A stretch of 64,000 nucleotides of DNA, taken from Candidatus Methanomethylophilaceae archaeon. GTDB lineage: Archaea; Thermoplasmatota; Thermoplasmata; Methanomassiliicoccales; Methanomethylophilaceae. Every line of letters starts with the position of its first letter. The first letter of the stretch is position 1. This document shows positions 1-64,000 of this stretch, piece after piece. The stretch is from contig JAFXUX010000004.1 of the NCBI GenBank assembly GCA_017524805.1, forward strand, positions 1-64,000, given 5' to 3'. The translations under genes and the position numbers were made by a program. The notes below the pieces were generated by a model. That model saw only the letters and a program-made list of their open reading frames with translations, had not been told where the DNA came from and did not search any database.

Positions 1-807
1 CATCATCTTGCAGAGGGTCCACTGCCAGAAGTTCCACATCTGGTAGTCGGAGCCTTCTGCGGGCGCCAAAGCATCCGCGAAGGACCTGAAACCCTCATAA
101 TTCGTGTTAGCCTGCGGAACCGCACCGCTCACGGAAACCATCTTCCCGTCGGAGACGGAAGCCTCGTAGACGCCGATGCCCAGGTACGGGAACACGGACT
201 CGGAGCCCCCTGACGTCGCGGTGTGCGCGTACGCGACCATGCCGCCCACAATCGATCCGCCTGCGGAATAGCTCGGGGAGCTGGAAAGGTACAGATCATT
301 GCCGTCAGCCTTCCAGTACACCGCCGGCACTATCAACATCACATTGTAGTCCCCTGTGAATTCGGTTCCCTTGATCGTTCTGGAAAGATTATATGGATCA
401 AGGACGAAGGCCACGGTGCCGGCGGCCGTGTTCAGAAGTTTCTCCCCGTTATCCGCTTCCGGCCCGGCCTCTATATTGATTGCAGCATAAAAGGAGTTGA
501 AGGGGCCCATTCCCGTATCCTTGTCAAAGTTCCAGAACGAGGATATACCCTCCGATCCAGTCAGCATCGCGGTCATCATGCTGAGCGCAGATCCATTCTC
601 AGACACCTGCACTCTGGTAATCCGATTGTTTTCGTTGTCCGTGGTCAAGACGTACATGTAACTTTTTGGCTGAGGGATGTCGCCGCCCTTATCCGAAGGA
701 ACCTGGTCAGACGAGACCGAAGACCCTTCCGCGACGGCCACCCCTATGGCAAGAAGCACCAAAGCCGTCAGAATCGTCGCTATTGCCATGCAACTGCTTG
801 CTTTCAT
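1..807 (-). CDS. secreted surface protein, 5' part only
   Basis: Read on the minus strand from ATG at 807, the frame stays open to the left edge of the window (about 268 residues), so the 3' end is missing. The protein starts MKASSCMAIATILTALVLL, a short polar start followed by a hydrophobic segment, which is a plausible signal peptide. The rest has no further membrane segment and is rich in Ser, Thr, Gly and Tyr, as in archaeal cell-surface proteins. A G-rich stretch precedes the ATG. I recognise no catalytic motif. The visible end is aromatic (YQMWNFWQWTL), a sort of motif I associate with lineage-specific surface proteins of host-associated Methanomassiliicoccales, but that link is only an impression. 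Function unknown. Confidence 0.65.
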   Translation of the reverse strand, partial: MKASSCMAIATILTALVLLAIGVAVAEGSSVSSDQVPSDKGGDIPQPKSYMYVLTTDNENNRITRVQVSENGSALSMMTAMLTGSEGISSFWNFDKDTGMGPFNSFYAAINIEAGPEADNGEKLLNTAAGTVAFVLDPYNLSRTIKGTEFTGDYNVMLIVPAVYWKADGNDLYLSSSPSYSAGGSIVGGMVAYAHTATSGGSESVFPYLGIGVYEASVSDGKMVSVSGAVPQANTNYEGFRSFADALAPAEGSDYQMWNFWQWTLCKMM

Positions 808-1072
808 CAAACACACCCCCAAATGCTGGATTACCGGAATCCATATTCTGGGAAAATGTACGTGATATGCGCTAATATCTGTATCGGACACAGAATACAG
901 GGCCGAAAACCATACGATCTACGAGCCTATCTCGCATAGAGGCCGTCCGCTGAACCTAAATCAACCCGACATCGGAACCCTTAGCCTGGGCATCCGAACC
1001 GGCGGTTTGCGGCGCAGTTATATACTATAGAATCGCCATTCGCCCTTTGCGCGGAAGGAGTGCCGGGCCGCG
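808..1072. other. intergenic region, nothing recognised
   Basis: This stretch lies between the start of the surface-protein gene and the end of the HAD phosphatase gene. I see no tRNA, no convincing terminator and no small ORF with a ribosome binding site. It must hold the promoter of the surface-protein gene, but no clear TATA element stands out. Confidence 0.4.
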
Positions 1073-1840
1073 TCAGATGATTTTCGGTATGTCCGCCACC
1101 GAATTCAGGACGTAAGTCGGTTTGATGCCGGAACCATCCAAATCTTCTCTGGATGTCTCCCCGGTGAGAACCAATATCGATGCTATTCCGGCGCAGTCTG
1201 CCATCTACATGTCTGTGTAAAGGCGGTCGCCGACCATCACGGTCCCTTCCGGATCTACGCCCATCTCGCGGGCAGCCATGCTCAGCATCAGACCGCTGGG
1301 CTTGCCGATGACTGTAGCTTTGACGCAGCACATCTGCTCGAACAGCCTTATGAAAGGGCCGATATCGACATCGTAGGAATCCTCCGTGGGGCAGAGATCG
1401 TCGGGATGTGTGGCGATGAGCTCCGCTCCGCACTTGAGGAACCTGTAACCGGCGTTGATCTTATCGTAGGTGATGGTGCGGTCGAATGCGAGGAGGACTA
1501 TGTCGGGGTTTTCGAAATCAAGGATAAGCCCGGCTTCCTCCAGATCGGCGACAACCCCGGGAGATGCTATAGGATATACCTTCTTCCCCGGGCGCTCCGA
1601 CAGCAGGAAACGGATGGTGGCGACTGTGGATGTGAGAACATTCTCCATCCCGACGTCGAACCCCATGGACAGAAGCTTGTCCAGATAATGTCTCCTGGGA
1701 TATGCGGAATTGTTCGTGAGGAACACGAAAGGGATGCCCTTGGAGCGGAGGCAAGAGATGAAGGCGTCCGCCCCGTCTATCTTGTTCCCGCCTTTGTAGA
1801 CGGTCCCGTCCATGTCTATCATGAACCCGGAGAATCTCAT
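1073..1840 (-). CDS. HAD-IIA (NagD-like) phosphatase with in-frame UAG, probable pyrrolysine protein
   Basis: Predicted sugar- or nucleotide-phosphate phosphatase of the haloacid dehalogenase superfamily, subclass IIA. Visible motifs: DxD motif I (MIDMDGTVYKG, D9 and D11), motif II (LTNNS), motif III lysine (VIGKPSG) and motif IV (GDRLYTD). The frame meets a TAG at 1205-1207 (codon 212), directly after GDRLYTDM. It then continues without interruption into MADCAGIASILVLTGET and ends at TGA 1073-1075. The continuation is the normal C-terminal part of this family (AGxxxILVLTGET), so the full product is 255 residues, a usual length, against 211 if TAG stopped translation. No other gene here ends in TAG. 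I infer that UAG is read as pyrrolysine. The ATG overlaps the udg stop (ATGA), making it the last gene of carS-pyrE-udg-HAD. Alternatives are a real truncation or a base error. Confidence 0.85.
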
Positions 1841-2367
1841 CTCAGCTCTCCCGCGACGATCTCCATCGTCCTCTCCAGCTCCCGGCGCAGCTCCCTGTTG
1901 TAGATTGTGGCCGCGGGATGGTATGCGGGCAGGAACCTTATGCGCCTGCCGCGGACTTCGATGCTGGACATGACGTTGACGACGGAACCCATCGGGCCTT
2001 CGTATCCCATCAGATCCCTGCAGGCCGATTTTCCAAGGCCGACCACAAGATTGGCGCCCTCCAGCTCGGATTCCAGGAACGGACGGCAGGCAGCCATCTC
2101 GTCCGGCATCGGATCCCTGTTGGACGGCGGCCTGCACTTGACCGTGTTGGTTATCAGAACGTCCGCGCGGCTGAATCCGGCCTTCTCCATCATCGAAGAA
2201 AGAACTTTCCCGGAGCGCCCCACGAAAGGCCTTCCTTCGCGGTCCTCGCTCTCCCCCGGGGCCTCCCCGACGAACACTATCCCGGAATCCGGGTTCCCGT
2301 CTGGGAGCACGATCTTGGTGCGCCCGGCGCATAGGCCGCACAGCGAACAATCCGGGTCGGGCCTCAT
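1837..2367 (-). CDS. udg: uracil-DNA glycosylase, family 4 (Fe-S)
   Basis: Removes uracil arising from cytosine deamination, starting base-excision repair. The 176-residue protein shows the family signature: GEAPGESED near residue 33, the HPAA motif near the C-terminus and CRPPSNRDP in the middle. Cysteines near the N-terminus (CSLCGLC) and the pair VKC/AAC flanking the CRPP segment fit the four ligands of the [4Fe-4S] cluster typical of family 4. Its ATG overlaps the pyrE stop (ATGA) and its stop overlaps the ATG of the phosphatase, so it is translationally coupled inside a four-gene operon. The start is fixed by this overlap and by the N-terminal cysteine motif. Confidence 0.92.
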   Translation of the reverse strand: MRPDPDCSLCGLCAGRTKIVLPDGNPDSGIVFVGEAPGESEDREGRPFVGRSGKVLSSMMEKAGFSRADVLITNTVKCRPPSNRDPMPDEMAACRPFLESELEGANLVVGLGKSACRDLMGYEGPMGSVVNVMSSIEVRGRRIRFLPAYHPAATIYNRELRRELERTMEIVAGELR

Positions 2368-2897
2368 CTGCTTCCGCCCACAAGCTCGGATGCCCTGACG
2401 AGAGGGTGGAAATCGACGCCGATGTCGGCCAGATTCTCTCTCCCGCCCCCCTCGCGGTCGATGACGGAGATCACGTCGGTCACTGAGGCTCCCGCCTCGC
2501 GAAGGGTCTGGATCGCTTTTACGCTGGAACCTGCGGTGGTGATCACGTCCTCGACCACCAGAACTTTGTCCCCGGCTTCCAGATCGCCCTCTATCAGCTT
2601 GCCGGTGCCGTGGTCCTTCTTCTCCTTCCTGATCATGACGTAAGGTATCCCGGTGGCCAGAGAAAGGGCCGCGGCCAATGGCACGGATCCGAGCACAACG
2701 CCGGCGATCCTGTCCGGGCGGATGTTGAGGTCCTGCATCTTGATCGCCATCAGCTGGGAGATCAGATAAAGCACCCTGGGATTGGTGCTGGCTTTCTTGA
2801 TGTCGATATAATAGCTGCTCTTGGCTCCGGAGGCCAGGGTGAAATCCCCGAACTGGAGCGCGCCGCAGTCCTTCAGCGCTTGGGTGAGTTCGCTCAT
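2364..2897 (-). CDS. pyrE: orotate phosphoribosyltransferase
   Basis: Joins orotate to PRPP to give orotidine monophosphate in pyrimidine synthesis (cytoplasmic). The 177-residue product carries the PRPP-binding loop VLVVEDVITTAGSS near residue 120 and the conserved N-terminal SGAKSSYYIDIK with the substrate-binding lysine. The frame is open far upstream, but ATG at 2897 is chosen because GGTGA, overlapping the carS stop, sits at good spacing before it. The length also matches short archaeal PyrE. It lies 5 bases after carS and overlaps udg by four bases. Confidence 0.93.
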   Translation of the reverse strand: MSELTQALKDCGALQFGDFTLASGAKSSYYIDIKKASTNPRVLYLISQLMAIKMQDLNIRPDRIAGVVLGSVPLAAALSLATGIPYVMIRKEKKDHGTGKLIEGDLEAGDKVLVVEDVITTAGSSVKAIQTLREAGASVTDVISVIDREGGGRENLADIGVDFHPLVRASELVGGSR

Positions 2898-2902
2898 GAG
2901 TG

Positions 2903-3475
2903 TCACCAAGGTTCTTTTTTGAGGCCCATCCTGTAGCCGATTATGTTCACGATGCGGTGTATCGCAAACATCAGCGCGATTATGAAGATCAGCGCGGCGA
3001 TGTGCCATCCTTCTATGTATGTGGAATAGACCCAATCGTAATTGAAAAGAGCGGTCAGAAGAAATGCTCCGATGACGAAGTCGTATTGGTCCAATATGGG
3101 CGCTTTCTGGCCTCTCTCCATCCCGAGCCTCCTTTTGATGAATGCTCCGCAGAGATCCCCGAGGACAGCCCCGAAGGCCAGGCAGGCAATGACTCTGATG
3201 TTGCCCCAGAATTCTCCGTATCCCCAGGTCCCGCTGGGATCCCAGAGGCAGGAGATTCCGATGATGATCAGACCCAACGCTATTCCAGAAAAGGCTCCGC
3301 CGAAGAATCCCCTCCATGACTTCCCGTCGCCGAAGATCCTTTTTCCTTTCCATGTCCTGCCGAAATCCATCTTGGTCCCGCCTCCGAACACCACGGCGGC
3401 CGAATTGGGGATCATAGCGGGCAGGAACAGCAGAAGGCCGACTATCATGATGGTCAAAAGCTCTGTCGCGTCCAT
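2903..3475 (-). CDS. carS: CDP-archaeol synthase
   Basis: Integral membrane enzyme that activates unsaturated archaetidic acid (digeranylgeranylglyceryl phosphate) with CTP to CDP-archaeol, the precursor of polar archaeal lipids. The 190-residue protein has about five hydrophobic segments. It also has the hallmark motifs RIFGDGKSWRGF near residue 47 and GDLCGAFIKRRLG followed by PILDQ near residues 105-128. First gene of the operon carS-pyrE-udg-HAD. A TATA-like element lies about 30 bases before the ATG. Other lipid genes (prenyl synthase, two reductases, UppS) are nearby but in separate transcription units. Confidence 0.92.
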   Translation of the reverse strand: MDATELLTIMIVGLLLFLPAMIPNSAAVVFGGGTKMDFGRTWKGKRIFGDGKSWRGFFGGAFSGIALGLIIIGISCLWDPSGTWGYGEFWGNIRVIACLAFGAVLGDLCGAFIKRRLGMERGQKAPILDQYDFVIGAFLLTALFNYDWVYSTYIEGWHIAALIFIIALMFAIHRIVNIIGYRMGLKKEPW

Positions 3476-3504
3476 CGGCTTACCGTCCGCACGTATGGCT
3501 TGAA

Positions 3505-3513
3505 GGCTTTAAC
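3505..3513 (-). promoter_or_regulatory. TATA-like element for carS
   Basis: GTTAAAGCC on the minus strand, 30-38 bases before the carS ATG, a spacing compatible with a very short leader. Weak match. Confidence 0.3.
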
Positions 3514-3600
3514 GTTTTCCGAGGGAAACCTGCTGGACATCGGATACGAGGCCGGAATGCCCTATCAAAGGAAAAACCAGGGTGCTGCCTGGAGCCGGTC

Positions 3601-3614
3601 AAAAGTTATCTATG
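3601..3614 (+). promoter_or_regulatory. TATA-like element for nob1
   Basis: AAAAGTTATCTATG ends about 20 bases before the chosen nob1 ATG (3635), and no Shine-Dalgarno is visible. This fits a leaderless transcript starting at or near the ATG and supports that start over the longer open frame upstream. Confidence 0.4.
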
Positions 3615-3634
3615 CGCCATGCATCCCAAAGAGC

Positions 3635-4099
3635 ATGATAGTCTTGGACAGCTCCGCATTCTTCTCCATGGACGGGCTCCCGGAGGAGGCCCATGTGTGT
3701 CCCTCAGGGGTCATAAGAGAGCTGGAGAAATACGGAGACCCTCGCCTCGCCCTCTGGGGGGACATGGTGAACGTCATGGACTGCTCCAAGGAATCCCTCT
3801 CCAAGGTCTCGGAGGCGGCGAAGAAAACCGGGGATCTGGGGAGGCTGTCGCCGGTGGACCTGACCGTGCTGGCTCTGGCGCTGGACGTCGGCGGGACGGT
3901 ATGGTCCGACGATTATTCGATACAGAACGTGGCGGCCGCCATGGGCATAGGATATCGCGCGGTGGGCATGGCCGGGATAAAGAAGAAGGCCAAATGGCAC
4001 TACAGATGCGTCGGATGCGGGAAATGGTACGGCGAGAAGCTCCCGGACTGCCCGATCTGCGGATCGGAGATGAAGCCTTACAGGCACCGCGGCAGATGA
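3635..4099 (+). CDS. nob1: archaeal Nob1 endonuclease (PIN domain plus zinc ribbon)
   Basis: Endoribonuclease that trims the 3' end of 16S rRNA in the pre-40S-like particle. The 154-residue protein starts MIVLDSSAFF, the first acidic strand of a PIN domain. Further acidic residues of the active site lie around LSPVDLTVLALAL and WSDDYSIQN. A C-terminal zinc ribbon has the pattern CVGCG...CPICG. The open frame extends 45 codons upstream, but PIN proteins of this family begin at this methionine and a TATA element sits just upstream. The gene converges on the geranylgeranyl reductase gene with a two-base gap between stops. Confidence 0.9.
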   Translation: MIVLDSSAFFSMDGLPEEAHVCPSGVIRELEKYGDPRLALWGDMVNVMDCSKESLSKVSEAAKKTGDLGRLSPVDLTVLALALDVGGTVWSDDYSIQNVAAAMGIGYRAVGMAGIKKKAKWHYRCVGCGKWYGEKLPDCPICGSEMKPYRHRGR

Positions 4100-4101
4100 C
4101 C

Positions 4102-5196
4102 TCAAGGGAAGAGGCTCTTGCACCTGATCAGGTTGTTCAGACGCCTCTTGCCGAGAAGGGACATGCACAGAGCGGTGCTCCTCTCCGACCTGAACGCGAA
4201 CATATCGGCCAGCTTCTTGTTGAAAGCGGCGGTCTTGAGGGGTTTGTACATGATCTCCCTCCACTGCGTCTCGTAATCCTGCAGAGGCTGCGACGATCTC
4301 ACGTTCTCCGCGGCCACGTTGCCCGCTATGCGGCCGGCTATCATCGCCAGAGGTATCCCTCCGCCGTTAACCGAAATCACCTGACCGGCGGAATCTCCGA
4401 CGAGCATGCCGTTCCCAGACACGGTAGCTGGGATGGGGCCCTCGCTGGGCACGAATTTGCCGCAGACCCTGCTGTGCTCTTGGAACCCGCGTTTGGCGGC
4501 GAACCTGTCGAAATAATCGGTGACCTTCTCCTGGGAGAACCTCGGGGAGCATCCGACGCCGACGTTGGCGCGGCCGTCCTTGGGTATTATCCAGCTGTAG
4601 GCTCCGGGAGCGATGTCCCCGAAATACATGACCAGATAGGGCTCGAAATCCCCTTTCACCTGGGCGGTGACCGCCGGATAGGGGTTGTGGTTGCAGCTTA
4701 AGCCTAGGCTCCTCGCCACGCGGGACCCGGGGCCGTCGGCTCCGATGATCACCTTGTATGCGATGTCGCCGTCGGAAGTCTTCGCCACGCCGTCCTCTAT
4801 GCCCTCGAAACCGCAGCGCATAGCCAATTCCGCGCCCTCCTTGACCGCGCGGTCGGCGAGATGCTTATCGAATGCGTCCCTGTCTACGGTGTAACCGGGC
4901 ATGTCCAAGGTCGTGACCTTGTCTTTGGGGTCTACGAGCTTTATCCCCAATGTCTCCCTGCATTTGAGCCTGGAAGGTATGTCGAAAAGCGAATCCTCGT
5001 CCTTCAGGGACGGGAACATGTTGACGATCTCCCCGTTGGAAGGCATGTACTCCCCGCATCTAACTGGAATGCCCACCCGGGAGCGCCTCTCTATCATCAT
5101 GACTTTGGCGCCGCCCATCGCAGCGTATGCCGCGGCGGTGCTCCCAGCGGGGCCGGAGCCCACGACCAAAACATCCACCACAGTCTTCTCCGCCAT
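4102..5196 (-). CDS. geranylgeranyl reductase family flavoprotein
   Basis: FAD-dependent reductase, most likely digeranylgeranylglycerophospholipid reductase, which saturates the isoprenoid chains of membrane lipids. The 364-residue protein opens with the dinucleotide-binding motif VLVVGSGPAGSTAA. It has RCGEYMP (family cysteine motif) near residue 48, GADGPGSRVA near residue 153 and the second FAD motif MLVGDSAGQV near residue 285. GTG at 5205 overlaps the prenyl synthase stop, but ATG at 5196 is preferred because AGGTGA sits five bases before it. Second gene of a two-gene lipid operon with the prenyl synthase. Confidence 0.88.
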   Translation of the reverse strand: MAEKTVVDVLVVGSGPAGSTAAAYAAMGGAKVMMIERRSRVGIPVRCGEYMPSNGEIVNMFPSLKDEDSLFDIPSRLKCRETLGIKLVDPKDKVTTLDMPGYTVDRDAFDKHLADRAVKEGAELAMRCGFEGIEDGVAKTSDGDIAYKVIIGADGPGSRVARSLGLSCNHNPYPAVTAQVKGDFEPYLVMYFGDIAPGAYSWIIPKDGRANVGVGCSPRFSQEKVTDYFDRFAAKRGFQEHSRVCGKFVPSEGPIPATVSGNGMLVGDSAGQVISVNGGGIPLAMIAGRIAGNVAAENVRSSQPLQDYETQWREIMYKPLKTAAFNKKLADMFAFRSERSTALCMSLLGKRRLNNLIRCKSLFP

Positions 5197-5201
5197 CGGA
5201 A

Positions 5202-6179
5202 TCACCTGTCGCGGCTGACCACATAGGTGGCAAGATCGATCAGAGACCTCTTATAGACGGAATCTTCAAGATGATCGAGGATCGACAGCGCGTTCTCCAC
5301 CACCTTCTCAGCCTTCCTGAAGCATCTGTGCACGGAATCGGTCATAGAGATGAGGTCCAGAGCTCTGCTGACATGCTCGCGGGATATCTCGGGCTCTTCG
5401 AAGAGGGCTTTGATCTCGCCGCCATATTTGGGGTCCTGCATCGCATAGATCAGAGGCAGCGTCGGCTTGCCTTCCAGCAGATCGGTCCCGACGGCTTTGC
5501 CCATGTTTTTGGGGTCTCCGGTCACATCCAGGACGTCATCAACGATCTGGAACGCGAGTCCGACCTCGTAGGCGAACTCCCCGAGGGCGCTCACGGCGTC
5601 GTCATTCCCGCCGGCAACGAAAGCTCCGGACATGGCGCAGGCCTTGAAAAGCTTCGCAGTCTTCCCGGAGATTATCTCCATGTAATCCTCTTCGGTGACG
5701 TTCGACGCGTGCTCGTTGTCCTTCTGGATGAACTCCCCCGCGCCCATAGCGCCGGAAGCTTCCGCGATGTACTCCACGACCTGCGGCGGGACCCCGGAAA
5801 GAAGGCGGAATCCGACGGTGAACATGCAGTCGCCCGCGACTATTGCCTTGGTCAGAGAGTATTGTTTGTGCAGAGTCTTGCGCCCGCGCCTGATCTCGCC
5901 CTGATCGTTGATGTCGTCGTGGATCAGCGTGGCGCTGTGGATTATCTCGAAGGCGGAACCGATGCTGATCGAGACGTCCGGCTTCTCTCCGCCGCATGCC
6001 AGATAAGAAAGGATGCAGAAAGAGGGCCTCAGCCTTTTGCCTCCGGACATCACGACATAGCGGCACATCTCGGTGAGCTCGGCATTCTCGAAGCTGAGGT
6101 ATTCCTCCATCAGCCTCTCGCAAGAAGCGAGTTCATTGTCTATGCACGAATGCCAAGGCTCTGCCATCGAATCCCACAT
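5202..6179 (-). CDS. idsA: geranylgeranyl/polyprenyl diphosphate synthase
   Basis: Trans-prenyltransferase that condenses isopentenyl diphosphate with allylic diphosphates to make the C20 (or longer) precursor of archaeal lipids. The 325-residue protein has the first aspartate-rich motif LIHDDIND near residue 90, the second motif QIVDDVLD near residue 215, and GGKRLRP near residue 47. ATG at 6179 is taken; another methionine codon is at 6167. The stop is followed after five bases by the reductase ATG, so product and next enzyme are co-expressed. Chain length cannot be told safely from the sequence. Confidence 0.9.
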   Translation of the reverse strand: MWDSMAEPWHSCIDNELASCERLMEEYLSFENAELTEMCRYVVMSGGKRLRPSFCILSYLACGGEKPDVSISIGSAFEIIHSATLIHDDINDQGEIRRGRKTLHKQYSLTKAIVAGDCMFTVGFRLLSGVPPQVVEYIAEASGAMGAGEFIQKDNEHASNVTEEDYMEIISGKTAKLFKACAMSGAFVAGGNDDAVSALGEFAYEVGLAFQIVDDVLDVTGDPKNMGKAVGTDLLEGKPTLPLIYAMQDPKYGGEIKALFEEPEISREHVSRALDLISMTDSVHRCFRKAEKVVENALSILDHLEDSVYKRSLIDLATYVVSRDR

Positions 6180-6240
6180 CAACAGACACTACTTAACCAT
6201 TGGCACTATTCAGGCCTTCCGCGCGGCCATATGCGCCCAA

Positions 6241-6267
6241 CAAAAAGAAAACCCTCCCGAAGGAGGG
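6241..6267 (-). terminator. hairpin and T-tract after fpoN
   Basis: On the minus strand CCCTCCTTCGGGAGGG forms a 6-bp stem with a stable TTCG-type loop (6252-6267) and is followed by TTTTCTTTTTG. It lies 22 bases after the fpoN stop and marks the 3' end of the fpo operon. Confidence 0.7.
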
Positions 6268-6289
6268 CTAAAAGGTTTTGCTTCGGGCC

Positions 6290-7774
6290 TCAGCGGAGAA
6301 GCAGCGTCTGAGCCGCAGTCTCACAGAAGTCGAAGATGAGCTGGGGGTAGACACCGAGGACGATGACCGCGATTATGCAGATCAGGATGCCGACGGTGAA
6401 TGCGGCAGGTACCTTGACCCTGTCGGAGCTGTCTCCCTTCTCCACGTACATGGCCTTGACGACCCTTGCGTAGTAGTACAGGGAGATGGCGGAGTTCAGG
6501 ATGGCGATGAATGCCAGCCAGATCCACTGGGACTCGAGTCCTGCTGAAGTTCCCATCGTGGACGAGAACAGGAAGAACTTCGAGGTGAATCCTGCGAGAG
6601 GCGGGATTCCTGCCAGCGAGAACAGGAACAGCATCATAGCCGCGGCCATGAGGGGAGCCCTCTTGGAGAGTCCTCTGTAGTCGGAGATCTTCTCGCCGAT
6701 TCCGGCGCAGATCAGCGCGCCGACGACGAGGAATGCTCCTCCCTTCATGAACACGTGGGTGAACATGTGGAACAGGCCTGCGCTGAGGGCGTACTCGGAC
6801 ATGACTGCCATCACGATCAGGATGTAACCTGCCTGGGCGATGGAAGAGTATGCGAGCATCCTCTTGATGTTGTTCTGGGCGATGGCCACGATGTTTCCTA
6901 CGGTCATGGTGATGGCCGCGATTATCGCGAAGAAGTACTGGACCTCAGGCCCGGCGATCTCCGCGCACGCGGTTCCGGCCACGAACATGATCAGGAAGAT
7001 CTGGAAGAAGACGCTCAGACCCATCTTCTTGGATCCCGTTGCCAGGAACAGGGAGACAGGGGTGGCGGCCCCTTCGTACACGTCGGGAGCCCACATGTGG
7101 AACGGCACGGCTGCGATCTTGAATCCGTATCCTGCGACCATCGAGATGAGAGCCACAGCGAATGCTAGGCTGATCCCGCCGATCTCGGTGGAGCTGGCGA
7201 TCGCGGCGATGTTGGTCGTTCCGGTGAGCCCATAGAGCATGGAGATACCGTAAAGGGTCAGAGCAGTGGACATCCCACCGATGATGACGTACTTCACGGC
7301 GGCTTCGGCCGCTCTGGAGTCGTTCCTCTTCATGGACACTGCCGCGTATGAGGAGATGCTGGTGAGCTCGACTCCGACGAAGATCATCATCAGATCGGAG
7401 GACTCCGCGACGAACATCATACCCATCGTGGCGGCCATCAGCAGGGCGTAGTACGCACCGGTGTTGAACCTGGTGGTCTCGGTGCTGGCGTTGGAGACCA
7501 GCACCGCCAGGAACAGTACGATCTGGAACAGCAGGATCATCAGGCCAGAGTACGCGTTGTAACTGACCATTCCGAGGGTCTGCCCGACGTAACCGTCCGT
7601 CAGCATGAAGAGGTTCAGGAACAGCGAAATGACGACCATCACGAGGGAGAAGGCCCAGGTTACGGTGCGCTTCTTCCCGAGAAGGTTGATTCCGGGCACC
7701 AGAAGCACCGCGATCATCAGGATGATCATAGGCGCGACCGCTGTGAAATCTCCGAATATACCAGTGAAATCCAT
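6290..7774 (-). CDS. fpoN: Fpo-like complex subunit N (NuoN-type proton channel)
   Basis: Antiporter-like membrane subunit of the F420H2-dehydrogenase-like (Fpo) complex, a proton pump related to complex I. The 494-residue protein has about 14 hydrophobic segments and conserved NuoN features such as KRMLAYSSIAQAGY near residue 300 and FHMWAPDVYEGAATP near residue 225. The ATG overlaps the fpoM stop (TGATG). It is the last gene of the operon and is followed by the terminator. No fpoO or fpoF follows, unlike the Methanosarcina operon. Confidence 0.93.
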   Translation of the reverse strand: MDFTGIFGDFTAVAPMIILMIAVLLVPGINLLGKKRTVTWAFSLVMVVISLFLNLFMLTDGYVGQTLGMVSYNAYSGLMILLFQIVLFLAVLVSNASTETTRFNTGAYYALLMAATMGMMFVAESSDLMMIFVGVELTSISSYAAVSMKRNDSRAAEAAVKYVIIGGMSTALTLYGISMLYGLTGTTNIAAIASSTEIGGISLAFAVALISMVAGYGFKIAAVPFHMWAPDVYEGAATPVSLFLATGSKKMGLSVFFQIFLIMFVAGTACAEIAGPEVQYFFAIIAAITMTVGNIVAIAQNNIKRMLAYSSIAQAGYILIVMAVMSEYALSAGLFHMFTHVFMKGGAFLVVGALICAGIGEKISDYRGLSKRAPLMAAAMMLFLFSLAGIPPLAGFTSKFFLFSSTMGTSAGLESQWIWLAFIAILNSAISLYYYARVVKAMYVEKGDSSDRVKVPAAFTVGILICIIAVIVLGVYPQLIFDFCETAAQTLLLR

Positions 7775-9303
7775 CAGATCATCCCTCCGAAGGTAGCGAG
7801 GTTCTCAGCAAGAGGCTGCGTGAAGGGCTCGATGAACTGAAGAGCTCCATCGGGCCACATACCGAAGATCGCGACCAGAGCGCAGAGCACTCCCATGGCG
7901 ATGAATTCGGTTCTGTTGACGTCGTGGACATGGCTGAGATCGATCTTGGTGGTCTCAGGCCCGAACAGGGTCCTCTGCATGGCCCACAGGTAGTAACCCG
8001 CGGTGAGCATGAGAGACAGCATGCAGAACAGGAGGAGCCAGAGCATGTCGTTCGCGACGATGAACTCGTAGAACGCGAAGATGACGGGGAACTCTCCCCA
8101 GAATCCGACCAGACCGGGAAGCCCGAGGGACGCCATGAATGAGAACATCATGAAAGTCGCGAACTTGGGCATCCTGCCGGCGATTCCTCCGAGGAGGGGT
8201 ATCTCTCTGGTTCCGATCTTGTGTCCGGCCATTCCGCACACCATGAACAGGATTCCGGTGATGAGACCGTGGGCGAACATCTGGAACACCGCGAAGGTGA
8301 TTCCCGCGTCGCTCAGGCATCCGATGCCGAGCATGACCATTCCCATGTGGCTGATGGACGAGAATGCGACCATCTTCTTGAGGTCCTTCTGCGCGATGCA
8401 AGCGTATGCCCCATACACTATGGAGACCAGACCGATCGCTATGATGACCCACTGCCAGTAATTCGCTCCCAGCGGGAACGCCTCGAGGCAGACGCGGATG
8501 ATACCGTAGGAACCCATCTTCAGCATGACTCCGGCCAGGAGGACGGAACCGCCGGTAGGCGCCTCGGTGTGCGCGTCGGGCAGCCATGTGTGGAACGGAA
8601 CGGCAGGCATCTTGACCGCGAACCCGAAGAACAGGAGCGCGAACACGAGAGCCTGGAACCCTTCGTTGGTGTAGGGCATCAGCGAGTTGATTGCGTCGAA
8701 GGAGAAGTCGATAGCTCCTCCGGCCATCTCCGCGGCCTTGAATCCCATCGCGAATATTCCGATGAGCATGACCAGCGATGCCACGTGGGTGTAGATGAAG
8801 AACTTGATCGCTGCGTAGTGCCTGCGGGGTCCTCCGTACCAGGAGATCATGAAGTACATGGGTATGAGGGTAATCTCCCACATGACGTAGAACAGGAAGT
8901 AGTCCGACGCCGTGTAGACTCCCATGAGCCCGACTTCCATCGCCAGGAGCAGGGTGTGGAAGTAATTGGGCCTGTCGCCCTCGACTTCCTCCTCCTCCGA
9001 GGAGAAGATGACCACGAGCAGCACCAGCAGAGCGGTGAGGAAGACCATCAGTATGCTGAGGCCGTCTATCGCCAGCGAGAAGCTGATCGAGATGAAGTTG
9101 GTCGAAATCCATGTGTAACTCTCGGCGAGAGAGCCGAAATCGTTGCTGAGGGTCATCAGGTAGACCGCGAGGATGAGATCCACGGCCGAGAATGCGCCCG
9201 CAATGAACTTGGCGTATCTCTGTCTAGATCCGCCCATGATAAGGGTCAGAATGGCCCCGATCAGCGGGATGACGATGAGCAGAGTGAGTATAGGGAAATC
9301 CAT
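7774..9303 (-). CDS. fpoM: Fpo-like complex subunit M (NuoM-type proton channel)
   Basis: Second antiporter-like subunit of the membrane arm, with about 14 membrane segments in 509 residues. Typical motifs are KMPAVPFHTWLPDAHTEAP near residue 233 with the conserved lysine, and KKMVAFSSISHMG near residue 315. An acidic residue in MEVGLMGV matches the proton-path glutamate of this family. GGAGG precedes the ATG inside the fpoL end. Confidence 0.93.
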   Translation of the reverse strand: MDFPILTLLIVIPLIGAILTLIMGGSRQRYAKFIAGAFSAVDLILAVYLMTLSNDFGSLAESYTWISTNFISISFSLAIDGLSILMVFLTALLVLLVVIFSSEEEEVEGDRPNYFHTLLLAMEVGLMGVYTASDYFLFYVMWEITLIPMYFMISWYGGPRRHYAAIKFFIYTHVASLVMLIGIFAMGFKAAEMAGGAIDFSFDAINSLMPYTNEGFQALVFALLFFGFAVKMPAVPFHTWLPDAHTEAPTGGSVLLAGVMLKMGSYGIIRVCLEAFPLGANYWQWVIIAIGLVSIVYGAYACIAQKDLKKMVAFSSISHMGMVMLGIGCLSDAGITFAVFQMFAHGLITGILFMVCGMAGHKIGTREIPLLGGIAGRMPKFATFMMFSFMASLGLPGLVGFWGEFPVIFAFYEFIVANDMLWLLLFCMLSLMLTAGYYLWAMQRTLFGPETTKIDLSHVHDVNRTEFIAMGVLCALVAIFGMWPDGALQFIEPFTQPLAENLATFGGMI

Positions 9304-9304
9304 C

Positions 9305-11344
9305 TCAGATGCCTCCCATTATCTTTGCGATCACAAGAAGCAGCACGGAAAGCAAGGCGATTCCGAGGAGGACCACGGAAGTGTAGTCGTGGACGTTTCC
9401 GGTCTCGATCTTGCTGACGGCTTCTCCGCCTCCGACGACCGCTCCGGATAGACCGTTGACGGTGCCGTCGATGACGTTCCTGTCGACGTAATCCACTCCG
9501 CGGGCGATGCCGTATCCGAGCTTCCAGGACAGCTGGTTGTAGAGATCGGGGAATCCCCATCTCTTGGTGAGCACCTTGTACAGGATGGACTCGCCGTTGC
9601 TGTTGAAAGCTCCGGGGTTGACGGATTTCTTCGCGTACATGATGTAAGCTATGGCTATTCCGACGAGAGCCAGAACGATGGTGAGGTAGGTGTACGGGTT
9701 GGTGAAGAGCTCCTCGAAGTACTCGAAGCCCTCGGTATGCCCTCCTCCGACCTGGAATACGCCGTTGCTGAGCTGAGTGAACGAAAGCATTCCGTCGAGC
9801 CCGAACATTATGAAGAATCCGCTGAAGATAGCGAACACGGACAGAATGATCAGAGGCACAGTCATGGTTCCGGGGGATTCGCCGTGGCCGTGCTCCGCGG
9901 CATGGAGGGTGTTGGTTCCCTTCTCGCCCGCGAAGGTCATGAACCACATGCGGAACATGTAGAACGCGGTCATGAACGCGGTGACTATGGCGAGGACCCA
10001 CATGATCATGAACAGAACGTTGTGGTCTCCCGCTTCGAAAGCTGCCTCGATGACGAGATCCTTGGACCAGAATCCGCTGAAGAGCGGGAATCCTGCGATG
10101 GACAGCGAACCGAGCAGCATGGTGATGGATGTGATGGGCATCTGTTTGCGGAGCCCTCCCATCAGGCGCATATCCTCGGTACCGACCGCATGGATGACGG
10201 ATCCCGAGCACATGAAGAGAAGCGCCTTGAAGAAAGCGTGGTTCATCATGTGGAAGCATCCGGCGACGAATCCGGCGGTTCCGGCCGCCATGAGAGCGGC
10301 GTTCCCTTGGTCCATTCCGATAGCGAAGAGGTATCCTCCGGCTCCGAGGGACAGGATCATGTATCCGAGCTGGGACAGGGTGGAGTAAGCGAGGACTCTC
10401 TTGATGTTCATGTTGTTCAGCGCCATGGTGGCGGTGAAGAACGCGGTGAATCCTCCGATGATTCCGACGAACAGCATGACGTCGGGGTTCTGGATGAACA
10501 GCGGGAATCCCCTTGCGACGAGGTATACTCCGGCCTTAACCATGGTTGCGGCGTGAATCAAAGACGAGACGGTGGTAGGACCTGCCATCGCGTCAGGGAG
10601 CCAGTCGTGCAGAGGGAACTGGGCGCTCTTACCGATGACTCCTCCGAAACAGAGGAGCATGCCGAGCGTCAGGGTGTCAGAGTTGACGGCCTCGATGTTC
10701 TTGGGGTCGAACAGGACGGTGTAGTCGAGGCTTCCGAATGCGGAGAGCAGGACGAACAGACCGCCCATGAGGCACACGTCACCGAAACGGGTGACGATGA
10801 ACGCTTTCTTGGCCGCAGATGCGGCGTTGGCGGATGCGGCGTCTCCCTCTGGGTGCCTGAAGGACCAGAATCCGATGAGGAGATAGGAGCACAGACCCAT
10901 GACCTCCCAGAAGATGAACATCTCGAGGAAGTTGCTGGATACGATGAGCCCGAGCATTCCGCTGAGGAACATGGATACTTCTGCGTAATACCTCTTCTTC
11001 CTTCCTCCCTGGTCTCCCATGTATCCGAGCGAATAGATGAAGATCAGAGTGGAGATGAACGAGGAGAACAGCATCATCATGCAGGTGAGGCCGTCCACGT
11101 AGTATCCGAGGTTGAGCTGGAGCCCGCCGATGCTGAACCATTTCATAGAGTCCACTACGGGGGCGGGGTAGTTCGTGCCTGTGAGGTACTCGAAGGACAC
11201 TCCCAAGGCGAGGATGAACGAGAGGAGGGCTCCCGCTATAGCGATGTAACCTCCTTTCTCAGGGGTCTTCTGTCCGATTGCTCCGATGAGAACGAAGCAG
11301 AACATCGGGATGAAGGGGATGAGCCATGTGTATTCTATTATCAT
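9305..11344 (-). CDS. fpoL: Fpo-like complex subunit L (NuoL-type proton channel)
   Basis: Largest antiporter-like subunit, carrying the long lateral helix in relatives. The 679-residue protein shows KSAQFPLHDWLPDAMAGPT near residue 229, KRVLAYSTLSQLGYM near residue 313 and many membrane segments. An upstream in-frame GTG at 11353 exists, but ATG at 11344 is preferred because GAGGTGG lies six bases before it, overlapping the end of fpoK. The last 150 residues hold a charged stretch followed by a final membrane helix, as expected of NuoL. Confidence 0.93.
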   Translation of the reverse strand: MIIEYTWLIPFIPMFCFVLIGAIGQKTPEKGGYIAIAGALLSFILALGVSFEYLTGTNYPAPVVDSMKWFSIGGLQLNLGYYVDGLTCMMMLFSSFISTLIFIYSLGYMGDQGGRKKRYYAEVSMFLSGMLGLIVSSNFLEMFIFWEVMGLCSYLLIGFWSFRHPEGDAASANAASAAKKAFIVTRFGDVCLMGGLFVLLSAFGSLDYTVLFDPKNIEAVNSDTLTLGMLLCFGGVIGKSAQFPLHDWLPDAMAGPTTVSSLIHAATMVKAGVYLVARGFPLFIQNPDVMLFVGIIGGFTAFFTATMALNNMNIKRVLAYSTLSQLGYMILSLGAGGYLFAIGMDQGNAALMAAGTAGFVAGCFHMMNHAFFKALLFMCSGSVIHAVGTEDMRLMGGLRKQMPITSITMLLGSLSIAGFPLFSGFWSKDLVIEAAFEAGDHNVLFMIMWVLAIVTAFMTAFYMFRMWFMTFAGEKGTNTLHAAEHGHGESPGTMTVPLIILSVFAIFSGFFIMFGLDGMLSFTQLSNGVFQVGGGHTEGFEYFEELFTNPYTYLTIVLALVGIAIAYIMYAKKSVNPGAFNSNGESILYKVLTKRWGFPDLYNQLSWKLGYGIARGVDYVDRNVIDGTVNGLSGAVVGGGEAVSKIETGNVHDYTSVVLLGIALLSVLLLVIAKIMGGI

Positions 11345-11346
11345 GC

Positions 11347-11655
11347 TTACCACCTCATCGATGTGAGCTCGGCTTCATCGAGCTCGGTAGTCTTCCTGAG
11401 CTTGTATGCGTTGAGCAGGATGGCGATTCCGACCGCGACTTCGGCGGCTGCGACGGAGATGGACATGACCACGAAAGTCTGGCCCATCACATCGGTGTTG
11501 TACGCGCCGAAGGCCACGAAGTTCATGTTTGCCGCGTTGAGCATGAGCTCCACGCACATGAGCACGATGATCGCGTTGCTTTTGGTCATGACGCCGTATG
11601 CGCCGATGACGAACAGGATGGCGGCGAGTACGAGGAAGAACTCGAAAGGTATCAT
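11347..11655 (-). CDS. fpoK: Fpo-like complex subunit K
   Basis: Small membrane subunit with three helices in 102 residues. The conserved segment IVLMCVELMLNAANMNFVAF includes the membrane-buried glutamate of NuoK. The start ATG overlaps the fpoJ2 stop (ATGA). Ends in TAA, one of the few non-TGA stops in the window. Confidence 0.93.
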   Translation of the reverse strand: MIPFEFFLVLAAILFVIGAYGVMTKSNAIIVLMCVELMLNAANMNFVAFGAYNTDVMGQTFVVMSISVAAAEVAVGIAILLNAYKLRKTTELDEAELTSMRW

Positions 11656-11960
11656 TCGCCCTCGACCTCCTCTCTCGAAATGCAGACTCCCGCTATCATA
11701 GCCCCGAACATGAGGATCGCGAGCGGGATCAGTATGAGGCCGTACTCCTCGAAGACGGAATAGGCAAGGCTGTTCGTCTTGAGCACGTTGTGGTCCTCAT
11801 CGGCCCAGATGCTGTCCTCGTCGTCCGTGGGGAACGTCGGGATCTCGTGCGGGGCGTCGTTGGAGTTGTGGGCATCCCAGTCGACGGAATAGATTCCGGC
11901 CGCAAGGACTGCCAGCAGAAACACTGCGACGACTGTGCCGACCCAGGTCCTCTTACTCAT
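11652..11960 (-). CDS. fpoJ2: Fpo-like complex subunit J, C-terminal half
   Basis: NuoJ is encoded here by two adjacent genes, as in other Fpo operons. This 102-residue part has one N-terminal helix, an acidic loop (FPTDDEDSIWADEDHN) and a second helix. ATG at 11960 is chosen because GGGTGAT lies seven bases upstream; it overlaps the fpoJ1 stop by eight bases. A longer in-frame start exists at 11975. The acidic loop is a lineage-specific feature I do not recognise from NuoJ. Confidence 0.85.
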   Translation of the reverse strand: MSKRTWVGTVVAVFLLAVLAAGIYSVDWDAHNSNDAPHEIPTFPTDDEDSIWADEDHNVLKTNSLAYSVFEEYGLILIPLAILMFGAMIAGVCISREEVEGE

Positions 11961-12297
11961 CCGAATCACCCTCATTGTTCATCATAATCTTCCTTCTAGT
12001 GAGCATGATGCTGAACGCGAACAGGATGGTGATGGCTCCGACGTAGACGAGAAGCTGGATTACTCCTATGAATTCCGCCTCGAGGAAGAAGTACACCATT
12101 CCCACACAGAAGAACACCAGCGCCAGGTAGAAAGCGCTGTGAACGACTTCCTTCTTCGTGACGACAGCTATGGCCGCCATGATCGCGATAGCCGCGAGTA
12201 TGAGGAACGCGCACAGGTCCAGGTTGTCCAGGCAGTAATACATGAAGTCCCTGAGACCCCACCAGATGTCGCTCAGCAGATCGATGAATGCGACCAT
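11953..12297 (-). CDS. fpoJ1: Fpo-like complex subunit J, N-terminal half
   Basis: 114-residue membrane protein with three helices, including FFLEAEFIGVIQLLVYVGAI, the conserved NuoJ helix with a pi-bulge glycine region. The frame is open upstream, but ATG at 12297 overlaps the fpoI stop (TGATG), as at several junctions in this operon, and fits NuoJ. Ends in TAA. Confidence 0.88.
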   Translation of the reverse strand: MVAFIDLLSDIWWGLRDFMYYCLDNLDLCAFLILAAIAIMAAIAVVTKKEVVHSAFYLALVFFCVGMVYFFLEAEFIGVIQLLVYVGAITILFAFSIMLTRRKIMMNNEGDSDE

Positions 12298-13084
12298 CAG
12301 AGCACCTCTTTCATTGCAAGCGCACTCTTGGGACAGTCGTCCACGCAGTTGCTGCAGCATATGCACTTGCTTGTGTCGATATTGGGACGCACGATGGGCC
12401 TGCCTTTGTCGTTGACGCCTTTCTCGACCATCTCGATGGCTCCGACTGGGCATACTTTGGCGCACTTCTTGCATCCTATGCATTTGCTATCGGTCAGCTC
12501 AGGCCTGTCTATATCGGCGAACTTATGCCTCCTCTCGGGGTTTCCGCTCTCGATATCGGAGGGCAGGGTGAGCTCCAGCTTGATCTCCATGTTGGGGGTC
12601 GTCCCCTCATAGTTGAGCCTTCTGGGACCGTAAATCAGATCGTATCTCGAGAACTCGGCGAGCTCATACTCGGGCGTTATGGTCATGGCATCGACCGGGC
12701 AGTATTCCGCGCAGTATCCGCAGAAAGCGCACCTTCCGATGTTGACCTGGGGCCTCATGACGGGCTTTCCGTCGTCGTCGGGGACTTCGATCAGTTTGAT
12801 GGCGGTGTGGGGCACATGCGCGCGCACATTCCGCATGCGACGCACTGGTTGAATCTCAGCCCAGGGCGTCCGCGGTAGTTCTCAGGGAGCCATTCTTTCT
12901 CGTAAGGATACAGAACGGTGACCGGCTTATGGGCGGCGGTCTTGCTGAACACCCTGAGACTGGTCCAAAGCGGCCTGGTGATCCACAGCCTCTTCGCCAG
13001 ATTCTTAGTCTTGAAGGGCACAGCCTGCTGGCCGTTCTCCATCTTGACGTATTTGTTGAGGAATTTCAGCTTGGACTCATCCAT
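12297..13084 (-). CDS. fpoI: Fpo-like complex subunit I, four [4Fe-4S] motifs, frameshifted
   Basis: Ferredoxin-like subunit passing electrons through the peripheral arm. ATG 13084 gives 92 codons up to CVACGMCARMCP, where the frame runs into a stop at 12791. The other frame continues HTAIKLIEV...CAFCGYCAEYCP. One extra C in the four-C run (12809-12812) would restore MCPHTAIKL and a 262-residue protein, so one base is missing, by mutation or consensus error. Beyond the usual two clusters there are two more C-x2-C-x2-C-x3-C motifs, CIGCKKCAKVCP and CICCSNCVDDCP, so the intact protein would bind four clusters. The ATG overlaps the fpoH stop (TGATG). The remaining operon is intact, which argues for a functional gene. 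Confidence 0.85.
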
Positions 13085-14322
13085 CACATAACACCTCCGA
13101 GCTTGAGAAGCAGGACGATGGCGAAGTTGATGACCGCGAGGGGCATGAAGACCTTCCATCCGATGTTAAGGATCTGATCGGGCCTGGTACGGGCCAGGGA
13201 GTTCCTCACGACGATCATGAAGAAGAACACGAGATAGGCCTTCAGGAGGAACACGATCTCAGGCATGGGGAGCCACGCGAGGATGTATCCGATTCCGGTG
13301 GAGCCCTCGATGGTGAACTGGGAGAAGTCCCCGATCCAAGGCAGGGTCCATCCGCCGAGGAACAGAATGACGACCATACCGCAGGAGACGGTACCTCTGA
13401 GGTAGTCTCCGAGCATGATAAGACCCCATTTCATACCGGCGTACTCGGTCTGCCATCCTTCCACAAGTTCGGCCTCCGCTTCCGCGATGTCGAACGGTGC
13501 ACGCTCCGCTTCCGCGATGGCGCAGAAGAAGAACACGATAGCGCCGAGGATCTCCGGTATGAGATACCATACCGACGAGTTCTGAGCGTAGACGATATCT
13601 CCGATGTTGAAGCTTCCGGCGAGGAGCACGGAGCTTGCGATGATGATCAGCATCGGAACTTCGTACGAAATCATGAGTTCGGCGGCTCTCATACCACCGA
13701 TCAGCGAGTATTTGTTGTTCTGAGACCACCCAGACACAAGGATGAAGAACGGGGCCAAGGCGAAGAACGCCATGATAATGAGCAGCCCCGAATCGTAGTT
13801 GACGACGTACCATCTGTAGGAGAGAGGCACCATGCAAGCGACGAGCGCGGACAGTCCCATGATGAGCGAGACAGTCCACATGTAGGTCATCTTGTCCACT
13901 TTCTTGGGGGTGGTGTTCTCCTTCATGAAGGTCTTCAGACCATCGGCGACGCACTGAAGGAATCCCTTCAGACCCACCATGGTTCCCCTTCTATCCATCA
14001 TCCTTCCCCAAATCTTACGCTCTTCCCACAGCACTATCAGAACGCTGACGAATGCTACCATGAAGATGAGAAGCATGAAGAGAAGGAGTGCGAACAGAAC
14101 GGTGGTGGGCTCATCGATGAGCCAAGTGGAGATCGGGTTTCCGGGCCAGATGAAATTGATCAGCCAAGCGAGCGTGCCGCCTATGATCTCCCACAGTTTG
14201 TAACCCAGATCGTATGCCAGGTTATAGGAATCGAACGGGCAGTAGGGATTCAGCATTGGGTTGGGATAGATCCAATCAGGATTTCCGCAGATGAATTCCG
14301 ACAGCCCCGTATATTCAACCAT
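13084..14322 (-). CDS. fpoH: Fpo-like complex subunit H
   Basis: Membrane subunit at the junction of the two arms, forming part of the electron-acceptor (methanophenazine-type quinone) pocket. The 412-residue protein has about eight helices and the NuoH signature FCAIAEAERAPFDIAEAEAE near residue 275. The first 60 residues, before the first family-like helix, are an extension rich in aromatic residues. An AGGTGATT ribosome site precedes the ATG at 14322, and the sequence from there is well formed, so I keep this start. Confidence 0.93.
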   Translation of the reverse strand: MVEYTGLSEFICGNPDWIYPNPMLNPYCPFDSYNLAYDLGYKLWEIIGGTLAWLINFIWPGNPISTWLIDEPTTVLFALLLFMLLIFMVAFVSVLIVLWEERKIWGRMMDRRGTMVGLKGFLQCVADGLKTFMKENTTPKKVDKMTYMWTVSLIMGLSALVACMVPLSYRWYVVNYDSGLLIIMAFFALAPFFILVSGWSQNNKYSLIGGMRAAELMISYEVPMLIIIASSVLLAGSFNIGDIVYAQNSSVWYLIPEILGAIVFFFCAIAEAERAPFDIAEAEAELVEGWQTEYAGMKWGLIMLGDYLRGTVSCGMVVILFLGGWTLPWIGDFSQFTIEGSTGIGYILAWLPMPEIVFLLKAYLVFFFMIVVRNSLARTRPDQILNIGWKVFMPLAVINFAIVLLLKLGGVM

Positions 14323-14328
14323 TTTGAA

Positions 14329-15480
14329 TCACCTGTCTGTCTCTCCGAGGCACATGTCGATCTGAGCGAGGACCGCGGGAATGTCTGCGACCCTCACGCC
14401 GGTTGCCTGAAGCTTTGCGGACGATACGTTGACAAAGATCGGGCTGCGGACTTTGAGCCTGTACGGATGGTCGGTCCCATCGGAGACCAGATACATCATG
14501 GACTCTCCGCGGGGATCTTCGAGCTTGCAGAATGCCGTTCCGGCCGGAACCCTGGTGGGGGTCTTTATCCTGTACGGGGCGCTCTTTCCGAGGGCCTCGA
14601 TCTTCCTGACGGCCTGCCTTATGATCTCGCAGGACTGGAACATCTCCTCGATGCGCACCAGATACCTGGAATAGCTGTCCCCCTCTTTGAGAACGGGGAC
14701 TTCGAAGTCGACTTTGTCGTAGTTGTCGTAGGGATCGTCGCGGCGGGCGTCGAAATCGACTCCGCATCCCCTCATCGCGGGTCCGGTCAGACCGATGTTG
14801 GCCGCCTGCTCGCGGGTGATGTAGCCGATCCCTTTCATCCTGGATACCATCGACGAGGAATCGTCTATGAGGTAGATGATGTCCCAGATGGCTTTCTCGA
14901 ATCTTTCGACGGTCTTTATGATATCCCTGTCGAAAAGCTCGGTGGTGTCGTTCCTGACGCCGCCGATACGGGGATAGTTCGTGGTCATCCTCGCCCCGCA
15001 GAGCTTGATGTTGAGGTCCAGGAAGAATTCCCTCTCCCTCATGCACCAGAGGAACACGGTGAGGTTACCGAGGTCGGTTCCGACCGCGGCGAGCCACATC
15101 AGATGGGAGTTGATGCGGTTGCATTCGTCCGCGACTATCCTGATGTACTTGGCTTTCTCAGGTATGTCGACCCCGAGGGCTTTCTCGACGGTCATGCAGT
15201 AAAGGTGGGAGTAGGTCATGGATGCCGCGTAGCAGAGACGGTCGGCCATGGGGACGATCTTGGGATACGTCCTGTTCTCGGTCTCTTTCTCCCAGCCGCG
15301 GTGGAGGTATCCGATGATGGGCTCGGCGTCGACGACGATCTCTCCGTCGATCTGAACCTTCAGAGTCCAAAGACCGTGGGAGAACGGGTGCTGAGGACCC
15401 ATGATGACCCACATCTTGTCGGTTTCCATCCTTTTTATGTTGTCTTCGGCCTCCAATACAGGCACAATAGAATCTGCCAT
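14329..15480 (-). CDS. fpoD: Fpo-like complex subunit D (49-kDa type)
   Basis: Peripheral subunit related to the large subunit of [NiFe] hydrogenases, without the metal-binding cysteines. It shows MGPQHPFSHG near residue 27, GYLHRGWEKE near residue 56 and CNRINSHLMWL near residue 118. ATG 15480 or GTG 15486 could start the protein; the GTG has a closer G-rich ribosome site, so the true N-terminus is uncertain by two residues. It follows fpoC directly. Confidence 0.92.
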   Translation of the reverse strand: MADSIVPVLEAEDNIKRMETDKMWVIMGPQHPFSHGLWTLKVQIDGEIVVDAEPIIGYLHRGWEKETENRTYPKIVPMADRLCYAASMTYSHLYCMTVEKALGVDIPEKAKYIRIVADECNRINSHLMWLAAVGTDLGNLTVFLWCMREREFFLDLNIKLCGARMTTNYPRIGGVRNDTTELFDRDIIKTVERFEKAIWDIIYLIDDSSSMVSRMKGIGYITREQAANIGLTGPAMRGCGVDFDARRDDPYDNYDKVDFEVPVLKEGDSYSRYLVRIEEMFQSCEIIRQAVRKIEALGKSAPYRIKTPTRVPAGTAFCKLEDPRGESMMYLVSDGTDHPYRLKVRSPIFVNVSSAKLQATGVRVADIPAVLAQIDMCLGETDR

Positions 15481-15482
15481 GC

Positions 15483-15947
15483 TCACTCGGACCCCCTGAG
15501 TTTGTAGGACTTCCTGAAGGGGAAGAACTCGTATGTCTTGGGCGTTAAGAGCCTCTCAAGCTTGGGGTGGTTGTCGAACACAATGCCGAAAAGCTCCCAA
15601 GTCTCCCTCTCATGCCAATTCGCGCCTTCCCATATGGGGGTGACCGAATCGATGTGGAGGTCGTCGGCGGGTATGTCGGCGGTCAGCTCGATGCATGTCC
15701 CGGTGAAATAATTGGTCAGGATGTACACGACGGACATGTGGTCGACATAATCTATGCCCATAACTACCGAGCACTGCTCGAAAGTCAGAATGTCGTGGGC
15801 ATATTTGCAGACCTCGAAGATGTGCTCCCTCGGAACCTTCGCGTGGACCCTTCTTACGGCGGTCTTGGTGACCTCCACGTAGGGGAAATTCCTGGCGAAA
15901 GCATCGGAGATCTCTTCGACGGAGGGTTTCTGGATGACTTCGTCCAT
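15483..15947 (-). CDS. fpoC: Fpo-like complex subunit C (30-kDa type)
   Basis: Peripheral subunit of 154 residues. Family motif HERETWELFGIVFDNHPKLERLL near the C-terminus corresponds to the NuoC signature with the glutamates and FG. The frame is open far upstream, but ATG 15947 lies two bases after the fpoB stop and gives the normal length. It ends two bases before the fpoD ATG. Confidence 0.92.
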   Translation of the reverse strand: MDEVIQKPSVEEISDAFARNFPYVEVTKTAVRRVHAKVPREHIFEVCKYAHDILTFEQCSVVMGIDYVDHMSVVYILTNYFTGTCIELTADIPADDLHIDSVTPIWEGANWHERETWELFGIVFDNHPKLERLLTPKTYEFFPFRKSYKLRGSE

Positions 15948-15949
15948 TC

Positions 15950-16513
15950 TCAGTCCTCCATGAAGGCGCCTCTTCTGAAGTAACTCTCGATCTTCTTCTG
16001 AAGCAGCATGAAGCCGTCGATCATCGCGTCGGGACGGATTGGGCATCCGGGGATGTAGACATCCACGGGAACGATCTGGTCGAGACCCTGGACTGTGTTG
16101 TAGGAATCGTACCAAGGACCGCCGGATATGGCGCATTCGCCCATAGCCACGACCCATTTGGGGTTGGGGATCTGCTCGTAAAGACGCCTGAGATCGGGCC
16201 TTATTTTTTTGGAGATCCATCCGTTGACGAGAAGGATATCGGTCTGCCTGGGTGAGGAACGGTAAATCATACCGAGACGCTCCGCATCGTACCTGGGCGC
16301 GGAAGCCGCGGCCATCTCCAGCGCGCAGCATGCGAGACCCCAGTGCAGAGGGTGCATGGAGTTCTTCATCGCCCATGACCAAATGGGACCCGTCAGCTCG
16401 TCGATGGTCCTTTTCGTCCCTGAGCTGAGGAGGTTATTGATCATGGCGTCCGACCATGACATAAACTCGTCAGCACTCATTGCTACAGCATGAGGGTAAA
16501 GGCTCATATCCAT
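15950..16513 (-). CDS. fpoB: Fpo-like complex subunit B (20-kDa, cluster N2)
   Basis: Holds the terminal [4Fe-4S] cluster next to the electron-acceptor site. Cysteine ligands are visible as ACCALEM near residue 60, MGECAISGG near residue 125 and IPGCPIRPD near residue 155. The ATG at 16513 is preceded by GGAGGAAACAGT and overlaps the end of fpoA by ten bases. The longer open frame upstream is the shadow of fpoA. 187 residues. Confidence 0.94.
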   Translation of the reverse strand: MDMSLYPHAVAMSADEFMSWSDAMINNLLSSGTKRTIDELTGPIWSWAMKNSMHPLHWGLACCALEMAAASAPRYDAERLGMIYRSSPRQTDILLVNGWISKKIRPDLRRLYEQIPNPKWVVAMGECAISGGPWYDSYNTVQGLDQIVPVDVYIPGCPIRPDAMIDGFMLLQKKIESYFRRGAFMED

Positions 16514-16866
16514 ACTGTTTCCTCCTTTTTCAGAGCGTAAGCCACTCCTAAAATGAGTATGGCGAAGAACACGAGCATCATGATCTGGGACGTCATGGAG
16601 AGGCCTCCAAAGGCGATTGCCCATATCATGAGGAATGTCGCAACCAGATCGAAAACCACGAATATCAGCGCGAATGCATAATATTGGAACCTGAACTGGA
16701 CGTGCGCTTCACCAATTGGCTCAGACCCGCACTCATAGGTGGATTCCATCCATTGAGTGGGATGAGTTGGGCGTATGAACCTTGATGCCCACCATGCCAA
16801 GGGGGCGAAACCGAGAGCGATGACGCTCACAATCGCCAATGGCATGTAGTACACAATTAGTGACAT
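16504..16866 (-). CDS. fpoA: Fpo-like complex subunit A
   Basis: First gene of the fpo operon. A 120-residue membrane protein with three helices and the NuoA signature YECGSEPIGEAHVQFRFQYY (conserved CGxxP and following region). ATG 16866 is chosen over the upstream open frame because it gives a normal NuoA and a TATA element lies about 50 bases before it. Ends two codons into fpoB in another frame, suggesting coupled translation. Confidence 0.93.
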   Translation of the reverse strand: MSLIVYYMPLAIVSVIALGFAPLAWWASRFIRPTHPTQWMESTYECGSEPIGEAHVQFRFQYYAFALIFVVFDLVATFLMIWAIAFGGLSMTSQIMMLVFFAILILGVAYALKKEETVWI

Positions 16867-16910
16867 TGTCTCTTGGCGATGAATTGTTAGTACATAAAGG
16901 TTCCACAGAA

Positions 16911-16926
16911 CTAAATATATAAAAAT
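16911..16926 (-). promoter_or_regulatory. TATA box of the fpo operon
   Basis: CATTTTTATATATTTAG on the minus strand is a strong archaeal TATA box in an AT-rich gap between divergent fpoA and proC. Transcription would start near 16890, giving a leader of roughly 25 bases. Confidence 0.6.
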
Positions 16927-17028
16927 GAAGGACAGCGAAATTAGGGTATGTTTAAATACAAGCGGAAACAAAAAAACGCCAATCTGATAGTGAATTAGCA
17001 CAATAGTGTCACTTCCCCTTTCCCATCC

Positions 17029-17038
17029 CATATTTATC
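17029..17038 (+). promoter_or_regulatory. TATA-like element for proC
   Basis: CATATTTATC lies 23-32 bases before the proC ATG with no Shine-Dalgarno in between, which fits a leaderless transcript. Confidence 0.5.
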
Positions 17039-17060
17039 TTTTGACGCCGAATACCGCCAC

Positions 17061-17852
17061 ATGACAATAGGATTCATTGGCGCAGGAAAAATGGCAGAAG
17101 CCCTCATCGGCGGCCTGATCTCGAAGAACATATTCGGGAGAGACGAGATCGTCGCTTGCGCCCCCTCGGAAGGGACCCGCATCCGCATGTGGGAGACCTA
17201 CGGCATAAGCATGTACGAGACCGCGGCCGAGATGTCTGAGAAAGCGGACATAATAGTTTTGGCCGTCAAACCGAAGCATGTAGCCGAGGTTTTCGATGAA
17301 AAACTTACCATCGACGGCAAAATCCTGATAAGCATAGTCGCCGGGCTCTCGATGGAGCGCCTGAAAGGATACGCGCCGAGGTCGAAAGTGGTCAGAGTGA
17401 TGCCCAACCACTGCTGCATGGTGCTGGAAGGGGCCATGGGATATTCCTGCGATGCGTCCCTTTCCCCCGAAGAGAAGGGATCCGTCTCGGAAATGCTGTC
17501 CGCCGTGGGTCTCGCCGCGGAAGTCCCGGAATCGGAGATGGACGCGATCACCGCAATAGCTGGGAGCTCTCCGGCTTTCATGTACATGATCATCGACGCC
17601 ATGGCGGACGCGGGGGTTCTGAACGGCCTCACCAGAGCGGATTCGATAAGATTGGCTGCCCAATCGATGCTCGGGGCGGCGAAAATGGTCTTGGAGACGG
17701 GAAAACACCCCGATCAGCTTAAGGATGAGGTTTGCTCGCCTGCCGGGACCACCATCGAAGGCGTCAGGACCCTGGAGGATCTGGGGCTTCGCTCGGCCAT
17801 GATATCCGCGATAGACAGCACCGCCGCGAAATCGCGCGAAATGGGCAGATGA
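17061..17852 (+). CDS. proC: pyrroline-5-carboxylate reductase
   Basis: Last step of proline synthesis, reducing pyrroline-5-carboxylate with NAD(P)H in the cytoplasm. The 263-residue protein opens with the Rossmann motif IGFIGAGKMAEALIGG, has VVRVMPNHCC near residue 113 and the C-terminal signature SSPAFMYMIIDAMADAGV near residue 168. The ATG sits about 25 bases after a TATA element. Its TGA is followed at once by CGATCG; the opposing radical SAM frame has no stop here and runs antisense through the whole gene. Confidence 0.93.
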   Translation: MTIGFIGAGKMAEALIGGLISKNIFGRDEIVACAPSEGTRIRMWETYGISMYETAAEMSEKADIIVLAVKPKHVAEVFDEKLTIDGKILISIVAGLSMERLKGYAPRSKVVRVMPNHCCMVLEGAMGYSCDASLSPEEKGSVSEMLSAVGLAAEVPESEMDAITAIAGSSPAFMYMIIDAMADAGVLNGLTRADSIRLAAQSMLGAAKMVLETGKHPDQLKDEVCSPAGTTIEGVRTLEDLGLRSAMISAIDSTAAKSREMGR

Positions 17853-17855
17853 CGA

Positions 17856-19583
17856 TCGGCGCTTGAAAACCGATTTCATAATCGAGATCCCGATGCGGGG
17901 GGCGTTGCTCCATATGGAGCCCGTCTCCCAATCGAGATCCTTCTTGTTGTTGATGGTGGAGTTCATCATGCGGACCCCCTCGTCTTTGGTCTCCCAAAGG
18001 CGGGCTTCCCGCTCCTTCTCGTCGGGAATCTGCAATATCCCGTCGACTTTGTGCATCAGCTCCCTGGCGAACTCGGTCCTTTCGCGCCTCTGCTTGAGCT
18101 CCCCGTCGCCGATGCGGCCCGCATTGCGCTCGGCTTCCGCCAGGATGTTGGCCGCGTCATAGGATATCTCGGCGACATCGTCCCTTGTCATCCAATTTGT
18201 CTCATACGACAGGACATGCTTCCAGGACGGGCTGTCCAGAAGCTTTCTGTGGTCTTCCAGCGTGCGGGCGCGGATTCTGTACCCCCATTTCTCCGGTTCC
18301 TCGAAAGCGCGGCTGCCTGGATCTACGAAAGGCGCGAATGGCGCGTTATAAATGAAAAGCTTGTCCTCCCTGTTGACCAATCCCCAAAGGCGCTCCGCGG
18401 CCCTGGCGCTGTCCAAAGCGGATTCCCTGTCCTGGAAAGGGAGCCCGTTCATGTAGAACAGGTCGAATCTGCTGCAGCCGTTCCTGAAAGACGCCGCGAC
18501 GGTCTTCTCTATGGCCTCGTTGGTGTATCCCTTGCCCAGAGCGAACCTGACCTTCTCATCGTGGGAATCCGGGGAGAACTCTATGGACCATCCGCCTTCG
18601 AAAGCCCCGTCCAGCTTCCTGAAATACTCCGGCGTGGCGCCCCCGAAAAGCTCCACCACCACATGGTTCTTTATCTTTCTGGAGCGGCACTCCTCGAGGA
18701 AACGGTCGGCATAATCCATGCCTTTCTGCCTGAGGTCCCCGACGATGAACACCGGGGTGTCGAAGTAAGACTGGATCATCTCCATGTCGTCCGCGAGCCT
18801 TTCCGGGCTCCTGAACGCCGGGGCCTTCCTGCAGACTACCTTTCCGTTGGCGAAATGGGAGCCTCCGCACTCGGCGCAATTGATGGAGCACCCCCTGACC
18901 GTGAACACGGAAGTCAGAGGGACCTTGTCCCACCCGTACCAGGGCAGAGCGCCTTTGACGTCCATGTTGCGCATGGTGCACTTGATCATCGTCCCATAAT
19001 CGAAAATGACCTCGTCCAAAGAATCCAAGGAATATGATATCCCGTTGGAATGGATCTTCCCGTCTTTGTCCTTCCAGGTGAGGTTCGGGATGCCGGACAG
19101 GTCCTCGGCGCCTTTGGACAGCGCCTCCATGAGCATCACGGTGGGAATCTCGGTGGTGTCCCCCCTCATGATCAGGTCTATCTCGGGGCGGCGGATGAGC
19201 TCCTCGTGGAAATACGATGACGTGAACCCCCCGAACTCCACCTTGGAATTTGGGTGGTATTTCTTCACTATCTTCGCCAGCTCAATGGCGCCGTGGGCAT
19301 GGGGCATCCAGTGCAGATCGATGGCGAATACGGCCGCGTCGAGGGATTTTATCTTCTTCTCGGCGTCGAACCTGTCGCTGGCGAGCATCTGGACGGCGAT
19401 GTTGCATATGCGGGTCCTGAATCCGGCCGCCTCCAGATGGGAGGAGATGGTCATGAATCCCACCGGATACATCTCGAATACCGGCGAAGATGGGATCACA
19501 TCGCTCACAGGCCCGTAGAATATCGGTTTCCTGCGGAAATCGTAGACGCTGGGAGCATGGAGAAAGATTATGTCGCAACGCAT
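17856..19583 (-). CDS. B12-binding/radical SAM protein, Ta0216-like, stop missing
   Basis: N-terminal cobalamin-binding-like domain followed by a radical SAM domain with VRGCSINCAECGG (C-x3-C-x2-C, residues about 232-240). The order and length resemble the Thermoplasmata family typified by Ta0216; the reaction is unknown. ATG 19583 has GGAG just before it. The frame should end near 17858, after about 575 residues, but shows CGC CGA TCG there and runs on to TAA at 17034, antisense to all of proC. That 270-residue tail is Arg/His-rich and clearly non-native. Changing CGA to TGA would end the protein at ...SVFKR. Last gene of the folD-kptA-mmp11-uppS operon. Confidence 0.78.
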
Positions 19584-19584
19584 C

Positions 19585-20367
19585 TCAGCTCCCATAGCGC
19601 CTCTGACGCTGCTGATATGTCCTTATGGCCCTCAGGAGATCGATGTACCTGAATCCGGGCCAGTAGACATCGGTGAAATAGAGCTCAGAATAAGCCATCT
19701 GCCACAGAAGGAAATTCGAAACGCGGATCTCTCCGGACGTCCTGAGCACGAGATCTGGGTCCGGAAGCCCCGACGTGGAAACGCTGCCGCTGATGAGGGT
19801 TTCGTCGATGTCATCGATTTTGAGCTCCCCGTCCAGAACCCTCTGGGCTATGCAGCGCATCGCGGAGACTATGTCCTGGCGGCCCCCGTATGCGATGGCT
19901 AGGTTCAGATGATAATCGGAATAATTCTCCGTCTTCTGATACGCGTAATCGATGGCTTCCCTGACGTAATCCGGGAGAAGATCGACGTCCCCTATGACGC
20001 GGACGGCCACCTTGTATTTGTGGACGCGGGGGTCGTCGGCGAACTCCTTGAGGGAGGCAGTAAGGATCTTCATCAGATAGTCGACCTCGGAATCGCTGCG
20101 GCTGAAGTTCTCCATCGAGAATGCGTATGCCGTGAGGTACTTCACCTTCAGCTCTATGCACCAGTCGAGGACCTCCCTGAGCTTCTCCTTGCCTTTCTCG
20201 TGGCCCTTGTTGGTATCGTCCGTCTTCAGGATTTCCCTGGCATATCTGCGGTTGCCATCCATTATGATGGCGATATGCTGGGGTATCTCGTGGGATTTGA
20301 CTTCCTTCTCTATGCGAGACTGATACGTCGAATAGGCGATATCCGAAATCGGATGGGGCATCTCCAT
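19585..20367 (-). CDS. uppS: cis-polyprenyl diphosphate synthase (UppS)
   Basis: Makes the long cis-polyprenyl diphosphate that becomes the dolichol-type carrier for surface glycans. The 260-residue protein has the catalytic IAIIMDGNRRYA near residue 33, YAFSMENFSR near residue 80 and the C-terminal RTSGEIRVSNFLLWQMAYSE. The stop lies inside the region of the radical SAM start. It follows mmp11 by four bases. Confidence 0.93.
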   Translation of the reverse strand: MEMPHPISDIAYSTYQSRIEKEVKSHEIPQHIAIIMDGNRRYAREILKTDDTNKGHEKGKEKLREVLDWCIELKVKYLTAYAFSMENFSRSDSEVDYLMKILTASLKEFADDPRVHKYKVAVRVIGDVDLLPDYVREAIDYAYQKTENYSDYHLNLAIAYGGRQDIVSAMRCIAQRVLDGELKIDDIDETLISGSVSTSGLPDPDLVLRTSGEIRVSNFLLWQMAYSELYFTDVYWPGFRYIDLLRAIRTYQQRQRRYGS

Positions 20368-20371
20368 GAGA

Positions 20372-21322
20372 TCACTCGAAATCCTCGGGAAGGCCGGCTG
20401 CGGGCTCCCCGATATCGAAGCATCCGATGGCGGCGACGGCTCCGATCACGCCTTTCATTCCGGTGATGCTGATGATCTGCACCCCGTTCTCCTCGGCCGC
20501 GCGGATGGCATCCTCCTGGGTGTAAAGCACGGATTTGCAGCTCCATCCGAATTCCCTGAGTTTCTCCGGGATTTTGAGCCCTTTGTATACGGTTATGACG
20601 GTATCGTCGGAGTAGGTCTCCTTCCTGATGAATTCGGTGGCGAACTCGATGAGCTCCGGGATGTCCTTCTCCTTGATGGCGAAAGAGACGGCGGTTGAGC
20701 AGCAATTGGTGGTCTTGTTGGGCGCCTTCGGGTTCAGCTGGATGATCTTATGCTCCAGGAATATCCCGACCGGGCACTGCACGCCCAGCCTCATGGACGA
20801 TACCCAGGAAGCCCCCTTCTCTTTGGTGTCGGTGTCGTCGACCCCTATGATCACGCGGACGTACTTCTCGGTGATAATGTCCACGTGCGCGCGGTGCGCC
20901 CCGCCCATCTTGAAATCGTCGGGATACTCGGTGCGTATGACGCCCGGGGCCTGAGGAAGACAGGCTCCGATTCCGACGGAAGCGCCGGCGATCCCGTACC
21001 ATGTGGTGCGGACCTCGTCGCCCTCTACTCTGAGGGATTTTATGCCTTGGCCTCCGGTGTCGGCGGCTGCCGGGCCGAAATTGATGTCTTTCTCCCCTAT
21101 TTCCGCATCCATGACTATCGTGTTAGTGTCCAGCTTGATGCTTCTGACGACGCCTTTGGTGCGCCTTCTGTTGACGGCATCCCACTCGGCGGGACCTTTC
21201 GAAGTGCAATGCTCGATGATCTGAGCGACTCCGTTCTTCTCGTCGACGAGCGTGTACAGCCCTTTGCAGAACATCGGGCCGTATTTATTGTTGACCTCAT
21301 CGGGCCTCAAAACATATGTCAT
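20372..21322 (-). CDS. methanogenesis marker protein 11, TiaS-like
   Basis: 316-residue protein with a central GVDDTDTKEKGASWV motif. This resembles the DDT motif of TiaS, the archaeal agmatidine synthase of tRNA-Ile2, but the protein is shorter than TiaS (about 420 residues) and lacks its C-terminal zinc and OB regions. On that basis I assign it to the methanogen-specific marker 11 family, whose role is not established to my knowledge. It overlaps kptA by four bases (ATGA) and is followed closely by uppS. Full TiaS is the main alternative. Confidence 0.72.
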   Translation of the reverse strand: MTYVLRPDEVNNKYGPMFCKGLYTLVDEKNGVAQIIEHCTSKGPAEWDAVNRRRTKGVVRSIKLDTNTIVMDAEIGEKDINFGPAAADTGGQGIKSLRVEGDEVRTTWYGIAGASVGIGACLPQAPGVIRTEYPDDFKMGGAHRAHVDIITEKYVRVIIGVDDTDTKEKGASWVSSMRLGVQCPVGIFLEHKIIQLNPKAPNKTTNCCSTAVSFAIKEKDIPELIEFATEFIRKETYSDDTVITVYKGLKIPEKLREFGWSCKSVLYTQEDAIRAAEENGVQIISITGMKGVIGAVAAIGCFDIGEPAAGLPEDFE

Positions 21323-21993
21323 TCCGAATCCTCCGGGTCGAAGCCCTCTGAATCTTCATAATCTTCCGGATCGGCCAGAGAGATGGCTTCCGGCGGGACG
21401 TGCTTGCACAGGAACACGGTGCGGGCGGCCTTTCCGATGCCGTAGCCCATGTCCATGCATTTGTCGGCGTCGATCTCCAGGATCACCGGCTCATCCACGC
21501 GGACCGCGCCGGCCCTGAACGCATCCCTGTAGGTGAGGGACAGATGCACCATAGCCCTGTCCGACGGATAGATGCCTGATTCCTTCAGGAACTCGGCCTC
21601 CTCGGGCGTGGCCGGATAATACAGGGACTCCGGGATGTTCTCGCAATCGAGTTTGATGTCCAGCGGGACCGTGTGGCCGTATGTGGCCTTTATCTTGCCG
21701 CCGGATATGAGATATCTGCCTTTGGGATCGGTCTCTGCGAGTGCTTCGATGTGCCTCGTCCTGAGCCAATCCATGCGCCCGCCGCGGGCTTTTATCAGAT
21801 TGAGGACTTCGCGGATGGACACGAACCCCTGGGAATCCATGTCGGGGTCGTTCTTCTTATGCCTGAGGATACCGGCCATGGACCTTCCAAGCTTCTCCAC
21901 CTCGTAATCCGACATCAGGAACTTGCCTTCGCTCCCGCAGCGAGGGCACATCTCACCGCGGAAATAGCCGTGCTCCTCGCATTCCCTTATCAT
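21319..21993 (-). CDS. kptA: RNA 2'-phosphotransferase with N-terminal zinc ribbon
   Basis: Tpt1/KptA enzymes remove an internal 2'-phosphate from RNA using NAD+, giving ADP-ribose 1,2-cyclic phosphate. The 224-residue protein has a zinc-ribbon-like start (CEEHGYFRGEMCPRCG). The KptA core follows: ILRHKK (residues about 42-47), GRMDWLRTRHIEALAE, ATYGHTVPL and SLTYRDAFRAG. ATG 21993 overlaps the folD stop and has GGAGGGG before it; the longer open frame upstream is rejected. The stop overlaps the mmp11 ATG. Confidence 0.88.
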   Translation of the reverse strand: MIRECEEHGYFRGEMCPRCGSEGKFLMSDYEVEKLGRSMAGILRHKKNDPDMDSQGFVSIREVLNLIKARGGRMDWLRTRHIEALAETDPKGRYLISGGKIKATYGHTVPLDIKLDCENIPESLYYPATPEEAEFLKESGIYPSDRAMVHLSLTYRDAFRAGAVRVDEPVILEIDADKCMDMGYGIGKAARTVFLCKHVPPEAISLADPEDYEDSEGFDPEDSE

Positions 21994-22880
21994 TTCTTCC
22001 CCTCCGCATAGAGCTCGGCCGCTCTGACGGCGTTTGCCATGAGCATGCATATGGTCATCGGCCCCACGCCTCCCGGGACAGGGGTTATGGCAGAGGCCTT
22101 TTCCTTGACGGAATCGAAATCCACGTCGCCTACCAGCCTCGTTCCGCTGGGGCGGGTCGGGTCTTCGACTCTGTTGGTCCCCACGTCTATGACCACGGCG
22201 CCTTCCTTCACCATATCTGCGGTGATATAGCGGGGCTTTCCGATGGCCACGATGAGTATGTCCGCCAATCTGGTGATCTCCGCCAGATTCTTAGTCTGCG
22301 AATGGACGACGGTGACCGTAGAATCAGCGCCCGAACCTTTCTGAACCATCATGGCGGCCATGGGCTTGCCTACGATGTTGCTGCGGCCGACCACGACCAC
22401 ATGCTTCCCTTTGGTCTCTATGCCGGATCTGATCAGCATCTGCTGGACCCCGGCGGGCGTCGCGGGAAGGAACGAAGGCTCGCCGATAAGCATGCGCCCG
22501 ACGTTCTCCGGGTGGAAGCAATCCACATCCTTCGAGGGGAGTATGGCGTTTATGACCTCCTTCTCGTCGAGATGGCCCGGCAGAGGAAGCTGTACGAGGA
22601 ACCCGTGCACGGAAGAATCCGCGTTGAGCTCCGCGATCTTTTCCATGAGCTGGTCCTGGGTGGTTTCTGCTGGCATCACCACGGTCAGCGAGTGCATGCC
22701 GAGGGATACGCACATCTCCCCCTTCTTGCGTACGTAGACCTGCGAAGCTGGATCGTCGCCGACGAGGACGACCGCAAGGCCGGGGGTGATCCCCTTGGAT
22801 TTGAGAACTCCGATTCTCTGTCTGAGCTCCGCGTAGATCTCCTCGGAAACGTCTTTCCCCAGAATTAGTCTGGAAGTCAT
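21990..22880 (-). CDS. folD: methylene-tetrahydrofolate dehydrogenase/cyclohydrolase
   Basis: Bifunctional enzyme interconverting methylene-, methenyl- and formyl-tetrahydrofolate. Motifs: VYVRKKGEMC near residue 48 (catalytic lysine region), VQLPLPGHLDEK near residue 95, the Rossmann segment VVVVGRSNIVGKPMA near residue 160 and TPVPGGVGPMT near the C-terminus. 296 residues, normal length. Methanomassiliicoccales lack the methyl branch of CO2 reduction, and FolD is expected to feed one-carbon units to biosynthesis. First gene of the kptA operon, with AGGTGA before the ATG. Confidence 0.94.
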   Translation of the reverse strand: MTSRLILGKDVSEEIYAELRQRIGVLKSKGITPGLAVVLVGDDPASQVYVRKKGEMCVSLGMHSLTVVMPAETTQDQLMEKIAELNADSSVHGFLVQLPLPGHLDEKEVINAILPSKDVDCFHPENVGRMLIGEPSFLPATPAGVQQMLIRSGIETKGKHVVVVGRSNIVGKPMAAMMVQKGSGADSTVTVVHSQTKNLAEITRLADILIVAIGKPRYITADMVKEGAVVIDVGTNRVEDPTRPSGTRLVGDVDFDSVKEKASAITPVPGGVGPMTICMLMANAVRAAELYAEGKK

Positions 22881-22914
22881 ATGTTCACCTTTGATGCGAT
22901 AATGGGTTCCCTTT

Positions 22915-22923
22915 CTTTATACT
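22915..22923 (-). promoter_or_regulatory. TATA box of the folD operon
   Basis: AGTATAAAG on the minus strand lies about 39 bases before the folD ATG, leaving room for a short leader that carries the AGGTGA ribosome site. Confidence 0.5.
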
Positions 22924-22962
22924 AACTATCTAACGCACCGGCTGACGGCTCCGACAGCCCCC

Positions 22963-22973
22963 ACAATTAATAG
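22963..22973 (+). promoter_or_regulatory. TATA-like element for pncB
   Basis: ACAATTAATAG lies about 37 bases before the preferred pncB ATG at 23005 and about 15 before the alternative at 22984. The spacing supports the downstream start. Confidence 0.35.
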
Positions 22974-23004
22974 CAGAACGGCGATGGAAGGGCGAGGACA
23001 GAGC

Positions 23005-24456
23005 ATGACCCAATGCGACAAGCGCAATCTCAGCATGGTGATGGACCTATATGAGATGACGATGGCGAACGGATATTTCATCGAGGGAGACAGCGACAAG
23101 AAAGCGGTTTTCGATGTTTTCTACCGCAAAAACCCTGACAACGGTGGATTCGCCGTATTCGCAGGCTTGGAGCAGGCCGTGGAGATGATAGCTGGCCTCC
23201 ATTTCGACGATTCGGACATCGATTATTTCAGATCGCTAGGAATATTCGGCGAGGAATTCCTGGAAATGCTCTCCGGATTCCGCTTCCGCGGCGACGTTTA
23301 CGCTTTCCCCGAGGGGTCTGTCGTATATCCGAACGAGCCTTTGGTCACGGTCGTCGCCCCCATCATCGACGCCCAGCTCATCGAAACGGCGCTTCTGGCG
23401 CAGATAAACCACCAATCGCTGATAGCCACCAAGACTTCCAGGATCGTCCGCGCCGCCAAAGGCAGATCGGTATCGGATTTCGGGGCCCGCAGAGCCCACA
23501 ACATGGACGCGGCGGTGTACGGAGCCCGCGCGGCTTACATAGGAGGGGCGACCGGCACGGCCACGGTCTTGGCCGGAAAGGAATTCGGGGTGCCCGTGAG
23601 CGGGACCATGGCGCACAGCTGGGTCATGTACTACGGGGACGAATTCGAAGCGTTCAGAAAATACGCGGAAACGTATCCAGACAACGCGCTGCTTCTTGTG
23701 GACACATACGACGCGCTCCATTCGGGCGTCCCGAACGCCATACGCTGCGCGAAAGAAGTCTTGGAGCCCATGGGAAAGAGGCTCAAGGGGATACGCTTCG
23801 ACTCCGGGGACCTCGCATATCTCTCCAAAAAGGCCAGAGCCATGCTGGACGCGGCCGGCCTGAATGACTGCAAAATCGTGGTGTCCAACAGCCTCGACGA
23901 ATACACCATAGGGTCCATACTGGATCAGGGCGGGATGATCGACGGGTTCGGCGTCGGCGAGCGCCTGATAACGGCGAAAAGCGACCCCGTTTTCGGCGGA
24001 GTGTACAAAATTGCAGCCGTGGAAGAGAATGGGTCTTTCTCGCCCAGAATAAAGATCTCGGAAAGCGTCGAGAAAATAACGAATCCGGGGTGGAAAGACG
24101 TTTACAGGGTATATTCCGAGGATGGGCACGCTGTCGCGGACCTGCTGACTATCCACGGCGAAGAGGCTGACATCTCGGAAGGATACGGTTTCGTAGACCC
24201 GAAGCGCCCCTGGAAGAGCATGAGATTCGGAAAGGTCACGGCCAAAAAGATGCACGAGAAAGTCATCGAGAACGGAAGGATCGTCTGCAAATCCAGAGGA
24301 ATGATGGAGATGAGGGATTATCTTGCGGACCAGCTCAAAAACGAGATCTGGCCGGAGGAGCAGAGGTTCTCCAACCCTCACGAGCACTTCCTCGACATGT
24401 CCCCCGGCTATTACAGGATGAAAATGGACCTTCTGGACCCTTCGAAGCGGCTCCGA
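23005..24456 (+). CDS. pncB: nicotinate phosphoribosyltransferase, stop missing
   Basis: Converts nicotinate and PRPP to nicotinate mononucleotide in NAD salvage. Motifs: the N-terminal SMVMDLYEMTMANGY, SDFGARRAHNMDAA near residue 155 (the conserved phosphoribosyltransferase region with the regulatory histidine) and IRFDSGDLAYLSKKA near residue 260. ATG 23005 has GAGGACAG upstream; an in-frame ATG at 22984 is less well placed. The family-like sequence ends at NPHEHFLDMSPGYYRMKMDLL. A stop is expected soon after, but codon CGA stands at 24454-24456 and the frame runs on to 24765 in Arg/His-rich antisense sequence of the deacetylase. A TGA there would give 483 residues, a normal length. Confidence 0.85.
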
Positions 24457-25242
24457 TCGGCGCACCAAGACCTCGGGCGAGAAGCCCAGATCCAGAATGC
24501 CCTCGAGAACGGCCCTTACGTCGAGCGCGTTCTTCCGCTCGGTCTCCGTATCCATCAGGCCGCCTTCCCTGCGCTCGCACATGTGCCAGGAATGGTCGGC
24601 CAGCATCATGTAGCCGCCGGCGCTCTCGGCCATGCGGACATAATCCTCCGGCGGGCGTTTGCCCTCGTGCATCGGCCACAGATACGCCGCGATCACCTTC
24701 CCGGAGGCATCGCACGATTTCGGGACAGGATACTCGGCTATCCCGCCCTCCTTGATGTACGGTGAGCACGCCCCGTAAGCGTATTCGGACGAATCCGCAG
24801 AGATTCCGAGACTTTTCAGAACGGGCAGGACGCATTCAGGCATGGACATATAAGGCGCCCTGAAGCAAGATGGGCGGGATATGCGGTCCGACACGGCCTG
24901 GAAGCCTTTCTCCAAGATGCTTTCCACTTCCGCGTCGGATATGCTCAGCCCGACGCTGCTCCCGGTCAGATCCTCATGGTCGTACCCATGGAATCCGACG
25001 CAATGCCCGGACAGGCAGGAACAGTCTGTAGTCTCGGCGGTGCGGCCCTCGACGAAGAACGTGGCCTTCATGCCGATGCCGTCGAGGATGTCCAGAATAG
25101 ATCTAAGACCTCTCTCGGAAGAGGAAAAGCGGGGCGCCTGGCCGGATCCCCTGTCAATTGACCCGGCTTCCAGGCGCCCTGGTACCGGGAGATTGGCGTC
25201 CCGGTCCAGGTCTATCGTGAAGAACAGCTTCTTCCCGCTCAT
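24457..25242 (-). CDS. polysaccharide deacetylase family (NodB-like), stop missing
   Basis: Carbohydrate-esterase-4-like protein of about 261 residues: FFTIDLDRDAN at the start (metal-binding aspartate), GYDHEDL near residue 85 (metal-binding histidines) and RPSCFRAPYMSMP near residue 125. No signal peptide is seen, so a cytoplasmic substrate is possible. The ATG overlaps the AMP phosphorylase stop (ATGA), making it the last gene of the AMP-salvage operon. The frame lacks a stop at the convergent end with pncB (CGA at 24457-24459) and continues antisense to 23236; that extension is spurious. A TGA there would end the protein at ...SPEVLVR. Confidence 0.75.
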
Positions 25243-26750
25243 CTCGCAGTCAGAGGCGATACCCTCTTGATGAGCATCCCCTCGATGTCCATGGGCTGGT
25301 ATTTGATCGCCGTCTCCTTCGCGCGCTTGAGCTTGGCCTCGTTGTCGGCGTATATCGTGAGGAGAACCTCGCCTTCCTCCACCCTCTGGCCCTTCTTCTT
25401 GGAGAAGATTATGCCGGCGCCTTTGTCCGACGGGGAGCCGGCTGCCTTGGCGATGGCCACGACATCCTTGTTGCTGATCGAATGCACATATCCCGATTTG
25501 GGCGAGCGGAGCTCATAGCTGAACTTGCCCGGCTTGAGATCGTCGGATTTCAGCTCTGGGTTGCCTCCCTGGGCCACCACGATCTCCATGAATTTGCGGT
25601 ATGCCTCGCCCGAAGCGAGAATCTCCTTCGCCTTCGCGGAGCCGTTGGGAATCCCGGCGACTTCGAGGATGATTCCGGCGCAATCGCAGGCTTTCTCAAT
25701 CACCGCGCAGGGATGGGTGTTCCCTTCCAGGATGCTTATGCATTCCCTGGCCTCCAGGTTCGGCCCGACCGCGTATCCGACAGGCTGGTCTGCGTACGTT
25801 ATGGCGCATTCCACATGGATTCCGATCCTTTCGCCCAGCTCCATCAGGTCCTTCGCATACTGCTTGGCCACCTCCAAAGTCGGCACCTTGGTCCCGGCTC
25901 CGGTGGGTATGTCGACCACCAGATGCGTGGCGCCCATGGCGAGCTTCTTGCTCATGATCGAGGCGAGCATCTGCGCCCTGGGGTTGATCCCGAGCGGGTG
26001 CTCCACCTTTATCACCATATCATCGACAGGGGCGAGGTTCATGGATCCGCCCCAGGAGAAGACCCCTCCGATTTCCTGTGTTATCTCCTTCAGGGATTCG
26101 GCGTCTATCTCCACGTCGCAGAACGTCTCCACGAAATCGGATGTGCCGCAGGCGCTGCTTATGGCGCGGGACGAGGTCTTGGGTATCATTATGCCGGCGG
26201 CAGCCACGATGGAGACGACGATTGGCGTGATCTTGTTGCCTGGAACCCCTCCGAGGCTGTGGAAATCGAACACGGGGGTGCTGTCGAACTTTATCATGTC
26301 GCCGGTCTCCGCCATAGCCACGGTGAAATCGGCGATCTCTCCGATGTCCATGCCGTTGATGTACAGGGAAGTCAGCCACGCCGAGATTTCGATCTTGGAA
26401 AGCCTGTTCTCCAGTATGTCTTCCACTATGGCTCTGATTTCCTCTCTGGTGAGCGCCTCCCCGTCCATCTTCTTCCTTATGGAACGGACGGAATCCGGCT
26501 TGGCCGCGTAGGTGACATTGATCACATCCCCCTCTTTGAGGCCGCATTTGGAGAGGAGCGAATTGGACATCGCCACGACGCCCCTATCTATCAGCGTATC
26601 TGTATGGGATACCAGCACTATCGTCGGCCTGGGGCCGGGAATGTTCACGCGGTCCCCTTCCTGCACGCCGATCTCGGCGCAATCGGCTTCATGAATCAGA
26701 ACGATCTGCTCGGACGAGTCCACATCGTATCCTTTTATGGTCAGCTTCAT
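25239..26750 (-). CDS. deoA: AMP phosphorylase
   Basis: Phosphorolysis of AMP (and CMP/UMP) to ribose 1,5-bisphosphate and base, first step of the archaeal AMP/NMP shunt. The 503-residue protein has an N-terminal extension of about 85 residues, typical of archaeal AMP phosphorylase rather than thymidine phosphorylase, then the glycosyltransferase-family core with SLGGVPGNKITPI near residue 166 and KTSSRAISSACGTSDF near residue 193. ATG 26750 overlaps the RuBisCO stop and has GGGGATCG upstream. Its neighbours are the two other enzymes of the same shunt. Confidence 0.93.
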   Translation of the reverse strand: MKLTIKGYDVDSSEQIVLIHEADCAEIGVQEGDRVNIPGPRPTIVLVSHTDTLIDRGVVAMSNSLLSKCGLKEGDVINVTYAAKPDSVRSIRKKMDGEALTREEIRAIVEDILENRLSKIEISAWLTSLYINGMDIGEIADFTVAMAETGDMIKFDSTPVFDFHSLGGVPGNKITPIVVSIVAAAGIMIPKTSSRAISSACGTSDFVETFCDVEIDAESLKEITQEIGGVFSWGGSMNLAPVDDMVIKVEHPLGINPRAQMLASIMSKKLAMGATHLVVDIPTGAGTKVPTLEVAKQYAKDLMELGERIGIHVECAITYADQPVGYAVGPNLEARECISILEGNTHPCAVIEKACDCAGIILEVAGIPNGSAKAKEILASGEAYRKFMEIVVAQGGNPELKSDDLKPGKFSYELRSPKSGYVHSISNKDVVAIAKAAGSPSDKGAGIIFSKKKGQRVEEGEVLLTIYADNEAKLKRAKETAIKYQPMDIEGMLIKRVSPLTAR

Positions 26751-27982
26751 TTCGATCCCCACTTCGCAAGCGCTTTGGCGAGTTCCTCATGGCTCCTGGC
26801 ATACTCCTCGGCGGATATTCCGAGGAAAGCGGCGTCCACCGCCTGGCTCATGGCTCTGGCGCCTCCGATGACGCCGTCGGGGTGCCCTGCGACGCCTCCT
26901 CCCGCCTGTATCTGGACGTTCATCCCGGCGCGGTCGGTTATGTCGGAGACTATTCCAGGGTGGACGCCTCCGGAGCAGACGGGCATGACGGCCTTGTATG
27001 GCACATCATCCCCCAGACAGGCCGCGAGATTGCCGTCGTCATGGGCTCCCGCGGACATCTTCCCAGCCCCGAGGGTGCCTATGTGCAGCGCGTCGCCACC
27101 GCACATGCGAACCAGTTTGGTTATCGGCAGCATGGCAATCCCATGGAAGGGATCTTTGGTGAAAGCCCCATGCATCGTCCTGTGCACATGGATAGGCACC
27201 TTGATGGACGGATCCTCGGCCAATGCCTGCACGGCGCCGAACCCGCAGGTGATCACGTCGACCATTATCTGCTTGGCGCCCCATTCCTGGACCTGCTCAG
27301 CCAATTCGACTATTTTGTCGCCGCGGGTGCTGACGTTTATCGCGTGGAGCATAAGATGGCCCTCTTCTTTGAGGGTGTCCAAAGCCTCGGCGACCGCCAC
27401 GGTCCTCTCGTCGATGGGGCAGAAAGGCTGGTCGACCAGGGTTTCATCGTCCTTGGAGTTGGTGAGACCTCCGGAACCCGCCTCGTAGACGTATTCGGCG
27501 GTCTTCTCCGGCGAAAGCCCGATCTTCGGTTTGACGATGGTCCCGACCAAGGGCTTCTCCGGGCGGCCGAGGATCTCCCTGAGCCCATCGGCGCCGAATT
27601 TCGGGCCTTTGAACTGGGACGCGATGCTCTTCGGGAAGGAGACGTCCTCCAGCCTGACCCCTTTGAGGGCTCCCAGGCCGAACAGATTCCCGGCGATGAC
27701 GCTCAGAATCTGCGGAACAGAGCCGACTTCGATGCTGAAATCTTCGGCAGGATATTCGACGGTGATCATATCGCCCTCGATCCTGGTCACCCTGGCGCCG
27801 AGGGAATCGAATATGCCCCTGTCCAGCGTGGATATCCCGGTCCAAGTGCCGGTGGACTGCTCGGCCGCGATGGCTTCGGCGGCCTTCTCCATGGTCAGAT
27901 CTGTCGTCACGCGGTATTTGCATACCACATATTCGCTGGGATCCTCAGGCTCCCCGAGATGAAGATAAGAATAGCTTTCCAT
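26747..27982 (-). CDS. rbcL: ribulose-bisphosphate carboxylase, form III
   Basis: Carboxylates ribulose 1,5-bisphosphate from the AMP shunt to two 3-phosphoglycerates. The 411-residue protein has GTIVKPKIGL near residue 150 (active-site lysines), GGLTNSKDDE near residue 180 (carbamylated lysine then DDE), HVHRTMHGAF near residue 270 and CSGGVHPG near residue 350. The residues before KDDE differ from the GGxDFxKDDE usual in many forms. Position between AMP phosphorylase and ribose-bisphosphate isomerase marks form III. ATG 27982 has GGAG eight bases before it; GTG 27991 is the alternative. Confidence 0.94.
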   Translation of the reverse strand: MESYSYLHLGEPEDPSEYVVCKYRVTTDLTMEKAAEAIAAEQSTGTWTGISTLDRGIFDSLGARVTRIEGDMITVEYPAEDFSIEVGSVPQILSVIAGNLFGLGALKGVRLEDVSFPKSIASQFKGPKFGADGLREILGRPEKPLVGTIVKPKIGLSPEKTAEYVYEAGSGGLTNSKDDETLVDQPFCPIDERTVAVAEALDTLKEEGHLMLHAINVSTRGDKIVELAEQVQEWGAKQIMVDVITCGFGAVQALAEDPSIKVPIHVHRTMHGAFTKDPFHGIAMLPITKLVRMCGGDALHIGTLGAGKMSAGAHDDGNLAACLGDDVPYKAVMPVCSGGVHPGIVSDITDRAGMNVQIQAGGGVAGHPDGVIGGARAMSQAVDAAFLGISAEEYARSHEELAKALAKWGSK

Positions 27983-27987
27983 TTGCG

Positions 27988-28917
27988 TCACTCCTTTGAG
28001 AAAACCGATTCGCCGAGCTGCCTTACCATGACGTCATAGACCGCGCCGGGAGAGATCATCCCCACCTCGCTGATTATGGCGTCGATATACTTTCCAGGCG
28101 TGCTGTCGAACACGGGATTGAACACTTTTACCTGATCCGGGACTTCCCCCGGCTTCACGACCTCGGAGATATCCCTCTCCTCGATCACCACCATGTCCCC
28201 GAATATGGTCATGGGCGAGAATTTGTAGGTCTCGGCGCAGACATAGAAAGGAACCCTCCTCTCCTCGGCGGCGAGAGCCAGCTGCGAAGTCCCGATCTTG
28301 TTGATCAGAACTCCGTCGGATGTGATCGTGTCGGCTCCGACGAAGACCTTGTCGATCCTCTTCATCACGCTGCGGACGGCGCTGTCTATCACGAGCGTGA
28401 CATCTATGCCGGAATCGGCCAAGTCCGTGACGGTGAGGATGCCCTGCCTCCACGGGCGCGATTCGGTCGCGTACACCTTTATGTCCTTGCCTTGGCGATG
28501 GGCCTCTTTGATTGCCCCCAAAGCCGCGCTGCTGTTGCAATGCGTCAGGATCGTGTCTCCATCGCGTATCCTTTTGGCGCCGATGGAGGCGATCGTCTGG
28601 ACGGCTTTGGACGACGATTCGACGAACCTCTTCGAATTGGAGGACACCAAAGCGCGAGCCTCCTCGATGGATGCGACCTCGTTCACCCCTTTCACAGCCG
28701 ATTGGACCCCGTTCCATAGGGATACCGCCGTGGGCCTGGATGAGATGACCTTGTCTGCGGCCGCTTTCAGATCGGCAAGGAAAACCTCCAAACTCTCTCC
28801 GCGATAGGAATCCGCGAACTCCCCCATCGCCGCCGCGCCCGCGCGAGCTATCTTTCCCGCGCCGCGGATGGTCATGTCGGCGATGCGCCGAGACGTGTCC
28901 TCGATGATGTCTGCCAC
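27988..28917 (-). CDS. ribose 1,5-bisphosphate isomerase
   Basis: eIF2B-alpha-like isomerase that converts ribose 1,5-bisphosphate to ribulose 1,5-bisphosphate, the middle step of the AMP shunt. Catalytic residues of the family are visible: the cysteine in LTHCNSSAAL near residue 127 and the aspartate in FVGADTITSDG near residue 195. 309 residues. The reading frame starts with GTG at 28917, and a TATA element about 27 bases upstream supports a leaderless start there; the next methionine codon would remove 14 residues. First gene of the shunt operon. Confidence 0.92.
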   Translation of the reverse strand: MADIIEDTSRRIADMTIRGAGKIARAGAAAMGEFADSYRGESLEVFLADLKAAADKVISSRPTAVSLWNGVQSAVKGVNEVASIEEARALVSSNSKRFVESSSKAVQTIASIGAKRIRDGDTILTHCNSSAALGAIKEAHRQGKDIKVYATESRPWRQGILTVTDLADSGIDVTLVIDSAVRSVMKRIDKVFVGADTITSDGVLINKIGTSQLALAAEERRVPFYVCAETYKFSPMTIFGDMVVIEERDISEVVKPGEVPDQVKVFNPVFDSTPGKYIDAIISEVGMISPGAVYDVMVRQLGESVFSKE

Positions 28918-28940
28918 GGGACGAGAATCATTATCCTCGA

Positions 28941-28949
28941 TTAAATAAC
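28941..28949 (-). promoter_or_regulatory. TATA-like element of the AMP-shunt operon
   Basis: GTTATTTAA on the minus strand, 24-32 bases before the GTG at 28917. Confidence 0.45.
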
Positions 28950-29032
28950 AAACGGGAACAGCCGCAAAACATCAGGCTGAAAGAAGGTAAGGGGTTTGGT
29001 AAAAGGTTTGGTATGTCAACTTGATCGACAAC

Positions 29033-29653
29033 TCACATGTTCATGCCTTCCTTCACATCTTTGTTGAAGAGGAGGCAGACCATGAAGATGCAGATGATGA
29101 GGTTGGCGATGGTGATGACGAGGTTGGCCAGGTAGGTGAGACTGAAGCTGCCGAAGACGGCAATGATCTGTCCGATGAGGCCAATAAAGTTGAATATCGC
29201 GCCGAGGGCGAACAGAATGAGGAGGATGATCCAGATGACTCTGTCAAGGTTGTCCTTCTTTCCGTCGTTGATCCTAGTGGAGATACCGATGATGATCAGA
29301 CCGATGATCACAGCGATGGCGAGCGAAACCAGAGTGGTTCCGATCTTGCCGCCTGCATCATCGTAGGTGTTCCAGATGGAGAACACGGCGTTGATAATAA
29401 CTCCAAGTCCCGCAAGCTTGACATACTGTGCGAGGATGTCGAGTTTGTTCGTAATCTGAGAGTTCCTGATCTTCCACCCGAAGGCGAAGTACAGGATCGC
29501 AACGATGATCGGCCCAATGGCTGCGACAGCCGTAGGCCCATCGATGCCGCCGGACACAGCACCAACGAGAGCGACGATACCCAGTATGAACTGGATAGCA
29601 CCGATCACGATGAGTGCCGTGCCGAGAGTTTTGTTGTCGTCAAAGAATGACAT
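29033..29653 (-). CDS. multi-pass membrane protein of unknown function
   Basis: 206 residues with about six hydrophobic helices, separated by short charged loops (WKIRNSQITNKLD, RINDGKKDNLD). A short polar start (MSFFDDNKTLG) precedes the first helix, and there is no signal peptide or catalytic motif. The overall look is similar to the DUF996-type predicted membrane proteins of archaea, but I cannot confirm it. Standing alone with its own TATA box, it is probably monocistronic. Confidence 0.7.
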   Translation of the reverse strand: MSFFDDNKTLGTALIVIGAIQFILGIVALVGAVSGGIDGPTAVAAIGPIIVAILYFAFGWKIRNSQITNKLDILAQYVKLAGLGVIINAVFSIWNTYDDAGGKIGTTLVSLAIAVIIGLIIIGISTRINDGKKDNLDRVIWIILLILFALGAIFNFIGLIGQIIAVFGSFSLTYLANLVITIANLIICIFMVCLLFNKDVKEGMNM

Positions 29654-29674
29654 AGCTTATGTTACAACAAAGAG

Positions 29675-29684
29675 GTTTATAATT
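29675..29684 (-). promoter_or_regulatory. TATA box for the 29033-29653 membrane protein
   Basis: AATTATAAAC on the minus strand, 22-31 bases before the ATG at 29653, in an AT-rich gap. Confidence 0.5.
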
Positions 29685-29816
29685 CTAACGGTCACTTTAC
29701 CCCAACAATCCATTTATTATGGAATTAAATGATTGATTTAGTCGTTCATTTAGCATATATATGCATCATGATACCAAATAGCATTGTGCGAAATACTTTA
29801 TTATTCCTGATAATAA

Positions 29817-30317
29817 TTATTGGATGCATATTCCCAATATCTCGTAAGCTATGCGACGAGCCTCATCCATCCCAAAAACAAGGTAAACCGCAGCCAAAAC
29901 AGCTTCGAAAGAATCTGCGCGCATGCTCTCTTCCACTATGGCATCGCCATGTTTGGTCCTGTGGCCTCCGCCGACCCTTATGACGCCATCGATGCCCAAT
30001 CCTTTGGACAGAACCTTCTCCGAGATGCTGTGATTGGAGACGATGCTCTGCTTGAAATCCGTCATAGCGCCCTCATTGAGATCGGAATCCCTGTAAACCG
30101 CCTCGCATGCGATGAATTCCAGAACCGCATCGCCGAGGAATTCCAAACGCTCATACGATTCGGCGACCTCAGAAACATCCGCGGCCTCGTTGGAATAGCT
30201 GTCATGCGTGAGAGCGGCGCAAAACAGATCCACGCTGCCCCTACTGAGTCCCCTGTAGCAGAATGGGGGTTTGGCGAGGAATTCGCGGACTCTCATCTCG
30301 AAATCCGATTCTGGCAT
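29817..30317 (-). CDS. RNase III catalytic-domain protein without dsRNA-binding domain
   Basis: 166-residue protein matching the RNase III endonuclease domain: ALTHDSYSNE (residues 35-44), the signature YERLEFLGDAVLEF (55-68) with E59 and D63, and RADSFEAVLAAVYLVFG (133-149) with D135 and E138. The acidic residues needed for metal binding are all present, so it should cleave double-stranded RNA. The C-terminal dsRNA-binding domain is absent, as in bacterial Mini-III. RNase III is uncommon in archaea as far as I know. The gene ends in TAA and has no obvious partner in an operon. Confidence 0.85.
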   Translation of the reverse strand: MPESDFEMRVREFLAKPPFCYRGLSRGSVDLFCAALTHDSYSNEAADVSEVAESYERLEFLGDAVLEFIACEAVYRDSDLNEGAMTDFKQSIVSNHSISEKVLSKGLGIDGVIRVGGGHRTKHGDAIVEESMRADSFEAVLAAVYLVFGMDEARRIAYEILGICIQ

Positions 30318-30410
30318 CGGATTGCGTGATGCGGTGATGGGTCATATTCTCTGCGACAGATTGGCGGATAAAATATGCGTCTCCCCATTTATCATTTAGA
30401 AAACTCACGA

Positions 30411-30423
30411 AAGATTATTATTA
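30411..30423 (+). promoter_or_regulatory. TATA-like element for the 30448 gene
   Basis: AAGATTATTATTA lies 25-37 bases before the ATG at 30448, and no Shine-Dalgarno lies between. Confidence 0.4.
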
Positions 30424-30447
30424 GGGCGTTGCCCAATAGACCTCCCC

Positions 30448-31956
30448 ATGGCAGAGAAAAAGCGCTTGAGGATGAGAGGCGTCAAACACACCTCCAAAAG
30501 GTTGGAAGACGATCTTCTGGACCGCTCCAGAACTCTGGCGGAGAACCCCGGCATAATCAGGCCCGCCTGCGCAGGGAACTGCAGGAAATGCGCTTTCGAC
30601 AAGACATTCAAAAGCATATCCGGCCTGAGGAACATCATCGACAACCCCGATGCTCTGATCAAAGAGGCCTCCAAATTCGGCGGGGACGACATAGTTCGCG
30701 CCTATGCGGGCACCGTGTCCCTTTCGGCGGCCGGAAGCATCCCGCTCTTGGCGACAGCCAAACTCCCGGGCGGGGACACAGTATCTTACGCCGTCAGAGG
30801 GACGGTGAAAGCGGACAAACTCATAGGGTGCCAATATTACACTGACCCTAAGCTCAGAATGTTCCTGTACAACGATTTCATCAAGAAAAACAAGCTCCAT
30901 CTCTATTCCTTCGGAGACGACGTCGTATGCTCCGACGCGCCCAGCATGCCCGAAGACTATCTCAGCGACACATTCTGGGAAACGCCTTACGAATTCCCCA
31001 AAGACGGGATTTCGTGCGGGCATGACGCGTCCGCAGTGCTGGAGATAGAGATAAAATCCCTCGGGGAGACCATTCGCATCTGCGAAGGCTGCGCAAAGAA
31101 CGTCTCGACCCTCACTTACTTGGTATCTAGAATGTCCGCGGCAGATCCGCTGGATGACTTCGCCGTCCGCATAAAGCACAAGTATCATAAGCCCGGGGAA
31201 AAGGACTACGAACCGATCGAAGGCGACGCCCTCAAGAAATACATGCTCGGCCTGACGACCGATTCCGCTCTTATAGAATCTATAAAAAGATTAAAAGTAG
31301 GGGATCTGAAAGGGAGCGGCACGGCCACCTACGTCATCGGGACGGAGAACTACGGCGATTCCCTTGAGAAATTCGTATCCCAGCTTACTGGTGACGAGTG
31401 CGAGATCGAAGCTCTGAAGAAGTTCCTGACGGACAACCCCAGAGGACTCGTCCTCAAAAACCCGAAGGCATCGGAAGCCCTCAACGCCATATGGGAAAGC
31501 GATTGGAAGGCAATCGTTACGGCGTATACCGATGCCAAAACTGCGGAATTCCTTGGGGATGCCTCCAAAAACCAGCCGCTCCCGACTCTCTTGGCGGCCC
31601 GCAGCAGATTCCAGACGGCCGACGTGAGCGCGGCGCTGCCGGAATTCAAGAGGCCGGGGCCGTTCACCTCCGCCGCAGACAAACTCGCGAAGGCATACAA
31701 GGCCGGCGGGCAGAAGATGCTTGAAGAGGCGGCCAAGACCAAAGGCATGAAGAACGGGAAGATACGCGCTGTAGAGGCTTCGTTCCTGATAGCGTGCGGC
31801 GTGACCGACCTGCCGTCCAAGCTCACCCCCTCGGAGAGAAGTCTGGCCGATTATCTGGCGCCGTTCGCCAGATCGCTGATGGATGCGGATGCAAGCAAAT
31901 ATGCGGACGCGATGAACACGTTCCTCATCGCATGCAGCTCCGGTGAGAAGGTCTGA
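30448..31956 (+). CDS. protein of unknown function with cysteine motifs
   Basis: 502-residue protein I do not recognise. The start is basic (MAEKKRLRMRGVKHTSKR). Cysteines occur as CAGNCRKC near residue 42 (C-x3-C-x2-C) and later as SCGHD and CEGCAKN near residues 187 and 211, so it may bind zinc or an Fe-S cluster. There is no membrane segment. The C-terminal half is a helix-rich, Ala/Lys/Asp-rich region that could be repeats of an alpha-solenoid. C-x3-C-x2-C resembles the radical SAM signature, but the surrounding sequence is unlike that fold. The 3' end overlaps the convergent methyltransferase gene by 32 bases. Confidence 0.75.
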   Translation: MAEKKRLRMRGVKHTSKRLEDDLLDRSRTLAENPGIIRPACAGNCRKCAFDKTFKSISGLRNIIDNPDALIKEASKFGGDDIVRAYAGTVSLSAAGSIPLLATAKLPGGDTVSYAVRGTVKADKLIGCQYYTDPKLRMFLYNDFIKKNKLHLYSFGDDVVCSDAPSMPEDYLSDTFWETPYEFPKDGISCGHDASAVLEIEIKSLGETIRICEGCAKNVSTLTYLVSRMSAADPLDDFAVRIKHKYHKPGEKDYEPIEGDALKKYMLGLTTDSALIESIKRLKVGDLKGSGTATYVIGTENYGDSLEKFVSQLTGDECEIEALKKFLTDNPRGLVLKNPKASEALNAIWESDWKAIVTAYTDAKTAEFLGDASKNQPLPTLLAARSRFQTADVSAALPEFKRPGPFTSAADKLAKAYKAGGQKMLEEAAKTKGMKNGKIRAVEASFLIACGVTDLPSKLTPSERSLADYLAPFARSLMDADASKYADAMNTFLIACSSGEKV

Positions 31957-32971
31957 CCCTAACATCGGCGACATAATGGGATACGGACGGGGCGAAAGAT
32001 TTCACCTCGCGGATCGACAGGATTTCGTACCCGTCCTCCCCGCATTTCCCATCGAAAATCTGCTTTATGCGGCCTTCATATTCATGCACGTAGAACGTGT
32101 CGTGATAATGCAGGATTCCGCCTGGCTTTATCATCCCCAAAGCGGCATCCAAGAATTCTGACGTCGTCTGGACGTATCCCATCAATATGCGGTCGGCGAA
32201 CGCTTTCCCGGGAAGGTCCCTGTTGTCGCCCAAAATCGGGATTACGACACCAGACAGCCCGTTGTCCCTTACGTTGCGGACCAAAAATCCATACGATTCC
32301 GGGTTCTTTTCGCATGCGAACACGCGTCTGGCACCTGAGAATTTAGCCAGAGGGAGCGTGAAATAACCTATTCCCGCGAACATGTCCACCACCGTCTCGC
32401 CGAGGCAGTCCAGATTCCTCATGCGCATGCGCTCGTTGGTGTTTCCGGAGGCGAACATGACCTTGGTCACGTCGAAACCATAGCGGATCCCGTTCTCCAG
32501 GCGGACGGATTCGGTGTCCGTGCCGTATAAAATCTCCATGCTCGGCCGCCTGAACTCGCCGGATACCCCGCTCACATCGGCGCAGACCGTCTTCGCGCCG
32601 AGGATTTCGGCATATGCCTGGCCGATGATCTTCCCATAAGGCCTGCACTCGGGGCGCATGCGGACTATGACTATGTCCCCGACATATTCCCACTTCTCTG
32701 GCAGCATGCCTTCCAGTTCTGGATACGAGGACAGCCTCTCGCGTATGCGCTCCTGAGGGGGCCTCCTGTCCAAAGTGTGGGCCTCGCCCTCGACCAGCTC
32801 CATCGAAGCCGCCGGCTCATCGCCGAGACGCTCCGGAAGTATCGGCACATAGCGGTAATCTTCGTCTTTGGAAATCTTGGCGTGGATGTCGACGAAACCC
32901 TCGTCCATCAGGCGGCGGATGATGGGGCCGGCCTCCTCCGACCTTATCTTGGCGAAAACCACTCTCTTCAT
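31925..32971 (-). CDS. taw2: Taw2/Trm5-type tRNA transferase
   Basis: Class I SAM-fold enzyme acting on position 37 of tRNA-Phe. The 348-residue protein has VVDMFAGIGYFTLPLAK near residue 195 (SAM motif I) and FACEKNPESY after it. Where Trm5 methyltransferases have an NLP motif, this protein has ILMGYVQTT, as in Taw2 (transfer of the aminocarboxypropyl group in wyosine synthesis), so Taw2 is preferred; Trm5b is the alternative. ATG 32971 overlaps the upstream reductase stop (ATGA) with AAGGTG before it. Last gene of the tfs-pcna operon. Confidence 0.85.
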   Translation of the reverse strand: MKRVVFAKIRSEEAGPIIRRLMDEGFVDIHAKISKDEDYRYVPILPERLGDEPAASMELVEGEAHTLDRRPPQERIRERLSSYPELEGMLPEKWEYVGDIVIVRMRPECRPYGKIIGQAYAEILGAKTVCADVSGVSGEFRRPSMEILYGTDTESVRLENGIRYGFDVTKVMFASGNTNERMRMRNLDCLGETVVDMFAGIGYFTLPLAKFSGARRVFACEKNPESYGFLVRNVRDNGLSGVVIPILGDNRDLPGKAFADRILMGYVQTTSEFLDAALGMIKPGGILHYHDTFYVHEYEGRIKQIFDGKCGEDGYEILSIREVKSFAPSVSHYVADVRVRPSHRSCMR

Positions 32972-34116
32972 ATCAGGCACCTTGCCGCCAACGAGATCAG
33001 CCCGGGTATCGCGGAGGGTTTGCGGAGCATCCCATGGATGACATCGGCAGGATGGTCCAGATCTATGGCGTCGAGGGCCGAGCGCACATCATCCCTTGAG
33101 CAGTACTCCCCAGCAAGGTCGAGCTTTGGATCGTCCAAGCGCGCATACTTTTTGCGGAGGAAATAGGCCCGTTTCAGCTCCTTCCCGAAATCGCCCATCC
33201 ACATCCTCTCGTAACGGGAAAGGTTCTTCCCAGACAGATCATCGGATTCCAGCGCAGACGCAAGCACCTCCGACAGCATGGGCGCGGCTCTGAACGCCGG
33301 ATAAAGACCGCCGCCGGATACGGGTTTCACATGGCAGGCGGCGTCCCCTATGAGAAGGCACCTTTCCCCGTAGGTAGTGCGGCGCCCTCCGAGAGGGATC
33401 TTCCCGCAGTACATGGATCTGACTTTGTCGCCCGGATAATGCTCGGAAAGAAGCCTCTTCAGATATGGCCAGGGAGGGCCCGCGGCCCATGATGCGCAAA
33501 GCCCGACGCGGACGAAATCCCCGCACGGAATCTCCCACGAGAAAAATCCAGGTGCGACCTGGTTCCCGATGCGTATGCGGAAGGTGTCGACTAGATCGGA
33601 ATCAGAGAAAACGTCGGCTTGGATCCCGCGGATGTACTCTTTCGGGCCGTTGTCCCCCAAAGACATGGCGACCGCCGAAGAATGCCCGTCGGCCCCGACC
33701 AAGGACCTGCATCCGGATTCGCCGGAAGCTGAGCGGACTTCGATGCCTCCGGACGACACGGAATGCGACAGATAGCGGTTGCCGTAGGAGAAATCGGCCC
33801 CTGCGTCCATAGCGGCGGCGGCCATCTTGGCGTCCAGATCGGCGCGGTCTATCACTATCGCCTTCGCGCTCTTGGAACGCACCTCGACGCTTCTGCCGCC
33901 GGGAAAAACAACTTCGGCGCCGTACAGAGTGTTGAAAACGTCCGGATCAGACCCGGACATGCGGGCGACCTCCTCGGTGATCAGGCCGGCGCATTGGGTC
34001 GGGACCCCGGAGGACCCGTGATCCTCCAGGACCCTGACTGAAAAGCCTCTCGATGCAAGCAGGCGGGCGGATGCGCTTCCGGCCGGACCGGCGCCCACTA
34101 TGACGGCATCGAGCAT
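32968..34116 (-). CDS. second geranylgeranyl reductase-like flavoprotein
   Basis: 382-residue FAD-dependent reductase: VIVGAGPAGSASARLLA at the start, PTQCAGLITEE near residue 38 (family cysteine position), GADGHSSAV near residue 142 and CLLIGDAACHVKPVSGGGLYPA near residue 265. It is a paralogue of the reductase at 4102-5196, with a different neighbourhood. It could reduce lipid chains of another substrate or polyprenyl carriers. GAGG lies seven bases before the ATG, which follows the transaldolase stop by seven bases. Confidence 0.85.
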   Translation of the reverse strand: MLDAVIVGAGPAGSASARLLASRGFSVRVLEDHGSSGVPTQCAGLITEEVARMSGSDPDVFNTLYGAEVVFPGGRSVEVRSKSAKAIVIDRADLDAKMAAAAMDAGADFSYGNRYLSHSVSSGGIEVRSASGESGCRSLVGADGHSSAVAMSLGDNGPKEYIRGIQADVFSDSDLVDTFRIRIGNQVAPGFFSWEIPCGDFVRVGLCASWAAGPPWPYLKRLLSEHYPGDKVRSMYCGKIPLGGRRTTYGERCLLIGDAACHVKPVSGGGLYPAFRAAPMLSEVLASALESDDLSGKNLSRYERMWMGDFGKELKRAYFLRKKYARLDDPKLDLAGEYCSRDDVRSALDAIDLDHPADVIHGMLRKPSAIPGLISLAARCLI

Positions 34117-34123
34117 GGGATCC

Positions 34124-34771
34124 TCAGTTCTTCTTGGATTTCTCGTAGTCCTCGATGAATTTCGCGATTCCTTCGTCGGTCTTGGGGTGCTTGACCATCT
34201 TCTTGAGGGTGTCGTAAGGGATGGTGGCGATATCGCATCCGACGAGGGCGGCGTCGAGAACGTGCTGCGGGCCGCGGATGGAAGCGGCGATGACCTCGGT
34301 GGTTATGCCGTAGTTCTGGAAGACCTGCATGATCTGGGAGACGAGATCGGATCCGTAGATTCCGATGTCGTCCAGGCGGCCGACGAAAGGCGAGACGAAC
34401 GCGGCCCCGGCCTTGGCGGCGAGAAGGGCCTGCTGGGCGGAGAAGATGAGGGTGACGTTCACCTTGATGCCCTCGGAAGAGAGGACTTTGGTAGCCTTCA
34501 GGGTCTCGACGCACATCGGGAGCTTTATGTTGATGTTGGGGTGGATCTTCGCGACTTCGCGGCCCTCGGCGATCATCTCGGGGGCGGTCATCGACATGAT
34601 CTCTGCGGAAACGGGGCCGTCGACGATTTCGGCGATCTCTCTGACGCGGGTCCTGACGTCGACGCCTTCCTTGGCGATCAGGCTCGGGTTGGTGGTGACT
34701 CCGTCCAGGATCCCCCAGCTGTTGATCTCCTTTATCATGTCCAGATTAGCAGTGTCTATGAAAATCTTCAT
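34124..34771 (-). CDS. tal: transaldolase (short, FSA-type)
   Basis: Transfers a dihydroxyacetone unit between sugar phosphates in the non-oxidative pentose pathway. The 215-residue protein starts [17 protein letters not shown] and has [12 protein letters not shown] (residues 24-35), the Schiff-base lysine in NINIKLPMC near residue 84 and [13 protein letters not shown] near residue 127. The short length is that of the TalC/FSA subfamily. The ATG overlaps the transketolase stop (ATGA). Confidence 0.93.
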
Positions 34772-35715
34772 GCTTTCACCTTTCTTGAAACCGATTTCCT
34801 GGCCGCCGCCGCGATGTCCGATGCGGTGAGGCCGTATTTGACGAGAAGGTCCGCCGGAGCCCCCGATTCGCCGAAGGTATCCTTGGTCCCGACCATCTCC
34901 AGAGGCACGCATGCCGAAGAGCAGAGGCATTCCGCGACCGCGGATCCGAGCCCGCCGATCACGCTGTGCTCCTCTGCGGTGACGCAGCATCCGGTCTTCT
35001 TCGCGGAAGCTATGACGGCATCTTTGTCCAGCGGCTTTATGGTGGCCATGTTGATGACCTCCGCTTCGATCCCCTCTTTGGCGAGGATTTCCGCGGCTTC
35101 CAAGCAGGATGAGACCATCTGGCCGCACCCTATGAGCGTGACATCGGATCCTTCCCTCAGGACCTTGGCTTTGCCGATCTGGAAGGCTTCTCCCTCCTTG
35201 GTTATGGTGGGGAACTCCGCGCGGCCCATCCTCATGTACACGGGGCCGTCGTAATCGGCGATGGCCATGGTGGCGGCATACGCTTCGTAGGCATCCGCAG
35301 GGGAGATCACGACCATGTTCGGGAGGGCGCGCATGATAGCCATGTCCTCCAGAGCCTGATGGGATGCACCGTCCTCTCCCACGCTTATCCCGCAGTGGGT
35401 GGCGACGATCTTCACGTTGAGCTTGGGATAGGCGACGGCAAGCCTGATCTGCTCCCAGCATCTGCCGGAGGCGAAAACCCCGAACGTGGATGCGAAAGCG
35501 GTCTTCCCGGAGGCCGCCAGCCCTGCCGCGATGCCGATCATGTTCTGCTCCGCGATCCCCACTTCCACGAACCTTTCCGGGGCGGCCTTCCTGAAATCGG
35601 AGGTCTTGGTGGATCCGGCCAGATCCGCGTCGAGGACGACGATGTCATCCCTCTTGGATGCGAGTTCCGCCAGAGCTTTGCCGTAATAATTGCGCTGGGC
35701 GAGGTTCTTGGTCAT
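34768..35715 (-). CDS. transketolase, C-terminal subunit
   Basis: Transketolase is split here into two genes. This 315-residue part holds the pyrimidine-binding and C-terminal domains: [20 protein letters not shown] near residue 48 with the catalytic glutamate, and [14 protein letters not shown] near residue 107. Coupled to the N-terminal subunit gene by an ATGA overlap, so the two are made together. Confidence 0.93.
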
Positions 35716-36542
35716 TGGATCGCCTCTCTGAGCTCTGCGACGGCTTTGGCGTATTCCTCGGCGTTGCAGGCCCTGCCGTGGAACCCGGCGTTGTTCTCCA
35801 TGAACGAAACGCCCTTCCCTTTGACTGTGTTCATGATTATTACCGTGGGCTTCTTCCTGGATGAAGACGCCTTGTCCACAGCCTCGATTATCTCGCGTAT
35901 GTTGTGGCCGTCGATGATCGACACGTTCCAGCCGAATGCCCGCCACTTCTCCGGGAGGGGATCCAGACCTACCGCGTCCTCGGTGTTCCCGGTGATCTGA
36001 AGGCGGTTCCTGTCCACGAACGCTATGAGCCTGTTCAATCCGTATTGGCTGGCGAACATCGCCGCCTCCCAGTTCTGGCCGCTCTGGAGCTCTCCGTCCC
36101 CGAGCAGGCAGAAGGTCCTGTAGTCCTTCCCGTCCATCTTCCCCGCCAAAGCGATCCCGCAGGACATGCTGAGCCCTTGGCCGAGGGATCCGGTGGACAT
36201 CTCCACTCCGGGCACCTTCCCGCGGACGGGATGCCCCTGAAGCTTGGAGCCGATCTTCCTGAGAGTTATGAGGTCTTCCACGGGGAAATACCCGGATTCG
36301 GCCAGAGCCGCGTAAAGGATGGGAGCGACATGGCCTTTGGATAGCACGAATCTGTCCCTGCCGTCCCAAGACGGATTCTTGGGATCGTGATTCAGAACGC
36401 GGAAATATAGCGCAGACATCAGATCCGCGGATGACAGCGATCCCCCAGGATGCCCAGAGGATGCCGCGTATGTCATCTCTATGACATGCAGCCTGAGCTT
36501 GTTGGCGATTGTCTCGAGTTCCGATACGCTGCGTTCAACCAT
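35712..36542 (-). CDS. transketolase, N-terminal subunit
   Basis: 276-residue thiamine-diphosphate-binding half: ASSGHPGGSLSSADL near residue 27, LSKGHVAPILYAAL near residue 66, and the ThDP motif LLGDGELQSGQNWEAAMFA ending in the N residue near 165. ATG 36542 is chosen over GTG 36551, which lies inside the pcna end; a GAGTGA sequence precedes it. Together with the C-terminal subunit and transaldolase it makes pentose and erythrose phosphates. Confidence 0.93.
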   Translation of the reverse strand: MVERSVSELETIANKLRLHVIEMTYAASSGHPGGSLSSADLMSALYFRVLNHDPKNPSWDGRDRFVLSKGHVAPILYAALAESGYFPVEDLITLRKIGSKLQGHPVRGKVPGVEMSTGSLGQGLSMSCGIALAGKMDGKDYRTFCLLGDGELQSGQNWEAAMFASQYGLNRLIAFVDRNRLQITGNTEDAVGLDPLPEKWRAFGWNVSIIDGHNIREIIEAVDKASSSRKKPTVIIMNTVKGKGVSFMENNAGFHGRACNAEEYAKAVAELREAIQ

Positions 36543-36543
36543 T

Positions 36544-37323
36544 TCACTCACTCTCTATCCTCGGCGCCAGAAGATAATTCACAGATACATGCTGGCCTGC
36601 GATGCCGAATAGAAGCTTTACCGGATAGTCGTTGTCCAACTCTATGTTGATGACTGTCCCATTGGGGATTGCCTTGACTATGTTCGAGAAATAATCGAGC
36701 GGGAACATGCTGCAGACCTCGTCGTCGGCGTCCAGGCTCGCGAGGTTGGGTTTGTCGACGCGAAGGGTGACGGAATCGGTGTCTCCCTCGCATGAGAGCT
36801 CGAACCTTTCGGAATTGGCCCTCATCGTTATGTGGTCTGATATCGCGTCGGCCGCGCTGATCCCTTTCTTGAGCTCGTCGATGGATATCCCTATTGAAGA
36901 CTTCAGATGCAGATCGGGGACTTTGGGGTCGTTGAGGCTTGAGGTGTCGAGGATCGTCATGGCCCTCGTGATGTTTCCGACCCTGAATATGAGCCTCCCT
37001 TTGTCTGCGTCCTGCTCCATCCTGATGATATCCACGCCGGATGCGAGCTTGAGCACGCCCTTGATCTTGTCGAGGTCCAATCCTATCTCGCATTCCTCGG
37101 CGGCATATGATTCGAAAGCGCCGCTGTCTACGTTGATCTCTATCATGGCGACGTGGGCTGCATCCACCGCCTTCAGAGTCATGCCCTCGGGGGTTATGGT
37201 GAACTTCACCTCATCCACGATGGCAGAAATGATGTTGACGAGACCTTTGAGCGTCTCGGATTTTATCTCCGCGCAGAAATGGGGCGCATCCCCGCCTCCG
37301 CCGTACTGTACAGTCCCGGCCAT
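36544..37323 (-). CDS. pcn: DNA polymerase sliding clamp (PCNA)
   Basis: Trimeric ring that tethers replicative polymerase, ligase and nucleases to DNA. The 259-residue protein has the family pattern LVNIISAIVDEVKFTITPEG near residue 28, VDAAHVAMI near residue 53 and the C-terminal YPVKLLFGIAGQHVSVNYLLAPRIE. It opens with about twelve residues (GTVQYGGGGDAP) before the usual start, perhaps a flexible tail. It is the second gene of the operon after tfs, with a 12-base gap. Confidence 0.93.
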   Translation of the reverse strand: MAGTVQYGGGGDAPHFCAEIKSETLKGLVNIISAIVDEVKFTITPEGMTLKAVDAAHVAMIEINVDSGAFESYAAEECEIGLDLDKIKGVLKLASGVDIIRMEQDADKGRLIFRVGNITRAMTILDTSSLNDPKVPDLHLKSSIGISIDELKKGISAADAISDHITMRANSERFELSCEGDTDSVTLRVDKPNLASLDADDEVCSMFPLDYFSNIVKAIPNGTVINIELDNDYPVKLLFGIAGQHVSVNYLLAPRIESE

Positions 37324-37335
37324 ATCCCAATCCCC

Positions 37336-37662
37336 TCAGTACTCTCTCCAACTGTGATTGCACTTGCAGCAGCGGTAGATCATGGTCTCAGGCTCATCCG
37401 CCGCGCGCGTCTGCCTGATCATGTAGTATGCTTCCGTATATTTGCACTGGGGGCACAGCACATGCGTCTTGGGAAGAGTTATGGTGTCTTCCTCGGAGAT
37501 GACGGTTATCTCCTTGTCTCTTGACGATGTGGTTATGATCTCGGATTTCCCGGAAACGTCCTTCGTAGCGCCGCAACCATTGCATGTATAAACCCCATCT
37601 TTCGGGGACATCATCGATCCGCATACTGGGCAAAACAATTTAACAGCCTCTTTTTTCCTCAT
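37336..37662 (-). CDS. tfs: transcription elongation factor TFS
   Basis: 108-residue archaeal relative of TFIIS and RPB9 that promotes RNA cleavage by backtracked RNA polymerase. It has an N-terminal zinc ribbon (CPVCGSMM...CNGCG) and a C-terminal one (CPQCKYTEAYYMIRQTRAADEPETMIYRC...C) carrying the catalytic acidic hairpin RAADEPET. First gene of the operon that continues with pcna and the pentose-phosphate genes. A TATA-like sequence lies just upstream. Confidence 0.93.
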   Translation of the reverse strand: MRKKEAVKLFCPVCGSMMSPKDGVYTCNGCGATKDVSGKSEIITTSSRDKEITVISEEDTITLPKTHVLCPQCKYTEAYYMIRQTRAADEPETMIYRCCKCNHSWREY

Positions 37663-37679
37663 TGACTGTCCGTATATAG

Positions 37680-37687
37680 TTATATCG
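37680..37687 (-). promoter_or_regulatory. TATA-like element for the tfs operon
   Basis: GATATAAC on the minus strand, about 18-25 bases before the tfs ATG, next to a second AT-rich run (CTATATACG). Which one is used cannot be told. Confidence 0.35.
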
Positions 37688-37988
37688 AGAATAACTCTGA
37701 AACTGATTTTCCGACGGTTATTGCATCCGCGATTAGATGCCTCTGCTGAGCCTTTTTCTCCGTTATTTTCCGGACGATGGCGCTTTTGGATGGATTCTGC
37801 CCGGAAAAACGCGGATGGACGGGCTTATCACATTCATTTAGGAGTCCAGAAATGTTTGGTGCCCGACGTATGCGTTCCCGCAGGCGAGGCCTGAGGATGA
37901 TGCGGAAAAGCCGTCGCTATATCGGGGACAATCCCTTATAGGACGCCGCACGTTTTGATATACGATTAATTCTTGCCGATTAGCAATT
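37688..37988. other. intergenic stretch before bspA, no gene recognised
   Basis: About 300 bases between the tfs promoter and the bspA promoter. It holds only short open frames, including an Arg-rich 29-codon frame at 37852 on the plus strand ending in TAG, which I reject. No tRNA or CRISPR repeat is visible. Confidence 0.35.
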
Positions 37989-37997
37989 CGTATAAAT
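37989..37997 (+). promoter_or_regulatory. TATA box for the BspA-like gene
   Basis: CGTATAAAT is a good archaeal TATA match. Transcription from it would start near 38022 and leave a leader of about 90 bases before ATG 38113, unusually long for this genome, where many promoters look leaderless. Confidence 0.5.
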
Positions 37998-38112
37998 CTG
38001 CATACTGCATAGCAAGGCCGAAGAGGGGAGCGTACCTCCGCGGACCGGTAACAGAACAACATGCGCATCGCGCCGGACGCGCGGACGGCATTACTAAACG
38101 GGAGATGAATAA

Positions 38113-41100
38113 ATGAGATGGAAAACGGCATTGATCGCGATGTTCGCTTTGGCTCTCGTCGCATCAGCGGCTTTGATTGTATCATCGGAAGATGCTGATA
38201 CATATGGCGAGACCCAAAGCCAGGAGACGGCATTGGGAGCGTCGATTCCGGCGGTAACGGGGGACGTCAAAACCGGCCAGACCGTGAACGTGAACATCGC
38301 TGCGGCAGAAGAAGAAAAGACGTACAGATTCGTGGCTGACAGAGACGGCGTATTCGCTTTCCAATCGCACGGCAACGAAGATACTTACGGATACCTCTAT
38401 GACTCTCAAGGAAATCGTTTGCAATACAACGATGATGGCGGCGACGGCAGAAACTTCAAACTCCAATTCTATGCTGATGAAGGCGAAACATACTACGTCA
38501 CAGCAAAATATTACGAAACCACAACCGGCAGCTTCACTGCGGAGATGACTCTGGTATACGAAACGGACTCGAAGCTGACTGCCGTGAACATCAACAAACC
38601 TGGATCATATCTGCTGTTCGACAGCGGAAAGACAGGCTATGCGGACAATGACGCCGACATATACATAGAATCCAATGGACACGCGAAGATCGGAAAATTC
38701 GTCATGGGATTCGCGCCGGAGAATGCCGTCCTCACCATCTATTCCTACGATGTCGATGAGCAATCCGGCGAAAGAGACGTCATCCGGCTCAAGGACGTCA
38801 CAGACGGCACTGCGGTGGACTTCCAGCAGCAATACCTCCACGGATCCGACGGCGAATGGAGCACGTCTACGGTGGCAATAGACGGCCAATATCTGAAGAA
38901 GGGCCATACCTACTATGTTTACAACTATGAAACTGTGAGCGGATGGATAATCTGGATCAGAAACGTCTCGATCCAGTTCTCCGGAGACTCATACAACTTG
39001 GAATTGGACGCGGCAACTTCCGGATCCAACGTCGACCTCACCCTTTCCGGGAAGCTCAGCCGCGGGACGTACAACGTGGAGTACGGGATATACAGAGCTG
39101 CGGATCTGGTGCACGTATCCACGATCAACAGCACGTTCACCACAGATTCTAGCGGAAACTTCACTGCCTCCTCGTCGAGCTCCATGTACGGATACTCCAC
39201 CGGCATGTACAGAGTCGATGCCCTGATAAGATCGGGGACTTCCCTGATAACCACCGCCAGCTGCACATTCAGCATGGACGGATATGCCGTCAACTACAAT
39301 TCGAACGGAGGATCCAACAACGTCCCGGCAGGATCGACCTACGCGCCCGGCGATAAGGTCACCGTGCTGTTCGACAAAGTCCCGTCAAAAACCGGATACG
39401 CATTCGTCGGATGGTCAGACAGCAAGAGCGCCACGACAGCGAAATACACTACCAACGGGACCAAGACGTTCACTATAAACAATAACACGACGCTCTATGC
39501 CGTCTGGCAGAAGCTGGACTTCGATGCGGGCACCGAGTTCACCGTTGGAAACCTCAAATACACCGTGACATCCGTGAATCCCGATCAGGCCTCGGTGACA
39601 GGATTCGTATCGGGCATAACATCCGCCTCGATTCCCGCCTCGGTCACCTACAAGAGCCATAGCCTGGCCGTCGTTTCTGTGGGAGAGAAGGCGTTCTACG
39701 GATGCACCACCCTCAAAACGCTCAGCATAGCCGCCCCGACGATAGGCCAGAAGGCATTCGCCAACTGCTCTGCCCTGGCCACGGTCAAGCTCACCTCTGT
39801 GACCAATATCGGAGCTTATGCGTTCTACAGCTGCGACGCCTTCACCTCGGTCACATTCGCCAAGAACCTGGCGTCCGTCGGGACCGCGGCGTTCAACAAG
39901 ATACAATTCTTCGACAATGGAAAGGCCGTGTCCACAGCAAAGAACCTCGCCGGAAAGACCTTCACCGGCTCCGGAGGGAAGCTGTACTATGGGTCCGCCA
40001 TATCGGTGGGAACCGAGTTCACTGTAAGCAGCGTGAAATACACCGTCACTTCCGTCAGCCCGGCCAAGGCCAACGCCACCGGGTTCGTATCCGGGATCAA
40101 GACCGCGTCGATACCTGCTTCCGTCACATACAATGGCCAATCGTTCGCGGTGGAATCCGTGGGCGAGAAAGCGTTCTACGGATGCACCACCCTCAATACG
40201 CTCAGCATAGCCGCCCCGACGATAGGCCAGAAGGCATTCGCCAACTGCTCTGCCCTGGCCACGGTCAAGCTCACCTCTGTGACCAATATCGGAGCTTATG
40301 CGTTCTACAGCTGCGACGCCTTCACCTCGGTCACGTTCGCAAAGGGCCTGGCGTCCGTCGGGACCGCGGCGTTCAACAAGATCCAGTTCTATGACAGCGG
40401 CAAACAGATAACCGCCGCTGCCAAGAATCTTGCTGGGAAGAACTTCACCGGCTCCGGAGGGAAGCTGTACTATGGGTCCGCCATATCGGTGGGAACCGAG
40501 TTCACTGTAAGCAGCGTGAAATACACCGTCACTTCCGTCAGCCCTGCCAAAGCGAACGCAACCGGGTTCGTATCCGGGATCAAGACCGCTTCGATACCTG
40601 CTTCCGTCACATACAATGGCCAATCGTTCGCGGTGGAATCCGTTGGCGAAAAGGCATTCTACGGATGCCCGACACTAACTTCCGCCTCAATATCCGCGCC
40701 TACGGTGATGCAGAAGGCATTCGCCAACTGTGCGGCCTTAGCCACGGTGAAGCTCACATCCGTGACCAATATCGGCGCATACGCATTCTTCAGCTGCGAT
40801 GCGCTCACCTCGGTCACGTTCGCAAAGGGCCTGGCATCCATAGGAACTGCCGCGTTCAACAAGATCCAGTTCTATGACTACGGAAAGGCCGTGTCCGCTG
40901 CCAAAGACCTCGCCGGAAAGACTTTCACCGGCTCCGGAGGCAAGCTCTTCAACGGCCCAGCAATCCTTCTGGGAACCGAATTCACCTCCTCCAGCATCAA
41001 ATACAAAGTCGAATCCCTGAACCCTGCCACGGTTAATGCCGTCGGATACGTCTCAGGCATCAAGAACCCGGTCATACCTGCGACCGTCGCCTTCAGCGGC

Positions 41101-41991
41101 GCGACATTCACGGTGAGTTCCGTGGCTGAGAAGGCTTTCGCCAACTGCTCCACCATTATCACCGTGAAGATAAGCGCCCCGACCGTCGGTATGAAGGCTT
41201 TCGCCAACTGCACGGCACTGAAGTCGATAACGTTCTCTTCCTGCCAGAGCATAGGCGCCTACGCTTTCTACGGGGACGACGCGATAACGTCCATAGTGTT
41301 CTCCAAGAATCTGAATTCTGTGGGTTCGTCCGCCTTCGGCAAATTGCAGTTCTACCAGGACGGCAAAGCAATAACCGCGACCGCATCCAATCTTGCCGGC
41401 AAGACATTCATCATGTCAGGCGGCAATATGTGCGCTAAGGCGCCCGTAGGCACCAGCGTCACCATAGGCTCCCTCACATATACAGTGACATCCGTGACTC
41501 CATACGAAGTTTCCGTGACGGGCTACAAAACAGGCCTGAAGAGCCTCACCGTTCCGGCGTCGGTATCTGTTTGGAAGCTTTCCGCCGGCGTCACCTCGAT
41601 TGGCGACCAGACCTTCCTCAACTGCAAGACGCTTTCGACAGCCGATCTGGGGGAAGTCAAGTCCATAGGTTACAAAGCCTTCGCCGGTTGCGCTGCGCTC
41701 AGAGCGGTCTGGATGTTCTCGGCCGAAAACATAGGCTCCTACGCATTCTACGGATGCAGCAAGATCACGGTCCTGGAGATCCCGAGCGCCAAGACCATCG
41801 GCTCCTATGCCTTCGGCGGATGCACGGGCCTTTCCTTCGCATCTTTCTCGGCCGATCTGACGGACGTGGGCTCCAATGCCTTCAACGGCATCAAATTCAT
41901 GAAGGGGACGGCCGCGCTGTCAGCGACCGCCAAAAACCTCGGCGGAAAGATGTTCGCCGGCACCTCCGCCGTCCTGAAGCTCGTATCCTGA
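38113..41991 (+). CDS. giant BspA-like secreted leucine-rich-repeat surface protein
   Basis: 1292 residues, predicted to be exported. The signal peptide is MRWKTALIAMFALALVASAAL. A PPC-like beta domain follows at about 50-145 (EEKTYRFVADRDG to YVTAKYYET). A region of unknown type leads to a Listeria-Bacteroides (InlB-B) repeat at about 391-455 (NYNSNGGSNNVP...GYAFVGWSD...TLYAVW). Then come five modules of about 160 residues from 472 to the end, each with a GTEFTVxxxKYTVTSV start and BspA-type LRR_5 units (EKAFYGC, GAYAFYSC). Modules 1 and 2 share long identical DNA with a 480-bp period. No C-terminal anchor helix is seen, so attachment is unclear. GGAG precedes the ATG. Such proteins usually act in adhesion in host-associated microbes, so that role is inferred. 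Confidence 0.9.
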   Translation: MRWKTALIAMFALALVASAALIVSSEDADTYGETQSQETALGASIPAVTGDVKTGQTVNVNIAAAEEEKTYRFVADRDGVFAFQSHGNEDTYGYLYDSQGNRLQYNDDGGDGRNFKLQFYADEGETYYVTAKYYETTTGSFTAEMTLVYETDSKLTAVNINKPGSYLLFDSGKTGYADNDADIYIESNGHAKIGKFVMGFAPENAVLTIYSYDVDEQSGERDVIRLKDVTDGTAVDFQQQYLHGSDGEWSTSTVAIDGQYLKKGHTYYVYNYETVSGWIIWIRNVSIQFSGDSYNLELDAATSGSNVDLTLSGKLSRGTYNVEYGIYRAADLVHVSTINSTFTTDSSGNFTASSSSSMYGYSTGMYRVDALIRSGTSLITTASCTFSMDGYAVNYNSNGGSNNVPAGSTYAPGDKVTVLFDKVPSKTGYAFVGWSDSKSATTAKYTTNGTKTFTINNNTTLYAVWQKLDFDAGTEFTVGNLKYTVTSVNPDQASVTGFVSGITSASIPASVTYKSHSLAVVSVGEKAFYGCTTLKTLSIAAPTIGQKAFANCSALATVKLTSVTNIGAYAFYSCDAFTSVTFAKNLASVGTAAFNKIQFFDNGKAVSTAKNLAGKTFTGSGGKLYYGSAISVGTEFTVSSVKYTVTSVSPAKANATGFVSGIKTASIPASVTYNGQSFAVESVGEKAFYGCTTLNTLSIAAPTIGQKAFANCSALATVKLTSVTNIGAYAFYSCDAFTSVTFAKGLASVGTAAFNKIQFYDSGKQITAAAKNLAGKNFTGSGGKLYYGSAISVGTEFTVSSVKYTVTSVSPAKANATGFVSGIKTASIPASVTYNGQSFAVESVGEKAFYGCPTLTSASISAPTVMQKAFANCAALATVKLTSVTNIGAYAFFSCDALTSVTFAKGLASIGTAAFNKIQFYDYGKAVSAAKDLAGKTFTGSGGKLFNGPAILLGTEFTSSSIKYKVESLNPATVNAVGYVSGIKNPVIPATVAFSGATFTVSSVAEKAFANCSTIITVKISAPTVGMKAFANCTALKSITFSSCQSIGAYAFYGDDAITSIVFSKNLNSVGSSAFGKLQFYQDGKAITATASNLAGKTFIMSGGNMCAKAPVGTSVTIGSLTYTVTSVTPYEVSVTGYKTGLKSLTVPASVSVWKLSAGVTSIGDQTFLNCKTLSTADLGEVKSIGYKAFAGCAALRAVWMFSAENIGSYAFYGCSKITVLEIPSAKTIGSYAFGGCTGLSFASFSADLTDVGSNAFNGIKFMKGTAALSATAKNLGGKMFAGTSAVLKLVS
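39529..40972 (+). repeat. tandem repeat of about 480 bp inside the BspA-like gene
   Basis: Three consecutive copies begin near 39529, 40009 and 40492. The blocks at 39721-39840 and 40201-40320 are identical base for base over two full lines of sequence. The third copy is similar but less so, and modules 4 and 5 (from about 40972 and 41446) are more diverged. This points to recent duplication, with the oldest copies at the 3' end. Confidence 0.9.
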
Positions 41992-41997
41992 GAAAAA

Positions 41998-42029
41998 CCG
42001 GGGGTTGCGGCCCCCATTCCCATTTTTTT
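41998..42029 (+). terminator. hairpin and T-tract after the BspA-like gene
   Basis: GGGGG TTGCGG CCCCC (42000-42015) followed by ATTCCCATTTTTTT, seven bases after the stop codon region. A good intrinsic-type terminator for the plus-strand gene. Confidence 0.65.
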
Positions 42030-42220
42030 GCCCTTCTGACCCCGACCTAGACCGTCGGAAGCAAGAACAGCAACATAAAAATATATGCTTCCGATAGAGT
42101 GCCATCCTTATAATGTAGGGCGGCAGGCCCTGCGTCATCATCACTGTCAAGGGGACGCCATGAGGCTTCCCTTCACAAAGCCCTCCCCAAGCGGAGGCAT
42201 ACGAAAAGGAGATCACTGAC

Positions 42221-43456
42221 ATGGACATGAAATTCAGATTCCTCGGCGGAGCCGATATGGTAGGCCGCATGGGGATGACAATGGAAGCCAAAGGGAGCTC
42301 ATTCCTGGTGGAATACGGGCTGAGCCCCACCAAACCGCCGGAGTTCCCGCTTCCGGCGCCGAAAGTAGACTACGTTTTCCTCACCCACGCGCACCTCGAC
42401 CACAGCGGGATGCTCCCGCAGGTGTGCGGAACCTATGACTGCAAGCTGTTCACCGCGCCCCTCAGCGCCGAGATCGGGGAGCTCATGATGAAAGACACCC
42501 TGAAAATCGCCAAAGCAGAGGGCTACGTGCAGCCGTATACCGATATCGACATCAAAAAAACGATGGATGCCGTCGTCCCGATGAGATTCGGGGACACCAT
42601 AACGCTCAACAACATCGACATCTCGATGATCGACGCGGGGCACATACCCGGAGCCGCGATGTTCGAGTTCGAGAAGGACGTCAAGACACTTTACACCGGA
42701 GACATCCACACCGAGGCCCAGAAGCTCGTCAAAGGCGCCAAACCCGCGGACTGCACCAACCTTTTCATAGAGGGGACCTACGGAGGCCGCAACCACCCGC
42801 CGAGGAAAGAGACCGAAAGGAACTTCCTCGACAAGATCAGGGAGGTCATCGAGCGCGGAGGGAAAGTTCTCATCCCTTGCTTCGCGGTCGGAAGGACCCA
42901 GGAGATAATGGTCCTGCTCAAGAACCTCGGCTACGACATGTGGGTCGACGGCATGGGCAGGAAAGTCACCAACCTGTTCCTAAGATACGACGAGTATCTC
43001 AGGGAGCCCGGTGTCCTCAGATCCGCCAGGAAGCGCTTCAACGAGGTCACCAACGGATACACCAGGAACGAGGCGAAGAAGGGCGAGATCATAGTCACCA
43101 CGGGCGGGATGCTGGATGGGGGGCCGATCCTCGGGTACCTCAAGGCCATCAAGGACGATCCCAAGAGCGCCATATTGCTCGTCGGATACCAGGCGGAGGA
43201 CACCAACGGCAGGATGCTTCTCGAGCAGGGCTGCGTGAACATCGACGACGAGATCTGCAAGATCGAATGCGAAGTCCAGAAATACGATTTCTCTGCGCAC
43301 GCCGACCACAGCCAGATCGTCAGCTTCATAGAAAGATGCGACCCCGACAACGTCATCATAATGCATTCGGACAACAGGGACCTCTTCCTCCCGGACCTGT
43401 CAGATTACAACGTCATACTTCCGGAGACCGGAAAAGAGTTCCATCTGGAGGTCTGA
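42221..43456 (+). CDS. beta-CASP metallo-beta-lactamase ribonuclease (aCPSF2-like)
   Basis: 411-residue RNA nuclease of the CPSF73 type. It has the metal-binding THAHLDHSG motif near residue 54, GHIPGAAMFEF near residue 141, TGDIHTE near residue 161, and the beta-CASP segment with FAVGRTQEIM and TTGGMLDGGP. The C-terminal HADHSQIV gives motif C. There are no N-terminal KH domains, which makes it aCPSF2 rather than aCPSF1. It could process or degrade mRNA. An AGGAGAT site lies before the ATG, and a second methionine codon is two residues in. Confidence 0.88.
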   Translation: MDMKFRFLGGADMVGRMGMTMEAKGSSFLVEYGLSPTKPPEFPLPAPKVDYVFLTHAHLDHSGMLPQVCGTYDCKLFTAPLSAEIGELMMKDTLKIAKAEGYVQPYTDIDIKKTMDAVVPMRFGDTITLNNIDISMIDAGHIPGAAMFEFEKDVKTLYTGDIHTEAQKLVKGAKPADCTNLFIEGTYGGRNHPPRKETERNFLDKIREVIERGGKVLIPCFAVGRTQEIMVLLKNLGYDMWVDGMGRKVTNLFLRYDEYLREPGVLRSARKRFNEVTNGYTRNEAKKGEIIVTTGGMLDGGPILGYLKAIKDDPKSAILLVGYQAEDTNGRMLLEQGCVNIDDEICKIECEVQKYDFSAHADHSQIVSFIERCDPDNVIIMHSDNRDLFLPDLSDYNVILPETGKEFHLEV

Positions 43457-43461
43457 GGCCG

Positions 43462-44259
43462 ATGGATCCCTCCGCGTTCCTGAAAGCCGACGTGGGAAGG
43501 TTCGATCTGACCTCTAGGCTTGACATACCCGATTCCCGCAGCATGGCCCACATAATCTGCTGCGAGGACGCCGTAGTCGCCGGGATCGACGAAGCATCGG
43601 ATGTGTTCTCGTACTTGGAGGGAGACGCGGAGCCTTTGGCGAAAGAAGGAGATAGGATCCGCGCTGGATCCCGCGTCATGTCTGTGTCCGGACCCGTAGC
43701 CAAAATCCTTGCCGGAGAAAGGACCGCCCTGGGATTCCTGTCCATCATGAGCGGGATAGCCACATGCGCATCGGACGCGGTCAGAGCCGTTGATGGGAAG
43801 ATCAGAGTCGCGGCGATCCCTTCGATCCCCGGATTCTCCGGGTTCGAGATGAAAGCTGTGGCCATCGGAGGGGGAGACCCTCACGCATCCGGCCTGGACT
43901 CCATCGTTTTCCTCAGAAGGGAGCACATATCCGTCTGCGGAAGCGTCAGAAACGCTATGGAGCGCGTCTCGAAGGCTTCTGTCGCGGTCAAGAAGGCAAT
44001 AGAAGTCGTAAACGCCCAGGAAGCTGCGGATGCGGCGGAAGGAGGGGCCGACATAATCAGAGCCCTGGACCTCGGCCCGGAAGGCGTGGCGGATGTCTTT
44101 GACGCCGCCAAGAAGGTCTCAGACCGCATCATAGTCGAAGCCTGCGGCGGAATAACCGCGGAGAACATCGCCGATTACGTGGGCAAAGCGGACGTCGCGA
44201 TATTGGATCGCGCCCAGCGCCCGCAAGGCCCCGTCGTTTTCAAACTCTGCTTTTCCTGA
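43462..44259 (+). CDS. NadC/ModD-like phosphoribosyltransferase with altered active site
   Basis: 265-residue protein with the fold pattern of quinolinate phosphoribosyltransferase: GERTALGFLSIMSGIAT near residue 90, IGGGDPHASGLDSIVFLRREHI near residue 135 and the C-terminal IIVEACGGITAENIADY. Key residues differ from NadC. Where NadC has TRKTTPGLR, this has IPSIPGFSG, and the HR and K of the loop are replaced (HA, R). It may act on another substrate, as ModD proteins may, or be inactive. The ATG lies five bases after the nuclease stop with GAGG before it, so the two are one operon. Confidence 0.7.
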   Translation: MDPSAFLKADVGRFDLTSRLDIPDSRSMAHIICCEDAVVAGIDEASDVFSYLEGDAEPLAKEGDRIRAGSRVMSVSGPVAKILAGERTALGFLSIMSGIATCASDAVRAVDGKIRVAAIPSIPGFSGFEMKAVAIGGGDPHASGLDSIVFLRREHISVCGSVRNAMERVSKASVAVKKAIEVVNAQEAADAAEGGADIIRALDLGPEGVADVFDAAKKVSDRIIVEACGGITAENIADYVGKADVAILDRAQRPQGPVVFKLCFS

Positions 44260-44305
44260 TCTGGGCGGGGGAACCTTCCCCTCCCATCATTTGACCCGAC
44301 AAAAG

Positions 44306-44314
44306 TCTATATCC
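44306..44314 (+). promoter_or_regulatory. TATA-like element for the 44336 gene
   Basis: TCTATATCC lies 22-30 bases before ATG 44336 with no ribosome site between, favouring a leaderless mRNA and this start over the open frame from 44291. Confidence 0.45.
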
Positions 44315-44335
44315 GCGGCCCACGATTTGCGTGGC

Positions 44336-44548
44336 ATGCCTATCAACCCCGAAGATTATACGTGCGAATTCTGCGGGAAAACCTGCAAGAACATCATCTA
44401 TGCCGCGTTCGTCTGCGATGACCCCGAGTGCATCGAGAAAGCCAGGATCGCGCGCGGAGGCCCCGGGGGACACATGAAGAGAAAGGCCGAAGGCAAGCCG
44501 ATCATCCCGGAGGATCTGGAAGCCGTGATGGACGACAGAACGAGCTGA
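44336..44548 (+). CDS. small zinc-finger-like protein
   Basis: 70-residue protein beginning MPINPEDYTCEFCGKTC. The pattern C-x2-C-x3-C followed by CDDPEC suggests one zinc site. The C-terminal half is basic and glycine-rich (RGGPGGHMKRKAEGK), so RNA or DNA binding is possible. I do not recognise a family. It has its own TATA element. Confidence 0.65.
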   Translation: MPINPEDYTCEFCGKTCKNIIYAAFVCDDPECIEKARIARGGPGGHMKRKAEGKPIIPEDLEAVMDDRTS

Positions 44549-44885
44549 TCCCGCCATCTGTCGACATCGATATCTTTTCCGAAGCGGAGAACGGCTTTCA
44601 ATGCAACAGACAGCCGATAGTTATTCCAATACACCGTCATCTCGCACGGAAGATGCGGGTCAATCATCCCGGAAATGAACTCGCCTTCCATGCGCTGATG
44701 TGGCCATCGTTTTGATTATTGAAATCTGAGTGGTTTGCAACTCGCATCGCGACACCCGCACTGCTCAAAATTCAATGACTTTTCCGATGGTAAAATGCAG
44801 TCCGCCCGAAATCGACGGCATATCTTACCTGAAACCGCAAAATGTCTGCGGAAAGAGCCCTAAACTCCGGCCATGCGTTCTGAGC
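44549..44885. other. intergenic region with no clear gene
   Basis: About 340 bases between the small zinc-finger gene and the purH terminator. A minus-strand frame of 97 codons overlaps this region and the neighbouring gene, but it has no ribosome site and runs antisense to the small gene. Nothing else stands out. Confidence 0.35.
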
Positions 44886-44913
44886 GAAAAATGGGCGGGA
44901 ATTGGCCCCGCCC
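44886..44913 (-). terminator. hairpin and T-tract after purH
   Basis: On the minus strand GGGCGGG GCCAATT CCCGCCC is followed by ATTTTT (plus-strand stem at 44893-44899 and 44907-44913). It begins eight bases beyond the purH stop. Confidence 0.7.
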
Positions 44914-44920
44914 TTGGTTT

Positions 44921-46471
44921 TCAGTGCCTGAACACGCGGCAGCCGGTGAAGACCATCGCCATGCCGTGCTCGTTGGCGGCGTCGATGACTTCCTGGTCCC
45001 TGATGCTTCCGCCAGGCTGGATGATGGCAGTGACGCCTGCCGAAGCTGCTTCATCGACGCCGTCCCTGAAAGGGAAGAATGCGTCAGAAGCCATGACACA
45101 CCCTTTGGTGGGTTCGTTGGCCTTCATCGTCGCTATCTTTGCGGAGTCCACGCGGCTCATCTGGCCTGCGCCTATACCGACAGCGCGCTCTTCCCTGACG
45201 TAAACGACGGCGTTGGAGGTGACGTGCTTGGCAAGCTTCCAGGCGAACATCAGCGCGGCTATCTCGGTCTCGGTCGGGGCGCGGTTGGTGACGACTTTGA
45301 GGTTCTTCGGATCGATGGCAACATCCTCGTCCGTCTGCACGAGCATCCCGCCCTGGACCTTCTTCATCTTGTATTCCCTGTGCTTGGCGGAGGGGCAGAT
45401 GGGAGAATTCGTCCTGAGGAGGCGGATGTTCTTCTTGGCCTCCATGATCTCGGCCGCCCCGGGCTCGTAATCGGGGCAGATGACGGCTTCGACGAAATGC
45501 TGGGAGATCTCCTGGGCGGTGGCGACGTCGCAGTTCCTGTTGAGGCATATGACGCACCCGAAAGCGGACAGGGGATCCACATTGTAAGCGGTCATGAAGG
45601 CGTCGTAGATGTTCCCGGCGGAAGCCAGTCCGCATGGGTTGGTATGCTTCATGACGACCGCGGTTGGCTTCTCGAAATCCATGCAGATGTCGAGCGCCTT
45701 ATCCAGATCCAGTATGTTGTTGTAAGAGAGCTGCTTCCCGTGGAGCTGCTCCGCCTTGGCGACGGTTGTTCCGGGGGTGAACGGATCTTTGTAGAACGCC
45801 GCGGACTGGTTGGGATTCTCGCCGTACCTGAGGTCTTCCACTTTCTCCAACGGGATGGGGAAAGATTCCGGGAACCCTTGGCAGAAGCGGGGGTACATGC
45901 GGGATGCTATCATCGCGTCGTAATTGGCGGTGACGACGAAAGCCTCGGCCATCAGCCTCCCGAGGAGGTCCTCCGAGAGCTCGCCGGATTCTTTGAGCTG
46001 GCCGAGTATATCCCCATATTGAGACGGAGAAGTCACGACGGCCACGGACTGCCAGTTCTTGGCGGCCGCGCGGATCATGCTGGGCCCGCCGATGTCGATG
46101 TTCTCGACGATGTCCTCGAAAGAGACGTTCTCCTTGAGGACGGTCTGCTTGAAAGGATAGAGGTTGATGACAACCATGTCGATCGGCTCGATTCCTTTCT
46201 CCTTTATCGCCTGCATGTGCTCGGGGATGTCCCTGCGAGCGAGGATTCCGGCGTGGACTTTGGGATGCAGGGTTTTTACGCGCCCATCGAGCATCTCAGG
46301 AAATCCGGTGAGGTCCGATACCTCCGTGACCGCGATCCCATTCTCTTTCAGAAGCCTGTACGTTCCACCCGTTGATATTATGTCTACTCCGAGAGAGGAA
46401 AGGGACTTTGCGAAATCCACGATCCCATCCTTGTCAGAGACACTTATTATCGCTCTGCGAACTTTGGACAA
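44921..46471 (-). CDS. purH: bifunctional AICAR formyltransferase/IMP cyclohydrolase
   Basis: Catalyses the last two steps of purine synthesis with 10-formyl-tetrahydrofolate as donor. The 516-residue protein has the cyclohydrolase domain (AIISVSDKDGI, STGGTYRLLKENG, GRVKTLHPKVHAGIL) and the AICAR transformylase domain (GKQLSYNNILDLDKAL, KHTNPCGLAS). TTG at 46471 is chosen, with GGAGGGGG before it and the conserved MSKVRRAIISVSDKDG from it. An ATG at 46531 would add a poorly conserved 20-residue leader. Use of a formyl-folate donor fits folD in this genome, and purP (formate-dependent) is also present. Confidence 0.92.
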   Translation of the reverse strand: MSKVRRAIISVSDKDGIVDFAKSLSSLGVDIISTGGTYRLLKENGIAVTEVSDLTGFPEMLDGRVKTLHPKVHAGILARRDIPEHMQAIKEKGIEPIDMVVINLYPFKQTVLKENVSFEDIVENIDIGGPSMIRAAAKNWQSVAVVTSPSQYGDILGQLKESGELSEDLLGRLMAEAFVVTANYDAMIASRMYPRFCQGFPESFPIPLEKVEDLRYGENPNQSAAFYKDPFTPGTTVAKAEQLHGKQLSYNNILDLDKALDICMDFEKPTAVVMKHTNPCGLASAGNIYDAFMTAYNVDPLSAFGCVICLNRNCDVATAQEISQHFVEAVICPDYEPGAAEIMEAKKNIRLLRTNSPICPSAKHREYKMKKVQGGMLVQTDEDVAIDPKNLKVVTNRAPTETEIAALMFAWKLAKHVTSNAVVYVREERAVGIGAGQMSRVDSAKIATMKANEPTKGCVMASDAFFPFRDGVDEAASAGVTAIIQPGGSIRDQEVIDAANEHGMAMVFTGCRVFRH

Positions 46472-46833
46472 TAGTATACCCCCTCTTTCGAGGCTGCCAT
46501 ACTCATGTATGCACCGTAAGAATCGCTTCATCGTTAAAGGGACTTTCGCAATCGCTGGAAGCTATGCACAAAAAAGTCGGGCACGGCTAAAGGGGACCGC
46601 GCCCGGAAGCGGTTTGGGATCGAATACCGCCGCTGGCATCTGCTACCCAGCGACTTTATTCTGGAGCCCCTATTAGCTTTACATGATATTTAATGTTGTC
46701 TAACATGTTTCAGGCTCAAGTTGGATGAACCAGTTTATCGTCCCGCAAGCTTCTGGACACCTATTTAAGGGCGCACACGAATCCGAACGATGGAAATCTG
46801 AGGCCGATTCGCCTGCGGGGAGGGATGCGCACA
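46472..46833. other. intergenic region upstream of the METTL5-like gene
   Basis: Divergent spacer of about 360 bases. It contains the small hairpin CGCTGG...CCAGCG around 46632-46654 and the TATA-like CTATTTAAGG at 46761. I looked for a tRNA or C/D-box RNA and could not fold one. Nothing else is assigned. Confidence 0.35.
46761..46770 (+). promoter_or_regulatory. TATA-like element of the METTL5-like operon
   Basis: CTATTTAAGG, about 65-75 bases before ATG 46834, leaving a leader of roughly 40 bases with a GGGGAGGG ribosome site. Confidence 0.4.
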
Positions 46834-47427
46834 ATGAAGAAGAAGGATCTGGAGATCAGCCTGCAGAAAGTGGAGGGATTCGAATCCCCGGGCCCCTCTT
46901 TGGAGCAGTACATGACGCCCGCGACGATCGCCGCCGACATCATCTTCGACGCTTACCGCAGCGGAGACATCGCCGGGATGAAGGTGGTAGACCTCGGATG
47001 CGGCACGGGAATGCTTTCGATTGGGGCTTCCCTCATGGGCGCAGGCATGACGATAGGATTCGACAGATCGGAGAAGGCCCTGGAAACCGCGCGCAGGAAT
47101 GCCGCATCCATGGGCGCGGACGTCGATTTCATCCTCAGCGATGTGGAAGAAGTGAAAGAGATGGCGGATACTGTGGTCATGAATCCCCCGTTCGGCTGCC
47201 AGAACAGGAATGCCGACCGCCCCTTTCTGGATAAGGCCATGGAACTGGCGGAATGCGTGTATTCCATCCATATGCTGGAGACCCTTGGATTCGTGAAGGA
47301 ATACTGCGGGAAGAAGGGGCGCACGGTACGGTCTTATAAAATCTATAAGTACGAAATCCCTCATGTGTTTTCATTCCATACAAAGACGAAGAAGACGATT
47401 GACGTCGCTGTCGTCAATATAAGGTGA
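46834..47427 (+). CDS. METTL5-like rRNA adenine methyltransferase
   Basis: SAM-dependent methyltransferase of 197 residues. It starts MKKKDLEISLQKVEGFESP, has LEQYMTPATIAA near residue 24 and the SAM motif VVDLGCGTGMLSIGA near residue 51, and carries the catalytic VMNPPFG near residue 115, typical of N6-adenine methyltransferases. Human METTL5 modifies a single adenosine of small-subunit rRNA, and an equivalent role is inferred. ATG 46834 lies nine bases after GGGGAGGG; ATG 46825 sits too close. The stop overlaps the csl4 start region. Confidence 0.88.
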   Translation: MKKKDLEISLQKVEGFESPGPSLEQYMTPATIAADIIFDAYRSGDIAGMKVVDLGCGTGMLSIGASLMGAGMTIGFDRSEKALETARRNAASMGADVDFILSDVEEVKEMADTVVMNPPFGCQNRNADRPFLDKAMELAECVYSIHMLETLGFVKEYCGKKGRTVRSYKIYKYEIPHVFSFHTKTKKTIDVAVVNIR

Positions 47428-47432
47428 ACATG

Positions 47433-47993
47433 ATGGCAGATTCAGAAATGGTTTTTCCGGGTGATGAGGTCGCTGTTGAGGAGGAATACCTCGCATCCGA
47501 TGGCACGTTCGCGGAGAATGGCATAGTTTATGCGTCCCAGATAGGTTTCCTCGAATTGGACGACAAAGATTGCGTCGCCAGGGTGATCACGCCCAACCCG
47601 CCCAACATCCTCGCTGAGGGAGACATAGTATACGCGATAGTGGCGGACATCAGGAACACCATGGCTACGGCCGATGTGGTGGCCAAAGACGGGACCGAAA
47701 GAGGGCTCGGATGCGAGACCTACGCTACCATCCACGTCTCCAAGATCTCCCCCAAATACACCGATGACGTCTCCAAAGAGCTCAGGAAAGGCGACTATAT
47801 CAGAGCCAAAGTCACCGGCGTGAAGCCTTCGCTCCAGCTCACTACCAAAGACGACCATCTCGGCGTGATCAGATCCCTTTGCTATAAATGCAAGACCGAA
47901 TTGGAGAGGAAAGGCGACGGCCTCTACTGCCCCGAATGCAGATATTCCACCTCCAGAAAGCTCGCCGACGACTACGGCGACGTGGTTCTCTGA
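47433..47993 (+). CDS. csl4: exosome subunit Csl4
   Basis: S1-domain RNA-binding cap protein of the archaeal exosome. The 186-residue protein starts with VFPGDEVAVEEEYLASDGTF (N-terminal beta domain), has an S1-type middle (EGDIVYAIVADIRNTMATADV) and a C-terminal zinc ribbon (CYKCKTELERKGDGLYCPEC). ATG 47433 has AGGTGA at five bases; ATG 47430 and GTG 47424 are alternatives. It follows the METTL5-like gene directly. Confidence 0.92.
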   Translation: MADSEMVFPGDEVAVEEEYLASDGTFAENGIVYASQIGFLELDDKDCVARVITPNPPNILAEGDIVYAIVADIRNTMATADVVAKDGTERGLGCETYATIHVSKISPKYTDDVSKELRKGDYIRAKVTGVKPSLQLTTKDDHLGVIRSLCYKCKTELERKGDGLYCPECRYSTSRKLADDYGDVVL

Positions 47994-47994
47994 C

Positions 47995-48615
47995 ATGAAA
48001 GCGGTGTCCCTTCTTTCCGGCGGGATAGACTCGCCCGTGGCATCCTACCTCATGGCGAAGGCCGGAGCGGAAGTCGTTCTGCTGCACATGGACAACAGCC
48101 CATACTGCGATGACAGAGCCCTGAAAAACGTCAAGGCCATAGCGGAGCAGCTCAGGAAATACACAGGAAAGGAATTCCCGCTGTATTCCGCCCCCCACGG
48201 GCCCTCCCAGACGGCCATACACGACTTCTGCGACAGCAATTACCAATGCGTCATGTGCAAGCGCGCCATGCAATTCACCGCCGGCAGATTCGCCGAGAGA
48301 ATAGGCGCCAACGCGATAATAATGGGCGATTCCCTCGGCCAGGTGGCCTCCCAGACTCTGAAGAACATCCGCGCGGAGTTCAGCGGGATGAGAATCCCCA
48401 TCGTAAGGCCCCTTATAGGCCTGGACAAAAATGAGATAATATCGATAGCCCGCGAGATCGGGACCTTCGACATCTCGATCTCCCCTTCGACGGGATGCAC
48501 GATAGTGCCACATAGAGTAACGGTGGCCGCCGATCCGAAAAGGATAGAGTCCTTCGGCATAGACCTCGAAAAGCTGGCCGAAGAAGCTGCGGGCCAAGCC
48601 GTCCCCATCATCTGA
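47995..48615 (+). CDS. ThiI-like PP-loop ATPase without THUMP domain
   Basis: 206-residue protein with the PP-loop SLLSGGIDSPVASYLM at the start, CVMCKRAMQF near residue 85 and the ThiI signature GDSLGQVASQTLKNI near residue 112. This corresponds to the catalytic half of ThiI (adenylation of U8 in 4-thiouridine synthesis). The N-terminal ferredoxin-like and THUMP domains are missing, so tRNA binding may need a partner, or the substrate is not tRNA. The gene begins one base after the csl4 stop, completing an RNA-related three-gene operon. Confidence 0.8.
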   Translation: MKAVSLLSGGIDSPVASYLMAKAGAEVVLLHMDNSPYCDDRALKNVKAIAEQLRKYTGKEFPLYSAPHGPSQTAIHDFCDSNYQCVMCKRAMQFTAGRFAERIGANAIIMGDSLGQVASQTLKNIRAEFSGMRIPIVRPLIGLDKNEIISIAREIGTFDISISPSTGCTIVPHRVTVAADPKRIESFGIDLEKLAEEAAGQAVPII

Positions 48616-48633
48616 GACGGCCTGGACCCGGAA

Positions 48634-48909
48634 TCAGGCGCTTATGTTGCGTCTGGGATAGAATGCGGGGCAGGCGTCGATATCCTCGTCTTCATAGAGC
48701 ATATCGATGGTGACACGGTCGATGTACATCGCCTGAACCCTGGAGATGTAAAGAGTATTGTCGCCGACTGGGATCTTGATGTCGGAATCTTTTGGCGCCT
48801 TGACGCTGATGGGGACGAGCGCGGGCCCCATGCACGCGGTGCAGACGCGGTAGTCGCAGCCTTCTTTTTTGATCAATTCGATGACGGCGTCGTCCACAGC
48901 GATTTCCAT
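48634..48909 (-). CDS. small HesB/CC-motif-like protein
   Basis: 91-residue protein with CDYRVCTACMGPALVPISV near residue 18 and LYISRVQAMYIDRVTIDMLYE near residue 53. This resembles small archaeal proteins of the IscA/HesB-like fold called the CC/Se motif family, where a Cys or Sec pair sits in a similar place. Here the pair is C-x2-C. Role is unknown; metal or sulfur chemistry is possible. It lies downstream of the helicase gene on the same strand, nine bases past its stop. Confidence 0.55.
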   Translation of the reverse strand: MEIAVDDAVIELIKKEGCDYRVCTACMGPALVPISVKAPKDSDIKIPVGDNTLYISRVQAMYIDRVTIDMLYEDEDIDACPAFYPRRNISA

Positions 48910-48918
48910 GCGGGTGGG

Positions 48919-50829
48919 TTATGATTTGTAGTTTATAGCGTTAACGTATGGTTCCCCGGGCCGCCCCGAAAAAAAAACAGCCACGTCGCCGGGCACATCG
49001 TCGGAGAGCTTGGCGCCGATGCCATTCAGAGAGACGACCCTGCGGTCAAGGATCACCGCCGCGCCGCGGTCCGCCTCCGACCTGATCAGCCTCCCTATGG
49101 CCTGCCTCATCTTTCTGGAAGCGGGAGCCGCGGACGCGAAAAGGCGCCCATCCCCGAAGCGCAGGTCGTAATAACGCTTCAGCGCGCGGAGCTTCGCCGT
49201 CGGCCTGGGGTAAGGGACCCCGACTATGACCGCCAATTCCATCGCCCTTCCCGGGAAATCTATGCCCTCCGATATCCTCCCGCCGAGGACGCAGTACAGC
49301 ACACCGCGATCTGATGCGCGGAAAGCCTCCACCACGGACATCAGCTCCTCCTGCGGCGCTCCTTGGCGCTCGTAATAAGCCTCCCTGCCGATGCGCTCCG
49401 CCAATCCGTCGCCGATCATGCGCTCCATCACCCCGTAGGATTGGAAGAACACGGCCGCATTGACGTTGGCGGCTGTTACGGTCTCGTATATCAGATCCAT
49501 TGTCCTGCGATAGTTCTCCTCGCGGAAACGGTCCTCATACCCCATGGAGACCTCGTCCGAATACAGCGTGAGAAGGTTCTCCGGAGGGAACAGACTTCCC
49601 AGCGACATCTTCAGCGGAGCGAAAAGGCCCATCTCCTCGATGTATGCATCCAACGGCTCCAAAGTCCCTGACATGTGTATGGATGAGCGGCATTCGTTGA
49701 GCGGCCAGGCCGCAGGGGACGGGTCCATGCAGTATGATTGGAACATAGGGTTGCCGGGATCGGCGATCAGCTTCACTCCCATCCCGCCGTCGTCCTCCAT
49801 CCAGGACTGCAGAAATGCCGCCAAAGACCTCATGTAAGAGCGCGGTAGGCGCTTGGCCTGCTTCCTTCTCTCGGCTATGCTCTCCCCTATGGCAAACATC
49901 GCAGAGATGGCTCTGAAAATGGATGCCGACGGCGCCCCGAGGATTTCCATAAGCTCCTCTTCCAGAAAATACGGGGGAAGGATGCCGTCATCATCCACCA
50001 TATATTCTCTGCATGCGTCGGAAAGCGCCTTGCCTATCGCGGAAATGATGTCTTTGGCGCGGATGTCCCCATGGAGATACGGATTCCCGTTGGCTTCCGC
50101 CTCCTTCTCCGCTCTCGCCAAAGTTGATGCCGACATGGATATGGTCTGGGCATCCCTCAGATAGCCCGGCAGATTGTGGGTCTCGTCGGCTATCATCACA
50201 GTCTCGCTCAATGGCGTCCCCATCCAGGTCTCCAAGGCCATCAGAGCCCCCGGGACGAACACGAAGGGGTATGGCGCGACTATCACGTCGGCCATCGGGA
50301 GCAGGAGCTTACGGAGCTCATATGGGCATACCCCGGCAGATTCGCACATGGCCGAGAATTCCTCAGGATCCGGGGAAGACTCCCTCAGTATCGCCGCCCA
50401 GCGGCCCAGATTTTCATCCAGGGTTTTGGAATAATATGGGCAGTGGCGTTCCCCGCCGCTATCCGCTTTCTTGTATTCGGAGCACAGCCTGGACAGTTCC
50501 TCAGGGGTTCCGCTTTCGAGCTCGGGGTCTCCGCGCATCATCGGGCAGGACCTCCAAGACCTTCCGCGCAGAGGGACGCAAAGAACACCGTTCCCGATGG
50601 CCGCGGCTTCCTTGGCTATCTGGAGCTGCTGGGATTTGGTGCGGGTCAGATAGATGACCTTGATACCTTTCTCTAAAGCAAAAGGCAATGCCCCGCAGAG
50701 GGAAGCTATGGTCTTGCCGGTTCCCGTGCCCGCCTCTATGACGGCGGACCTCCCTTCGCGGACCGCTGAATCGATGAAATGCACGAGTTCCGCCTGGCCG
50801 GGGCGGAACCCGTACGGAAAAAGGCTCAT
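48919..50829 (-). CDS. XPD/DinG-type Fe-S DNA helicase
   Basis: Superfamily 2 5'-3' helicase of 636 residues. It has the Walker A motif EAGTGTGKTIAS near residue 35 and motif II as MIADETHNLPG near residue 220 (DETH rather than the usual DEAH). Between them four cysteines (CPMM, LCSEY, HCPYY, VCPYE) fit the Fe-S cluster of XPD. Motif VI is QAIGRLIRSEADRG. Start ATG 50829 overlaps the upstream stop (ATGA); the longer frame is an artefact. Likely role is nucleotide excision repair or transcription-coupled unwinding. Ends in TAA. Confidence 0.9.
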   Translation of the reverse strand: MSLFPYGFRPGQAELVHFIDSAVREGRSAVIEAGTGTGKTIASLCGALPFALEKGIKVIYLTRTKSQQLQIAKEAAAIGNGVLCVPLRGRSWRSCPMMRGDPELESGTPEELSRLCSEYKKADSGGERHCPYYSKTLDENLGRWAAILRESSPDPEEFSAMCESAGVCPYELRKLLLPMADVIVAPYPFVFVPGALMALETWMGTPLSETVMIADETHNLPGYLRDAQTISMSASTLARAEKEAEANGNPYLHGDIRAKDIISAIGKALSDACREYMVDDDGILPPYFLEEELMEILGAPSASIFRAISAMFAIGESIAERRKQAKRLPRSYMRSLAAFLQSWMEDDGGMGVKLIADPGNPMFQSYCMDPSPAAWPLNECRSSIHMSGTLEPLDAYIEEMGLFAPLKMSLGSLFPPENLLTLYSDEVSMGYEDRFREENYRRTMDLIYETVTAANVNAAVFFQSYGVMERMIGDGLAERIGREAYYERQGAPQEELMSVVEAFRASDRGVLYCVLGGRISEGIDFPGRAMELAVIVGVPYPRPTAKLRALKRYYDLRFGDGRLFASAAPASRKMRQAIGRLIRSEADRGAAVILDRRVVSLNGIGAKLSDDVPGDVAVFFSGRPGEPYVNAINYKS

Positions 50830-51239
50830 GCATCCGGTTTGCCGAGGGTTTTGAGGGCGTCCCATGCCTCAGGAGGAAGCTGGTCGTAGACGTTGGCTTC
50901 CTCGCTCTGCCCATCGTCGGACCTGTCTTCGCCGCGGATGAGCTTGTCGATGGCGTCCCTGTTGAACAGCCAGTAGTGTATCCTCCATTCCCTGCCGTCG
51001 TAGAGAGTGGTCTCCTCCCTTTCGGTGCTGAGGATCCGGGCGTCCTCCAGCATGTAGAAAGCGCCGCGATCCTGGGATTCGAGGACGTTGTCTATTATCC
51101 TGTCCGAGTAGCCGAAGAAATTGAGGACGCGGTGGGCCAGATCGTAGGCCTCCTCCTCGTCCATCCCGCGGCCGCCATCTATCCCGTTGCTGATGGCTTT
51201 CGTAAGGTCGTCGACGGTCAGTATTCCCAATTGGATCAC
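50826..51239 (-). CDS. DUF6015-type protein of Thermoplasmata
   Basis: 137-residue acidic protein with an N-terminal segment LTVDDLTKAISNGIDGGRGM and a conserved-looking core NFFGYSDRIIDNVLESQDRGAFYMLED followed by REETTLYDGREWRIHYW. The last segment resembles a winged-helix wing, so a DNA-binding role is possible. I assign DUF6015 from memory of related proteins, so treat the family name with care. The GTG start overlaps the serA stop (GTGA). It is upstream of the helicase, coupled by overlap. Confidence 0.6.
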   Translation of the reverse strand: MIQLGILTVDDLTKAISNGIDGGRGMDEEEAYDLAHRVLNFFGYSDRIIDNVLESQDRGAFYMLEDARILSTEREETTLYDGREWRIHYWLFNRDAIDKLIRGEDRSDDGQSEEANVYDQLPPEAWDALKTLGKPDA

Positions 51240-52813
51240 TCCGTGAAGCGAACATACCTGACGTCATCGGTTCCGACTTCCTTGGCGATGGCGGATGCCA
51301 GGCCGGGGGTGACGTCGTGGTCGACGGTGAGGAACATAAGCGCCTTCTTGCCGGACCTTCCGACGGACATCTGGCCGATGTTGACCCCGGCTTTGCCGAG
51401 GTTGTTGCCGACGATCCCGATCACTCCGGGCGCGTCATCGTATCCGACGAACATCATCCTGCCGTAGAAGGGGATGTCGAAGGAGAACTCGTCGAATCCG
51501 ACGAGCCTGTTCTGGCCGCCGATGACGGTACCCCTGATGATGCGCTCTTTGCCCTCGGAGACGAACTTCATCTCGATGACCGACGCATAATCGGTGGAGA
51601 CGGGGTTGCTGCTCTCGACGACGTCGATGCCCTTGGATTTGGCTATCGGGAGGGCGTTGATCGTGTTGGCGGAGCCGATGACGTTCCTCAGGTATCCGAT
51701 TACGGCGGAGACCGTGAGGAGCCTGGTGGGCTTGTCGGCCAGAGCGCCGCAGTATTTGACCTCGAGCTTGTTCAGGGGGTGGTTGCCGACGGTCTGCTGG
51801 ACCAGGCTTCCCATCCTGTCCGCGAGGACGACGAAAGGCTCGGTGTCGGCGTCCAGCTTCCCGCGGGGCGCGTTGATGGCGTTGGAGATTATGTCGTCCT
51901 TGAGGTACATGACGGCGTGCTCGGCGATCTCCACCGCGACCCTCTCCTGGGCTTCGACGGTGGATGCCCCGAGGTGGGGGGTGGTGACGAGGTTGTCCAG
52001 CTCCAGAAGCTTCTTCTCCTGGTCGTTCAGAGGCTCATTGCACCAGACGTCGAAGGCGGCTCCGGCGATGATCTTCTCTTTGAGCGCGATGTAAAGGTCA
52101 TCCTCGTTGACGATGCCTCCGCGGGCCACGTTGGCCATCCTCGCGTTGGGCTTCATCATCTTGAACTGCTCCAGGGAGATCATGTTCCTGGTCTCGGGGA
52201 GCAGCGGGGTGTGGATGGTCATGAAATCGGCGGTGGTGATGACTTCCTCGAGGGTGGTGAGCCTGACGCCGATGGCGTCCGCGACCTCCTTGGGGAGGAA
52301 CGGGTCATATCCGATCATGGTCATGTTGAACGCTTTCATGCGTTTGGCGACCTCTCCGCCGACGCGGCCGACGCCGATGATTCCCAGGACCTTGCCGTTG
52401 AGCTCGACCCCGGTGTACTTGGATCTCTTCCACTCGCCTTTGTGCATGGACTCGTGGGCGAAGGGGATGTTCCTGGCCAGCGTAAGAAGCATGGCGCAGG
52501 TGTGCTCCGCGGCGGACAGGATGTTCGCGGAAGGAGTGTTCATGACGAGTATCCCCTTCTCGGTCGCCGCAGGGACATCTATGTTGTCCACTCCGACGCC
52601 GGCGCGCCCGATCATGCGGAGATTCTTGGCCGCGTCGATGACTTTCGCGGTCACCTTGGTGCCGGATCTGATGATCAAGCACTCGTAATCCCCGATTACG
52701 GAGCACAGCTCGTCCTCGGAAAGGCCGGTTTTGACGTCCACCGGATAGCCGGAATTCTTCAGGATCTCAAGCCCCTCATCGGAGAGGGGGTCTGAAACAA
52801 GGATCTTCACCAT
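51236..52813 (-). CDS. serA: D-3-phosphoglycerate dehydrogenase
   Basis: First step of serine synthesis. The 525-residue protein is of the long type: catalytic domain (VSDPLSDEGLEIL), NAD-binding GIIGVGRVGGEVAKRMKAF near residue 146, catalytic HTPLLPETRNM near residue 200 and WCNEPLNDQEKK near residue 255. These are followed by an ASB-like domain and a C-terminal ACT domain (NNLGKAGVNIGQMSVG) that normally binds serine for feedback control. ATG 52813 has GGAGGAATGA before it; ATG 52819 overlaps the upstream stop. Paired with a class V aminotransferase. Confidence 0.94.
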   Translation of the reverse strand: MVKILVSDPLSDEGLEILKNSGYPVDVKTGLSEDELCSVIGDYECLIIRSGTKVTAKVIDAAKNLRMIGRAGVGVDNIDVPAATEKGILVMNTPSANILSAAEHTCAMLLTLARNIPFAHESMHKGEWKRSKYTGVELNGKVLGIIGVGRVGGEVAKRMKAFNMTMIGYDPFLPKEVADAIGVRLTTLEEVITTADFMTIHTPLLPETRNMISLEQFKMMKPNARMANVARGGIVNEDDLYIALKEKIIAGAAFDVWCNEPLNDQEKKLLELDNLVTTPHLGASTVEAQERVAVEIAEHAVMYLKDDIISNAINAPRGKLDADTEPFVVLADRMGSLVQQTVGNHPLNKLEVKYCGALADKPTRLLTVSAVIGYLRNVIGSANTINALPIAKSKGIDVVESSNPVSTDYASVIEMKFVSEGKERIIRGTVIGGQNRLVGFDEFSFDIPFYGRMMFVGYDDAPGVIGIVGNNLGKAGVNIGQMSVGRSGKKALMFLTVDHDVTPGLASAIAKEVGTDDVRYVRFTE

Positions 52814-52815
52814 TC

Positions 52816-53880
52816 TCATTCCTCCAATATCTCATCCATTGCGGAAAGCAGTTTTTTGATGCCGTCGGGGGTGGCGTCTCCCATATGGCCTATTCTGAAG
52901 GTCTTCTCCTTCACTTCGCCATAGCCGTTGGAGATCTCGTATCCCTTGGCTTTGAGCTTCGAATTGAGCGCATCATAGTCCACGGGCCCGCGGTTTAGGA
53001 CCCCTATGGAATTGGACTGGTACCCAGGCTCGGGGAACACTCCGGCGAGCTTCTTGTCGGCCCAGTTCCTGACGAGGTCGGCCATCTCCTGGTGCCTTCT
53101 GTACCTCGCGGGCATTCCCTCCTTCAGGGCCTTGTCCAGCTGGTAATCCAGGCCGTACATCAGAGAGACGGGCGGCGTGGTCAGAGCGTAGCTGACGTCG
53201 CTCTGCTTCTTGATTTTGAGCAGATCGGTGTAGAAACCCCTGTTCTCGACGGTCTTGGCCTTCTCCAGCATCCTTTCGGAGCAGAGCATGATGGCGAGCC
53301 CCGGAGGAAGTGCAAGGGCCTTCTGGGTCCCGAAAACGAGCGCGTCAGGATCCATATCCTTGATTCTGAGGTCCATCGCGAATGCGGAAGTGACGGCGTC
53401 CACCATGATTAGCGCGTCCGGGTTCTGGATCCTGGCCTCTTTGGCGAGGGCGACGGAATCGCTGAACACGCCGGTCGAGGACTCGTTGCTGACCCAGTGG
53501 ACAAGCTCGGTATCCTTCCCTACCTTGCCGGCGATGTGCTCGGGCTTCATGGCCTTTCCCCATGGGACCTGGACTTTCTCCACAGCCTTCCCGTTCAGCT
53601 CGCCCAGCTCTATCGACCTGTTCCCGAAGGATCCGTTGGTGATCCCCAGAGTCTTCTTGGACGCTCCGTTCCTAACGGCCGCCTCCAGCATGATGGTGGC
53701 GGATCCTCCCACGAGGAAGACGTCCATGTCCGTCCCTAAGGCCTTCCTGATCTTCTCTACGATCCCAGCATGGAGCTCCTTGTACTCCTTGCATCTGTGG
53801 GTGATCATGGGTTTGGTCATCGATTGGAGCGTATCAGCCTCGACATTGACGGGACCGACTGTGAATAGAGTTCTGCTCAA
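52816..53880 (-). CDS. class V aminotransferase, probable phosphoserine transaminase
   Basis: PLP enzyme of 354 residues in the serine-pyruvate/alanine-glyoxylate group. It starts MSRTLFTVGPVNV, has VFLVGGSATIMLEAAVRN near residue 56 and the PLP-lysine region FGTQKALALPPGLAI near residue 180. Its coupling to serA (stop overlaps the serA start) suggests it makes phosphoserine. The first well-supported start is TTG 53880 (AGAGGGAT five bases upstream). A TATA element at 53937-53947 would place the RNA start inside the longer open frame, excluding the upstream ATG at 53934. Confidence 0.85.
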   Translation of the reverse strand: MSRTLFTVGPVNVEADTLQSMTKPMITHRCKEYKELHAGIVEKIRKALGTDMDVFLVGGSATIMLEAAVRNGASKKTLGITNGSFGNRSIELGELNGKAVEKVQVPWGKAMKPEHIAGKVGKDTELVHWVSNESSTGVFSDSVALAKEARIQNPDALIMVDAVTSAFAMDLRIKDMDPDALVFGTQKALALPPGLAIMLCSERMLEKAKTVENRGFYTDLLKIKKQSDVSYALTTPPVSLMYGLDYQLDKALKEGMPARYRRHQEMADLVRNWADKKLAGVFPEPGYQSNSIGVLNRGPVDYDALNSKLKAKGYEISNGYGEVKEKTFRIGHMGDATPDGIKKLLSAMDEILEE

Positions 53881-53936
53881 GGTTATCCCTCTGGGCCCGC
53901 TAGGGGCATATACAGAAGTTGGGAATCTCCGCATCG

Positions 53937-53947
53937 CTAATAAATTT
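53937..53947 (-). promoter_or_regulatory. TATA box for the aminotransferase-serA operon
   Basis: AAATTTATTAG on the minus strand. It predicts a transcript start near 53912 and thus supports the TTG start at 53880. Confidence 0.5.
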
Positions 53948-54153
53948 CGCGTAAGAAATAATAGTAAGAAAGAGCGAAATTCCGTCTGAACGGCCGAAAC
54001 CCCTCGGCAATATGCCATCTGAGCAAAGGAAAACGCGTGAGTCAGACAGTCTTCGCGATCAGAGGATTCTGAATGATTCTCCTCGGAATCATCGAAAAAA
54101 ACGGGCTCCTGAGCGACGGCCGGCATCGCCCAAGAGCGTCGGTTTCCGTGGGG

Positions 54154-55308
54154 TCAAAGGGTCGACATGACTTTCTTGATCCTGCCCATGCCGTCGCGGA
54201 TCTGCTCCTCGGAGGCCGCATAGGAGATTCTGAAGAAACCTTCCCCTCCGGGGCCGAAGGCGGTTCCGGGCGTGACGGCCACATGGCCTTCCTTGAGCAG
54301 GATCTCCGCCAATTTCGCGGACGGTATGTCCCTGTTGTATTTCGGGAAGACATAGAAGGCTCCCTTCGGGACGTTGCACTGGAACCCGGGAATCTCATGC
54401 AGAAGGTCCATGACCAGGTCGCGGCGCCTCCTGAATTCCTTCACCATGCTGATTTTGGAGTCCTGCGGGCCGTTTATTGCCTCGACCGCCGCCTTCTGGA
54501 CGAAAGACACGGCACAGGATATGGAATGCGACTGGAGCTTGTTGATGGCTTTGATGTCTTCGGCGGGAGCGACCGCCCATCCGAGCCTCCATCCGGTCAT
54601 CGCATACGATTTCGAGAGCCCAGATACGAGGATGGTATTGTCAAACATCCCGGGGAACGACGCTATGGAAGTGTGCTTCCCCTCGTAGACTATGCTCGAA
54701 TAGATCTCGTCCGAAAGGACCTTGATGCCATGGGCCATCGCGATGTCCGCTATCTGCCTCAGGGAATCGCTTGGCATGACGCATCCGGTGGGATTGGACG
54801 GGGTGTTGATGACGATCATCTTCGTCTTGGGGGTGATTGCCGCCTCCACCGCCGCCGGGTCCATGACGAAGCCGTCCTCGAAGCGCGTGGGAACGTATAC
54901 GGGAACGCCCCCGGCCAAACGCACGCATGCCTCGTACGAAACCCACGACGGGTCCGACAGGATCACCTCGTCGCCGGGATCGATGTAAGCCAGAGCGACC
55001 ATGAAAATGGCCTGCTTGCATGGGGTCACGAGGACGTTGGACGCGTCGCAGGGCACTCCGCACTCTTCCCTGGTGGAATCCGCTATCGCTTTCCTGAGCT
55101 CCGGGATCCCCATGGAGGGGGTGTAATGGGTGAATCCCTCGCGCAAGGATTCGCAGCATGAGTCGATTATGTTCGATGGGGTGACGAAATCAGGCTCACC
55201 CATTGAGAACGATACGACATCCACGCCTTCCGATTTCATCTGGCTGACCAGATTTGATATTGCTATCGTGCCCGATGCTGGTATTTCCTGAATCCTTTTG
55301 GAGACCAT
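54154..55308 (-). CDS. aspC: class I/II aminotransferase (aspartate aminotransferase type)
   Basis: PLP enzyme of 384 residues, fold type I. It has FSMGEPDFVTPSNI near residue 33, NTPSNPTGCVMP near residue 167 (asparagine and substrate-binding region), DEIYSSIVYEG and SLSKSYAMTGWRLGWA with the PLP lysine near residue 232. Substrate is most likely aspartate/2-oxoglutarate. ATG 55308 has GGGATGA before it. It is transcribed alone; a T-rich tract (54094-54100 complement) lies downstream. Confidence 0.88.
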   Translation of the reverse strand: MVSKRIQEIPASGTIAISNLVSQMKSEGVDVVSFSMGEPDFVTPSNIIDSCCESLREGFTHYTPSMGIPELRKAIADSTREECGVPCDASNVLVTPCKQAIFMVALAYIDPGDEVILSDPSWVSYEACVRLAGGVPVYVPTRFEDGFVMDPAAVEAAITPKTKMIVINTPSNPTGCVMPSDSLRQIADIAMAHGIKVLSDEIYSSIVYEGKHTSIASFPGMFDNTILVSGLSKSYAMTGWRLGWAVAPAEDIKAINKLQSHSISCAVSFVQKAAVEAINGPQDSKISMVKEFRRRRDLVMDLLHEIPGFQCNVPKGAFYVFPKYNRDIPSAKLAEILLKEGHVAVTPGTAFGPGGEGFFRISYAASEEQIRDGMGRIKKVMSTL

Positions 55309-55341
55309 CTCATCCCTTCTGCGGTGCGGTACGAATCCTGC

Positions 55342-55354
55342 GCATATTATAAAG
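55342..55354 (-). promoter_or_regulatory. TATA box for aspC
   Basis: CTTTATAATATGC on the minus strand, about 34-46 bases before ATG 55308, leaving a short leader with a ribosome site. Confidence 0.5.
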
Positions 55355-55424
55355 ATTCTGGGGAATCGCACCGGAAAGGGGTGGAGCACTGAATGGCAGA
55401 GCTGATCCGAGCCGAAACGAATAG

Positions 55425-56281
55425 TCAGATGGCACGGGCCCTTCGGCTGAGACGGAGAATGTCCTCGAGAGACATCCCGGTGGCTTCGGCCACGTCCTCG
55501 GGAGCCATGCCCATGGAGATGAGCTTCCCGGCGACTTCCTCGTTCTGAAGCCTTCTGCCTTCGGCCATGCCTTCAAGACGGCCTTTCTTCTCGTAGGCCA
55601 TGCAGTTCATCCTCAGGTTCTCTTCCTCATCGAACAGCTGCTCGTAGACCCCCAATACCTCATACCTCCTCGACCAAACGAACTCCCCTATCGCGCCGCA
55701 TCCCCTGCAGGCTTCGAACGCTTTCAGCACCCTGTCCCTGTCGCGGTCGGCGCTTCCCGCCAGCATCCCATCGATTATGCGGCAGACATCTATATAATCC
55801 CTAAGAAGGCCGTCTCCGTCCAGACTTACTTCTGTGGATGGCGAATCATCGAATATACCCTCCATTATCCCGCCCATCCTCATGACGCGGGACCCGCCTC
55901 TGCCGGCATATACGGCATATGCCTCCCATCTGGGGAAATCCCCGCTGCGTACATCATATAGCGTCATCCCGTTCTCGGACAGATAGCTCTGGAACGTCGC
56001 GGCGAGATAGAACAGCGTCCTGAGGCGGATGGGTTCCATGGAATAACTCTGGGCTTCCGCCAAGCATATCAGCCTGTTACCCACGGAGAAACCCAGATCG
56101 TTGGCGTACCCCTTCGCGATTACGCGCCTCAGAGTGCGTATTCTCACGTCTCCTTCCGAAGATTCGGTATCCTCCGGGTGAAGCTCCTGATACAGCCTGA
56201 AACGTTGGAGCGGTCCTCGAAGAATTTCACGAACACCGAATCCTTCGCGCTGCGCCTTACGTCGTTCCATCTCCCGTCCAT
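55425..56281 (-). pseudogene. PD-(D/E)XK nuclease/Rpn-like transposase-family gene, frameshifted
   Basis: The N-terminal piece in one frame from ATG 56281 reads MDGRWNDVRRSAKDSVFVKFFEDRSN and then stops. The downstream frame continues RFRLYQELHPEDTESS, then NDLGFSVGNRLICLAEAQS (an acidic residue followed by ExQ, the nuclease signature) and a long helical C-terminus ending at TGA 55425. One missing base near 56203-56206 explains the break; adding it gives the expected KDSVFVKFFEDRSNRFRLYQEL. Proteins of this family are small nuclease-like elements found in many copies in gut bacteria and archaea. No terminal inverted repeats were seen. A consensus error cannot be excluded. Confidence 0.7.
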
Positions 56282-56354
56282 GCCGTAGAATCCGGCATCG
56301 GAGGCCTTGAAATGGCATGGGTGCGCGCACGCAGCAGCCGCTAGAATGGTTTGG

Positions 56355-56373
56355 GGGAGGGGTCCGCCCTCCC
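56355..56373 (-). terminator. hairpin after purP
   Basis: GGGAGGG cggac CCCTCCC, a 7-bp stem nine bases after the purP stop. There is no T-tract, so the termination role is uncertain. Confidence 0.3.
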
Positions 56374-56381
56374 GGCATCGA

Positions 56382-57455
56382 TCAGGACATCAGCTCTTTG
56401 AGCGTGCCATCCTTCACGGCGTCCCTTATCTGCATGGCGATCCTCCCTCCGGTGCTCAATCCGGGGTAGATCAGATCCGCGTAGGGGGAGCCTGAGATGA
56501 ACGGGTTGGTCCCGGCCACGATCCTCGTCGATATCTCGAAGACCTTGAACTGGAGCTTGTCGTTGACGACGGTCTCGAGGCAGAACGGCCCCCACATGCC
56601 GCCGAACAGCTCGTAGGATCTGTTGACGACTTTCTCCGCCATGTCGAACGCCTTTGGCAGAAGGGACTCCCTGATGACCACCGGAGTGTTTCCCGTGACC
56701 ACGAAAGACGGGTTGAGGCCGTGCCTCTTGGACTCCTCGATGGACCCCATCTTGTACATCTCATCGATGTTGCTCTCATCCCTGCGGTCCATGGACAGAA
56801 GCTCGAGAGAACCTCCCTGCTCGCATCTGTAGCCGTCCTTTTTGAGGGGATCGTAGAAGAAATGCATGTAATACCTGGTTCCTAGGCAGTATTCCTGCAT
56901 GGAATAGGGCTGGGTATTGTCCACGGACATCTTGAATTCCATGTAATCCCTGGCGATGAAGTACCCGTCCCCGCCCTTGGCGCCGTTGTATTTGACCATC
57001 ACCGGGCCGGATATCTCTCTGGCATCGCTGATGAGCTTGGGCATGGGAACCCCGGCGGAAGTCAGCCATTCCCTTTGCTTGTCCCTGTCGGACTCCCATC
57101 CCAGCACGGCGCGGTTTCCGTAAGAAGGGACGGCATAATTGGCGAAGCGGCGCGGCCCCATATACTCGACGAACGAACCGTGGGGGATCAGGATGACATT
57201 CCTGTCGTAGAGCTCGCCCATGCGCTCCTCCATCTCGTCGAAATCGGCATATTTTATGATCTCGTCGGGCTTGGCCAGAGGGAACGCGTCATAATATCTG
57301 GTGCTGTGGGATATGGTAAGGCCAAGAGTCTTGAATCCCATCTTTCTAGCGCCGTGGAAAATCTGCAGGGACGAATGCGAGCACAGGGTTGCTATGGTCA
57401 GATCGTCCGAATTGTATCCTTCCAGAATCCTGTCAATCGCTTTCTTAGGAACCAT
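56382..57455 (-). CDS. purP: FAICAR synthetase PurP
   Basis: ATP-grasp enzyme that formylates AICAR using free formate and ATP, the archaeal alternative to the formyl-folate route. The 357-residue protein has IATLCSHSSLQIFHGARKMG near residue 21, VILIPHGSFVEYMG near residue 86, VMVKYNGAKGGDGYFIA near residue 152 and FEISTRIVAGTNPF near residue 315. ATG 57455 lies about 25 bases after a TATA element (leaderless). PurH, which performs the same formylation with folate, is also encoded in this window. Confidence 0.92.
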   Translation of the reverse strand: MVPKKAIDRILEGYNSDDLTIATLCSHSSLQIFHGARKMGFKTLGLTISHSTRYYDAFPLAKPDEIIKYADFDEMEERMGELYDRNVILIPHGSFVEYMGPRRFANYAVPSYGNRAVLGWESDRDKQREWLTSAGVPMPKLISDAREISGPVMVKYNGAKGGDGYFIARDYMEFKMSVDNTQPYSMQEYCLGTRYYMHFFYDPLKKDGYRCEQGGSLELLSMDRRDESNIDEMYKMGSIEESKRHGLNPSFVVTGNTPVVIRESLLPKAFDMAEKVVNRSYELFGGMWGPFCLETVVNDKLQFKVFEISTRIVAGTNPFISGSPYADLIYPGLSTGGRIAMQIRDAVKDGTLKELMS

Positions 57456-57477
57456 GCGCAAGTATTGCTTTACAGGT

Positions 57478-57490
57478 AATAAATATTGCC
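57478..57490 (-). promoter_or_regulatory. TATA box for purP
   Basis: GGCAATATTTATT on the minus strand, 23-35 bases before the purP ATG. Confidence 0.5.
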
Positions 57491-57524
57491 AAGAAAACCG
57501 CTCTTTCGGAGCCCCCTTGCCATT

Positions 57525-57534
57525 GATTAAATAC
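57525..57534 (+). promoter_or_regulatory. TATA-like element for the RPA operon
   Basis: GATTAAATAC, predicting a transcript start near 57560 and a leader of about 30 bases before ATG 57591. Confidence 0.45.
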
Positions 57535-57590
57535 TCCCAACCGCTAGGATGGGCAGGCGCGGCTGAGCGTGGCCCGCCGGAGTCGATACG

Positions 57591-59585
57591 ATGAACGAAG
57601 AAGAACTAACACCCCTGTTTGAAGAGATGAAAAGGGTGCTCAAAGACAAAATCGACGACGAAACGCTGAAGGCGGAACTCACCAAATATCTGAACGAGTA
57701 CCGCGTCAGCCCGGACGCCGCGAAAAGGGGCATCCTCCGCAAATACGGCGCGATGGACATCCCGTTCGCGGGCGGAACCATTGTGAAGAAAATAAAGGCC
57801 CTGACCGGGAACGAGCAGAACGTCGACATCGTCGGGAAGATCATGTCCTCGGAGCGCAAGCTGATAAACAGCAGAGGCACCCAGAAAGAAATCGTCTCCG
57901 GAACGATAGGCGACGAGACCGGCAACGTATCGTTCACCGTGTGGGAGCCGGGAAGCACTGAATTCGCCGTCGGAGAATCGTACGCCTTCAGGAACTGCTA
58001 CTGCAAGACCTGGAACGGATCGGTGCAGGTGCATGTGGGCAACCGCGGGAGATTCGAGCTCGCCGGCGCTGATGTCGAAGCCTCCGAAGAGCCCGTGTCG
58101 CTGCCTTCCGAGAGCAAAAAGATCGGGAACCTCATCGGGAGCGAGCAGAACGTCGATGTGACCGCCAAAGTGCTGTTCGCCGAGAGGAAGGAAGTCAACG
58201 CCAGAGGAGAGATGAAAGAGATAATCTCCGGCATGATAGGCGACGAGACCGGGACCGTCCCGCTCACCGTCTGGAGCCCCGGCGAGACGGATCTGGAGCA
58301 GGGCTCGACATACAAGTTCATGGGATGCTACTGCAAGACGTGGAACGGAACCGTCCAGATCAACGTCGGCGACCGCGGGAAGATCGAGCCGACCGACGAA
58401 GCCATCGTCGTCGCCGAGACTGCAGCGCCCCCAGAAGCTCCGCAGCTGGCCCCGGGCGAGAGGAAAAAGATATCGGAGCTCACCGGAAGCGAGACCAACG
58501 CCGACCTCTCCGTGAAAGCGCTCTTCGTTGAAAGGAGGAACAAACCTATCAGAGGCGAAGACAGAGACATCATCACCGGAATAATCGGCGACGAGACCGG
58601 CACCGCACCGTTCACCATATGGGAGCCGGGCGACCTCGAGATGGAGAAGGGAGCAACCTACGTCTTCAGAGGATGCTACACCAGGGTCTGGGAGAACAGG
58701 GTCCAGGTCAACATCGGAAACCGCGGGAAGGTAGAGCCGCTGGGAATCCAGATCGACGTGCCAGAGAGGACTTACGACCTGAGCCCGCCGGAATGCAAGG
58801 TCAAGGACATACGCGAGGGCATCGGCAGCATAACCGTGAGAGGGATGATAGTCTCCGCGGAAGAAAGGGAAATCGTCATAAAGGGCGAGAACCGCACCGT
58901 CTGGTCCGGCATCCTCGCCGACGACACCGGCAAGATCCAGTATTCCGCATGGAAGGACTTCGGTCTGAAGGAGAATGAGAGCGTATGCATCTCCAACGCC
59001 TACGTCCGCTCTTGGAAAGGCATACCCCAGCTCAACATGGGCGAGAGAAGCGAGGTCAGCCGCGTGGACGGCGATTTCGGACAGATAGAGACTGGGAACA
59101 GCATGAGAACCGTCGGCGACATCATGAGGGCCGGCGGAGGCATAGACCTCGAGATCGAAGGGACGATCGTGGACGTCAAAGCCGGCAGCGGCCTCATCAA
59201 AAGGTGCCCCCAATGCAGGCGCTCCATCCTGGGAGGCGTCTGCACGATGCACGGGCCGGTCGAAGGGACCAGCGACCTGAGGATCAAAGCGGTCATCGAC
59301 GACGGCACCGGAGCCATCGGAACCGTCATAGGGCGGGCCGACACCGAGAAGCTCACAGGCATCACTTTGGAAGAAGCCGAGAAAATGTCCGCCAGATTGG
59401 GCGAGAGCGCCGTCGCCGCGGAGCTGGCATCCAAGGTTCTGATGCGCAGAGTGAGGGCGTTCGGAAACGTCACCATAGACGATTTCGGACCCAACATCAT
59501 TGAAAGAAGCATGGAGATAGTCGGCGTCGACGTGAAAGAAGAGGCCAGAAAACTCCTTAAGGACGTGGAGGCGAACTTATCATGA
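57591..59585 (+). CDS. rpa: replication protein A, multiple OB folds plus zinc finger
   Basis: Single-stranded-DNA-binding protein of 664 residues. After an N-terminal helical part it has three clearly related OB-fold units (each with SGxIGDETGxVxFTVWEPG, near residues 102, 213 and 323), a fourth more distant one near 440 (LADDTGKIQYSAW), and a C-terminal domain with a zinc-finger-like CPQCRRSI...GVCTMHG. Repeated units suggest growth by duplication of an RPA70-type domain. It is followed by the partner gene with an ATGA overlap. Confidence 0.9.
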   Translation: MNEEELTPLFEEMKRVLKDKIDDETLKAELTKYLNEYRVSPDAAKRGILRKYGAMDIPFAGGTIVKKIKALTGNEQNVDIVGKIMSSERKLINSRGTQKEIVSGTIGDETGNVSFTVWEPGSTEFAVGESYAFRNCYCKTWNGSVQVHVGNRGRFELAGADVEASEEPVSLPSESKKIGNLIGSEQNVDVTAKVLFAERKEVNARGEMKEIISGMIGDETGTVPLTVWSPGETDLEQGSTYKFMGCYCKTWNGTVQINVGDRGKIEPTDEAIVVAETAAPPEAPQLAPGERKKISELTGSETNADLSVKALFVERRNKPIRGEDRDIITGIIGDETGTAPFTIWEPGDLEMEKGATYVFRGCYTRVWENRVQVNIGNRGKVEPLGIQIDVPERTYDLSPPECKVKDIREGIGSITVRGMIVSAEEREIVIKGENRTVWSGILADDTGKIQYSAWKDFGLKENESVCISNAYVRSWKGIPQLNMGERSEVSRVDGDFGQIETGNSMRTVGDIMRAGGGIDLEIEGTIVDVKAGSGLIKRCPQCRRSILGGVCTMHGPVEGTSDLRIKAVIDDGTGAIGTVIGRADTEKLTGITLEEAEKMSARLGESAVAAELASKVLMRRVRAFGNVTIDDFGPNIIERSMEIVGVDVKEEARKLLKDVEANLS

Positions 59586-60604
59586 CCGATTTCGACAATC
59601 CGTTCTCGAGCGGCGCGGACTACCTGCGCAGCGAACCGGCCCAGCCGCAGCCCCAGCAGCAGAAACCCCGCGCCGGATCCAGGGAGACCGCCTGGAGACT
59701 GTTCTCGTCGGAATTCAACGGCTGCAGATTGGAGATCAAAGCGGCCGAGGAGAAGGTCCCGTCGTACGTCGTCACGCCCCTGGGCGCCAAGGTGAACAGG
59801 GTCCTGATCGCCGGCGTCCTGACCGAGATAGAGGACAGGGGAACAGAAGAGGAGCACATGTGGACCTGCCGCGTGCAGGATCCCGCGGGATACTTCTACG
59901 TCAACGCCGGAAGATTCCAGCCCGAGGCGTCGGCCGCTATGGCATCCCTGAGCGCCCCCTGCTACGTCGCCGCCGTCGGAAAGGTCAGGATGTACCGCAG
60001 GGACGACGGGAGCATAGCGATGAGCGTCAGGCCCGAGCGCATAATGCAGATCGACGAGAGGACCTACATGGAATGGGTGCTTGACGCCGCGAAATCCACG
60101 TGGAACAGGCTCAAGAACATGAAGAGAGCCTGCGGAATCCCCAACGCCACCGCGGAGACCCTCATGGACATGGGTTCCAGCCCCGCCGAAGCCGAGGGAA
60201 TAATCTATGCCCTGGACAACGACGAGCCGCCGTCCTCGGAGCCTTACCTCAAAGCGATCCAGAGCGCCCTCAGGAAGCTTCTGCCGGAGGACGGAGTTGA
60301 CTTCGGGTTCCCGGATGCCGACGATGTCGGTCCGGATGAGGTGCTCATCGACGGCGAAGGCATAGCCCAGACCCGCCCGGCCCAGACGGAAACCCCGTCC
60401 CGCAGCAAAGCGGCCGCCGAAGACGCGATACTGAGGCTTCTCGGGGAATTGGACACCGACGGCAGAGGCGCCCCCAGAGACGAGCTGGAAAGGCGCGCCG
60501 AGAGCATGGGAATCAGCAGCGTGGAGCTCGAAGAGATATCCAACAGCCTCATGGACAAAGGACTCGTCTACGAGCCTTCTCTCAGATACATCAAGCTGAT
60601 CTGA
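59582..60604 (+). CDS. RPA-associated OB-fold/winged-helix protein
   Basis: 340-residue protein: a disordered start rich in Gln and Pro (about 20-35), an OB-fold-like middle (VNRVLIAGVLTEIEDRG...WTCRVQDPAGYFYV), and a C-terminal helical region (DAILRLLGELDTDGRGAPRDELERRA) ending in a winged-helix-like segment. Archaeal RPA operons often carry such a smaller partner (RPA32 or RPA41-like). Its ATG overlaps the rpa stop. Confidence 0.8.
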   Translation: MTDFDNPFSSGADYLRSEPAQPQPQQQKPRAGSRETAWRLFSSEFNGCRLEIKAAEEKVPSYVVTPLGAKVNRVLIAGVLTEIEDRGTEEEHMWTCRVQDPAGYFYVNAGRFQPEASAAMASLSAPCYVAAVGKVRMYRRDDGSIAMSVRPERIMQIDERTYMEWVLDAAKSTWNRLKNMKRACGIPNATAETLMDMGSSPAEAEGIIYALDNDEPPSSEPYLKAIQSALRKLLPEDGVDFGFPDADDVGPDEVLIDGEGIAQTRPAQTETPSRSKAAAEDAILRLLGELDTDGRGAPRDELERRAESMGISSVELEEISNSLMDKGLVYEPSLRYIKLI

Positions 60605-60605
60605 G

Positions 60606-60621
60606 CCGGGGGCGACCCCGG
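60606..60621. terminator. hairpin between convergent RPA and MEMO genes
   Basis: CCGGGG GCGA CCCCGG, a 6-bp GC stem located between the two stops. No T-tract is present on either side, so it is only a possible bidirectional terminator. Confidence 0.3.
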
Positions 60622-60628
60622 AAACCCC

Positions 60629-61444
60629 TTACCTTCTGAACACCGCGGACCCGTAGCCCACGACGGAATCCGGATCCATGCCGAGAGAATCGTATGAGTC
60701 CGTATGCTTCAGGACTTCCGCCGAACAGCCGGAGCAGAACATCATGGCCGCCATCGTCGGCCCGTATCCGCACATCGTTATCCTGTTCTCTTTCACGGCG
60801 AGGTACAGACCTCCGGGATCCATGGCCGAGACGCGGTCCAATGCAATGGAATCCAGCCTCAGAGCCTCCGTATTCGGGATGTAATGGGACATGTCGGTGG
60901 ACGCGATGACGACTACGTCGCGGCCCTCGCAGGCCTTTGACAGGGCATCGGCCAGCCTCTTGGCCTCGTTGGGAGTTTGATACCCCATGATTATCGGCAC
61001 GACGGCCGGATCCGGGTCGATGTATTGTATGAACGGCAGCTGGACCTCTATGGAATGCTCCCAGCGATGGACACGTACATCGTCAGTGAACTCCTTGGAA
61101 AGCTCCGAGCATATCTCCCTGTCCGGCTCGCACGCCCCGAACGGGGTCAGATAGGGTTCGGAGCATATCACCGTCCCGTCCGCCGTCCCATTATGGTCGG
61201 GGCCGATGACGATATACGCTTCGGGAAGCCCGTCCTCCTTTATGGCGCGGTACGCGTGCGCCGCGTTCATCCCAGACGCCATGTACCCGGCATGGGGCGC
61301 CATAGCCCCGATTATGCGCCTGGAAGACCCGGCCTCGGATGGGAGCCCCGGTCCCAATGGGTTCGAAAAGCAGGATTCGATGCATGCCCTCAGGGCTTTC
61401 GGATCCGATGGATAGAAACGGCCCGCGACCGCCGGTTGCCTCAT
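60629..61444 (-). CDS. MEMO1 family protein
   Basis: 271-residue MEMO/AMMECR-like protein: PAVAGRFYPSDPKAL at the start, MAPHAGYMASG near residue 48, GPDHNG near residue 82, EHSIEVQLPFIQ near residue 128 and STDMSHY near residue 181, the histidines and aspartate of the metal-binding site of this family. The molecular role in archaea is unknown, but its place next to rps2 is conserved in many archaea. Ends in TAA. Confidence 0.92.
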   Translation of the reverse strand: MRQPAVAGRFYPSDPKALRACIESCFSNPLGPGLPSEAGSSRRIIGAMAPHAGYMASGMNAAHAYRAIKEDGLPEAYIVIGPDHNGTADGTVICSEPYLTPFGACEPDREICSELSKEFTDDVRVHRWEHSIEVQLPFIQYIDPDPAVVPIIMGYQTPNEAKRLADALSKACEGRDVVVIASTDMSHYIPNTEALRLDSIALDRVSAMDPGGLYLAVKENRITMCGYGPTMAAMMFCSGCSAEVLKHTDSYDSLGMDPDSVVGYGSAVFRR

Positions 61445-61507
61445 GAGACAGACAACGATGTTGGGACATAAAAAGTTTGGAGTAAGGTGTTTGATTGCCG
61501 TCGGAAA

Positions 61508-62137
61508 TCAGACGAGCTTGGCTTCGAAGTCTTCGATCTGCATCTGGAAGTCTTCGGGGTCCTTGAGGTTGCCGCGGGCGACCAGGACTTCCCTTGCGAG
61601 GAGCCAGTAGATGCAGGCCAGAGCGCGCCTTCCCTTGTTGTTGGTGGGGACGACGAGGTCGACGTTGCGGGTCTCGTTGTTGGCATCGCACATCGCGACG
61701 ATCGGGATTCCGAGGTTGAGAGCCTCGTTGAGAGCCTGCTTGTCGGCGGCAGGGTCGGTAACGACGAGGACTTCAGGCTCGATGAAGTTGGGGTTGGCAG
61801 GGTTGGTGAGGGTTCCGGGAACGAAACGTCCGGCGAAAGCGGGAGCTCCGATGGCTCTGGAGAACTCTCTGGCGGGTTTCTGCCCGTACTGCCTGGCGGA
61901 AACGACGAGGATGCGCCTGGGGTCGTAGCGGGACAGGAAGGATGCCGCGGCCCTGATCCTCTCGTCGGTCTTCTTGACGTCGAGCACGTAAAGCCCGTCC
62001 TGCCTGACCTTGTAGATGAAATCCTTCATGTCTGCGGATTTCTGCTGGGTTCCGATGTGGACTCCAGAGGTGAGGTAGATATCCTCTGCGACCAGAAGGT
62101 CGGTGTTGATGGGCATGGACATTTCTTCGTCTTCCAT
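61508..62137 (-). CDS. rps2: 30S ribosomal protein S2
   Basis: uS2 of the small subunit, 209 residues, with the pattern [28 protein letters not shown] (residues 27-54) and [21 protein letters not shown] near residue 162. GGAGAG lies seven bases before the ATG. It stands alone upstream of MEMO here, 63 bases apart. Its leader carries a small palindrome. Confidence 0.96.
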
Positions 62138-62161
62138 TTCGATCTCTCCTTGAATTTGATC

Positions 62162-62176
62162 GGAACCTTAAGTTCC
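62162..62176 (-). promoter_or_regulatory. inverted repeat in the rps2 leader
   Basis: GGAAC CTTAA GTTCC is a 15-base inverted repeat with 5-bp arms, near the predicted transcript start and about 25-39 bases before the rps2 ATG. It could be a small RNA hairpin or an operator; neither is shown. Confidence 0.35.
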
Positions 62177-62200
62177 GTGGATAAGAGCCAAACAAAAGAC

Positions 62201-62211
62201 CCTTTATTTAA
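62201..62211 (-). promoter_or_regulatory. TATA box for rps2
   Basis: TTAAATAAAGG on the minus strand; transcription would start near 62178, giving a leader of about 40 bases that ends in GGAGAG and the ATG. Confidence 0.55.
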
Positions 62212-62343
62212 TGATTTGCGCCCCCTATTTTTTATTGTTAGTAAGAACATCAAACAACGCACGCGCGCGAGGGTTAAATGAATTATAATATTCATTATAC
62301 AACATTTTTATTCTATGCATAATCGCTCCGGCAATCTATTTTT

Positions 62344-62925
62344 ATGATGCCGATGATGGGCAGGAACATGGCGAGCGAGATCGAAACATGCGCGGCCGCT
62401 TTCTTCAGGGCCAGCGGCAAAGACGTCGTCACCGCCGACGAATTCGTCATGGACGCATCACTGAAGCTGAAGTGGATGCCTCCTTCCAAAGCGAAAGACC
62501 TTCTGAGGCTTCTGGAAAGCGAGGGGGCCGTGTCATGCAAGAACTTTTACGTCCGTCTGTCTCCGGGATTGGAAAGCATCGAAGTCCCGATCGTCTACAA
62601 ACCTTCCGCTGAGCTCGTCGCCAGGCTTTCGAAGCCTATCGCCGCCGAAAAGCCCAAAACCGAGCCGATTAAGACAACAGCTGAGCCTGCAAAGCCTGCC
62701 GCGGCACAGAAACCCGCCGGCGAAGTGAAGGATGCCTTCCACATACTCATGGACGCCGCCGAGAAAGCGGGCATCCCCAAGAAAGACTTCATCCAAAGCA
62801 GCAACAGAATCCAGAAAACATTGGGGATCGACATAGGCGCGGCCGCCCTCATAGCCCTGAGGGACGGGGGAGCGGACATCGCACCGTATGCCGCGGAAGT
62901 TTATGGGATGGTCAGGGATTCCTGA
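62344..62925 (+). CDS. DUF2240 family protein
   Basis: 193-residue protein with a conserved-looking N-terminal half (FFRASGKDVVTADEFVMD, LKWMPPSKAKDLLRLLESEGAV, VPIVYKPSAELVARL) that matches archaeal DUF2240. It has a Lys/Pro/Ala-rich linker (about 100-125) and a helical C-terminus. The helix pattern of the N-terminus suggests a winged-helix nucleic-acid-binding role, unproven. ATG 62344 is used; ATG 62368 (MASEIETCAAAFFR) is an equally good start. Confidence 0.75.
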   Translation: MMPMMGRNMASEIETCAAAFFRASGKDVVTADEFVMDASLKLKWMPPSKAKDLLRLLESEGAVSCKNFYVRLSPGLESIEVPIVYKPSAELVARLSKPIAAEKPKTEPIKTTAEPAKPAAAQKPAGEVKDAFHILMDAAEKAGIPKKDFIQSSNRIQKTLGIDIGAAALIALRDGGADIAPYAAEVYGMVRDS

Positions 62926-62926
62926 C

Positions 62927-63418
62927 TCATTCCTTTTTGATGAAATTGCCCAGGGTCATCCTGTTTCCGGCGCCGTTCCCGCCCACGGATACCCCCGATT
63001 GGACGGTCTCGGTGAGCTTGATTCCGAGAGCTTTCTCGATCTTCTTGATGAGTTTGTCGTCCGGAACCAAGCTGTTGGACTCGATTTTTGCTATGATCCC
63101 CTTCTTTTCGAGGATGGACGCCGCGAATTTCTCCTGGTCCATGCCCTTAGCCTCGCGCGCCGCCCTTATGACTCCGCCGTAATCCTCCACGAGCTCGACC
63201 GTGGAAGAACCGGCGTAGATGTCCTTGGATTTCATCCTCTTCTCGCGCTTCTCAAGCCTCTTCTCGATGACGGACTGGGTCACGGGAGCGCCTCCGGCGG
63301 ATGAGGCCCTGTAGTCCTCGCCGAACCTGGCGCATGCGGGGCAAACGTTAAGCTTGGAACCCTCCACGATGACGGCCTTCGTCTGAGGCACATCTTTGCC
63401 GCACATCTCGCAAATCAT
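62927..63418 (-). CDS. multiprotein bridging factor 1 homologue (aMBF1)
   Basis: 163-residue protein with an N-terminal zinc ribbon (CEMCGKDV...CPACARFG) and a C-terminal Cro/C1-type helix-turn-helix (YGGVIRAAREAKGMDQEKFAASILEKKGIIAKIESN). This arrangement is that of archaeal MBF1, which interacts with the ribosome and the transcription machinery. The TATA element 23-32 bases before ATG 63418 suggests a leaderless mRNA. It ends one base after the opposite DUF2240 gene. Confidence 0.93.
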   Translation of the reverse strand: MICEMCGKDVPQTKAVIVEGSKLNVCPACARFGEDYRASSAGGAPVTQSVIEKRLEKREKRMKSKDIYAGSSTVELVEDYGGVIRAAREAKGMDQEKFAASILEKKGIIAKIESNSLVPDDKLIKKIEKALGIKLTETVQSGVSVGGNGAGNRMTLGNFIKKE

Positions 63419-63440
63419 GGTTCGGACTAACAGCAGAGCA

Positions 63441-63450
63441 CATTAATTAG
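63441..63450 (-). promoter_or_regulatory. TATA-like element for aMBF1
   Basis: CTAATTAATG on the minus strand, 23-32 bases before the aMBF1 ATG. Confidence 0.45.
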
Positions 63451-63474
63451 CGTATCGGGCCTTCTTATGTACTG

Positions 63475-63484
63475 CTTATATAAG
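63475..63484 (+). promoter_or_regulatory. TATA box for the PAN gene
   Basis: CTTATATAAG, a palindromic TATA box, about 29-38 bases before the ATG at 63513, leaving a short leader with GAGGAAAA. Confidence 0.6.
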
Positions 63485-63512
63485 AGTAGACTTTTCCAGA
63501 TAACGAGGAAAA

Positions 63513-64000
63513 ATGACGAACGATGGAACCGAGGAAGTCATCTCCGAACTCAAGATGAGGATATCCGATCTCGAGGAGAGGAATGTCAAATTGATGGAAA
63601 ACCTCCAGAACGCCGAGAGCGAGAAGCGCTATTCCGAGGGGGAACTTTTCAGGCTCCAGAAAGATGTCGCCAGGCTCAGAAACGAACTGGAAAGGCTCAA
63701 AAGCCCGCCCCTTATCATTGGTTCCCTCAGAGACATTCTCCCCAACCATCGTGCGGTCGTCAAAAGCACCACTGGCCCGGATTTCGTCGTTTCCATATCG
63801 TCCTACGTGAGCGAAAAAGACCTCATAGTCGGGTCCAGAGTGTCTCTCAACAAGCAGACCCTGTCCATAATGGACGTTCTCCCGTCGTCCATCGATCCCG
63901 TCGTATCCGGCGCGGAGATTGTGGAGAAGCCCAACATAACCTACGAGGACATCGGCGGCCTGAAGAACCAGATGATGGAGCTCCGCGAAGCCGTGGAAGA
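63513..64000 (+). CDS. pan: proteasome-activating nucleotidase PAN, 5' part
   Basis: Hexameric AAA ATPase that unfolds substrates for the 20S proteasome. The visible 162 residues contain the N-terminal coiled coil (SELKMRISDLEERNVKLMEN and onward), the OB-like subdomain (PNHRAVVKSTTGPDFVVSIS) and the start of the AAA domain (ITYEDIGGLKNQMMELREAVE). The gene is cut by the right edge before Walker A. GAGG lies seven bases before the ATG. Confidence 0.93.
   Translation, partial: MTNDGTEEVISELKMRISDLEERNVKLMENLQNAESEKRYSEGELFRLQKDVARLRNELERLKSPPLIIGSLRDILPNHRAVVKSTTGPDFVVSISSYVSEKDLIVGSRVSLNKQTLSIMDVLPSSIDPVVSGAEIVEKPNITYEDIGGLKNQMMELREAVE

Follow-up and report, generated by a model that had tools for sequence, protein, structure and literature searches.

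A conserved archaeal RNase III without a dsRNA-binding domain, and type II-A CRISPR-Cas9 loci in relatives of its host

The 64,000-nucleotide stretch of archaeal DNA analysed here (the window), from a member of the Methanomethylophilaceae, contains an open reading frame that resembles RNase III and raises the question of whether an archaeon carries a working enzyme of this kind, how it came by it and which RNA it cuts. The family is methanogenic, as indicated by mcrA in eight of nine family genomes tested. According to the literature, RNase III occurs in very few mesophilic archaea and reached them via horizontal transfer (PMC5303251), which matches the rarity that the preliminary description of this locus had emphasized.

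The protein and its genomic site

The reading frame matched two Pfam models well above their cut-offs (PF14622, E = 5.3e-24, 85.3 bits against 35; PF00636, E = 2e-17, 64.3 bits against 27) and carries the ERLEFLGDA signature. One RNase III domain is the sole domain reported: the Pfam search found no dsRNA-binding domain (dsRBD) in the protein, and in its AlphaFold model the chain stops five residues past the last helix (residues 150–161). The model of full-length RNase III, TIGR02191, gave 102.9 bits, below its cut-off of 166.25, as is expected because the second domain is absent. The residues E59, D63, D135 and E138, together with E56, were read in the window protein and are conserved in the family, and the catalytic quartet is intact in nearly all single-domain family members that were read (exceptions: G051, G052 and G075). 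The preliminary description had thus been correct in listing these four catalytic residues, to which E56 is added, and in reporting no dsRBD, a statement upheld both by Pfam and by the end of the reading frame in the model.

Identity of the window protein to 23 relatives ranges from 41 to 63%. An alignment of 24 rows (A2) served as input for the AlphaFold model, which reached a mean pLDDT of 94.7 and found its best solved-structure match in the RNase III of T. maritima (Z 19.5, rmsd 2.3 over 155 residues). Codon comparisons within the genus yielded dN of 0.13–0.39, dS near or above 1 and dN/dS of approximately 0.07–0.2 (11 pairs, two of them without finite dS, with dS near saturation). Based on the domain match, the residues, the fold model and the codon comparisons, the reading frame is a genuine gene on which purifying selection acts, and its identity as a catalytically complete, dsRBD-less archaeal RNase III is confirmed.

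The neighbourhood of the gene is common to seven genera of the family (Table 1). At 24 of the 28 loci tested, the window included, RNase III lies upstream of ribose-1,5-bisphosphate isomerase on the same strand; 15–71 bp separate its stop from the isomerase start in 17 of those 24 loci, compared with 899 bp in the window. At the other four (L069, L076, L084, L085), the nearest 4 kb contain no isomerase. The isomerase, the RuBisCO homologue and AMP phosphorylase are the genes of archaeal NMP degradation. Co-transcription of RNase III and isomerase in the window itself is putative, and the intervening gene for a hydrophobic protein, present likewise in L071 and L072, counts against it. On the other side, 11 of the 12 family genomes that were tested carry the divergently transcribed flank gene, genomes without RNase III included. 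Empty versions of the site, with the isomerase and this 502-aa gene approximately 90–140 bp apart, occur in G033, G039, G051, G060 and G067; in G041, where RNase III is missing at the site, the interval is approximately 390 bp. In G045, G049, G069, G075 and G031 the two genes lie farther apart or on separate contigs, or one of them is degraded or unmatched, and in the gene-bearing G035 RNase III sits between them.

Table 1 Features of the RNase III site in the window and tandem RNase III chains in two relatives
Feature	Position	Strand	Remarks
AMP phosphorylase	25239–26762	−	TIGR03327 above cut-off; same gene string as isomerase
RuBisCO large-subunit homologue	26747–27991	−	Best match type III, TIGR03326 E = 1.4e-112, below cut-off
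Ribose-1,5-bisphosphate isomerase	27988–28917	−	TIGR00511 above cut-off; downstream of RNase III
Hydrophobic protein, 206 aa, no known family	29033–29653	−	Between RNase III and isomerase
RNase III catalytic-domain protein	29817–30317	−	ATG start, 166 aa, no dsRBD; E59, D63, D135, E138 and E56
Protein of 502 aa, no known family	30448–31956	+	Divergently transcribed; conserved upstream flank of RNase III site
Taw2/Trm5-like tRNA wyosine-pathway enzyme	31925–32980	−	Conserved outer flank
Tandem RNase III chains (G034, G046)	L081:6905–7819; L082:6826–7743	−; +	Syntenic locus

RNase III is a staple of bacteria and the window's genome is an assembly of 47 contigs, so that a bacterial gene or a pseudogene could in principle have strayed into an archaeal bin. 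The probability of this is negligible, however, as the contig that carries RNase III also has archaeal PCNA, Taw2-like and NMP-degradation genes and the gene order is kept in many genomes. It is further contradicted by the single-contig genome G014, in which the 16S and 23S rRNA genes, mcrA, EndA, RNase III, cas9 and a CRISPR array all share one contig, ruling out a binning error in that genome.

Distribution, inheritance and degenerate forms

PF14622 matched 92 of 150 relatives. In the window's genus, RNase III is present in 29 of 31 genomes (the window's own counted), the two misses being only 61% and 66% complete. Across the family it was found in 70 of 102 genomes (33 of the 45 good ones), and a sample of the phylum yielded it in 65 of 292, many of these from one other family, f36. 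These frequencies do not support a view of the gene as a local oddity. The gene is nevertheless dispensable, since several near-complete family genomes are without it. The f36 proteins (L228–L238, L241–L245) are short, at approximately 150–170 aa, and form their own clade across many genera. In f2, a family of the same order, an alignment judged by eye showed that some RNases III continue at the C terminus with an extension resembling a dsRBD in size and type, and that others do not.

Phylogenetic analysis of 92 rows, including bacteria and other archaea, placed the window family's protein in one clade (100/92) and f36 in a separate clade (100/100) apart from f2. This tree comprised 37 bacterial rows, with 43 of 80 bacterial loci left out, and dropped 14 of 56 archaeal rows (eight divergent, two tandem and four near-duplicates) as well as 8 of the 16 f36 rows; a further tree took all 56 archaeal rows plus the window. 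A single clade of f1, f2/f3 and f36 rows was not rejected (AU p 0.335). The tree would thus fit one acquisition as well as several, and it singled out no donor. Within the family, a 16S tree (23 of 30 loci fetched) shows RNase III in the earliest branch, g14, and the genomes without the gene do not form one group. This pattern would be better explained by one early gain followed by several losses than by repeated gains at one site. Overall, RNase III appears as a chromosomal family gene that is mostly inherited vertically. Origin from a mobile element gained no support from three sequence collections, none of which gave a close match: the phage collection returned 11 records (best identity 36.8% among the matches listed), viral contigs 10 loci (at most 33%) and plasmids 43 records (best 37% among the matches listed).

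The gene has been lost from its fixed site in some family members and not in others, and this patchiness could also point to a defence or counter-parasite factor, which would degrade viral or antisense dsRNA rather than serve housekeeping. In B. subtilis, the bacterial RNase III is reported to silence foreign toxin genes (PMC3531473). We nonetheless regard a defence function as quite improbable, given that the neighbourhood is not defensive, that no phage, viral or plasmid relative is close (best 37% among the matches listed) and that the window shows no excess of antisense reading frames. On this last point, the preliminary description had drawn attention to many long antisense overlaps that could yield double-stranded RNA. 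The remark is true as a count, at 88 overlaps, but this does not exceed chance, since 30 codon-shuffled versions of the window gave 83.2 (sd 5.5, maximum 92), and the overlaps are accordingly not supported as a source of dsRNA. An Rfam search over the window returned nothing.

Two relatives, G034 and G046, encode at the family's syntenic RNase III site a single chain in which the RNase III domain occurs twice. The first domain retains the four catalytic residues; the second has A, D, E and K where E, D, D and E are expected, so that two of the four catalytic residues are lost. Apart from these, Dicer and Drosha are the only proteins for which passages of PMC8708148 mention such a two-domain chain. 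A single-sequence model of the G034 tandem protein was unusable (pLDDT 36). Separately, family f6 and other groups (L093–L096, L085, L098) contain RNase III-like proteins whose signature has degenerated, for example to LANLGD, with a catalytic E replaced by A; these are perhaps non-catalytic. Genus g12 gave weak PF14622 matches, and the one protein read, that of G051, is without some catalytic residues.

rRNA and CRISPR RNA as candidate substrates

In these genomes the 16S and 23S rRNA genes are unlinked (more than 30 kb apart in G014, for example), and the flanks of each pair into long stems. In the 16S stem, two 3-nt bulges enclose a 4-bp helix (GGUG/CACU) in G014, G003 and G040, which have RNase III, and equally in G033 and G039, which do not; a looser version was found in G093 and G094 (without the gene) and in G090 (with it). 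A GACG/CGUU-type helix between bulges, complete or with three of four pairs, is present in the 23S stem of all ten genomes read, both with and without RNase III. These bulge-helix-bulge (BHB) type motifs were read by eye in eight 16S folds and ten 23S folds chosen as a mix of genomes with and without the gene. EndA (PF01974) was detected in 58 of 60 genomes and in all 42 good ones. Because BHB-type stems occur regardless of RNase III and EndA is there, primary excision of rRNA should not depend on RNase III, and would instead proceed by the canonical EndA cut at BHB motifs.

Both stems do contain long, near-perfect helices beside the BHB motif, such as the 16 bp GACGUUCGAUGCUACG / CGUAGCAUCGAACGUC of G014, G003 and G040, and such helices are good RNase III substrates on paper. 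It could therefore be argued that the enzyme matures rRNA in the manner of bacterial RNase III or Mini-III, by cutting these helices in the two processing stems. We consider this unlikely: stems and BHB motifs persist where RNase III is missing (16S in G033, G039, G093 and G094; 23S in G093, G094, G095 and G097), EndA is present and the protein has no affinity to Mini-III. A necessary role in rRNA processing is accordingly unlikely, although RNase III may trim rRNA. This also qualifies the earlier suggestion that the gene would be ordinary if it were broadly and vertically present in related archaea and had a known rRNA role: presence is indeed broad, mostly vertical and at one locus, but the enzyme is not known to act on rRNA, and a necessary role is opposed by the stems.

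CRISPR RNA, another target that had been envisaged for the enzyme, gains substance in relatives, which have type II-A systems with a predicted tracrRNA, but not in the window's own genome, where a profile search gave no Cas9 match. Bacterial Cas9 immunity of this type depends on RNase III. Cas9 exceeded the cut-off in 8 of 102 family genomes, and full-length cas9 loci were recovered from six of them (L136–L141, in G014, G020, G034, G040, G064 and G088). Profile matches at these type II-A loci comprised cas9 and cas1 in all six (cas1 of G014 being a fragment below the cut-off); csn2 was matched at five loci and cas2 at four. When read as ORFs, cas1 is split in G014 and csn2 in G088, and cas2 in G014 and G020 was recognised from its ORF, without a profile match. 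All four genes are uninterrupted in G020, G034, G040 and G064, every one of which has RNase III. Arrays accompany all six loci, with 16–63 copies of a 36-nt repeat at a period of approximately 66 bp.

Antisense to and upstream of cas9, all six loci share a conserved element with 31 invariant columns that contains TCAA(A/G)TAAGGC. The 5′ part of this element is an antirepeat able to pair with the repeat of its own array, and the two change together between loci: where repeats are GTGTTGTC, GTGTTGAC or ATATTGAC, antirepeats are GACAACAC, GTCAACAC or GTCAATAT, respectively. Motif search and alignment were decisive in locating the antirepeat; local alignment and duplex energy over whole loci were not, and whole-duplex energies of cognate pairs of repeat and antirepeat were not uniformly better than those of non-cognate pairs. 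We take the element to be the putative tracrRNA. Rfam over the cas9 loci detected tRNAs only and no family for this element. In G020, a second repeat-like element (L137:8231–8300, + strand) is strongly complementary to the repeat (E = −46.4) and distinct from the presumed tracrRNA at approximately 7697–7800. The single-contig genome G039, which has no RNase III, encodes a truncated Cas9 of 938 aa (L142:5586–8402, + strand), next to which no cas genes or array were found.

Processing of the tracrRNA:crRNA duplex might even be the reason why the family keeps RNase III. Five of the six type II-A genomes have the gene (the sixth, G088, gave no match at 86% completeness), among them all four with uninterrupted loci. 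Such a reason for existence is still very improbable, because Cas9 is confined to 8 of 102 genomes whereas RNase III occurs in 70 of 102, the window's genome among those without Cas9, and because the two are not associated (RNase III in 6 of 8 Cas9 genomes versus 64 of 94 others). Moreover, the comparison that suggests purifying selection is one in which most genomes have no Cas9 match.

Whether an enzyme of this form could perform dual-RNA processing is addressed by work on S. pyogenes: a truncated RNase III failed in this task and the dsRBD is stated to be required (PMC3936727). From that result, the dsRBD-less archaeal enzyme might be unable to process dual RNA. In the same paper, bacterial RNases III are found to be interchangeable, and the authors suggest that type II systems may use any dsRNA-cleaving activity (PMC3936727).

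Proposed function and comparison with known systems

We consider it rather probable that the gene encodes a dsRBD-less homodimeric endonuclease for dsRNA that acts in RNA turnover and can be drawn on to process tracrRNA:crRNA in genomes with Cas9; dimer, dsRNA activity, turnover role and dual-RNA processing are all predicted. The homodimer would most likely cut short, perfect RNA duplexes with metal ions presumably held by E59, D63, D135 and E138. Its everyday job would most likely be dsRNA cutting in RNA turnover. This is the weakest step of the proposal, suggested because RNase III heads a string of NMP-degradation genes on the same strand. In relatives with Cas9, the same RNase III is the obvious candidate for processing the duplex of tracrRNA and pre-crRNA. 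We further propose, tentatively, that the fixed dsRBD-less RNase III lets type II-A Cas9 and tracrRNA work in archaea and that in two relatives the locus has turned Dicer-like, with one domain active and one dead; this more specific reading seems to us quite possible but short of probable. If true, it would represent the first archaeal guide-RNA maturation dependent on RNase III, achieved without the dsRBD that the bacterial enzyme needs.

The CRISPR classification of November 2025 states that archaea with type II-D systems lack RNase III "like all other archaea" and deduces that their crRNA is processed by a different route (PMC12669027). A conserved, complete archaeal RNase III on one chromosome with a type II-A Cas9 and a putative tracrRNA contradicts the statement that archaea lack the enzyme, which is also made in reviews. 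Passages of that paper also mention class 2 systems in a few archaeal phyla and do not name II-A in this phylum (PMC12669027). A further bearing is on the origin of the RNase III domains of Dicer and Drosha, which have been argued to be bacterial because archaeal RNase III is so rare (PMC5303251). Maturation of Cas9 guide RNA by a dsRBD-less archaeal RNase III is now directly testable, as is the use of RNase III by archaea in processing rRNA or in RNA decay. Proteins of this kind surely bear RNase III-like annotations in genome databases, so the gene is not new in itself. What we could not find in print is that it is conserved, where it sits and that it occurs together with type II-A: titles and beginnings of abstracts in the open literature, a scope outside which most subscription papers fall, contained no description of these.

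Among known enzymes, the class I RNase III of bacteria (rnc; TIGR02191; T. maritima 1o0w) shares with the window protein the endonuclease domain, the ERLEFLGDA signature, the four catalytic acidic residues and the fold, and by analogy the window protein is predicted to be a homodimer that cuts dsRNA to leave 2-nt 3′ overhangs. The bacterial enzyme differs in its C-terminal dsRBD, whereas the window protein scores below the TIGR02191 cut-off and has an archaeal host. In Bacillota and cyanobacteria, Mini-III (MrnC) resembles the window protein in its RNase III domain without dsRBD and its comparable size. The preliminary description had proposed Mini-III as the reference for comparison, yet the family profile reveals no such affinity: in a search of A2 against PDB chains, Mini-ribonuclease 3 obtained only E = 0.29 (6tnn_H) and 0.3 (4oun_A), compared with 3.8e-28 for the T. 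maritima enzyme (1o0w_A), and identity with Mini-III was rejected on these grounds. Dicer and Drosha have the RNase III domain in common with the window protein, human Drosha being its top PDB sequence match, but carry two such domains per chain, whereas the window protein has one and no other domain reported. EndA, which is reported to take on in archaea RNA-cutting jobs done by RNase III in bacteria (PMC8708148), is unrelated to RNase III, recognises BHB motifs and is present alongside RNase III in these genomes. Finally, the S. pyogenes-type II-A dual-RNA system has its counterpart in the relatives with respect to cas9, cas1, cas2, csn2, the 36-nt repeats, the 66-bp period and the predicted tracrRNA; it differs in that these relatives are archaeal and their RNase III is without a dsRBD, while the window's genome has the enzyme and not the system.
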